This document shows, piece after piece, positions 1-35,906 of a DNA stretch of 35,906 nucleotides; within the stretch, counting starts at the first letter, position 1, and the number at the start of each line of letters is the position of its first letter. The notes below the pieces were generated by a model that made no database searches, was not told the origin of the DNA, and worked only from the letters and a program-made list of their open reading frames with translations. Both the position numbers and the translations under genes were made by a program. The stretch comes from Candidatus Methylomirabilota bacterium (GTDB lineage Bacteria; Methylomirabilota; Methylomirabilia; Rokubacteriales; CSP1-6). Location: the NCBI GenBank assembly GCA_035936835.1, contig DASYVT010000047.1, forward strand, positions 1 to 35,906, written 5' to 3'.

Positions 1-693
1 CAGTCGAACACCGCGATGGTCGTGGTCACCGGGAGTGCGAGCCTTGGTCGCATCTCGTTCATGGACTACATTGCCTCGAGTGTCGTGCCTGGCCATTCTG
101 ATGCTCAGAAGCATGACGAGGCGATTCGTGGTTTTGCGGAAGGCATGGCGAAGATGCGAAATGCTTATTGGGCGGACGTGCAGGTCGAACGCTGGCCAGA
201 CACGGTGCTCATGCTGGCAGCAGTGTCACCGTCCTCCAGCGAGCCGATTGTTTGGCGCATCGCTTATCGTGGGCAGGACACCACTGTCGGGCGGATCGAT
301 AACCCGGTCTATTTCGAGGGATCGTACCGGAATGTCTTTACGCTGTTGTACGGCTACGACTTCAGGCTGGTGACCGCGTTGGCCGACGAACTCAAGGTTG
401 GGGATCAGCCCGTGGGAATCGAGGCATTGCAGCAGACGCTTGGACAGCTCAAGATACTCAAGCCGATCGAGCCGCTCTCCGTAGGGGTGATGCCCATCCA
501 GGACGCAATGGACTTCGCGTACTTTCTTGCGTCGACCCAGGTTCAGATGGAACGGTTCTTACCTGGTGAGCCGCTTTGCGGGGGCCCGATAGACCTGATG
601 GTCTTGAAGACAGCGCCTGTTCAAGAGATACTCTGGCACCCAGGAAAATTGCTCCACCACCCCGGGGGGCGTAGACTTGCGGATAGGGGGTAG
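1..693 (+). CDS. Proteasome-like (Ntn-hydrolase fold) protein, 5' end outside window
   Basis: The frame is open from base 1, so the 5' end is probably missing; the first in-window ATG is at 16. About 230 residues are visible. The C-terminal part has a run like those closing bacterial proteasome-type Ntn-hydrolase homologues: a helix-like FAYFLASTQVQMERF segment, then CGGPIDLMVLK and a tryptophan-containing end. I base the family on that resemblance alone. The catalytic N-terminal residue would lie upstream of the window, so activity cannot be judged. GC is about 59% over the first 300 bases, against about 70% in the next gene. It is followed after five bases by a 47-residue ORF with its own ribosome binding site and then a terminator, so the two look co-transcribed. 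It could equally be an unrelated hypothetical protein; the coding call is firmer than the family call. Confidence 0.55.
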   Translation, partial: QSNTAMVVVTGSASLGRISFMDYIASSVVPGHSDAQKHDEAIRGFAEGMAKMRNAYWADVQVERWPDTVLMLAAVSPSSSEPIVWRIAYRGQDTTVGRIDNPVYFEGSYRNVFTLLYGYDFRLVTALADELKVGDQPVGIEALQQTLGQLKILKPIEPLSVGVMPIQDAMDFAYFLASTQVQMERFLPGEPLCGGPIDLMVLKTAPVQEILWHPGKLLHHPGGRRLADRG

Positions 694-698
694 CTGAC

Positions 699-842
699 AT
701 GCGTAACGTCGATGAAGATCTTGAGCGCCTCCAGCAGGCACAGGTGGCCCGTCAGGAAGATCTGAAGACAGGGCGTGTGAGGGTAATTCCCCCTGTCCGG
801 GAGAGTGCCGAAGAGAAGGAGAAGCAGGCGGCAAAAGCCTAA
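699..842 (+). CDS. Small charged hypothetical protein (47 aa)
   Basis: ATG at 699 lies five bases after the previous stop. A purine-rich AGGGGG at 685-690 is well spaced as a ribosome binding site and overlaps the end of the upstream gene, suggesting translational coupling. The 47-residue product is highly charged: an acidic/glutamine-rich N-terminal helix (residues 4-22), a short basic VRVIPPVR stretch, and a Glu/Lys-rich tail ending in KQAAKA. No membrane segment or signal peptide is visible. I do not recognise a family. A likely terminator follows 18 bases after the stop, so this is the last gene of the unit and may encode a partner of the upstream protein. Confidence 0.55.
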   Translation: MRNVDEDLERLQQAQVARQEDLKTGRVRVIPPVRESAEEKEKQAAKA

Positions 843-860
843 CGATCCTGTCGCTCACGC

Positions 861-894
861 ACAAGGCCGGCGTTTCTTCCTGCGCCGGTCTTGT
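861..894 (+). terminator. Rho-independent-like terminator
   Basis: A 12-bp stem (861-872 with 883-894, one G-U pair) encloses a 10-base loop rich in pyrimidines. It is followed by a weak T-rich run (TGCTTG). It sits 18 bases after the 47-residue ORF and upstream of the next gene, separating the two units. Confidence 0.6.
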
Positions 895-974
895 TGCTTG
901 TGGGGTCAGGTCTTGCGATCCAACATGCCCACCCGAGCGTGACGTCGGCGGGACACATTCCCGAGAGGACAGAC

Positions 975-2183
975 ATGTACGATCTTTTGCTGAAGGGCGG
1001 CACGGTCGTCGACGCGGCGAGCGGGCTCGACGGCGTCCTCGACGTGGCGATCGAGAATGGGAAGATCGCGCGCATCGCCGCGGGCATCGCCGCCGGCGAG
1101 GCGGCGCGGGTGATCGAGGTCGGGGGCAAGCTCGTCACCCCCGGGCTGATCGATTGCCACGCCCACGTGTTCGAGGGTGTCAACCGCACCGGGGTCAATC
1201 CCGATCTGGCCGGTGTCTACGCCGGCGTCACCACCATCGTGGACGCTGGGAGCGCGGGGGCGGCCACCTTCGACGCCTTCCCGCGCCACATCATCCCGCG
1301 CTGTCACACCGAGATCGTGCCGTTCCTCCATATCTGCCAGACGGGTCTCGCCACGAACCCGGACATCATCGCCGAGAGCAGCGTGGACCTCGACGACACG
1401 GTGCGGGTGGCCAGCCAGCACAAGGGGCTCATCCGCGGGATCAAGGCGCGCATGGTGTCGCCCGCGCTCGAGATCATGGGCATGGAGATGCCAAAGCTGG
1501 CCAAGCGGGCGGCTCGCGAAGCCGGCATCAAGCTGATGGTCCACATCGGGGACACGACGAAGCGCTACGATCCGAAGGTGATTCACCCGCTGCTCTCACT
1601 GCTCGAGCCGGGCGACATCCTGACCCACTACTTCACGCCGAACCCCGGCGGCGTCCTCGACGCCAACGGCAAGCTCGTGCCCGAGGCGCGCGAGGCCGCC
1701 GACCGCGGCGTCTGGTTCGACACCGCGCACGGCCGGATGAACTTCAGCTTCGATGTCGGCCGCCGCATCATCGACCAGGGCCTCCTTCCGCACTGCATCA
1801 GCACCGACCTGACCGTGCCCGGGCGTCTCCAGACGGTGCACAGCATGACCGAGATCATGACGCGCTTCCTCGGCCTGGGCTTCACGTTGCCGCAGGTGGT
1901 GGCGATGTCGACCACGAACCCCGCGAAGGCCATCGGCGTCGAGGATCGGCTGGGCCGTCTCGAGGTTGGACGCCAGGCCGACGTCTCGGTCCTCGAGCTC
2001 CGGCAGGGCGACTGGATGGTCTACGACATTCTCGGCTCCGGCCTGCGCGTCGAGCGCGCCTTCCTGCCGCATCTCACGGTGAAGCAGGGCGCAGTCTTCG
2101 CGCCCGATTTCGGACCGCGCCCGTGGGGCTGGGAGCCCGATCGCGTGTTGCCGAACGGCGCCATCGCCGGGGGCTGCTGCTAG
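975..2183 (+). CDS. Amidohydrolase/deacetylase-family metallohydrolase (cyclic amidohydrolase type)
   Basis: This 402-residue protein has the TIM-barrel amidohydrolase layout. A small N-terminal beta-sandwich (LLLKGGTVVD, residues 4-13) leads to the metal-binding His-X-His in IDCHAH (His62, His64). A lysine in RGIKAR (about 157) is the expected carbamylated ligand, followed by His residues in MVHIGDTT and LTHYFTPN and the catalytic Asp in STDLTVPG. A returning sandwich strand (DVSVLELRQG) closes the protein. Members hydrolyse cyclic amides, N-acyl amino acids or related amides; the substrate here is unknown. I chose ATG 975 because GAGAGGAC lies just upstream and the open frame before it looks non-homologous. 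It converges on the ABC importer operon, so it may process an imported amide or peptide, which is inference. Confidence 0.9.
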   Translation: MYDLLLKGGTVVDAASGLDGVLDVAIENGKIARIAAGIAAGEAARVIEVGGKLVTPGLIDCHAHVFEGVNRTGVNPDLAGVYAGVTTIVDAGSAGAATFDAFPRHIIPRCHTEIVPFLHICQTGLATNPDIIAESSVDLDDTVRVASQHKGLIRGIKARMVSPALEIMGMEMPKLAKRAAREAGIKLMVHIGDTTKRYDPKVIHPLLSLLEPGDILTHYFTPNPGGVLDANGKLVPEAREAADRGVWFDTAHGRMNFSFDVGRRIIDQGLLPHCISTDLTVPGRLQTVHSMTEIMTRFLGLGFTLPQVVAMSTTNPAKAIGVEDRLGRLEVGRQADVSVLELRQGDWMVYDILGSGLRVERAFLPHLTVKQGAVFAPDFGPRPWGWEPDRVLPNGAIAGGCC

Positions 2184-2200
2184 CCAAGGAGTCTCAGAGG

Positions 2201-2475
2201 TCAGCGGCGCCGCAGGAGGAACAGGAGGATCCCGGTCTCGTACAGCTCCTCGCCAAGGATGACGGCTGCGATGAGCATCGTTCCTCGCGATCTGTAGAGG
2301 ATGCCGAGCGCGAACGCGACGCTCGCGGCCGCCATGATCAGCGCCCGGATGCCGCGGATGAGCCGGGCGCTGCTGTCATCCGCGCCGGTGTCGCGGAGGA
2401 CGTACGCGAGGTGACGGATCGCCCGCCAGCCCAGCACGGCGGCAACGACGATCAGGCCATCGACGATCAAGAGCC

Positions 2476-2479
<4 letters not shown>
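2201..2479 (-). CDS. Small integral membrane protein (92 aa), last gene of the importer operon
   Basis: The frame is open further upstream, but a GTG start at 2479 overlaps the TGA stop of the preceding ATPase gene as GTGA, a classic coupling arrangement, so I prefer that start. The 92-residue product has three hydrophobic segments, at about residues 2-20, 44-61 and 66-90, joined by a short polar stretch (RHLAYVLRDTGADDSSARLIRG). It ends in a basic LRRR. The charge distribution fits a three-pass inner-membrane protein. I do not recognise the family. Coupling to an oligopeptide-type importer suggests an accessory role, but chance association at an operon end is equally possible. Confidence 0.6.
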
Positions 2480-3468
<989 letters not shown>

Positions 3469-3478
3469 GGCCCTGCCC

Positions 3479-4453
3479 TCAGGCCGGGGCATGGAGCCAA
3501 CAGCGGCTCACCTGCGACGGCCCCGCCGTGAACTCCGGGGGCGCCTCGACGCGGCACCGCTCCATCACGTGAGGGCAGCGGGGCGCGAAGCTGCACCCGG
3601 CCGGGAGCGTCGCCAGATCCGGCGGCTGGCCGTCGATGGCGATGAGCCGGTCACGCTTGGCGCCGAGCCGCGGGATCGATTCGAGGAGCGCCTGCGTGTA
3701 GGGATGCGCGGGCGCCGTGAAGATCTGCCGCACCGGCCCCGTCTCGACGATCCGCCCGGCGTACATCACCGCCACGCGATCGCAGATCCGCGAGACGATG
3801 CCAAGGTTGTGGGTGATAAAGATCATCGCCAGGCCGTGCCGGTCTTGGAGCTCTTTCAGGAGGGCGAGGTACTGGGCCTGGATGGTGAGATCGAGGCTGG
3901 TCGTCGGCTCGTCGGCGATCAGCAGGCGAGGCGGCGCGGCGATAGCCATGGCCCCCACCACCCGCTGGCGCATGCCGCCGGAGAGCTGGTGGGGAAATGC
4001 GCGGAGCCGCGCCGCGGGCGAGGGGATGCGCACCGAGGCGAGCAGCTCCGTAGCGCGCTCGGTGAGGGACCGCCCGCGCAGCCCGTGGTACATCGTGACC
4101 GGCTCGCGGACCTGCATCCCGATCGAGAACACCGGGTTGAGCGAGCTCATCGGGTCCTGCAGGATCATCGCGATCTTGCGGCCGCGGATTTGCTGCATCT
4201 CCCGCTCGCTCTTGGTCAGCAGCTCCTCCCCGTCGAGGAGGACCGATCCGCCCAGGATGCGCGCGGCCTGCCGCGGCACGAGCCGGATCATGCTGAGGCA
4301 GGTCATGCTCTTGCCCGAGCCCGACTCGCCGACCAGCCCGAGGGTCTCGCGCTCCGCCACCGAGAACGAGACGCCGTCCACGGCCTTGACGGTCCCCCAC
4401 CGGGTGACCAGATGCGTGCGGAGGTCTCGAACCTGGATGACCGGGCGTGACAC
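3479..4453 (-). CDS. Peptide/opine/nickel-type ABC transporter ATP-binding protein (DppD/OppD-like)
   Basis: A 324-residue ATPase with Walker A GESGSGKS, signature SGGMRQR, Walker B LLIADEPT, switch-loop THN, and the oligopeptide-type C-terminal segment with CSFAPRCPHVMERC. The start is GTG at 4453, three bases after the permease stop, and no strong ribosome binding site is visible, which suggests reinitiation or coupling. It pairs with the downstream ATPase and is driven from the promoter region above the binding-protein gene. Length and architecture are normal for the family. Confidence 0.92.
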   Translation of the reverse strand: MSRPVIQVRDLRTHLVTRWGTVKAVDGVSFSVAERETLGLVGESGSGKSMTCLSMIRLVPRQAARILGGSVLLDGEELLTKSEREMQQIRGRKIAMILQDPMSSLNPVFSIGMQVREPVTMYHGLRGRSLTERATELLASVRIPSPAARLRAFPHQLSGGMRQRVVGAMAIAAPPRLLIADEPTTSLDLTIQAQYLALLKELQDRHGLAMIFITHNLGIVSRICDRVAVMYAGRIVETGPVRQIFTAPAHPYTQALLESIPRLGAKRDRLIAIDGQPPDLATLPAGCSFAPRCPHVMERCRVEAPPEFTAGPSQVSRCWLHAPA

Positions 4454-4456
4454 AGG

Positions 4457-5356
4457 TCAGAGCTGGCGGAGCTTCGGGTCGAAGGTGTCGCGCAGCCAGT
4501 CCCCGAGCAGGTTGAAGGCAAGCACCACGAGCATGATGGCGAGCCCCGGGAACATCGACACCCACCAGGCGCTGGTCACGAACTCGCGGCCCTCGGAGAT
4601 CATCGACCCCCAGGCCGGCGTGGGCGGCGGGATGCCGGCGCCCAGGAAGGACAGCGACGCCTCCAGGATGATCACGTACCCGATCTGCAGCGTCACGAGG
4701 ACGACCAGCGTGTTGAGCGTGTTGGGGAAGAGATGCCGCGTGATGATGCGCCAGGCCCCGGCGCCGGCGATGCGCGCCTGCGCGATGAAGTCGAGCTGCA
4801 TCAGCGTCAACACCTGGCCGCGGATCACGCGGGCGTAGCGGGCCCAGAGGATCACGGAGATGGCCACGACCACGTTGGTGAAGCTCGGGCCCACCGTCAC
4901 CGCCAGGATCAGCGCGAGCAGGATGACGGGGAAAGACATCGTGGCGTCGGTCATCCGCATGAGCGCGGCGTCCACGCGGCCGCCGTAGTAGCCCGCGCAG
5001 AGCCCCACCGACGCGCCGAACGCGCTGGCCAGCAGGACGGCGAGCACGCCGGCCGCCAACGACACGCGCGAGCCCCAGATGATCCGGGAGAGCATGTCGC
5101 GGCCCAGCCGGTCGGTGCCGAGCGGGTACTTCCAGCTGCCGCCCTCCTGCCAGACGGGCGGCTTGAAGCGATTCCGGAGCGATTGGTCGTGCGGGTCGGC
5201 CGGGCTCAGCAGGGGAGCCAGGATGGCCAGCAGCACGAAGACGGCGATAATGCCGATCGGGATAAGCGGAAGCTTCCTGTCGCGGGGCGCCGGCCGCACC
5301 GGGATTTCGGCCTCCGACAGGACGAGCGCGCTACCTACCACCGGCTCAGCGGGCAT
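4457..5356 (-). CDS. ABC transporter permease (DppC/OppC-like)
   Basis: A 299-residue inner-membrane permease. The cytoplasmic N-terminus (about 30 residues) is followed by a first membrane span (IPIGIIAVFVLLAILAPLL). A periplasmic loop contains the family-typical YPLGTDRLGRD, then come about five more spans. The cytoplasmic EAA-type coupling loop lies near QARIAGAGAWRI, and the usual GDWLRDTFDPKLR tail closes the protein. ATG 5356 overlaps the end of the other permease gene by 11 bases. With the DppB-like protein it forms the membrane channel that receives substrate from the binding protein encoded at 6275-7861. Confidence 0.93.
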   Translation of the reverse strand: MPAEPVVGSALVLSEAEIPVRPAPRDRKLPLIPIGIIAVFVLLAILAPLLSPADPHDQSLRNRFKPPVWQEGGSWKYPLGTDRLGRDMLSRIIWGSRVSLAAGVLAVLLASAFGASVGLCAGYYGGRVDAALMRMTDATMSFPVILLALILAVTVGPSFTNVVVAISVILWARYARVIRGQVLTLMQLDFIAQARIAGAGAWRIITRHLFPNTLNTLVVLVTLQIGYVIILEASLSFLGAGIPPPTPAWGSMISEGREFVTSAWWVSMFPGLAIMLVVLAFNLLGDWLRDTFDPKLRQL

Positions 5357-6266
5357 AGCGGATGCGAGGGTCGATCACGGCGTACAGGCAGTCTACGCCG
5401 AGGTTCACCACGGCCACGATGGCCGCGGTGGTCAGCACCACCGCCTGGATCACCGGGAAGTCCCGCGAGCTGATGCCCTCGTAGGCGAGCCGGCCCAGGC
5501 CGGGCCACGCGAACACCGTCTCCACGACGATGGCGGTGGTGACGAGGATCGCGAAGTAGATGCCGGCGAACGTTACCACCGGGATGAGCGCGTTCTTGAG
5601 CGCGTGGAGCCAGACGACCCGATGCTCGACCACGCCCTTGACGCGCGCGAGCTTGACGTACTCCGAGTCCAGCACCTCGAGCATCGCCGAACGGAGCAGG
5701 CGCATCATGCCCGCGACGACGAACCAGCCGAGCGTGAAGCCGGGTAGGATGTAGCTGGTGAAGCCCTCGATGCCGCCGGCGGGCAGCCACTGGAGCCGGC
5801 CCGCGACGAACTCGACGAGGACGATGGCCACCCAGAACGTCGGCAGCGACTGCCCGAGCACCGCGATCACCTGCGCCGCCCGGTCGAGGCCGGTGCCCTT
5901 CTTCACCGCGGCCATTATGCCGAGGGGGAAGGCGATGGCGAGCGAGACGCCCATGGCGAACACGGCGAGGCGCAGCGAGTTGGGCAGCCGCTCGCCTATC
6001 AGCTCGATCACCGGCTTGCGCGCCCGGAGCGACATGCCGAAGTCGCCCGTGACCGCCTTGCCCACGAACGAGAAGTACTGCTCGACGTAGGGCCGGTCGA
6101 GGCCGAGGTAGCGGCGGGCGTTGGCGTAGTCCTCCTCGGTGGCGCCCATGGGGAGAATGAGGCTGAGCGGGTCGCCGGTGGCCCTGGCCAGGACGAAGAC
6201 CACGACCGACAGAATGGCCAGGGCCACCAGCGACTGGAGCAGCCGGGACAGGACGAAGCGGAACAA
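5346..6266 (-). CDS. ABC transporter permease (DppB/OppB-like)
   Basis: A permease of about 306 residues beginning with the usual short N-terminus and first span (FRFVLSRLLQSLVALAILSVVVF cannot start much earlier). A periplasmic domain (DPLSLILPMGATEEDYANARRYLGLDRP) and five further spans follow, ending DCLYAVIDPRIRYAR. The frame is open to 6335, but that would overlap the binding-protein gene by over 60 bases. A TTG at 6266, eight bases after the stop at 6275, gives the family-typical N-terminus. The ribosome binding site there is poor, so the exact start is uncertain. Its last bases overlap the DppC-like gene. Confidence 0.9.
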   Translation of the reverse strand: MFRFVLSRLLQSLVALAILSVVVFVLARATGDPLSLILPMGATEEDYANARRYLGLDRPYVEQYFSFVGKAVTGDFGMSLRARKPVIELIGERLPNSLRLAVFAMGVSLAIAFPLGIMAAVKKGTGLDRAAQVIAVLGQSLPTFWVAIVLVEFVAGRLQWLPAGGIEGFTSYILPGFTLGWFVVAGMMRLLRSAMLEVLDSEYVKLARVKGVVEHRVVWLHALKNALIPVVTFAGIYFAILVTTAIVVETVFAWPGLGRLAYEGISSRDFPVIQAVVLTTAAIVAVVNLGVDCLYAVIDPRIRYAR

Positions 6267-6274
6267 CTCGCCCG

Positions 6275-7861
6275 CTACTTGCTCGAGGCCAGCTCGTCGA
6301 TGAACAGGTCGTACATGACCGAGCCCGGGTTCCATTTGCCGAGCCGCTTGCTGGTGGCGTACGGCGAGTGGAGGTACACGACCGGCACGCCGTAGTGCTC
6401 GCTCCGCATCCGCGTGTAGATGTTGCGCATCAGGGCATTGATCTTGTCCTTGTCGGTCTGGCGCATGACCTGCGCGATCATGCTGTCGATCTCGGCGTCG
6501 TTGACCGTGTCGTTGAGCTTTGACGGCGTGTAGGCCTGTTTCTCCAGGAGCGCGTAGGCGCCGATCCAGTCACGGTTGGCGATGTTGTAGTAGCCGACCG
6601 AGCCCGGGTTCTTGCGGTCCACCCATTGCTTGCGGAAGGCCGGGTAGTCCACCGGGATGAGCTTGGTCTTGATCCCGATCTTCTCCCAGTACCCGGACAC
6701 GGCCTCGGCGAAGGCCTTGCCCTCGGGCAGGCCCGGGAGCTGGAAGGCGTAGACGTCTAGTGGAAAACCGGAGGCTACTCCGGCCTCGGCCAGGAGCTTC
6801 TTCGCGCGAGCCGGATCGTACTGGTACGCCATCTCCGGCGTCACCTTGAAGCCGATGTCGCGGAATGACCACGACAGGCCCATCGGGATGGACGCCGGCT
6901 CGGCCCGTCCGGCGAAGATGGACTGGGCGATCTCAGCGCGGTCGATGGCGATGTTCATCGCCTCCCGGACCCGCTTGTCCTTCGTGGGCTCCGTCCGGCC
7001 GTCTGGGCCGAGCACCCACCACATATGGAGGATGGCCTCCTCCTTGCGGAAGTGGACCGGGAAGTTCTCCTTCTCGAGCTCCTTGACGCGCTCGCGGCTG
7101 ACGTCGGACACGTCCACCTCGCCCCGCCGCAGGAGGGCGATCCGCGTCGTCTCCTCCGGCACGAGCTTGAAGGTGACGGTCTTGTACTTCGGCGTCCCGA
7201 TGCGCCAGTGGCTGTCCACGGCGGCCATCTTGATGTGCGACCCCGTCACCTGCTCCACGAACTTGTAGGGGCCGCTCCCCACCGGCTTCCGGGCGAAGAC
7301 GTCGTCGCCGACCTGCTCGATGTACTTCTTGGGTAGCACCATGCCCTCGGTGGACAGCGAGCGCGACAGGTAGGTCGGGATGATCAGCGTGGACTCCTTG
7401 GTGACGATCACCACGCGGTCGGGCGCCGGCGTCTCGATGTCCTGGATGAGGGTGCGGAGGGGCCCGGCGTACCCCGTCGTCGAGCGCTTGCCCATCGCGC
7501 GCTGAAGGCTGAACTTCACGTCCTCCGAGGTGACGTCGTCGCCGTTGTGGAACTTCACGCCCTTGCGGAGGTGGAACGTCCAGCGCTTGTAGTCGGGCGA
7601 GTTCTCCCACTTCAAGGCGATACCGCCCTGCTGCGTCGGCTGGCCGTCCAGCGTCGTGCCGACGAGATAGTCGAACATGAGCGAGAGGTAGTACTTGACG
7701 TTGTGCCCCTGCAGCGCCGGGTCGAGTGTCTCGGCGGAGAAGCTCGACAGCGCGACCGTCAGGTCGGTCTTCGCCTGGGCCCAGCCCGGCGGGGCGACGG
7801 CCAGGCTCGCGAGGGCCATGGACACGAGGGACACTGCGACAATCCGGCTGATGCGGTTCAT
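6275..7861 (-). CDS. Family-5 extracellular solute-binding protein of an ABC importer
   Basis: A 528-residue protein with a clear Sec signal peptide (basic MNRISR, hydrophobic core about residues 8-24, cleavage after AQA near residue 30). It has the SBP family-5 fold. Diagnostic runs are LRKGVKFHNGDDVTSEDVKF near residue 100, GSGPYKFVE, and NIAIDRAEIAQ, and the ends match full-length members. ATG 7861 has GAGGAG upstream. It is the first gene of the five-gene importer operon and delivers substrate to the permease pair. Family 5 covers peptides, opines, nickel and some sugars; the substrate cannot be assigned here. Confidence 0.93.
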   Translation of the reverse strand: MNRISRIVAVSLVSMALASLAVAPPGWAQAKTDLTVALSSFSAETLDPALQGHNVKYYLSLMFDYLVGTTLDGQPTQQGGIALKWENSPDYKRWTFHLRKGVKFHNGDDVTSEDVKFSLQRAMGKRSTTGYAGPLRTLIQDIETPAPDRVVIVTKESTLIIPTYLSRSLSTEGMVLPKKYIEQVGDDVFARKPVGSGPYKFVEQVTGSHIKMAAVDSHWRIGTPKYKTVTFKLVPEETTRIALLRRGEVDVSDVSRERVKELEKENFPVHFRKEEAILHMWWVLGPDGRTEPTKDKRVREAMNIAIDRAEIAQSIFAGRAEPASIPMGLSWSFRDIGFKVTPEMAYQYDPARAKKLLAEAGVASGFPLDVYAFQLPGLPEGKAFAEAVSGYWEKIGIKTKLIPVDYPAFRKQWVDRKNPGSVGYYNIANRDWIGAYALLEKQAYTPSKLNDTVNDAEIDSMIAQVMRQTDKDKINALMRNIYTRMRSEHYGVPVVYLHSPYATSKRLGKWNPGSVMYDLFIDELASSK

Positions 7862-7982
7862 GGATAGCTCCTCATGTCGGCTCGTGTGGACCCAGGCGAT
7901 GAACCACGGGCAATGGGCGTGCCGAACCTCGCGCGCCGCCCCGACCTTACCCCGGCTGCGGCCGAACGGCAAGCCCTTGTCG

Positions 7983-8011
7983 TTGACCTGTTCCGGGCGA
8001 TCTGGCAGGAT
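7983..8011 (+). promoter_or_regulatory. Possible sigma-70-type promoter for the acyl-CoA ligase gene
   Basis: TTGACC at 7983-7988 and CAGGAT at 8006-8011 are separated by 17 bases. The -35 box is good (5/6) and the -10 box is weak (3/6). It lies in the 196-base divergent gap (7862-8057) between the importer operon and the ligase gene. I see no convincing minus-strand promoter in the same gap. Confidence 0.35.
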
Positions 8012-8057
8012 CGGCACCTGTGGTCAACCGCGTGGACAGGCGAGCAAGGAGAACCTG

Positions 8058-9641
8058 ATGATTTCGAAGAGCAAGAGTCCCGACGTGCGCATTCCCGACG
8101 TTCCGATCACCGAGTACGTGCTGCGCCACGCGGCCCGGCTCGGCGACAAGCCGGCGCTGATCGACGGGCCGACCGGCCGCACCCTGACGTACCGCCAGCT
8201 CGCCGAGAGCGTCAAGCGGGCGGCCGCCGGGCTTGGCCGGCGCGGGTTCAAGAAGGGCGACGTCTTCGCGATCTACAGCCCCAACCTGCCCGAGTACGCG
8301 GTGATCTTCCTCGCCGTCGCCTCCGTCGGAGGCATTAACACCACGGCGAATCCCTTGTACACGGCCGATGAGCTGGCGAAGCAGCTGGCGGACTCGCGGG
8401 CCCGGTTCCTGGTGACGGTGCCGCCCTTCCTCGACAAGGCGCAGGAGGCCGCGAAGAAGAGCGGGATCGAGGAGGTCTTCGTGTTCGGCACGGCGGAAGG
8501 CGCCACGCCCTTCTCCGATCTCCTCCAGGCGGGCGACGAGCCGCCGGCGGTGCGCATCGACCCAAGAGAAGACCTCGTCGTCCTGCCGTATTCGAGCGGG
8601 ACGACCGGGCTCCCGAAGGGCGTCATGCTGACGCACCGCAACCTGGTGGCGAACCTCTGCCAGTGCGAGGGCATGGAGAACTTCGGAGGGTTTGCCGAAG
8701 CCGACGTCACGATCGCGTTCCTGCCTTTCTTCCATATCTACGGCATGGTCGTCATCATGATGCTGGGGCTTGCCGGCGGCGGCACCATCGTGGTTATGCC
8801 GCGCTTCGACCTCATGGAGTTCCTTGGCCTCATCCAGAAATATCGGGTGACGATCCTGCCCCTGGTCCCGCCGGTCGTGCTCGGGATGGTCAAGCACCCC
8901 GCCGTCGCCCAGTCCGACCTCTCGAGCGTCCGGCTGGTCTTCTCGGGCGCGGCGCCGCTCGGCGAGGAGATGGCGCGCGAGCTCGGCCGCAAGCTCAAGT
9001 GCCCCGTGGTCCAGGGCTACGGCATGACGGAGGCGAGCCCCGTGACCCACCTGAGCCCGACGAAGAATGCGCCGATGAAGCCGGGGTCCGCCGGGTGCGT
9101 CGTGCCGAACACGGAAGTGAAGATCGTCGACATCTTGACAGGGCAGGAAGTGCCCCAGGGCAAGGACGGCGAGCTACTGATCCGCGGGCCGCAGATCATG
9201 AAGGGCTACCTCAACCAGCCCGGGGAGACCGCCGCGTGTCTCGATCGCGAAGGCTGGTACCACACCGGTGACGTCGGCTACGTGGACGACGACGGGTTCT
9301 TCTTCATCGTGGACAGGACCAAGGAGCTCATCAAGTACAAGGGCCTCCAGGTCGCCCCCGCCGAGCTCGAGGCGCTGCTGGTAACGCATCCCGCGGTGCT
9401 GGACGCGGCCGTCGTGCGGAAGGCCGACGAGGAGGCGGGCGAAGTGCCCAAGGCCTTCATCGTGCTGAAGGCGGACGAGGCCTCGCGCGCGACCCCGGCC
9501 GACGCCATCATGGGCTGGGTGGCCGAGCGCGTCGCCCCCCACAAGCGCATCCGCCACCTCGAGTTCATCGACCAGATCCCGAAGTCCGCGTCAGGCAAGA
9601 TCTTGCGCCGGGTGCTCATGGACAGGGACAAGACGCGGTAG
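8058..9641 (+). CDS. AMP-binding acyl-CoA ligase (4-coumarate--CoA ligase-like)
   Basis: A 527-residue cytosolic adenylate-forming enzyme that activates a carboxylic acid with ATP and joins it to coenzyme A. Motifs in order are the P-loop-like SSGTTGLPKGVMLTH (about residues 180-194), GYGMTEASPVTH, GELLIRGPQIMKGYLN, the hinge/adenylate-binding YHTGDVGYVDDDGFFFIVDR, and the C-terminal catalytic lysine in SASGKILRR. ATG 8058 is preceded by AAGGAG at 8046-8051; the longer open frame upstream has no homology. The closest resemblance is to the 4-coumarate/medium-long-chain acid ligase group, but the acid is not predictable. It runs divergently from the importer and converges on the next gene. Confidence 0.92.
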   Translation: MISKSKSPDVRIPDVPITEYVLRHAARLGDKPALIDGPTGRTLTYRQLAESVKRAAAGLGRRGFKKGDVFAIYSPNLPEYAVIFLAVASVGGINTTANPLYTADELAKQLADSRARFLVTVPPFLDKAQEAAKKSGIEEVFVFGTAEGATPFSDLLQAGDEPPAVRIDPREDLVVLPYSSGTTGLPKGVMLTHRNLVANLCQCEGMENFGGFAEADVTIAFLPFFHIYGMVVIMMLGLAGGGTIVVMPRFDLMEFLGLIQKYRVTILPLVPPVVLGMVKHPAVAQSDLSSVRLVFSGAAPLGEEMARELGRKLKCPVVQGYGMTEASPVTHLSPTKNAPMKPGSAGCVVPNTEVKIVDILTGQEVPQGKDGELLIRGPQIMKGYLNQPGETAACLDREGWYHTGDVGYVDDDGFFFIVDRTKELIKYKGLQVAPAELEALLVTHPAVLDAAVVRKADEEAGEVPKAFIVLKADEASRATPADAIMGWVAERVAPHKRIRHLEFIDQIPKSASGKILRRVLMDRDKTR

Positions 9642-9664
9642 CTGCGGCGAGCCTTCGTCAGTCC

Positions 9665-11290
9665 CTAGGTGGTCTTGGACCAGAGGACGAACTTCGAGGT
9701 CCCCGGGCCGAGATCCTTCAGGAGGGGCCGAAACCCGTTGGCGGTGAGTCTCCGGCGGGCCGCGTCGTCCAGGTCGTCGGCGGGAGCGAGATAGACCTTC
9801 GCGCCGGGCGCCGTCAGCATCCGCTCTGTCTCAGCGGGATCCTCGGTCGTGTAGATGAATGTGGCGTCTCGCCGGCCGCGCTTCATCAGGTCGTACTTCG
9901 GCGAGACTTTGCGATAGAAGACTTCGCCGCCGGGCGGCAGCGCGGCGTCGATCGCGCCGACTACCGCATTCCATTGCATCGTACGCGGGGTCGTGAAGGC
10001 CCCGCGCTTCTCGACAAAGCTCTCGGCGTGGAACGCGAGGGCCGCACCAACCACCAGCGGGACCAGCCACGCGGCCACACGTGTGCGCTCGGTGAACGCC
10101 CAGACGAAGAGCTCTGACACCAGCCAGGCCATGACGGGGATGAAGAAGAGCGTGTAGTAGCCGCCGGCGGGGAGAGCGGTGCAGCGGAGAGCGAAAACGA
10201 GCACGGGCACGCAGATCAGGAACGGGCGCCGCTCCCTGACCAGGATCCACGCGAGGGCGATCAGGATGCTGATTGCCGCGTACGTGGTGACGAAGTCATG
10301 GGCGAACACCGTCGCGGGCGTGGTGAAGAAGCCGTACGCGCTCGTGTGAACCACGTACGTCACGCCGCGGTGGACCACGTAGACCGCGTAGTTGAGGTAG
10401 TACAGCACCGTGAGTCCCACCATGCACAGGACGACGGAAGATTTCAGCTCCCGCCAGCCCACCTTTTCCTGCCGCATGGACCAGAGGAACATGGCGGCGC
10501 CGGCGCCCGCATAGTAGAGGCCGGTGATCTTGAAGAGCAATCCGAACCAGAGTAGGAAGAATCCCAGGCTCCACCGCTGGCGCCCGACCGCAAGGACGCC
10601 AAAGAGCCCGAAGACCGCCGCGGGGATCTCCGCATCCGCCCCCGTCGAATAGAGGACAGGCACGGGGTTCGTGAACACCAGCAGCGCCGCCAGGCTGACG
10701 GGCAGGGCGGACTGCCCGCCGAAGTAGATCGCGAGACCCCAGAGCAGCGCGACGGGGAAGAGCGCGTTGAGCAGCGGCAGCGTATACCGCACGTCGCCGA
10801 CCAGCCGGGCCAGGTAGTGCGCCCGGACGAGCAGCGGCTGGTCCACAGGTGTGGCATGAGGGACCTGGTCAGTGAACCATCGAACGCGCTCGTCCTCGAA
10901 GGGCAGGATCGCTTCCGGCCACGACGCCACGTACACGACCACGATGACCAGGCTGACCGCGATCAGCGGCCACAGAGCCCGCCCGCCAGGGAGCCGCTTA
11001 CGCATGATCGCGACCGCTTCGCTCGCGAGCGCGCCGAAGTCCGAGATTCGGAGAAGCACGAGGGGCGCCACAGCGAAGAAGGCGTTGTAGGCAATGGCGA
11101 GAGGTCCGCTGAGACTCACGCCCCCGATGACGAGACGCCGGGCGACCGACGGCGGCACCACCGCGTACAAGTCACCGTAAAGGATCCGCCACGCGACGAT
11201 GGCCGTGTAGACGCAGTTCACCGCGCAGAAGCCCAGCACTAGCAGCGACGGCGGAGAGGCCAGCCGGATCAGGCTGGAGCGCGCCGGCAC
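9665..11290 (-). CDS. Polytopic membrane protein, probable GT-C-type glycosyltransferase
   Basis: About 541 residues with roughly ten to eleven hydrophobic spans and a soluble C-terminal region of about 110 residues (from near RTMQWNAVVGAIDAAL). A periplasmic-type first loop carries an acidic pair (FEDERVRWF), as in lipid-linked-sugar GT-C enzymes, and a QPLLVRAHYLARL segment follows. No diagnostic motif fixes the family, so glycosyltransferase is inference from topology and from neighbours (GT2, methyltransferase, wecB). The open frame extends upstream into the methyltransferase gene. GTG at 11290, two bases after that gene's stop, gives a sensible N-terminus but lacks a strong ribosome binding site. 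Confidence 0.7.
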   Translation of the reverse strand: MPARSSLIRLASPPSLLVLGFCAVNCVYTAIVAWRILYGDLYAVVPPSVARRLVIGGVSLSGPLAIAYNAFFAVAPLVLLRISDFGALASEAVAIMRKRLPGGRALWPLIAVSLVIVVVYVASWPEAILPFEDERVRWFTDQVPHATPVDQPLLVRAHYLARLVGDVRYTLPLLNALFPVALLWGLAIYFGGQSALPVSLAALLVFTNPVPVLYSTGADAEIPAAVFGLFGVLAVGRQRWSLGFFLLWFGLLFKITGLYYAGAGAAMFLWSMRQEKVGWRELKSSVVLCMVGLTVLYYLNYAVYVVHRGVTYVVHTSAYGFFTTPATVFAHDFVTTYAAISILIALAWILVRERRPFLICVPVLVFALRCTALPAGGYYTLFFIPVMAWLVSELFVWAFTERTRVAAWLVPLVVGAALAFHAESFVEKRGAFTTPRTMQWNAVVGAIDAALPPGGEVFYRKVSPKYDLMKRGRRDATFIYTTEDPAETERMLTAPGAKVYLAPADDLDDAARRRLTANGFRPLLKDLGPGTSKFVLWSKTT

Positions 11291-11292
11291 GA

Positions 11293-11943
11293 CTAGCGCT
11301 GCCGGCAGAGGACGATGATGGCCGGCGTGTGGTGCCTGAAGGTGCGGGTCGTCATGTGGAGGTAGTACTTCATCGGGAGCAGGTATCTCAGGATTCCCTT
11401 CCACTCGGTGAGCGCGAAGTGGCCGGAGGCCCATTCGAGCCACCGCTTCCTCGGCCACTTGTGTATGTGGGTCGGGTCACGGTCCAGCACGCGGATCACG
11501 GGTCCGCTCAGCCCGTCGTAGACCGGCACGACGAAGACGAAGCACCCGCCGTCCACCAACTGCTCCTTCACCGATCGCGCCACCGCGTCGGGATCTGGCA
11601 CGTGCTCGATCACATCGAACGCCGTCACCACGCCGAACGTCTCTCCGAACACTCCGCGGTCCGTCGCGGCGGCAACCTTGAAGACTCCCCGGGGGTTGCT
11701 CTTGGCCGCTTCCGCCACCGCCCATTCGCTCACGTCGGTCCCGAAGATCTCCCAGCGGGGATCGAGCGAGCCGAGGAAGCGGCCGAATGCGCAGCCGATA
11801 TCGTGGATCCGCCGGGGGACACCCGGCGCCATGTGCTTCTCGATCATGTCGGCGTAAAAGCGCAGACGGCGCGGGGGATTCTGGGCGATGTAGTCGCGAT
11901 ACTTCGTCTTGAAGTAGTCGGCGTCGAAGACGTCGTGTGCCAT
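11293..11943 (-). CDS. Class I SAM-dependent methyltransferase
   Basis: A 216-residue protein. The SAM-binding motif I appears as IHDIGCAFGRFLGSL (about residues 46-60), with the acidic end of the second strand in GTDVSEWAV and a later FDVIEHVPDPDAV motif typical of Methyltransf_23/UbiG-like enzymes. The C-terminal stretch (GHFALTEWKGILRYLLPMKYYLHMTTRTF) is hydrophobic-amphipathic and may touch the membrane. It lies between a GT2 gene and a membrane glycosyltransferase candidate, so it probably methylates a sugar or lipid carrier in the same pathway, which is inference. It starts with ATG at 11943, 15 bases after the GT2 gene's stop. Confidence 0.85.
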   Translation of the reverse strand: MAHDVFDADYFKTKYRDYIAQNPPRRLRFYADMIEKHMAPGVPRRIHDIGCAFGRFLGSLDPRWEIFGTDVSEWAVAEAAKSNPRGVFKVAAATDRGVFGETFGVVTAFDVIEHVPDPDAVARSVKEQLVDGGCFVFVVPVYDGLSGPVIRVLDRDPTHIHKWPRKRWLEWASGHFALTEWKGILRYLLPMKYYLHMTTRTFRHHTPAIIVLCRQR

Positions 11944-11958
11944 GGTCTGGAGCGCGGC

Positions 11959-12732
11959 TCAGCGCGCGATTCGCCGGTGGACGATCAGCGCGAGCGACCC
12001 GGCGATGGTCCGCAGCACCTTCATCTTGCTCGCGCCCTGTTTGAGGTCGTACCTCAGGATGAGCGGGACCTCCCGGAAGATCAGGTCCAGCTTTCGGAGC
12101 TTCAAGAGAATGTCCACCATGCACTGAAAGCCTTCCTGGTTGACGAAGTCGTCGCCGTAGCGCCGGAAGGCATCACGTAGCACCGACGCGCGATAGGCGC
12201 GATAGCCGCACGTGTAGTCCCGGACACCCCGGATCGGGAAGGCCAGCTGGAAGATGGCTCGGGCGGCGAGGCTCAGGAGCTTGCGATGGAACGGCACCCC
12301 CCGGACGTACGATCCCGGCCGGTACCGCGACGCGATCACCACGTCGGCCCCTTCGCGGACGACCCGGATCATGTTGCGGATGAGGCCGGGCGTGTGGGTG
12401 TTGTCGGCGTCCATGACGACGATGATGTCGTCATCGGCGGCGATGGAGACGGCCGTCTTCAATCCATCGCGGATGGTCGTCCCGAGCCCGCGGTTGATTT
12501 CGTGCCGTTCGAGACGCACCGGCACGTGCTGCGCGTACTCGCGTGCGACCCGGGCGGTGCCGTCGGTGCTGCCGTCGTCCACGACCACGATCTCGTACTC
12601 GAGATCATCCTCGTGCATCGACTGGTCGAGGCGCTGCAAGAGGAGACCGAGGCTCTTCTCTTCGTTGTAGGCCGGGAGCACCACGATCACCCGGGCTCGA
12701 GACGTCCGCCAGGGAGGTGAGGTGTTAGGCAA
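11959..12732 (-). CDS. Glycosyltransferase family 2 (dolichol-phosphate mannosyltransferase-like)
   Basis: A GT-A fold enzyme of about 257 residues. The first strand reads VIVVLPAYNEEKSL, the nucleotide-binding VVDDGSTDGTA follows, and the metal-binding region is VVMDADNTHTP. The acceptor region (RYGDDFVNQEGFQ) and a C-terminal hydrophobic stretch fit a polyprenyl-phosphate sugar transferase. The start is uncertain. TTG at 12732 would overlap the wecB stop by eight bases; GTG at 12690 begins directly at the first strand. Neither has a good ribosome binding site, and the ATG-like extension to 12822 lies inside wecB. It probably makes a polyprenyl-linked sugar for the neighbouring membrane enzyme. 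Confidence 0.85.
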   Translation of the reverse strand: MPNTSPPWRTSRARVIVVLPAYNEEKSLGLLLQRLDQSMHEDDLEYEIVVVDDGSTDGTARVAREYAQHVPVRLERHEINRGLGTTIRDGLKTAVSIAADDDIIVVMDADNTHTPGLIRNMIRVVREGADVVIASRYRPGSYVRGVPFHRKLLSLAARAIFQLAFPIRGVRDYTCGYRAYRASVLRDAFRRYGDDFVNQEGFQCMVDILLKLRKLDLIFREVPLILRYDLKQGASKMKVLRTIAGSLALIVHRRIAR

Positions 12733-13873
12733 CAGCGCGGTCCCGAGTGCGCCACGGTTGTTCGAGCATGAGATCCACGATCCGGCCCGCCGCCCGGCCG
12801 TCGCCGTAAGGATTCGAATCAATCTGGCGCCGACCGTATTCCGCCGGATCGGACAGCAACGCCGTCACGCGCTCGACGATCTTCGCCTCGGAGGTGCCGA
12901 CCAGCTCCGCCGCGCCTGCGGAGACCGCTTCGGGGCGCTCCGTCGTATCGCGCATGACCAGCACCGGCTTCCGGAGCGAAGGCGCCTCTTCCTGAATGCC
13001 GCCGGAGTCCGTCAGGATCAAGGTCGAGCGGCCCATTAGCCACACGAAAGCGGGATACGTCACCGGCGGGATCAGGTGGATGCGCGGCCGGCCCGCGAGC
13101 GCTTCTCGAACCGCGCCATCGACCTTCGGATTCAGGTGAACGGGGTAGACGAATTCCACGTCCTCGAAGGCGTCGCTCAGCGCGGCGATCGCGCGGCAGA
13201 TGCTCCGGAGCGCCTCGCCGAAGCTCTCCCGCCGGTGGCCGGTGATCAACACCATCCGTCGCTTGCCGAGATAGGAGAAGTCCTGCTCCCAGCGCTCCTG
13301 GTTCCCGCGCTCGCGCTCGACCGTCCAGAGGAGAGCATCGATAACCGGGTTGCCGGTGACATGGATCATCCGAGGATCGATTCCTTCCTCGCGGAGGCGC
13401 CGGGCGGCGAGGGGGGTCGGCGCGCAGTGCAGCGTCGTCACCACGCTGGCCACGCGGCGGTTCATCTCCTCCGGCCACGGCGCGTCGAGGCTCTGGGTCC
13501 GCAGGCCGGCCTCGACGTGGACGAAGGGCACGCGTCGGTAAAAAGCCGCGAGGGCGGCGGCGAGCACGGTCGTCGTGTCGCCTTGCGCGACCACGCAGTC
13601 CGGGTTGGTCTTGGCCAGGATCCCGTCTATCGCGGTGAGACCGCGGGCCGTCAGGTCCGCCAGCGTCTGGTTCGGTCGCATGAGGTCAAGATCGTACGTC
13701 GGCCGGATCTGAAAGTATGCGACGACCTGGTCGAGCATTTCCCGATGTTGGCCGGAGAGACAAACGACGGTGTCGACGTCTTCGGCCCGCCGCTGACACT
13801 CATGGACGATCGGCGCCATCTTGATGGCTTCCGGCCGGGTCCCGAAGAGCAGGAGCGGCACGAGCTTACGCAT
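12725..13873 (-). CDS. wecB: UDP-N-acetylglucosamine 2-epimerase (non-hydrolysing)
   Basis: A 382-residue cytosolic enzyme interconverting UDP-GlcNAc and UDP-ManNAc for surface polysaccharides. It begins with VPLLLFGTRPEAIKMAP, the hallmark first strand and loop. HVEAGLRTQS, ITGHRRESFG and the UDP-binding TDSGGIQEEAPSL motif follow at their usual positions, and length is normal. It is the first gene of the four-gene minus-strand polysaccharide set. No clear Shine-Dalgarno lies before ATG 13873, so translation may depend on a short leader. Confidence 0.93.
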   Translation of the reverse strand: MRKLVPLLLFGTRPEAIKMAPIVHECQRRAEDVDTVVCLSGQHREMLDQVVAYFQIRPTYDLDLMRPNQTLADLTARGLTAIDGILAKTNPDCVVAQGDTTTVLAAALAAFYRRVPFVHVEAGLRTQSLDAPWPEEMNRRVASVVTTLHCAPTPLAARRLREEGIDPRMIHVTGNPVIDALLWTVERERGNQERWEQDFSYLGKRRMVLITGHRRESFGEALRSICRAIAALSDAFEDVEFVYPVHLNPKVDGAVREALAGRPRIHLIPPVTYPAFVWLMGRSTLILTDSGGIQEEAPSLRKPVLVMRDTTERPEAVSAGAAELVGTSEAKIVERVTALLSDPAEYGRRQIDSNPYGDGRAAGRIVDLMLEQPWRTRDRAVA

Positions 13874-13895
13874 TGTGTTTCGGCACGCTGCGTCT

Positions 13896-13925
13896 CGAAT
13901 ACAGCGGAAACGAACGGCGAGTCAA
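13896..13925 (-). promoter_or_regulatory. Possible promoter for the wecB operon
   Basis: On the minus strand TTGACT (13925-13920) and TATTCG (13901-13896) are spaced by 18 bases. The -35 is good and the -10 partial. Transcription would begin about 15 bases before the wecB start codon. Confidence 0.35.
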
Positions 13926-13952
13926 GGCCTAAATCCTCGCCGCAGATCGCCC

Positions 13953-13981
13953 TTGACACCGCCTGGAGCCGGTCTTAGAGT
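13953..13981 (+). promoter_or_regulatory. Likely sigma-70 promoter for the molybdenum hydroxylase genes
   Basis: A perfect -35 TTGACA (13953-13958), a 17-base spacer and TAGAGT (13976-13981; 4 of 6 matches) lie 65 bases before the iron-sulfur subunit gene. It is divergent from the wecB promoter, within the 173-base gap. Confidence 0.55.
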
Positions 13982-14046
13982 CACGCACACTTCTCCCCAG
14001 CCTTCGCACGGGGTCAACGCCGATCCACAGCGGAAGGAGCGGGCAC

Positions 14047-14499
14047 ATGGCCAAGCTGCTCATCAACGGCAAGTCCCGAACCGTCGACGTCCCACCTGAT
14101 ACGCCGCTGCTCTGGGTGATCCGGGAACACCTCAAGCTCACCGGCACGAAGTTCGGCTGCGGCATGGCGCAGTGCGGCGCGTGTACCGTGCACCTCGACG
14201 GCACCGCGGTGCGCTCGTGCCAGACGCCCGTCTCGACGGCCGAGGGCAAGAAGATCACGACGATCGAAGGACTGCACCCCGAGGGCAAGCACCCGCTGCA
14301 GCTCGCCTGGATCGCCGAGCAGGTGCCGCAGTGCGGGTACTGCCAGTCGGGGCAGATCATGCAGGCGGCCTCGCTCCTGGCGAAGAACCCCAAGCCGACC
14401 GACGACGAGATTGTGGCGGCCATGTCGGGCAACATCTGCCGTTGCGCCACGTACGTGCGCATCAAGCGCGCGATCAAGCGCGCCGCGCAGGGGGCATAG
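14047..14499 (+). CDS. (2Fe-2S) subunit of a two-component molybdenum hydroxylase (IorA/CoxS-like)
   Basis: A 150-residue electron-transfer subunit with both clusters of the xanthine dehydrogenase family. The plant-ferredoxin-type cluster has Cys38, Cys43, Cys46 and Cys58. The C-terminal helical-domain cluster has Cys96, Cys99, Cys131 and Cys133 in the order C-x2-C ... C-x-C. GGAAGGAG precedes ATG 14047. It is followed two bases after its stop by the large molybdopterin subunit, with no FAD subunit gene. This is the layout of isoquinoline 1-oxidoreductase and related periplasmic aldehyde oxidases, where electrons leave to a cytochrome or other carrier. Confidence 0.95.
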
Positions 14500-14501
14500 C
14501 C

Positions 14502-16682
14502 ATGACCACCGAGCTGAACCGCCGGGACTTTCTGAAGACCAGCGCCGCGACGGGAGTGGGCATGACCCTCTGGTTCACCTTCGGCGACGGCCTGGGTCTC
14601 GCATCGGGAGCGTCGGCGTTCGAGCCGAACGCGTCGATGACGATCAGGCCGGACGGGCTGGTCACCGTCCACATCACCAAGGCCGAGATGGGGCAGGGCG
14701 TCGGGACCGCGCTCGCGCAGATCGTCGCCGAGGAGCTCGAGGCGGACTGGAAGGACATCCGCGTCGACTACCCGACCAGCGACCCGAAGTACGGCCTGAT
14801 GATCACGGGCGGGAGCTGGAGCGTCAACTGGACGTTCGACACGCTCTCGCGCGCGGGCGCCGCGGCGCGCATGGCGCTGGTGGACGCGGCCGCGCAGTAC
14901 TGGAAGGCTCCGGCAGAGGAGTGCGCGGCGTCGCGCAGCGTGGTGCGCCACCTCCCCACCGGGCGCTCGATCTCCTACGGCGACATCGTCGCCAAGGCGC
15001 CGATCACGAAGAAGTTCTCCGAGGACGACCTGAAGAAGATCACGCTCAAGAAGCCGAGCGAGTACAGGGTCGTCGGCCAGTGGACGCAGCGCCTCGACAT
15101 TCCGGAGAAGACGAACGGCCGGGCGAAGTTCGGCATCGACGCGTTCGTCGCAAACATGGTCTACGCCAAGACCGCCTACCCGCCGACGCGGGAGGGCGGC
15201 AAGCACACCGCCGTCGACGACTCACAGGCCAGGAAGGTGAAGGGCTGGGTCAAGACCATCGTCAACGACCAGCTCGTAGCCGTCGTCGCGACCTCCTACG
15301 AGTCGGCGGTGAAGGCGCGCGACGCGCTCAAGATCACCTGGGCCCCGGGGCCGAACACCGGGGTCAGCACCGAGTCGATCTTCAGGGACTTCGCCGCGAA
15401 GGCCAAGGATGGCGCGGGCGCCATCGAGTGGAGCAAGGCCGGCGACGTCAAGGCGGGTCTCGCCGGCGCCGCGCGCGTGTACGAGGCGACGTACACGACT
15501 GACTACGTTGCCCACATGCAGCTCGAGCCCATGAACTGCGTCGCGCGGTTCGAGGGCGGCGTCTACGATCTCTACACCGGCAGCCAGTTCCAGACGCTGG
15601 CCATGGGCACGCTGGCCGCCGTGCTCAAGACGGATCAGAAGAACATCCGGATCCACCAGCACTACCTGGGGGGCGGCTTCGGCCGGCGTCTCGACGCCGA
15701 CATCATCCTCGAGGCGGCGATCATCGCGCGCGAGGCGGGACGGCCGGTCAAGCTGATCCGCTCGCGCGAGGAGGACCTCCGCCGCGACTTCTATCGCTCC
15801 GCGACACTCCAGACGCTCCGCGGGGGCCTCGACGCCTCGGGCAAGATCACCGCGTGGGACAACGTCATCGTCGCCTCGCATCCTGGGACCCGCTGGGGCC
15901 CGGACTTCGTCAACAAGCAGGGGCTCGACGACTTCGCTCTCAACGGGGCCGACCACGTGTACTCGATCCCCAACCAGTCCGTTCGCGCGATCCGCACCGA
16001 GACCGGCATCTCCGTCGGCTATGTGCGCGCCGTCGCGCCGAATTACACGTTCTTCGCCGTCGAGACGTTCATCGACGAGCTGGCGAGCCTGTCGAAGACC
16101 GACCCGCTGGCCTTCCGCCTGTCGATGCTGGGGGACCAGCCGCGCCTGGCCAACGTGCTCCGGATCGCCGCCCAGCGCGCCGGCTGGGGCACCCCGCTGC
16201 CGCCGAACGTTGGCCGCGGGCTCGCGTGTGTCTCAGCGCAGGAGAAGAAGACGCCGACCTGGACGGCGTCGGTCGTGCAGGCGCGCGTGGATCCGGCGAC
16301 GGGCAGGGTGCGCGTCGAGAAGATCATCTGCGCGGTGGACTGCGGCATCGTCGTGAACCCGGACGGCGTCCGGTCCCAGGTCGAGGGCTCGCTCCTCTTC
16401 GGCCTAAGCAACGCGCTCAAAGAACGCGGCACCGTCGCCAACGGCGCCCTCGTCCAGAGCAACTTCCACGATTACCAGGTCCTCCGCATGAACGAGGTGC
16501 CCGACGTCGTCGAGGTGAACGTAGTGCAGAGCGCGGAGTACCCAACCGGCGTCGGCGAGCCCGGCGTGACGACCATCGCGCCCGCGCTCTCCAACGCGAT
16601 CTTCGCCGCGACGGGGGCGCGCGTTCGCAGCGTGCCGCTCCTGCCCGAGCGCGTGCTGAAGGCGATCAGCGACAAGGCGTAG
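14502..16682 (+). CDS. Molybdopterin-binding subunit of a periplasmic molybdenum hydroxylase (IorB-like)
   Basis: A 726-residue subunit. Its N-terminus carries a twin-arginine signal (NRRDFLK, residues 6-12, then a hydrophobic run to about residue 38), so the folded complex is exported with its cofactor. Molybdopterin-binding regions include EMGQGVGTALAQIVAEEL, HYLGGGFGRRLDADI, the SVGYVRAVAPN loop and the C-terminal GVGEPGVT, where Glu686 is the expected catalytic base. It hydroxylates an aldehyde or N-heterocycle; the substrate is unknown. It starts at ATG 14502, two bases after the small-subunit stop, and ends 13 bases before a strong hairpin. The family is often annotated as isoquinoline 1-oxidoreductase beta subunit, which should not be read as substrate evidence. 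Confidence 0.93.
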   Translation: MTTELNRRDFLKTSAATGVGMTLWFTFGDGLGLASGASAFEPNASMTIRPDGLVTVHITKAEMGQGVGTALAQIVAEELEADWKDIRVDYPTSDPKYGLMITGGSWSVNWTFDTLSRAGAAARMALVDAAAQYWKAPAEECAASRSVVRHLPTGRSISYGDIVAKAPITKKFSEDDLKKITLKKPSEYRVVGQWTQRLDIPEKTNGRAKFGIDAFVANMVYAKTAYPPTREGGKHTAVDDSQARKVKGWVKTIVNDQLVAVVATSYESAVKARDALKITWAPGPNTGVSTESIFRDFAAKAKDGAGAIEWSKAGDVKAGLAGAARVYEATYTTDYVAHMQLEPMNCVARFEGGVYDLYTGSQFQTLAMGTLAAVLKTDQKNIRIHQHYLGGGFGRRLDADIILEAAIIAREAGRPVKLIRSREEDLRRDFYRSATLQTLRGGLDASGKITAWDNVIVASHPGTRWGPDFVNKQGLDDFALNGADHVYSIPNQSVRAIRTETGISVGYVRAVAPNYTFFAVETFIDELASLSKTDPLAFRLSMLGDQPRLANVLRIAAQRAGWGTPLPPNVGRGLACVSAQEKKTPTWTASVVQARVDPATGRVRVEKIICAVDCGIVVNPDGVRSQVEGSLLFGLSNALKERGTVANGALVQSNFHDYQVLRMNEVPDVVEVNVVQSAEYPTGVGEPGVTTIAPALSNAIFAATGARVRSVPLLPERVLKAISDKA

Positions 16683-16694
16683 CGGTCTCTCACA

Positions 16695-16731
16695 CGGCGG
16701 CCGGCCGGCGAACCATGTCGGCCGGCCGCCG
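16695..16731 (+). terminator. Strong hairpin terminator after the hydroxylase operon
   Basis: A perfect 13-bp all-GC stem (16695-16707 with 16719-16731) has an 11-base loop. It is followed by TCGGTTTCCTT, a modest T-rich tail, and lies 12 bases after the hydroxylase stop. Confidence 0.75.
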
Positions 16732-16781
16732 TCGGTTTCCTTGCCGATTCACCGCGTGATGGGTCCTCCAAGGAGGAGAGC

Positions 16782-17516
16782 GTGGCCAAGAGCGTCGTCA
16801 CCGCCGAGCGGTTCGCCAAGGGAATGACCTTCGACGAGTACGTCAGGTACGCGGGCAGCGCCGAGAATCTCGCCCGCGAGGCTTTTGGCAGCTATTTCCC
16901 CGACGGCGGAGCCCGCGGCGCGCCGCGCAAGGACAACAGCGCGGTGTTCCGCGAGCGCTATGCCAAGGCGCGCCTCAGCGACGAGCAGGCGGCCGCCATC
17001 AAGTGGCTTGTCGCGCAGCCCAACGGGCCGGCGAAGATCCTCGTGATCTCCGAAGACTGGTCGTCGGATTGCCGCCGCGACGTGCCCGTTCTGGCGCGGC
17101 TCGCCGAGGCGGGCGGGATGGAGCTGCGCATTTTCAACCGCGACGGAAAGAAGGTCCTGGCGACCCGGCGTCCTGATCCCGCCGCCGCCCCCGACGGGAA
17201 CCACGACCTCATGCTCGAGTTCACGAACAAGAAGAACGGCGGGGAGTGGGCGTCGGTGCCGGTCGCGGTGGTCTACACGAAGGATTTCCAGGAGCTCTGC
17301 CGCTACATCGAGTATCCGGCCATCTACGACAAGGACCGCATCCGCGGCAGCCAGCAGTCGGCGCGACCCGGCGAGACGGAGGCCCAGACGAAGGAGCGCG
17401 GCATGCGGGAGTTCGCGGCCCTGCAGGCATCGCCCTTCTTCGACCTGTGGGCGTCCGCGGCGATCGGGGAAATCATCAGCGCGCTGCACGAGAGGCTGGT
17501 GGCTGGGGAGAAGTGA
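16782..17516 (+). CDS. Thioredoxin-like family protein (Thioredoxin_9 type)
   Basis: A 244-residue cytosolic protein with an N-terminal helical region (to about residue 65), then a thioredoxin-like core. VISEDWSSDCRRDVPVLARL (about residues 87-106) takes the place of the active-site strand and helix, and VPVAVVYTKDF supplies the cis-Pro-type strand. Only one cysteine is present at the active-site position, with no CxxC, so classic disulfide oxidoreductase activity is doubtful. GTG 16782 has a strong AAGGAGGAG upstream. Its stop overlaps the start of the RNA methyltransferase gene as GTGA, so the two are coupled. Function is unknown beyond the fold. Confidence 0.75.
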   Translation: MAKSVVTAERFAKGMTFDEYVRYAGSAENLAREAFGSYFPDGGARGAPRKDNSAVFRERYAKARLSDEQAAAIKWLVAQPNGPAKILVISEDWSSDCRRDVPVLARLAEAGGMELRIFNRDGKKVLATRRPDPAAAPDGNHDLMLEFTNKKNGGEWASVPVAVVYTKDFQELCRYIEYPAIYDKDRIRGSQQSARPGETEAQTKERGMREFAALQASPFFDLWASAAIGEIISALHERLVAGEK

Positions 17517-18385
17517 GCGGCGCGCCGAGCGTCGAGACCATCGAGGACCCCGAGGATCCGCGCCTCGCCGACTACCGCGAGATCCGCGACGCGGAGCGGC
17601 GGCGGCGCGACGGCACCTTCATCGCCGAGGGGCGCCAGGTGGTGCGCCGCCTTCTCAGCGCGGGCCGCTACCGCGTGCGCTCCGCGCTGGTGACGCCGCC
17701 CGCGCTCCACGCGCTCGGAGAGGCGCTCGGCGCCGCGGGGGTCCCGACCTACCTGCTTCGTCAGGAGGTTGTGGAGGCCGTGGTGGGCATGGAGTTCCAT
17801 CACGGCTGTCTCGCCGCCGGCGAGCGCGGCGCCGAGCCCACGGCGGAAGCCGTCCTCGCCGAGACGCGGAGCGAGCGGCTCGTCGTCCTGGAGGGGCTTG
17901 GCGACTCGAGCAATGTCGGCGCGCTCTTCCGCAATGCGCTGGCCTTCGGCGTGGGCGCCGTATTCCTTGCCCCCGGCACCGCCGACCCGCTCTACCGCAA
18001 GGCCATCCGCGTTTCGTCGGGCGCGACCGTGGCCCTGCCCTTCGCGCGGCTTGCCGACTGGCCGCGGGACCTCGAGCGGCTGCGCGACGCCGGCTACACG
18101 GTGTTGGCGCTGACGCCCCGGGCGGAGGCCGTGGACATTGGTGAGCTGGGCGACGGGGGCGAGCTGGGCGCCGGGCGCCCGCTGCCCGCGCGGCTCGCCT
18201 TGCTCCTCGGCACCGAAAGCCGCGGGCTCAGCGCGGAAGCCCTCGCGGCGGCTGACCTGCACGTCCGCATCCCGATGGCGCCCGAGATGGACTCGCTCAA
18301 CGTGGCAGCCGCCGGAGCCGTCGCGCTTCACTGGCTGAGCCGGATCGAATCCAATGCCTCAGCCGCACGTAGGCGACGAAAGTGA
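17513..18385 (+). CDS. TrmH/SpoU-family RNA 2'-O-methyltransferase
   Basis: A 290-residue SPOUT enzyme. The N-terminal substrate-binding domain has the typical DGTFIAEGRQVVRRLL start. The knotted catalytic domain follows with all three motifs: NVGALFRNA, LLLGTESRGL and IPMAPEMDSLNVAAAGAVAL. These fit rRNA or tRNA ribose methylation; the target is not predictable. Start GTG 17513 overlaps the upstream stop and GGGGAG precedes it. The C-terminus ends in a basic AARRRRK. It converges on uup with 19 bases between the two stops. Confidence 0.92.
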   Translation: MSGAPSVETIEDPEDPRLADYREIRDAERRRRDGTFIAEGRQVVRRLLSAGRYRVRSALVTPPALHALGEALGAAGVPTYLLRQEVVEAVVGMEFHHGCLAAGERGAEPTAEAVLAETRSERLVVLEGLGDSSNVGALFRNALAFGVGAVFLAPGTADPLYRKAIRVSSGATVALPFARLADWPRDLERLRDAGYTVLALTPRAEAVDIGELGDGGELGAGRPLPARLALLLGTESRGLSAEALAAADLHVRIPMAPEMDSLNVAAAGAVALHWLSRIESNASAARRRRK

Positions 18386-18404
18386 GAGGGCGCCGCCGGC
18401 CACG

Positions 18405-20201
18405 TCAGGCCTGCTTGGCTTCCAGCTCCGCCCAGCGGGTGTAGAGCCGGGCGACCTCGGCGCGAGCGGCCTCGAGCGCCGCGTAGCGGGCCTGTAGCGC
18501 CGCCGGGTCGGCGGCGATGCCCGGGTCCTCCGCAGCCTGGCGGCATACCTCGGCCGCGGTCTCCGCGTCGAGGATGGCCCGCTCCATGCCGTCCCACTCG
18601 CGCAGCTCGAGGTATCCGAGGCGCTTCGTCCGCGGGCGCGACGGCAGCGCGGCCGGTGCGCCCGCCTGGGCGCGCTGCGACGGCGAGCGCGCGGCGCTGG
18701 CGGCTTCCCACTGCGCGTAGTCGGCGTAGGTCTCGGCGCCGCCCTCGCCGTCGAGCGCCAGGATCACGGTGGAAACGCGTTCGAGCATGAAGCGGTCGTG
18801 GGTGACGAGCACGAGGCCGCCGTCGAACTCCGCGAGGCTGTCCTCGAGGACCTCGAGCGTCGGGATGTCGAGGTCGTTCGTCGGTTCGTCCAGGATCAGC
18901 AGGTCGGCGGGCTCGCACATCACGCGGGCGATGAGGATCCGGGCCTGCTCGCCGCCCGACAGGCGGCCGACGGGCATTTCGAGCTGCTCGGGGCGGAAGA
19001 GAAAACGCTTGGCCCACGAGGCGACGTGGACGCTCCGGCTCTTCCAGGTGACGGCGTCGCCGTCGGGCGCCAGCGCGCGGCGCAGCGATTGCGCGGGGTC
19101 GAGGCCCGCCCTGTGCTGCTCGAAGCGGACGAGGCGGAGGCCGTCGGCGCGCTCGATGACGCCGGCATCCGGGGCAAGCGTGCCCGCGAGCAGGTTCAGC
19201 AGCGTCGTCTTGCCGCTGCCGTTCGGGCCCATGAGGCCGACGCGCGTGCCGGGCGTGAGCGTGAGGTCGAGGCCGCGGATACGCTCGCGGCCCCCGAGCG
19301 ATTTGGACAGACCGCGCACGGCGATCAGCCGGCGGGTCCGGCGCTGCGAGGAGGTAATGTCGATCCCCGGGGTGCCGACGGCGGCGCGCGTCCGGACGTC
19401 GCCGAGCTCCGCGATGAGCCGGCCCGCCTCCTTGATGCGCCCCTTCGCCTTGGTGGAGCGCGCCTTGGCGCCGCGGCGGAGCCACTCGATCTCGCGCCGG
19501 ACGATGTTGGCGAGCGATTCCTCATAGGCGGCCTGCCCGCGGAGAAAGTCGTCCCGGCGGGCGAGAAAGTCGCTGTACCGCCCATCTGTCTGGAAGAGGC
19601 CGGCAGGATAGGCGCGGTTCAGCTCCAGCATGCGCGTGGCTACATGCTCCAGGAAGTACCGGTCGTGGCTGACGACGACGACGGCGCGGACCCGCTCGGC
19701 GAGGACGCCCTCGAGCCAGAGGATGCCTTCCACGTCGAGGTGGTTGGTGGGCTCGTCCATCAGCAGCACGTCGGGGGTGGCAGCCAACGCGCGCGCGATC
19801 GCGAGGCGCTTCTTCCAGCCGCCGGACAGCGCGTCGACCTCCGCGCGCCCGTCGGCGAAGCCGGCGCGGCCCAGTGCCTGCGCGATGCGGCCCGGCCGCT
19901 CGCCCTCGTCCACTCCTGTCAGGGCCTCGGCGATGACTTCCTCGACGGTGACGCCCGGCGGAAGGACCGGGTCCTGGGGCACGTAGCCGACGCGCACGCC
20001 GCCGCGCACGGAGCGCGTGCCGCGGTCGGCCGGCTCCAGCCCCGCCAGGATCTTGAGGAGAGTGGACTTGCCTGAGCCATTGGGACCCACGAGACCGGCC
20101 TGGTCGCCTTCGAAGAGCCCGAATGACAGCTCTTCGAAGAGCGACCGGGTCCCGTAGGCCTTGCTGACCGCCTCACAGCTGAGGAGCAGCGACCGGGTCA
20201 T
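18405..20201 (-). CDS. uup: ABC-F ATPase, Uup type
   Basis: A 598-residue cytosolic protein with two ABC domains and no membrane spans. The first domain has GPNGSGKSTLL, LSGGWKKRLAIA and LLMDEPTNHLD; the second has GPNGSGKTTLL, LSGGEQARI and LLILDEPTNDLD. Between them is the charged ribosome-facing linker (WLRRGAKARSTKAKGRIKEA). After the second domain a helical C-terminal extension ends RWAELEAKQA, resembling the coiled-coil DNA/ribosome-binding tail of Uup. ABC-F proteins enter the ribosomal E site and help stalled translation complexes. The start at 20201 has no obvious ribosome binding site but sits six bases after the stop of an 18-residue lysine-rich ORF, implying coupling. Confidence 0.92.
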   Translation of the reverse strand: MTRSLLLSCEAVSKAYGTRSLFEELSFGLFEGDQAGLVGPNGSGKSTLLKILAGLEPADRGTRSVRGGVRVGYVPQDPVLPPGVTVEEVIAEALTGVDEGERPGRIAQALGRAGFADGRAEVDALSGGWKKRLAIARALAATPDVLLMDEPTNHLDVEGILWLEGVLAERVRAVVVVSHDRYFLEHVATRMLELNRAYPAGLFQTDGRYSDFLARRDDFLRGQAAYEESLANIVRREIEWLRRGAKARSTKAKGRIKEAGRLIAELGDVRTRAAVGTPGIDITSSQRRTRRLIAVRGLSKSLGGRERIRGLDLTLTPGTRVGLMGPNGSGKTTLLNLLAGTLAPDAGVIERADGLRLVRFEQHRAGLDPAQSLRRALAPDGDAVTWKSRSVHVASWAKRFLFRPEQLEMPVGRLSGGEQARILIARVMCEPADLLILDEPTNDLDIPTLEVLEDSLAEFDGGLVLVTHDRFMLERVSTVILALDGEGGAETYADYAQWEAASAARSPSQRAQAGAPAALPSRPRTKRLGYLELREWDGMERAILDAETAAEVCRQAAEDPGIAADPAALQARYAALEAARAEVARLYTRWAELEAKQA

Positions 20202-20207
20202 CCGGCG

Positions 20208-20264
20208 CTACTTCTTCTTCTTCGGCTTCTTCTTTTCCTTCCGCATGCTCGAGCCCTTGGCCAT
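20208..20264 (-). CDS. 18-residue lysine-rich microprotein or leader peptide upstream of uup
   Basis: The reading is MAKGSSMRKEKKKPKKKK, with ten lysines in 18 residues, ending in a Pro-interrupted poly-lysine run encoded by AAG codons. GGGGGTGAG lies five bases before its ATG, far better than anything before uup. A perfect TATAAT lies 25 bases upstream. The stop is six bases before the uup start. Similar short MAKG...KK proteins occur as stand-alone conserved ORFs in some bacteria (from memory), so it may be an independent small protein. Its location also suits a leader peptide whose translation governs uup. Confidence 0.6.
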   Translation of the reverse strand: MAKGSSMRKEKKKPKKKK

Positions 20265-20288
20265 GTGCTCACCCCCCTTCGTCGGGTG

Positions 20289-20318
20289 ATTATACCGTGC
20301 GGCTTCCGATACTTGCCA
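20289..20318 (-). promoter_or_regulatory. Promoter for the microprotein-uup unit
   Basis: On the minus strand a perfect -10 TATAAT (20294-20289) has a partial -35 TGGCAA (20318-20313) at 18-base spacing. Transcription would start near 20282, leaving a leader of about 17 bases before the microprotein ATG. The rest of the 133-base divergent gap (20265-20397) shows only a weak plus-strand candidate, TTGACG near 20333. Confidence 0.55.
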
Positions 20319-20397
20319 CGCCCAGTTGACGGAACAAGGGAGCTCAGTCCACTATCGTGCCCCATGGGGAACCATCGTGAATCGATGAGGAGGGCCG

Positions 20398-22323
20398 ATG
20401 CCTGTCACGCGATTTGAGGTGACCCAGCGGCGTCCGCTCGCCGGCGGACGCGCGTTCGGCGACGTGGGCCGCTACGAGGAGCTGGCGGGCAGGCTCCACC
20501 TCGCGGTCGATCCGCAGCACGCGGCGAATCGCGCCATCACCGACGTCGCGCTGGCGCCGCGGGATGCGGCCGGGCGCGTCGCCTTCGCTGCCGACGTCTC
20601 GATCTTGCTGCCCGTCGATCGCGCGGTGATGACCGGCAGGTTCCTCGTGGACGTCGTGAATCGCGGCAACACGGTCGCCGTCCCGAACTTCAACCACGCC
20701 ACGCGCCCGGCGGCAGGACCAGGCGGCGACCCGAATCCGCCTGTCGACGCCGGCGACGGCTGGCTTATGCGGCGCGGCTGGGTCGTCGTCTCGTGCGGCT
20801 GGCAGTGCGACCTTCCGCCCGAGGTGCCGGGCCTCCTGCGGCTCGAGGCTCCGGAAGCGCTCGGCCCCGACGGCCGGCGGCTCACCGGGCGCGTCTACGT
20901 CCAGCTCCAGGCGCCGGTGGACGTGGCCGATTTCCTGCTCTCGGACCGCGGCCACGATGCATACGAAGCGGCGGATCTCGACGAGCCCGGCGCCGTCCTC
21001 GTGGTGCGCGACCAGCCCGATGGCCCGGCGGAGGTGATCCCGCGAAACCACTGGCGCTTCTCCCGAGTAGACGGCGAGCGCGTCATCCCCGACGCCCGCC
21101 ACATCTATCTGGGCGGCGGCTTCGCCAAGGGCCGGATCTACCAGCTCGCGTACACCGCCGTCGGCGCCCGCGTGCTCGGCCTCGGGATGGCGGCGCTGCG
21201 CGACTGCGCCGCGTGGCTCAAGCACGGGAGCGCGGCCGAGGGCAACCCCGCGGCGGGCGGGCTTCGTCACGGCTTTGCTTACGGCCGCTCGCAGACAGGA
21301 CGCCTCCTGCGCACGATGATCCATCACGATCTGAACGTCGACGAGGCGGGCCGGCGCGCGCTCGACGGCATCATCGCCAACGTGGCCGGCGGGATGCTCG
21401 GCGAGTTCAACGACCGCTTCGGCCAGAACTCGAAAGACCGGCCGGCGATGATGGCCCACTTCGAGCCGTTCCAGGTGGAGCCGCGCGGCGGTCTGAAAGC
21501 CTTCTACACGAACACCTCGTTCGAGTACCACCGCGGCGACGCCTCGCTGATCCACACCGAACCCGCCGGTACGCGCGACGTCGAGCACGGTCCCGACGTG
21601 CGCGTCTACCATTTCGCCGGCACTGAGCACGGCCTCGGTGTCTGGCCGCCCGCCGACGCGCAGGCGGTCGCGGCGGATCCGCGCGGATGGATCGAGCGCG
21701 CGCAGCACCTCCGCGGGGTCGTGAACTACGGCCGGCTCCTCCGCGCGTGCCTCGTGAACCTCGACCGGTGGGTGACGCAGGGTGTCCCGCCGCCGCCCGG
21801 CCGTCATCCGCGCGTCGGCGACGGCACCGCCGTCGATCCCGCGACGCTCTTGCCGGTGTTCGCGCGGATCCCCGGCGCCCGCTATCCCGGCCACTGCGCC
21901 CGGCCGCAGCGCCAGGACTTCTCGACGCTGCCGCCGCGGCCGGGCCCCGCCTACGGCACGCGCGTGAGCGCGGTGGATGACGACGGCAACGAGCGCGCGG
22001 GCATCGCCGTGCCCGAGCTCACCGTGCCGCTCGCCACGCATACCGGCTGGAATCTCCGCCATCCCGACAGCGGAGGCGCCGAGCAGCTCCTCTACTTCGC
22101 CGGTGCGACGCTGCCCTTCGCGGCGACGCGCGCGGAGCGCGAGGCGGCCGGCGATCGGCGCCTCTCGATCACCGAGCGCTACCGCTCGCGCGAGGACTAC
22201 CTGGCCCGCGTGGGCGCGGCCGCGCGAGCGCTCGCCGCCGAAGGCTACCTCCTCGAGGAGGACGTCGAGACCTCGCTCGCGTTCGGAGCGCGGATGTGGG
22301 ACGCCTGGACCCCGAAGGCCTGA
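20398..22323 (+). CDS. Large alpha/beta hydrolase domain protein (Abhydrolase_10 type)
   Basis: A 641-residue protein of the large-hydrolase family that starts with the conserved VTQRRPLAGGRAFGDVGRYE. The nucleophile elbow is GRSQTGR with Ser298, shortly after the helix carrying CAAWLKHG. A late GTEHGLG supplies a candidate catalytic histidine. The C-terminal third (RIPGARYPGHCARPQRQDFSTL onward) is typical of the family. No signal peptide is visible, so it is probably cytosolic. Substrates of this family are mostly unknown. GAGGAGGGCC precedes ATG 20398. The SDR gene follows 24 bases after its stop, suggesting a shared catabolic step such as hydrolysis then oxidation, which is inference. Confidence 0.85.
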   Translation: MPVTRFEVTQRRPLAGGRAFGDVGRYEELAGRLHLAVDPQHAANRAITDVALAPRDAAGRVAFAADVSILLPVDRAVMTGRFLVDVVNRGNTVAVPNFNHATRPAAGPGGDPNPPVDAGDGWLMRRGWVVVSCGWQCDLPPEVPGLLRLEAPEALGPDGRRLTGRVYVQLQAPVDVADFLLSDRGHDAYEAADLDEPGAVLVVRDQPDGPAEVIPRNHWRFSRVDGERVIPDARHIYLGGGFAKGRIYQLAYTAVGARVLGLGMAALRDCAAWLKHGSAAEGNPAAGGLRHGFAYGRSQTGRLLRTMIHHDLNVDEAGRRALDGIIANVAGGMLGEFNDRFGQNSKDRPAMMAHFEPFQVEPRGGLKAFYTNTSFEYHRGDASLIHTEPAGTRDVEHGPDVRVYHFAGTEHGLGVWPPADAQAVAADPRGWIERAQHLRGVVNYGRLLRACLVNLDRWVTQGVPPPPGRHPRVGDGTAVDPATLLPVFARIPGARYPGHCARPQRQDFSTLPPRPGPAYGTRVSAVDDDGNERAGIAVPELTVPLATHTGWNLRHPDSGGAEQLLYFAGATLPFAATRAEREAAGDRRLSITERYRSREDYLARVGAAARALAAEGYLLEEDVETSLAFGARMWDAWTPKA

Positions 22324-22347
22324 CCGGCATTCAAGGGAGGCAGCGAC

Positions 22348-23130
22348 ATGGGTCTGCTCGACGGAAAGGTAGCGATCATCACCGGCGCGTCCAAGGGCAT
22401 CGGGCGCGCCTTGAGCCTGCGCTTCGCGCGTGAAGGCGCCGCCGTGGTGTGCGCGGCGCGCTCAGCCGACCTCGTGAAGGAGACGGCGGCGCAGGTAAAG
22501 GCCGCGGGCGGCCGCGCGATCGCTGTGGTGTGCGACGCTTCGCACGAGGACGAGGTCCGCCGTCTGGTGGCCGCAGGCGTGAAGGAGTTCGGCAAGGTCG
22601 ACACCCTCGTCAACAACGCGGGCGACGGCGGCGTGACCAAGCCGGTGCAGGACTACTCGATGGAGGACTGGCGCTACACCATCGACTCCTGCCTCACCAG
22701 CTCCTACCTCTGCACGCGCTTCGTCGTGCCCGAGATGATCAAGGCCGGCGGCGGCGCTATCGTGAACATTTCCTCCGGCGCCGGCCGCCGCGGATTGCCC
22801 TATCGCATCGGCTACTGCTCGGCCAAGGCGGGCCAGGTCGGCATGACGTTCGGCATGGCCCTCGAGCTGGCGCCGCACAATATCCGCGTCAACTGCGTCG
22901 CCCCCGGAGCCGTGGAGGGCGACCGCATCGACCGCGTCATAGCCGGCCAGGCCCAGGTGCGCGGCATCTCCGTGGAGCAGATGCGGGCCGCCATGATCGA
23001 GCGGTCGCCGCTCAAGCGCATGGTCACGGCGGACGACATCGTGGACGCGACGGTCTTCTTCTGCAGCGACATGACGCGAAGCGTGTCGGGCCAGGTCCTC
23101 GCCGTCAACGCGGGCGAGCCGGCCGGGTGA
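22348..23130 (+). CDS. Short-chain dehydrogenase/reductase (SDR)
   Basis: A 260-residue classical SDR. The nucleotide-binding TGASKGIG lies at residues 12-19, NNAGDGG follows near residue 90, and the catalytic set is Ser142/143 with Tyr156 and Lys160 in YCSAK. The C-terminal CSDMTRSVSGQVLAVNAG is standard for the family. An acidic or basic residue choice after the second strand (CAARSADLVK) suggests NADP(H) preference, weakly. GGGAGG lies upstream of ATG 22348. It is probably co-transcribed with the large hydrolase. Confidence 0.93.
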   Translation: MGLLDGKVAIITGASKGIGRALSLRFAREGAAVVCAARSADLVKETAAQVKAAGGRAIAVVCDASHEDEVRRLVAAGVKEFGKVDTLVNNAGDGGVTKPVQDYSMEDWRYTIDSCLTSSYLCTRFVVPEMIKAGGGAIVNISSGAGRRGLPYRIGYCSAKAGQVGMTFGMALELAPHNIRVNCVAPGAVEGDRIDRVIAGQAQVRGISVEQMRAAMIERSPLKRMVTADDIVDATVFFCSDMTRSVSGQVLAVNAGEPAG

Positions 23131-23142
23131 GCCCGGCGCCGC

Positions 23143-23718
23143 TCAGCGCGCGCGGCGCAGGACGAGGAAGTACTGGTGCGGCAGGAGCGGGCGATCGGCC
23201 ACCAGGCGCAGCCCCGCGCGCCGCGCGTCGCGCAGGAAGCGCGCGCGGGGGATGCGGCGCCTCGGCGGCGGGCCGAACTCCGTCTCTTCGTCCCAGTCGA
23301 TGTTCACGACGCGGGCGTTCTTCGGCAGCTCCGCGACCAGCCGGCGCAGGAACGCGACGCGCCCGTGCATGTGGTGGTAGGCGTTGATGAGCACGGCCAC
23401 GTCACAGCGGCCGCGCGGCAGGAGCGGGTCGTCGTGGCGGCTCAGCACCGGCGTGACATTTCGCGCGCCTGTGCGCGCGAGTCGACGGCGCAGCACGTCC
23501 AGCACGGCCGCCTCGGGATCGACCGCGTAGACGTGACCGGACGGGCCCACCGCGCGCGCCAGCCGCGGGGTGAAGTAGCCCGGGCCCGAGCCGATCTCCG
23601 CCACGACCTGGCCGCGGCGCAGCCCGAGCGCCCGTACGAGGACGGCGGGCTTCTGCCAGGTCGCCCGGCGCGGGTTCAGTTGTCGGCGCAGCGCGCCGGC
23701 CAGCTCTTTCGGCGTCAT
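23143..23718 (-). CDS. SAM-dependent methyltransferase
   Basis: A 191-residue class I methyltransferase. Motif I is VVAEIGSGPGYFTPRLA (about residues 38-54), followed by VYAVDPEAAVLD as the acidic strand-2 motif. A characteristic INAYHHMHGRVAFLRRL and VNIDWDEETEFGPPPRRRIP stretch is seen in UbiE/arsenite-methyltransferase-like groups. ATG 23718 has GAGGAG upstream. The frame stays open far beyond this into the nitroreductase region, where the translation is a shadow. It converges with the SDR gene. The substrate is unknown. Confidence 0.88.
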   Translation of the reverse strand: MTPKELAGALRRQLNPRRATWQKPAVLVRALGLRRGQVVAEIGSGPGYFTPRLARAVGPSGHVYAVDPEAAVLDVLRRRLARTGARNVTPVLSRHDDPLLPRGRCDVAVLINAYHHMHGRVAFLRRLVAELPKNARVVNIDWDEETEFGPPPRRRIPRARFLRDARRAGLRLVADRPLLPHQYFLVLRRAR

Positions 23719-23856
23719 GGATCTCCTCTCGCGATCGTCGGTATGTTGGAACGGGGTCGCCCTATTTGGCACGCGCCGGGACGCGCCGTCAAGCGACCTC
23801 TTCGCGGCCGTGGTATCGTTCCTGTGCGGTCCAATCCAACGCGCGGCTGGAGGCAC

Positions 23857-24519
23857 ATGATGGAGCTCTACGACGTGATGCGCGCCACCTTCGCCGCGCG
23901 CGAGTTCACGGGCGATCCGCTGCCCGATGAGGCGCTCGGCAAGATCCTCGACCACGCCCGCTTCGCCCCCAGCGGCGGCAACCGTCAGGGCTGGCGCGTC
24001 GTCGTCGTCCGCGATCCCGCCACGAAGCGCGCGCTGGCGGAGCTGAGCGGGTTGGCGGCCAAGCGGTACGCCGCCCAGGTGAAGAACGGCGAGAACCCCT
24101 GGAACACCATCGACCCGCCGGGCGTGGACGCCGCCACCATCGAGCGCACGGAGCCGCCGCCGCGCCTGACGGAACCCATCGCGAAAGCGCCCGTCGTGCT
24201 GGTCATCTGCGTCGATCTCAAGGTCGTCGCCTCGATGGACCAGGACCTCGAGCGCATCGGCGTCGTGAGCGGCGCGTCGATCTACCCGTTTGCGTGGAAC
24301 ATCCTGCTGGCCGCGCGCCACGAGGGGTTCGGAGGCACCATCACGACGCTCGCCACCGCCCAGGAGCCGAAGGTCCAGGCGCTCCTCGGCATCCCGAAGC
24401 ACGTCGCCGTGTGCGCGGTCATGCCCCTCGGGCGGCCCGTCCGCACGTTGACGAAGCTCAAGCGCAAGCCGGTGGCCGAGTTCGCGATGCGAGAGCGCTG
24501 GGGCGGGCCGTGGCTGTGA
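23857..24519 (+). CDS. Nitroreductase-family flavoprotein
   Basis: A 220-residue FMN-dependent oxidoreductase. The N-terminal TFAAREFTGDPLPDEALGKIL and APSGGNRQGWRVVVVRDP are the FMN-binding signature (Arg at about 15; Ser-Gly-Gly-Asn near 41-44). The mid-region SGASIYPFAWNILLAARHEGFG and the final LKRKPVAEFAMRERWG are typical. GGAGG at 23849-23853 precedes two consecutive ATGs; I take the first. The long in-frame extension to 23176 is antisense to the methyltransferase and is not used. It reduces nitro groups, quinones or enones with NAD(P)H; the substrate is unknown. A TPR gene follows within seven bases. Confidence 0.92.
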   Translation: MMELYDVMRATFAAREFTGDPLPDEALGKILDHARFAPSGGNRQGWRVVVVRDPATKRALAELSGLAAKRYAAQVKNGENPWNTIDPPGVDAATIERTEPPPRLTEPIAKAPVVLVICVDLKVVASMDQDLERIGVVSGASIYPFAWNILLAARHEGFGGTITTLATAQEPKVQALLGIPKHVAVCAVMPLGRPVRTLTKLKRKPVAEFAMRERWGGPWL

Positions 24520-24525
24520 GCGCGC

Positions 24526-24861
24526 GTGGCTGAGCCCGATCGGATCGCCGAGTTTAAGGAGGTTGCCGAGATGATGCCGGACGATCCGGTCGTCCGCTTC
24601 GGCCTGGCTGCCGCGTACCTCGAGGCCGGCCAGGCCGAGAATGCAGTCAGGGAGTACGAGGAAACGATCCGGCTCAAGCCCGACTACTCCGCCGCCCATC
24701 GTGGTCTCGGCCGGGCGCTCGAGCGGGCCGGACGACGCGAGGAAGCCCTGGCGGCGTACCGGAAGGGGCTCGAGGTAGCGGCGCGGACCGGCGACCTCCA
24801 GACGAAGAAAGAGATCGAGGTGTTCGTCCATCGTTTGGAGACGACGACGTCAGGAAACTGA
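24526..24861 (+). CDS. Tetratricopeptide-repeat protein (111 aa)
   Basis: It is made of about two to three TPR helix pairs: PVVRFGLAAAYLEAGQAENAVREYEETIRLKP (residues 20-52 region) followed by YSAAHRGLGRALERAGRREEALAAYRKGLEVA, with the Gly/Ala/Tyr pattern and a proline at the repeat boundary. The start is GTG at 24526, six bases after the nitroreductase stop. No signal peptide is visible. TPR proteins mediate protein-protein contacts. It precedes the selenoprotein candidate by 12 bases, so a partner role is possible but unproven. Confidence 0.88.
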   Translation: MAEPDRIAEFKEVAEMMPDDPVVRFGLAAAYLEAGQAENAVREYEETIRLKPDYSAAHRGLGRALERAGRREEALAAYRKGLEVAARTGDLQTKKEIEVFVHRLETTTSGN

Positions 24862-24873
24862 GAGGAGGACCCG

Positions 24874-25980
24874 ATGAGCGTGACCATCCTGTACAAAGAG
24901 CGGCCGCCGTACGCCGCCGCGGCCACTGCGGAGGGCGGGGACCTGTGGGTGCATGCCCACGAGCTGCCGGCGGCCACCGGCTGGGAGCTTCGGCCCGAAG
25001 GCGCGTGTCGCGGCGACGTGTGCGTGCCCATTCCCCGGGGCCGGGAGGCCGAGTTCGTGCGCGAGCGCCCCGCGCGCTTCAATCTCGCCGCGCTGGCGCG
25101 GCTGCTCGCGGAGCCCGTGGTCCACGAAGACGCGCACGGCGTGTGGTCCTTCGGAACCGCCGCCACGCGCCTCGATGACATGCAGTCGCTCCGGGCGCCC
25201 GATTTCACGCTGCCGGATCTCGAGGGCCGTCCGCACGCGCTGGCGGACTATCGCGGCAAGAAGGTCTTCCTCGTGTTCTGGGCGTCCTGGTGAGGGTGCC
25301 GCTTCGACCTGCCCGTGTGGCAGGCGCTCTACGATGAGCTGAAGGCGCGGAACTTCATCGTCATCTCGGTCGCGCTCGACAGCGGCGGGCCCGCGAAGAC
25401 CGAGCCGTGGATCAGCAAAGCGAAGGCGACCTATCCGTCCCTGATCGACGAGCGCCACGTGACGGCCGAGCTGTACGGTGTCGTGAACGTGTCCTCAGCA
25501 GTGTGGATCGACGAAGCCGGGCGGATCGTGAGGCCGACCGAGACGGCGGGCTCGAGTGACGCGTTCCGTACGGAGCTGGACCGCACCACCAAGCAGATGA
25601 GCGCTCTAGGCATGGCCGAGCGCGAGCGCATACAAGGGACGTATCTCAATGCGCTGCGCGATTGGGCCGTCACCGGGCCGGCGAGCCCGTACGCGCTGTC
25701 TCCAGCCGCGGCGCGCCGGCGCCTGCCGCTCCCGGCTTCGGAACACGCGCTCGCGGCGGCCAACTTTCGCCTCGGCCAATACCTCCACGCGAGCGGACAC
25801 GCGCAGGCGGCGGCGCCATACCTGGCGGAGGCGCGCCGGCTGCATCCCGAGAGCTGGAGCTACCGGCGACAGACCTGGGAGCTGGAGGAGCCGGGCAAGG
25901 CGGGCGGCGCAGAGTTCTGGGCCGCCGTGGACGCTCTCGGCGATCGCCCGTACTATCCGCCGACGGTGCTGGAGCCGTAG
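24874..25980 (+). CDS. ResA-like thioredoxin-fold selenoprotein, UGA read as selenocysteine (WAxxUGC motif)
   Basis: Conceptual translation stops at TGA 25291-25293 after FLVFWASW. The same frame continues without interruption as GCRFDLPVWQ to a stop at 25978-25980. Read through, it gives a 368-residue protein. An N-terminal domain occupies residues 1-105, with CRGDVC near 46. A TlpA/ResA-like thioredoxin domain follows (APDFTLPDLEGRPHALADY at about 109-127, WASW-Sec140-G-C142, later SSAVWIDEAGRI with the expected strand), then a helical C-terminal region of about 140 residues. The UGA occupies the redox-active position, and Cys142 would form a selenenylsulfide. I recall WAxxUGC-motif ResA-like selenoproteins as a named family (memory, not looked up). 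GAGAGGAGG precedes ATG 24874. A bSECIS-like hairpin follows the UGA. A sequencing error or nonsense mutation of a Cys codon is the alternative. Confidence 0.82.
25308..25324 (+). promoter_or_regulatory. Candidate bacterial SECIS hairpin
   Basis: A perfect 6-bp stem (25308-25313 with 25319-25324) closes a five-base loop CGTGT. The loop begins 20 bases after the UGA and has G at its second position. Known bSECIS rules ask for a short hairpin with the apical loop roughly 16-37 bases downstream and a G among the first loop bases. All are met. It lies inside the coding frame, as expected for bacteria. Confidence 0.6.
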
Positions 25981-25997
25981 CGGGCGAGCGCGCGCGC

Positions 25998-26429
25998 TCA
26001 GTCGGCATCGCCCGGCCGGGCTCGCCAGCGCTTCACGGCTCCGCGCAATTTCTTCCCGGCGAGCCGCCGTCGCCGCGCGCCCGCCGTCGGCGCCGTGTGG
26101 ACGCGCCGGCGCGGCGCGGTGAGGGCGGTCCGGATCAGGTCGGCGACCCGGGCGCGGGCATCCTCGAGGTTGCGCGCCTGGTTGCGGGTCGCCTGGCTCG
26201 TGATCACCAGCCGGCCGTCGGCGTCCAGCCGGTGGCCCGCCAGCCCGCGCAGCCGTGCGCGGGCGGCATCGGAGAGTCCTTCGACGCCCGCCAGGTCCAC
26301 GCGCAGGTCGATCTTGGTCGCGACCTTGTTCACGTTCTGGCCGCCCGGCCCGGAGGCCCGCACGGCGTGGACTGTCAGCGCCGACGGCGGAACGCGCACC
26401 GTGTCCGTCACGACGATCGCCTCGCTCAT
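25998..26429 (-). CDS. arfB: Alternative ribosome-rescue peptidyl-tRNA hydrolase ArfB (YaeJ/ICT1 family)
   Basis: A 143-residue release-factor-like protein. The catalytic GGQ motif (residues 29-31) lies in RASGPGGQNVNKVATKIDLR. The C-terminal tail is basic (GARRRRLAGKKLRGAVKRWRAR), which in ArfB enters the mRNA channel of ribosomes stalled without a stop codon. ATG 26429 is chosen because it gives the family N-terminus; the open frame to 26555 would overlap the divergent gene. It is the second ribosome-rescue factor in the window besides Uup. It converges on the selenoprotein gene. Confidence 0.93.
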   Translation of the reverse strand: MSEAIVVTDTVRVPPSALTVHAVRASGPGGQNVNKVATKIDLRVDLAGVEGLSDAARARLRGLAGHRLDADGRLVITSQATRNQARNLEDARARVADLIRTALTAPRRRVHTAPTAGARRRRLAGKKLRGAVKRWRARPGDAD

Positions 26430-26465
26430 GCCGCCATTGTAGCGGAAGCGCCTGGGCCCGGCGGT

Positions 26466-26494
26466 TTGACCCGTCCCAGCCGGTCTGGCACCAT
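26466..26494 (+). promoter_or_regulatory. Possible promoter for the hydrolase-dioxygenase-binding protein operon
   Basis: TTGACC (26466-26471) and CACCAT (26489-26494) are spaced by 17 bases and lie 26 bases before ATG 26521. The -35 is good and the -10 weak (3/6). Confidence 0.35.
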
Positions 26495-26520
26495 TGCTCA
26501 GTGAGGATCGAGCTGACGCG

Positions 26521-27402
26521 ATGACCGACAACATGCCTGGACCGACTTCGCACACCTACTTTTCCCAGCGCCTGCGTCTGCACTACGTGGACTGGGGCAA
26601 CGCCGGCAAGCCTCCGCTGCTCCTGCTCCACGGCGGGCGCGACCACTGCCGGAACTGGGACTGGACCGCCGCGGCGCTCAGGAACGACTGGCACATCATC
26701 GCGCCGGACCTTCGCGGGCACGGCGACAGCCAGTGGTCGCCCGACGGCACCTATACGATGGCCGGCTACATCTACGACCTGGCCCAGCTCGTCCACCAAC
26801 AGCGGCTGGCGCCGGTCACGATCATCGCGCACTCCCTCGGCGGGAACATCGCGCTCCGCTACGCCGGCATCTATCCCGACACGGTGGCGAGGCTGGCGGC
26901 CATCGAGGGGCTCGGCCCGCCGCCGCGCGTGCTGGCCGAGCGGGGCGCCAAGACCATTGCCCTACGCATGGACGACTGGATCAGTGAGCAGCGCGGCCTC
27001 GCCGGCCGGACGCCCAGGCGCTACGCCTCGATCGAGGACGCCTTCCGCCGCATGCAGGAGGAGAACCCGCATCTCTCCGCGGAGCAGGCGCGGCACCTGA
27101 CCGCCCAGGGCGTCAACCAGAACGAGGACGGCACCTACAGCTGGAAGTTCGACAACTACGTGCGCGCCTGGCCCCCCTACGACATGTCCGGCCGGGACAT
27201 CAAAGACCTGTGGTCGCGGATCGACAGTCCGACCCTTCTCCTGTACGGGAAGGAGAGCCAATCCGGCAACCCGGCCGAGGATGGCCGTGCCGCGCCGTTT
27301 CGCAACGCCACCGTCCTCGGCATCGACAAGGCGGGGCATTGGCTGCACCATGACCGCTTGGACGAGTTCCTCCGGATCATTCGCGAGTTCCTGAAGGACT
27401 GA
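26521..27402 (+). CDS. Alpha/beta hydrolase
   Basis: A 293-residue canonical hydrolase. The oxyanion-hole region is PLLLLHGGRDH. IIAPDLRGHGDS follows, the nucleophile elbow is AHSLGGN with Ser105, and a late LLLYGKESQSG segment positions the acid. The catalytic histidine lies in KAGHWLHHDR near the C-terminus. The overall length and cap (residues about 140-215) fit ester, lactone or C-C hydrolases. A TTG at 26494 would add nine residues; ATG 26521 is preferred. It lies 15 bases upstream of the dioxygenase gene. Confidence 0.92.
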   Translation: MTDNMPGPTSHTYFSQRLRLHYVDWGNAGKPPLLLLHGGRDHCRNWDWTAAALRNDWHIIAPDLRGHGDSQWSPDGTYTMAGYIYDLAQLVHQQRLAPVTIIAHSLGGNIALRYAGIYPDTVARLAAIEGLGPPPRVLAERGAKTIALRMDDWISEQRGLAGRTPRRYASIEDAFRRMQEENPHLSAEQARHLTAQGVNQNEDGTYSWKFDNYVRAWPPYDMSGRDIKDLWSRIDSPTLLLYGKESQSGNPAEDGRAAPFRNATVLGIDKAGHWLHHDRLDEFLRIIREFLKD

Positions 27403-27417
27403 TCAAAAGGAGCGGTG

Positions 27418-28497
27418 ATGAGCACGATGAAGGCGGAGCCGATCGCCGGACCCGAGGCGTGGCTGGGCGCCGACATGGCGCGATCCACGGAATGGATCGG
27501 GACCGTGTCCGCCCGGGCGGTCGCCGAGCTGGATGCGGCGCTCCGCGGCCTCGAGCGCCGCGGCCTCGCCTGGCCGCGCTTCGGCTGCGACGACTTCCCG
27601 CTGCCGACGTTCTCGCGCGAGCTGGGGAGCGTCCTCGATGAGCTGGAGCGTGGGCGCGGCTTCGTGCTCCTGCGCGGCATTCCCGTCGGCCGCTACGCGC
27701 CGGACGAGCTGAAGAACCTCTACTGGGGCCTCGGCGCCCACCTGGGCCGCGCCCGCTACCAGAACGCGCAGGGCGAGCTGATCGGCGAGGTGCGGGACGA
27801 GAATCGGCTCTATGGACAGGTCCGCGAGGTGTCGATGGACTCAGCGCTCGGCCGCTCCTCGCGCTCGAAGGCGCGGTCGGCCGGGCCGCTGCGCTTCCAC
27901 ACCGACCGCTGCGACCTCGTGAGCCTCCTGTGCGTGCGCACGGCACGCGCCGGCGGTTTGAGCCGGATCGTGAGCGCGGTGAGCGTGGCCAACGCGATCC
28001 TCGCCCGGCGGCCCGACCTCCACGCCCTTCTCTGGCAGGACTACTGGCGGAGCCGCCAGGGCGAGGAGGACGGCGGCGAGCGCCAGACCTACGCGCTGCC
28101 GCTCTTCGCGATGCACCAGGGCAAGTTCACCACGCAGTACTCGCGGACGTTCGTGGAGGCCGCGCAGAAGCTGCCCGGCGTCCCGCGCCTGAGCGCGGCC
28201 CAGGAGGAGGCGCTCGACTTGCACGCCGAGGTGTGCGAAGAATTGGCCTTCACCATGGAGCTCGAGCCCGGCGACCTCCAGCTTCTCAACAACCACGTCA
28301 TCTACCATGGGCGCACGGCGTATGAAGACGCGAACGGCCCGGACGGCGACCGGCTCTTGCTGCGCCTCTGGCTCGCGCCGCTCAACAGCCGCGCGCTGCC
28401 GCCGGGCTTCGAGACGCTCTGGGGCACGACGGTGGCGGGCGCGCCCCGCGGCGGCATCGCCCAGCCCGTGCCCGCTCAGAAGGAGACATGTTCATGA
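27418..28497 (+). CDS. TauD/TfdA-family Fe(II)/2-oxoglutarate dioxygenase
   Basis: A 359-residue protein with the 2-His-1-Asp iron site: HTD at His161 and Asp163, and the distal His297 in VIYHGRTAY, followed by the 2-oxoglutarate-binding arginine in LLLRLWLA. A GFVLLRGIPVGRYAP strand near residue 80 is typical of the TauD group. AAAGGAG at 27405-27411 supports ATG 27418; GTG 27415 is an alternative one codon upstream. Its last ten bases overlap the start of the binding-protein gene. It oxidatively cleaves an unknown small substrate; sulfonates, nitriles or ether acids are possibilities in the family. Confidence 0.92.
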   Translation: MSTMKAEPIAGPEAWLGADMARSTEWIGTVSARAVAELDAALRGLERRGLAWPRFGCDDFPLPTFSRELGSVLDELERGRGFVLLRGIPVGRYAPDELKNLYWGLGAHLGRARYQNAQGELIGEVRDENRLYGQVREVSMDSALGRSSRSKARSAGPLRFHTDRCDLVSLLCVRTARAGGLSRIVSAVSVANAILARRPDLHALLWQDYWRSRQGEEDGGERQTYALPLFAMHQGKFTTQYSRTFVEAAQKLPGVPRLSAAQEEALDLHAEVCEELAFTMELEPGDLQLLNNHVIYHGRTAYEDANGPDGDRLLLRLWLAPLNSRALPPGFETLWGTTVAGAPRGGIAQPVPAQKETCS

Positions 28498-30032
28498 CCT
28501 ATCGACGCGCGCTTGTCCTGATCCTCGTCACCCTCGTGCTCGTCCTCGCCGTTGCGCCCGGGAGGGGACTCGCCGCTCCCGAAGGCCAGCTCATCTGGGG
28601 CGTGCACGTCTCGCTGGCCCCGACCTGGTTCGAGCCCGCCGAGACCCCTGGCATGATCACACCCTTCATGGTGCTCTACGCGCTGCACGACGCCATGGTG
28701 AAGCCCATGCCCGGCCAGCCCACGGCGCCGAGCCTGGCCGAGTCGTGGTCCGTTTCGAAGGACGGCCTCGTCTACGAATTCGTCCTCCGCAAAGGGGCGC
28801 GATTCCACAACGGCGACCCCGTCACCGCCGAGGACGTGAAGTTCTCCTTCGAGCGCTACCGCGGCAGCTCCAACAAGATGCTAAAGGAACGGGTGGTCGC
28901 CGTGGAGGCGCCCGATCCCGTGCGAGTCCGCTTCCGTCTGAGGCAACCGTGGCCCGACTTCCTGACCTTCTATACGAACGCCACGGGTGCGGGCTGGATC
29001 GTGCCGAAGAAATACGTCGAGAAGGTGGGCGACGAGGGCTTCAAGAAAGCGCCGGTAGGCGCGGGGCCCTACAAGTTCGTGTCGTTCACCCCCGGGGTCG
29101 AGCTGGTCCTCGAGGCCTTCGACCAGTACTGGCGGAAGTCCCCCAGCGTGAAGCGCCTGGTCTTCCGTGTCATCTCCGACGAGTCCACCCGGCTGGCCGC
29201 GCTCAAGCGCGGTGAGGTGGACATCGTCTACTCCGTGCGCGGCGAGCTGGCCGAAGAGCTGCAGCGGACGGCAGGTCTCACCCTCAAGCCCGCAGTCATC
29301 CAGGGCACGTTCTGGCTCTACTTCCCCGACCAGTGGGATCCCAAGTCGCCGTGGTACGATCGCCGGGTCCGGCTGGCCGCGAGCCTGGCCATGGATCGTC
29401 CAACCATCAACCAGGCGCTGACCCTCGGGTATTCCAAGCTCACCGGCAGCATCATCCCCAGCTCGTTCGACTTTTTCTGGCAGCCGCCGGCTCCCGTCTA
29501 TGGCGCGGCCCGAGCCAAGCAGCTCCTCGCGGAGGCCGGTTACCCCAGCGGCTTCGATGCCGGCGACTACTACTGTGACGCCTCCTACTCCAATCTGGCC
29601 GAAGCTGTCGGCAACAATCTCCAGGCGGCGGGGATTCGCGTGAGGCTCCGCCCGCTCGAGCGGGCGGCGTTCTTCAGCGCGTACTCCGAGAAGAAGCTCA
29701 AGAACATCATCCAGGGATCGAGCGGGGCGTTCGGCAACACCGCCACGCGCCTCGAGGCCTTCGGCGTTACAGGAGGGGCCTACGCCTACGGCGGATACCC
29801 GGACATCGACGGACTGTTCCAGGAGCAGGCGGCCGAGCTGGACCGGAAGCGCCGCGAGGCGACCCTGCACAAGATCCAGCAGCTCGTTCACGACAAGGTC
29901 ATGTACGCGCCCATCTGGGAGCTGGCCTTCCTGAACGGCGTGGGGCCGCGCGTCCAGGAGTCGGGCCTCGGCCTCATCTCCGGCCACGCCTACTCGGCGC
30001 CCTACGAGGACGTCACGCTCAAGGCGAAGTAG
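28488..30032 (+). CDS. Family-5 extracellular solute-binding protein (orphan)
   Basis: A 514-residue secreted or periplasmic protein with an N-terminal signal (MFMTYRR, hydrophobic core to about residue 22, cleavage near GLAA). The SBP family-5 motifs VLRKGARFHNGDPVTAEDVKFSFERYR, AGPYKFVSF and AASLAMDRPTINQAL are at normal positions, and the C-terminus is complete. No permease or ATPase genes follow. Instead, 12 bases after its stop there is an inverted permease tail and then repeat A. It overlaps the dioxygenase gene by ten bases, implying that the imported substrate is the dioxygenase substrate or a related compound. Confidence 0.93.
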   Translation: MFMTYRRALVLILVTLVLVLAVAPGRGLAAPEGQLIWGVHVSLAPTWFEPAETPGMITPFMVLYALHDAMVKPMPGQPTAPSLAESWSVSKDGLVYEFVLRKGARFHNGDPVTAEDVKFSFERYRGSSNKMLKERVVAVEAPDPVRVRFRLRQPWPDFLTFYTNATGAGWIVPKKYVEKVGDEGFKKAPVGAGPYKFVSFTPGVELVLEAFDQYWRKSPSVKRLVFRVISDESTRLAALKRGEVDIVYSVRGELAEELQRTAGLTLKPAVIQGTFWLYFPDQWDPKSPWYDRRVRLAASLAMDRPTINQALTLGYSKLTGSIIPSSFDFFWQPPAPVYGAARAKQLLAEAGYPSGFDAGDYYCDASYSNLAEAVGNNLQAAGIRVRLRPLERAAFFSAYSEKKLKNIIQGSSGAFGNTATRLEAFGVTGGAYAYGGYPDIDGLFQEQAAELDRKRREATLHKIQQLVHDKVMYAPIWELAFLNGVGPRVQESGLGLISGHAYSAPYEDVTLKAK

Positions 30033-30044
30033 GCCGCGAGCCGC

Positions 30045-30098
30045 TCAGCCCTGGCGGCGGAGCTTCGGATCCCAGGCGTCGCGCAGCGTGTCGCCGAA
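30045..30098 (-). pseudogene. C-terminal fragment of a DppC-like ABC permease
   Basis: Seventeen codons plus stop read FGDTLRDAWDPKLRRQG, matching the closing tail of DppC-like permeases (the importer permease here ends GDWLRDTFDPKLRQL). The fragment stops exactly where repeat A begins; the rest of the gene is absent. Confidence 0.65.
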
Positions 30099-30285
30099 GC
30101 GCGTAGGCGACACGAAGGCCATGATCAGACCGGCCGGGGCCGGCGAGCACCGACGGCGGGGTAGCTGGCGCCGAGAGCACCGCGCGGAGCGCATCGATGA
30201 TCCCCCGGCCGGGCCAGTCATCAACTGCGATCTTGCGCCGGCGACCGCGAGGCAGTCAAGACGCGTCCTGCAGGGGCAGAGTCCA
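30098..30285. repeat. 188-bp dispersed repeat, copy A
   Basis: It aligns over its full length with 31632-31820 at about 88% identity by hand (roughly 22 mismatches and one single-base gap). Both copies begin AGCGCGTAGGCGA and end with a TCCA. Its left edge cuts a permease gene and its right edge cuts a dienelactone hydrolase gene at a codon boundary. A pair of GC-rich arms inside (CCGGCCGGGG and CCCCGGCCGG) could pair. The second copy adjoins an IS91-like transposase remnant, so this may be a solo end or a non-autonomous derivative of such an element. Confidence 0.8.
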
Positions 30286-30405
30286 GATGACGACCACGCC
30301 CGGATACGGGCCGCCTCCAAACGGACGCGCCAGGTACGCGTCGATCTGATCGCCCTGGTGCCCGCGCATGTACACCGTTTCGGCAAGGAGCGCTTCGTAG
30401 GCCAT
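30286..30405 (-). pseudogene. N-terminal fragment of a dienelactone hydrolase-family protein
   Basis: Forty codons from ATG 30405, with GAGGAGG upstream, read MAYEALLAETVYMRGHQGDQ and continue to YPGVVVI, the N-terminal strand pattern of dienelactone hydrolases. The reading ends exactly at the repeat A boundary; the catalytic Cys/Asp/His part is missing. Remaining bases 30406-30524 hold the untranslated leader of this fragment and the gap before the cyclase gene, with no feature I can support. Confidence 0.65.
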
Positions 30406-30524
30406 GGCCGTCCTCCTCTACGACTTTTTCCGGTGCCGCATGATACTCGAAGATGACCGTACGCTTGGCTGTCAAGACGTGGCAAGGTTGGAAGCGCCTC
30501 CGACACCCCACCAGGGAGGACCTG

Positions 30525-31502
30525 ATGACCACTCGCCCCGCCGTCACCCCCGCGCTCCTCGAGGAATACTGCACGCGGTTTCGCAACTGGGGTCGCTGGG
30601 GTGCCGAAGACGAGATCGGGACGCTGAACTTCATCACGCCCGAGGTCATCAAGCGGGCGGGCCGCCTCGTGCGACAGGGCAAGGTCATCTCCTGCGCCCT
30701 CAACTTCGACACGAACGGCCCGCAGACCGGCGCCTTCGGCCGGGTGAACCCGATCCACAGCATGGTGGCCACGGGCACGGACCACGCGACGGGCCGGCAG
30801 AAGCTGGCGGGCTTCGACACGCTGCCATTCGGCTGGGGCTTCGCCGACGACCAGATCACCATGTTCCTGCAGTGCGGGACGCAGTGGGACGGGCTCGGCC
30901 ACATCTTCCACAATGGCAAGATGTACGGCGGGCGCGATGCGAGCCTGGTGTCGTCCACCGGCGCGGCGCGTAACGGCATCGAGCACTACAAGGACAAGAT
31001 CGTCTCCCGCGGTGTCCTCCTCGACATCGCGCGGTTCAAGGGCGTGGACGCGCTCCGGCCGGGCGAGCCGATCTACACCGAAGACCTGGATGCGTGCGCG
31101 GCCAGTGAGCGCGTCACGATTGAAGCCGGTGACATCGTGCTGATCAGGACGGGGGACGTGGGCCGAAGAGTCCGGGAGCGGAGCTGGGGGACCTTCTCGG
31201 CCGGCGACGCCGCGGGCCTCTCATTTCTCACCGCCCCGTGGCTCCACGAGAAATCCGTCGCGGGAATCGCCACCGACACCTGGGGGGCTGAGGTCCGGCC
31301 CAACGAGTTGGCCGGCGCCTTCCAGCCTCTCCACCTCGTAATCATCGTGAACATGGGGCTGCTCGTCGGGGAGATCTTCGACCTCGAGGCGCTCGGCGCC
31401 GACTGCGCGGCGGACGGCGTCTACGAGTTCATGTTCGTGGCCCCGCCGTTGCCCATCACCCGCGCGGTGGGCTCCCCGATCAATCCCCAGGCCATCAAGT
31501 AG
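30525..31502 (+). CDS. Cyclase-family hydrolase (kynurenine formamidase-like)
   Basis: A 325-residue protein of the metal-dependent cyclase/formamidase family. Characteristic runs are WGRWGAEDEIGTLNFITPEVI near the N-terminus, QCGTQWDGLGHIFHNGKMYGG (about residues 113-133) in place of the classical HxGTHxD metal motif, and GDIVLIRTGDVGRR. The C-terminal VYEFMFVAPPLPITRAVGSP is typical of the large subfamily. GGGAGGACC supports ATG 30525 over the frame start at 30453. It is intact although flanked on both sides by repeats A and B. The LLM gene fragment begins two bases after its stop. The substrate is unknown. Confidence 0.9.
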   Translation: MTTRPAVTPALLEEYCTRFRNWGRWGAEDEIGTLNFITPEVIKRAGRLVRQGKVISCALNFDTNGPQTGAFGRVNPIHSMVATGTDHATGRQKLAGFDTLPFGWGFADDQITMFLQCGTQWDGLGHIFHNGKMYGGRDASLVSSTGAARNGIEHYKDKIVSRGVLLDIARFKGVDALRPGEPIYTEDLDACAASERVTIEAGDIVLIRTGDVGRRVRERSWGTFSAGDAAGLSFLTAPWLHEKSVAGIATDTWGAEVRPNELAGAFQPLHLVIIVNMGLLVGEIFDLEALGADCAADGVYEFMFVAPPLPITRAVGSPINPQAIK

Positions 31503-31504
31503 CG

Positions 31505-31633
31505 ATGGGCTTCGGGACCTACTATTTCTTGCAGGCGGCGCCGGGGATGACCCACGCCGAGGTCATCCACCGTGAGCTCGACGAGATGCAGTGGACGGAG
31601 GAGCTGGGCTTCGACGAGGTCTGGCTGACCGAG
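31505..31633 (+). pseudogene. Truncated LLM-class flavin-dependent oxidoreductase
   Basis: Forty-three codons from ATG 31505 encode the family N-terminus, including a MTHAEVIHRELDEMQWTEEL and GFDEVWLTE segment. In intact members WLTE is followed by a conserved HHF-type motif, absent here because repeat B begins at 31632. The lost part includes the flavin and F420 barrel. It was presumably co-transcribed with the cyclase gene. Confidence 0.75.
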
Positions 31634-31820
31634 CGCGTAGGCGAGATAAAGGCCATTCTCAGACCGGGCCGGGGCCGGCGGACACCGACGGCGGGGTGGC
31701 GGGCGCCGAGAGAACCGCGCGTCGCGCATCGGTGATCCCCCAGCCGGGCCAGTCAGCAGCTACGAGCTTGCGCCGGCGAGCGCGGGGCAGTCAAGACGCG
31801 TCCTGCCGGGGCAGCGTCCA
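31632..31820. repeat. 189-bp dispersed repeat, copy B
   Basis: This is the partner of copy A in the same orientation, with near-identical ends. Its left edge truncates the LLM gene. On its right, 18 bases beyond the repeat, lies the stop codon of the IS91-like transposase remnant read from the minus strand. It is therefore in the position of the 3' non-coding end of that element. Confidence 0.8.
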
Positions 31821-31838
31821 ACCCCGAGACTGGGCGGA

Positions 31839-31997
31839 TTACTGATGGGAGGGGGCGGCAGCGCGCAGGGCGGCCGACGGCGGGGCCGGCCCCGGAGAGT
31901 CCGCCGGGTGGAGCAGGCCCAGGGGCGCGAGGATCGTGCCCACCACGGCCGGGGCCTCCAGCGTGGCGATGCGCCGCACCCGGCGGTGCGGCTTGGC
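31839..31997 (-). pseudogene. C-terminal remnant of an IS91-like transposase
   Basis: Fifty-two codons plus TAA read, in part, VRRIATLEAPAVVGTILAPL and then a Pro/Ala-rich tail. This resembles the closing segment of Y2-type IS91-family transposases, where a hydrophobic IxxPAVVxxIL motif precedes a short proline-rich end. Upstream it is cut exactly at the stop codon of the serine hydrolase gene. The zinc-finger and catalytic tyrosine parts are missing. The family assignment rests on remembered C-terminal patterns. Confidence 0.5.
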
Positions 31998-34574
31998 CTA
32001 AAACTCTTGCGACTTGCCGCGCGCGCGCGTGAGCTTCACGACGCCGAAGCGGTCGTGCACGTGCAGCGTGAACGTCTCGGCCTCGCGATAGACGCGATAG
32101 CACCGCTTGCGCCCGCCGTCCGTGACGTTCCACGTGCGGCAGTAGAGTCCCTCGGGGGTGATGCGCCATCGGCCGATGTCGAAGCCGGATCCCAACGTGG
32201 AGTACACGATGCCGTCGGGAGCGATGTAGAGCCGCAACCCGCCGACCCTGAACGTGTTGCCCGGAAGCTCGCCGTGGAGCTCGGTGGCGGTCAGCGGTGG
32301 TTGCTGAATTGCCTTCGGGGCCGCGCCGGGCGGCGGCGACGTACAGAAGGGACGAATCGCCTCACCCGCGAGGATCATCGAGTCGACGTCGTAGTTGTGG
32401 CCGTCGCTGAAACGGAAGGCGGAGACGCCGTTCGGGAGCAGCGCGACGAGATTGCCGCCGTATCCGGCCATGTACGGGATCTGGAAGAAGCAGCCGAGAT
32501 CGGTGCGATACGGCACCGACCAGAACGACAGGTGGTACCGCTGTTCGCCGAATAGGTTGCTCCGGAGTGTCGGGAGACCCGTCGCCCGCGTTCGGTACAG
32601 GGCTTCGGCAAGCTTCGTCGCGCTCAGGATCTGCTGCCCATCGTGCCGGCCGCCGTTCTGGAGGAGCGTTGTCAGCTTCGCGATGTCGTCGACGGTCGGA
32701 TAGAGCCCGTACCCGAGCAGCGGAATCCCGCGACTCCCGTCACTCTCGCGCGTGTGCATCGTCGGCAAGTGCAAGATCCCGATTGGCCGAAAGACCTCGT
32801 CGACGACCATGTCCCAGAGATGCGCGTTCGGCCCCGCCTTCTGCTTGAGAAACGCGTCCATCGCCGCCGCGAGCACGAACGTGACCGTCGAGTTGTAGCG
32901 GACGACTTCGCCGCGCGCCCACGGATACTTCCCGTACGAGAATCCACGGTCGAGCTTCGCCTGCGCCGTGGGCGCCAATACCCACTCGATCATCTTCGGC
33001 TTGTTCTCGTCGGGTTCAGGATCCAGCCAGTCACGCTGCGGTCCGTTGTCTCCGATCGGCGCAGCCATGCTGAGCGCGTCCGCGAACGTGACGTCGTTCC
33101 ATCCATCGTGCGTGGCTGTCACCTTCACGTGGTCCGCGATCTTCAGGTCGAACACGCCGTCACCGTACTTCTGCGCGAGGCGCAGCAGCGCGACGCCGGC
33201 GCCGAGGGATTTCGTGACGGAGAACACCCCGTGGCGCATGTGACGGCAATACGGATACGGACCGGAGCGCGTGGTACAGCTCTTCACGTAGACGGTGCCG
33301 TCGATCACGAGGCCGTTGGCGCTGATGTCTTCGGGGGCGGCATCGCCGTCGAACGCGTCGAGCCGCGAGTCGCGCGCGGACACGGGCAACGACGCCCACG
33401 GCTTTATCGGAGCTTCGAGTCGCCGCTCGGTCTCGAACTCGGCGCGCAACGCCACCTCCTCGGCGATGGCGCCCGGGGTGTAGGTCATCGGTCCCTGGGC
33501 CCAGAAGTCGTCTCGCGCCCACTCCTTGGTTTCCTGGGTGAATTGGACCCTGAGATGCGACACGCGCGTGTCGTCGAAGAGGAACGTGGCGAGACCGTTG
33601 TGTGTGCCGTTCGTGATCCGATCGACGACCACGAACGGGAAGGAGGCGCGCGACATGCCCCGATCGCCCGGCTCGGACCACACGCGCCCCGGGGACACGA
33701 TGAACGCCAGCGGCAGCTGCGCCGTGGCGCCCGGCGACGACATGATCGTCCGTACGACCGGGACCAGATGATCGCCGTGCGTGAAGAACGCCGCGCTGAA
33801 CCCGGGGCCGGGAGTTGGAAGACCGGCGCAGCCCTTGTGCGCGCTGAACGATCGGCCGGCGCCGACCGTGAGCGTCCCCCGCAGCGAATGTCGGGCGGGC
33901 GCCGGGGGACCCACCGGCATGAAGTAGTCGTTGTGCACGGGACCGTCGCCCACGTATCGCGAGGCGAACAAATCGTCGGCGGTGACGCGGTCGCGTGGGC
34001 CTCCCACCGGTGGAGGCGAGAGGTCGGCGAGGAGCGGCGGGCATCCGACCTGGCTCACGTCCATCACGCGGGTGAGCGTCACGCGGCCTTCCGTCGGGCC
34101 CCTCTTGAACACTCCCGCAAGTCCGCCGTCGGCGAAGCGATAGGTCAGGTCAGGCTTCTCGACGGTCGGAAGCTGGAAGCGAAGCACGCCGTCGACGATC
34201 CGGCCCGACGCGCGCCAGGAGCGAGGTTGCCAAGCCGCCCACGGTTCGTGGGTGCCGAGGCTGTAGATCACACGGGCGAAGCCGTTCGGAAAGACTTCCT
34301 CGACGACGAGCGTGTGGCACTGCGCGTCCGCGCCGGTGCGATCCTTCCAGGCGCCGTTCCACGCGCCGGAGAACCGTGAGACATCGGGCGGGACGTTCGG
34401 AGACGGCGGGACAATCCGCGTATCGGCCGGCAGGAGCGTCTCCTGGCGGCACCCCTTCGCGTCGGCCGGGCTCACGGTGAGCGCGAGCACGGCGGCGAGC
34501 AGGAGGCCGCCTCGGAGACGCCTGGGCGCGTAGATGGGATGAAGCGGCTGGCCTCTCGCTTGACGTGGTGGCAT
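31998..34574 (-). CDS. Secreted multidomain serine hydrolase (class C beta-lactamase/DD-peptidase fold)
   Basis: From ATG 34574 it is 858 residues. A signal-like segment (RRLRGGLLLAAVLALTV, then ADA) lies near residues 18-39, preceded by an unusually long N-terminus. Residues about 45-150 form a WNGAWKDR...VVEEVFPNGFARVIYSLG domain. The serine hydrolase domain holds Ser452-x-x-Lys455 (SVTK) and Tyr560-Asn-Ser. A final Cys-containing domain (about 770-858; GRWRITPEGLYCRTW) resembles small secreted accessory domains. No reliable third KTG-type motif could be placed. GC is nearer 62% in a sampled line, below most neighbours. The start codon is three bases from the putative IS110 edge, so the original 5' end may have been altered. 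Confidence 0.85.
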   Translation of the reverse strand: MPPRQARGQPLHPIYAPRRLRGGLLLAAVLALTVSPADAKGCRQETLLPADTRIVPPSPNVPPDVSRFSGAWNGAWKDRTGADAQCHTLVVEEVFPNGFARVIYSLGTHEPWAAWQPRSWRASGRIVDGVLRFQLPTVEKPDLTYRFADGGLAGVFKRGPTEGRVTLTRVMDVSQVGCPPLLADLSPPPVGGPRDRVTADDLFASRYVGDGPVHNDYFMPVGPPAPARHSLRGTLTVGAGRSFSAHKGCAGLPTPGPGFSAAFFTHGDHLVPVVRTIMSSPGATAQLPLAFIVSPGRVWSEPGDRGMSRASFPFVVVDRITNGTHNGLATFLFDDTRVSHLRVQFTQETKEWARDDFWAQGPMTYTPGAIAEEVALRAEFETERRLEAPIKPWASLPVSARDSRLDAFDGDAAPEDISANGLVIDGTVYVKSCTTRSGPYPYCRHMRHGVFSVTKSLGAGVALLRLAQKYGDGVFDLKIADHVKVTATHDGWNDVTFADALSMAAPIGDNGPQRDWLDPEPDENKPKMIEWVLAPTAQAKLDRGFSYGKYPWARGEVVRYNSTVTFVLAAAMDAFLKQKAGPNAHLWDMVVDEVFRPIGILHLPTMHTRESDGSRGIPLLGYGLYPTVDDIAKLTTLLQNGGRHDGQQILSATKLAEALYRTRATGLPTLRSNLFGEQRYHLSFWSVPYRTDLGCFFQIPYMAGYGGNLVALLPNGVSAFRFSDGHNYDVDSMILAGEAIRPFCTSPPPGAAPKAIQQPPLTATELHGELPGNTFRVGGLRLYIAPDGIVYSTLGSGFDIGRWRITPEGLYCRTWNVTDGGRKRCYRVYREAETFTLHVHDRFGVVKLTRARGKSQEF

Positions 34575-34630
34575 AGACTGCCCCACAAGAGCACCCCGCG
34601 GTCAACGCCGCAAGAAGGGAGAGGCCAGCC
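34546..34630. repeat. 12-bp inverted repeat spanning the transposase leader
   Basis: GGCTGGCCTCTC at 34546-34557 is perfectly complementary to GAGAGGCCAGCC at 34619-34630, which ends at the base before the transposase ATG. The 61 bases between hold a smaller bulged hairpin (GTGG/GGCA with TGCC/CCAC, about 34565-34586). The outer stem would mask the transposase start in transcripts entering from outside. Confidence 0.7.
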
Positions 34631-35677
34631 ATGGACCATATTGGCATCGACGTCCACAAGAGGGACAGCCAGATTTACATCCTCGCCGAGGGGGGTGAGA
34701 TCATCGAGCAGCGGATCCGCACCGAGGGCGAGCGCTTCGCCGCCGTGCTCGGGGCCCGGCCCCGCGCCCGGCTGCTGATCGAGGCCTCGACCGACAGCGA
34801 ATGGGTCGCCCGGTGTCTCGAGGCCCTCGGCCACGAGGTCATCGTCGCCGACCCGAACTTCGCCCCCATGTATGCGACGCGGTCGCGCAAGGTGAAGACC
34901 GACCGGCGCGATGCCCGGGCCCTGGCCGAGGCCTGCCTGCTCGGCGCCTACCGCCCCGCCCATCGCCTCTCCGATCCCCAGCGCCACGTGCGAGGCCGGT
35001 TGGGGGTGCGGGACGCCCTGGTCCACACGCGCACGCGCTACATCTCGGTCATCCGGGCCCTGCTCCGTCAGCACGGCTACGGCGTGCCCTCCGGCAGTGC
35101 GGAGCGTTTTACCGACCGCGTTCGGGGCCTGCCCCTGCCGGGCCGCTTGCGCTCGGTGGTCGCGCCGCTGCTCGCCGTCATGGGTCCCCTCAACCAGCAG
35201 CTCGCGTACTCGGACGCGACGATCGAGCACCTCGCCGTCCAGGATCCCCGCGTGCCGCGGTTGCGGTCCGTCCCCGGCGTCGGCCCCGTCACCGCGGCCG
35301 CCTTCCTCGCTGCGGTCGACGACGCCCAGCGCTTCCACCACGCGCATCAGCTCGAAGCCTATCTCGGCCTCGTGCCCCGCGAGTACAGCTCGGGCGAGAC
35401 GCAGCGCCGCGGCCCGATCACCAAGGCCGGGCACTCGCGCCCCCGCTGGCTGCTCATTCAAGCCGCACGCTCGATCCTGCGCTGTCGGCCCCCCGCGGCC
35501 GAGGCGCTCTGGACCTGGGCCCTGCGCATCGCCACGCGCCGGGGCAAGCACATCGCCGTCGTCGCGCTGGCCCGCCGCCTGGCCGGCATTCTCTATGCGC
35601 TCCTTCGGGATGGGACGGTGTATGCGCCCCGCCCCACGCGACATCATCCGGACCCGGTCGCCGCGCTGCACGCGTGA
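34631..35677 (+). CDS. IS110/IS1111-family transposase (RuvC-like DEDD)
   Basis: A 348-residue recombinase. The N-terminal DEDD domain begins IGIDVHKRDSQIYI, with Asp7 as the first catalytic acid, continues with LLIEAS (Glu), and has KVKTDRRDARALAEAC for the last two acids. The C-terminal Tnp_20 domain has the VPGVGPVTAAAFLAAV helix-hairpin-helix-like motif and EYSSGETQRRGPITKAGH, where a serine acts in strand exchange. GAAGGGAGAG lies upstream of ATG 34631 and overlaps the inverted repeat. The gene looks intact, so the element may be active. Such transposases use an element-encoded RNA to choose targets. Confidence 0.92.
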   Translation: MDHIGIDVHKRDSQIYILAEGGEIIEQRIRTEGERFAAVLGARPRARLLIEASTDSEWVARCLEALGHEVIVADPNFAPMYATRSRKVKTDRRDARALAEACLLGAYRPAHRLSDPQRHVRGRLGVRDALVHTRTRYISVIRALLRQHGYGVPSGSAERFTDRVRGLPLPGRLRSVVAPLLAVMGPLNQQLAYSDATIEHLAVQDPRVPRLRSVPGVGPVTAAAFLAAVDDAQRFHHAHQLEAYLGLVPREYSSGETQRRGPITKAGHSRPRWLLIQAARSILRCRPPAAEALWTWALRIATRRGKHIAVVALARRLAGILYALLRDGTVYAPRPTRHHPDPVAALHA

Positions 35678-35722
35678 GGGCCGATGGGACTGACTGAACG
35701 GTGATGGTGTGGTGAGCCTCGT

Positions 35723-35889
35723 GGTCTCTCGCAGGTTCGACGGGTGGGTGAGCGCGAATGTTGAAGTGGCCGCTGTTGCAGGGCCGCAGGATAGATGGCG
35801 CCCCCACCCTTCGAATCCCCCTATGCGCCGGCGAGTGCCCCTCGCCCTTGACGAGCGCGAATACAAGGCTGACGGAACCTCGCGAGACC
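35723..35889 (+). ncRNA. Candidate bridge/seek RNA of the IS110/IS1111 element
   Basis: About 170 bases downstream of the transposase gene are closed by a long imperfect stem: 35723-35737 pairs with 35876-35889 (13 pairs of about 15, one mismatch, one bulge). Inside lies a perfect 6-bp hairpin (35830-35835 with 35841-35846, loop TGCCC) and a 5-bp stem GGCGC/GCGCC around a 24-base pyrimidine-rich loop near 35796-35829. No ORF is credible here. Position and architecture fit the 3' guide RNA of IS1111-type elements. Guide-target complementarity is not demonstrated. The rest of 35678-35906 shows only a 10-bp direct repeat GAGCGCGAAT (35750-35759, 35853-35862). Confidence 0.4.
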
Positions 35890-35906
35890 AGAGCCCACTG
35901 CCCCAT

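Follow-up and report, generated by a model that had tools for sequence, protein, structure and literature searches.

Within a 35,906-nucleotide stretch of a Candidatus Rokubacteria genome, hereafter the window, genes break off at the edges of two similar repeats of 188 and 189 bp, raising the question of what these repeats are and how they came to lie between severed genes. We identify both copies (A and B; Table 1) as pieces of an IS91-family element of Candidatus Rokubacteria: each is its last ~190 bp on the 3' (ori) side, present in the window as a remnant without an intact transposase gene. An earlier sequence-only reading of the stretch had described the two copies as aligning end to end at about 88% identity, which we confirmed (188/189 nt aligned, 88% identity). 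When the source genome (4.1 Mb, 236 contigs) was searched with A, 12 matches were obtained (E-values between 1e-99 and 6e-5), which lie in the window and on four further contigs. Chance similarity is excluded because B matched A with an E-value of 3e-62 in this genome-wide search and ten more matches, full or partial, were present in the same genome. G023 and G024, sister genomes from the same genus, contain further copies of the repeat.

Table 1 Coordinates of the repeat copies, the severed genes and associated features; positions are those of the window unless a locus is named.
Feature	Position	Strand	Remark
Copy A, solo 3' (ori-side) end of an IS91-family element	30098..30285	-	outer terminus 30098-30101
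Copy B, same 3' terminal region as A	31632..31820	-	joined to transposase tail
Conserved outer terminus of A, GCGTAGGCGACACGAAGGCCATGATC	30101..30126	+	
Conserved outer terminus of B, GCGTAGGCGAGATAAAGGCCATTCTC	31635..31660	+	
Oligopeptide-permease gene, 3' fragment	30045..30097	-	last 17 codons, cut at A's outer end
Dienelactone-hydrolase-like gene, 5' fragment	30286..30416	-	first ~43 codons, cut at A's inner edge
Luciferase-like monooxygenase gene, 5' fragment	31505..31631	+	first ~43 codons, cut at B's outer end
C-terminal tail of IS91-type transposase (...KPHRRVRRIATLEAPAVVGTILAPLGLL...SHQ stop)	31839..31997	-	last ~50 codons
GCGCGTAG, left half of a further IS91 3' end	34526..34533	+	right half on contig C77, L013 140 onward
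IS110-family element, in split IS91 end	34534..35906	+	transposase 34631-35677; runs to contig edge
Candidate outward promoters, sigma-70-like, strong	L052 about 1000-1050; L163 about 3260-3295		

The suggestion of a rolling-circle element of IS91 type, with the repeat as its 3' end, was borne out by full-length relatives in the sister genomes. In G024, a transposase ORF occupies L093 14417–16633 on the minus strand, with homology over 14495–15898, and in G023 the transposase (L097 1337–2809, minus strand) matched PF14319 (Zn_Tnp_IS91; 1.2e-19) and PF04986 (Y2_Tnp; 5.1e-21). In these two full copies the 5' start is the same, GTCGTGTATCCATCTCTGGGCATTGCC, and precedes the transposase by a few dozen bases, and the 3' terminus, also common to both, is not an inverted repeat of that start; the region homologous to A and B lies downstream of the transposase stop codon and ends in ...GGCCTTTATGTCGCCTATGC or close variants. 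The L097 copy carries a 9-nt insertion. On contig C155 of G024, a ~310-bp insert with AATG at both junctions lies in the 3' end of the otherwise full-length L093 copy (13889–14231) and is possibly another small mobile element. In the window's own genome, a 503-aa transposase on contig C190 matches both Zn_Tnp_IS91 and Y2_Tnp, and the window retains only a C-terminal transposase tail, outside these two domains. This tail, which adjoins B as the sequence-only reading had stated, begins directly after the stop codon of a beta-lactamase-family gene and shares 58% identity over 38 aa with residues 462–499 of the C190 transposase; three copies on contig C77 are likewise followed, on their inner side, by the C-terminal end of a minus-strand IS91-type transposase. 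By its transposase domains, its fixed non-inverted ends and the ori-side region downstream of the transposase, the element is a member of the IS91 family. A segment of C77 (3368–4019) considered as a 652-bp element with 29-bp inverted repeats was rejected: the full copies have a different 5' end, and the apparent repeat is not a true inverted repeat because its second member is the oppositely oriented end of another subfamily. Almost all named relatives belong to Candidatus Rokubacteria (Rokuibacteriota), along with two Acidobacteria MAGs, and our literature search found no report of IS91 in Rokubacteria. The kind of element is already known; what is worth noting is the many end-only copies lying in one direction.

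The sharp edges shared by A and B had been taken as the mark of a discrete element, an interpretation that held for the outer edge, which recurs next to unrelated flanks, and failed for the inner one. The outer edge (30098/31632) alone marks a true limit of the element. It is the same in most copies despite their different flanks, and in the window the terminus reads GCGTAGGCGACA..AAGGCC on the plus strand. A degenerate version of this end motif occurred ~100 times in 25 of the 57 family genomes, compared with about 2 occurrences of a reversed-pattern control, and the source genome held 16 matches to the motif versus only 5 to Y2_Tnp. The search for relatives that the earlier reading had suggested did succeed: this edge recurs in numerous copies, and complete transposase genes adjoin some of them. 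Among the bases adjoining the terminus, only a C was constant, as judged by eye, and no IS801-like tetranucleotide target was found in the flanks next to it. Members of the IS91 family insert beside a specific tetranucleotide of the GAAC/CAAG type and do not duplicate the target.

Three of the four flanks are severed genes, in agreement with the earlier description, and encode parts of a permease, a dienelactone-hydrolase-like protein and a luciferase-like protein. An intact homologue of the permease gene is located on contig C77 (L013 8688–9590; BPD_transp_1 and OppC_N domains). The dienelactone-hydrolase-like fragment is cut where its homologue in genome G025, a 281-aa ORF (L121 1399–2244), goes on with ...IIHHMPGWD. 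The luciferase-like fragment gave a weak match to Bac_luciferase, and homologous genes of the sister genomes align with it up to 31634.

On the inner side, B has no edge at 31820, and its homology with other copies runs on to about 31984. Window positions 27496–30284 are collinear with contig C115 of G024 (L090 12000–9127; 91–94%), where a copy adjoins exactly the same base of the permease gene as A does, with the same flank, CGTGTCGCCGAAGC, and reaches ~230 bp further inward, into the transposase tail. Since this orthologue is longer at the same target base, the inner edge of A at 30285 is a truncation point, and the common insertion point indicates that A is an old insertion whose inner part differs between the two genomes. 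The insertion of A predates the separation from G024, and a later deletion probably produced the present inner edge of A. We therefore rejected a free-standing 188-bp element in the window, given the inward continuation of B and the longer orthologue of A; A is nevertheless a solo form, as had been suggested, in that it is an end without a transposase.

A and B are 5'-truncated IS91-family copies, and we consider it probable that one-ended rolling-circle transposition best explains the family as a whole. By analogy with IS91 and IS801, the shared segment would be the 3' terminal region that holds the origin of rolling-circle transfer. A transposase acting in trans would start at this ori end, and transfer would often stop short of or beyond the normal 5' terminus, producing end-only copies or copies of the end plus host DNA, with later deletions also reshaping the inner edges. 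Across the family, end-only copies outnumber transposases; the inner edges of the copies lie anywhere between ~30 nt from the fixed outer end and full length, and A and ~20 relatives have an intact right end and lack the left end. Contig C199 of the source genome carries a pair of copies of another subfamily's end (L165 11334–11637 and 14176–14481; 94% over ~305 nt), both running from the outer end past the 3' region into the same host fragments, the 3' end of an amidohydrolase-like gene and the start of the next gene. The combination of an end with host DNA fits transfer that started at the ori end and stopped at the wrong place, and is as might be expected from one-ended capture of host DNA. 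For IS801, right-end fragments of 229, 360 and 679 nt have been trapped experimentally as one-ended products, as have insertions of the IS plus adjacent DNA, although the same study attributes the majority of genomic IS801 fragments to rearrangement and not to one-ended transposition (PMC3189936).

Later rearrangement is the main rival of one-ended transposition in our data too, or a contributor to it. It holds that full IS91 copies inserted normally, that the end-only copies are remnants of deletion and inter-copy recombination, and that their single direction reflects recombination or target preference. We regard such decay as quite possible, if somewhat short of an even chance. It is consistent with the common insertion point and different inner edges of A and its G024 orthologue and with the unrelated genes flanking the copies on their two sides. 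When the flanks of 14 solos were joined and compared with five genomes of the genus, no uninterrupted match was found; because no empty site spanned these solos, clean insertion of solo units is not supported, as decay would have it. Transposase-side fragments at L100, L102 and L094 have their junctions at, or close to, one shared position but continue into differing 3' regions, a pattern that recombination between subfamilies would produce. Against decay, nearly all copies found retain the outer end and have lost the transposase side, a bias that is partly a selection effect of searching by ends, and decay in place would not make the C199 pair, with its end joined to the same host DNA twice.

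It is unlikely, in our judgement, that the 3' region of ~185–200 bp is a discrete non-autonomous unit with a fixed inner end, a solo-origin miniature element mobilised in trans. Seven of 20 family-1 copies do stop within a 15-nt interval that contains the edge of A, at or near GGACTCTGCCCC, and simulation gave P = 0.0002 for such a cluster under uniform edges and 0.02 with repeated values removed, although the edges were compiled by hand from the alignments that had suggested the cluster, several of the shorter ones by eye. Three of these seven, A and copies on G023 contig C176 and G024 contig C155, agree within 1 nt at their inner edges in different flanks, and several solos of a second subfamily (family 2) share an inner edge at ...TGAGCGG. 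GGAC, one of the target-like tetranucleotides with which the inner ends of IS801-type miniatures begin (GAAC, GGAC, CAAG or CGAC), stands at the inner edge of the C155 copy (C155a) and one base inside the edges of A and the C176 copy (C176a); the other solos lack it there. With an inner stop that recurs in several independent copies, the discrete-unit idea survives in a weakened form, but the common edge could be a recombination hot spot, A has a longer orthologue at the same target base, and the 14 solos yielded no empty site for units of this kind. The window's own remnants, A and B, may still be open to mobilisation in trans. Chance similarity, a structured RNA or sequence native to the flanking genes is exceedingly improbable, for although GC-rich DNA gives many weak repeats in this same window, the best E-values and the many copies with unrelated flanks speak against chance, the Rfam search gave no match and the consensus fold was almost without covariation (only one pair with a compensatory change), and the repeat was absent from the permease, dienelactone-hydrolase-like and luciferase-like homologues that we compared.

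The ends in the window very probably belong to a longer series. The last 64 bases of the window are identical to the first 64 of contig C77, and a copy of an IS110-family element bridges the two contigs. Because its two flanks are the halves of another IS91 end, C77 very likely comes next after the window in the genome. The presumed chain then comprises A, B, C77c, C77a, C77b and C77d, all in one orientation and with genes between them. Over the genomes examined, ends that neighbour each other within 10 kb pointed the same way in 16 of the 18 pairs of one list and in 19 of 25 in a wider list (P = 0.015, the pairs not being independent). A ~95-bp piece of the junction between a solute-binding-protein gene and a permease gene is duplicated at both flanks of the chain (30009–30099 and L013 8652–8742; 92% identical), and the right copy is closer to the left copy of G024 (96%) than to that of the window. 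At two other loci (L160 4199 and L163 2982–3087), IS91 ends of different subfamilies are nested directly in the same orientation, the older end being cut 30–105 nt from its outer end. The one-direction modules also suggested an integron attC-like cassette array, which is disfavoured: the ends lie at transposase tails and, by eye, lack a GTTRRRY core.

The IS110-family element at the contig junction continues on C77 (L013 1–139) and has subterminal inverted repeats, GATGAAGCGGC. We compared its copies at the window locus (34534–35906 plus L013 1–139) and at L056, L091, L203–L206 and L208–L214. The insertion point lies in the core of IS91 3' ends, GCGTAG^NCRACAT; most left ends are flanked by the IS91 end motif or a one-base variant of it, and the other half of the IS91 end follows the right ends, in several Rokubacteria genera. 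The IS110-family element is a site-specific parasite of IS91 ends, and no report of an IS110-family element with this target was found in our literature search.

A candidate outward promoter, TTGACG-N17/18-TAGCAT, was found in the 3' regions of two related IS91 subfamilies (shuffle p < 0.004). The candidate is weaker in A (p = 0.04) and B (p = 0.18), and the motif was not significant in most of the other copies examined. Outward promoters in the ori region have been proven for ISCR1 (PMC6218425); in the window copies, they may be taken as a lead only. On contig C155 of G024, a tRNA-like gene lacks its 5' half, and its remaining 3' half (CAGTCGGAGGTTCGAGCCCTCCACGGCCCACCA; L093 4235–4270) lies directly against a solo IS91 end; ARAGORN found no complete tRNA around this solo. 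In a broader model, the ~190-bp IS91 origin of these Rokubacteria would have become an independent unit, mobilised in trans, that tends to stop at one inner point and inserts repeatedly in one orientation. It would form head-to-tail chains of origins and captured gene modules (A, B and the C77 copies being one of them), and outward promoters might drive the gene that follows; we consider this model doubtful.

The end-only copies resemble those of IS801, an IS91-family element of Pseudomonas syringae, in keeping the right (ori) end and losing the rest, and in that some also carry neighbouring host DNA (PMC3189936). They differ from IS801 in host phylum and sequence; the inner ends of IS801 start with a target-like tetranucleotide, whereas only part of the Rokubacteria copies have GGAC at the inner edge, and in Rokubacteria the end-only copies are abundant and mostly head-to-tail, unlike in IS801. 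With IS91 the element shares a transposase with zinc-binding and Y2_Tnp domains, and with IS91 and ISCR an ori region of ~200 bp downstream of the transposase, possibly with outward promoters there (PMC6218425 for ISCR1). Unlike in IS91 and ISCR, no GTTC/CTTG-like target was seen; the comparison is one of overall anatomy. Arrays and truncation are also features of Helitrons. These eukaryotic elements are alike in their rolling-circle logic and host gene capture (PMC4778049), whereas the Rokubacteria element is bacterial and without a helicase domain.

Our findings describe an IS91-type rolling-circle element that shapes the genome of a little-studied, uncultured bacterial lineage, and its copies are natural examples of the end-only forms seen in the IS801 trap experiments. 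The IS110-family element at IS91 ends adds another example of a mobile element that exploits the termini of a different one. If the chain model is true, these arrays would be a natural counterpart of the proposed gathering of resistance genes by ISCR elements, acting on ordinary metabolic genes.
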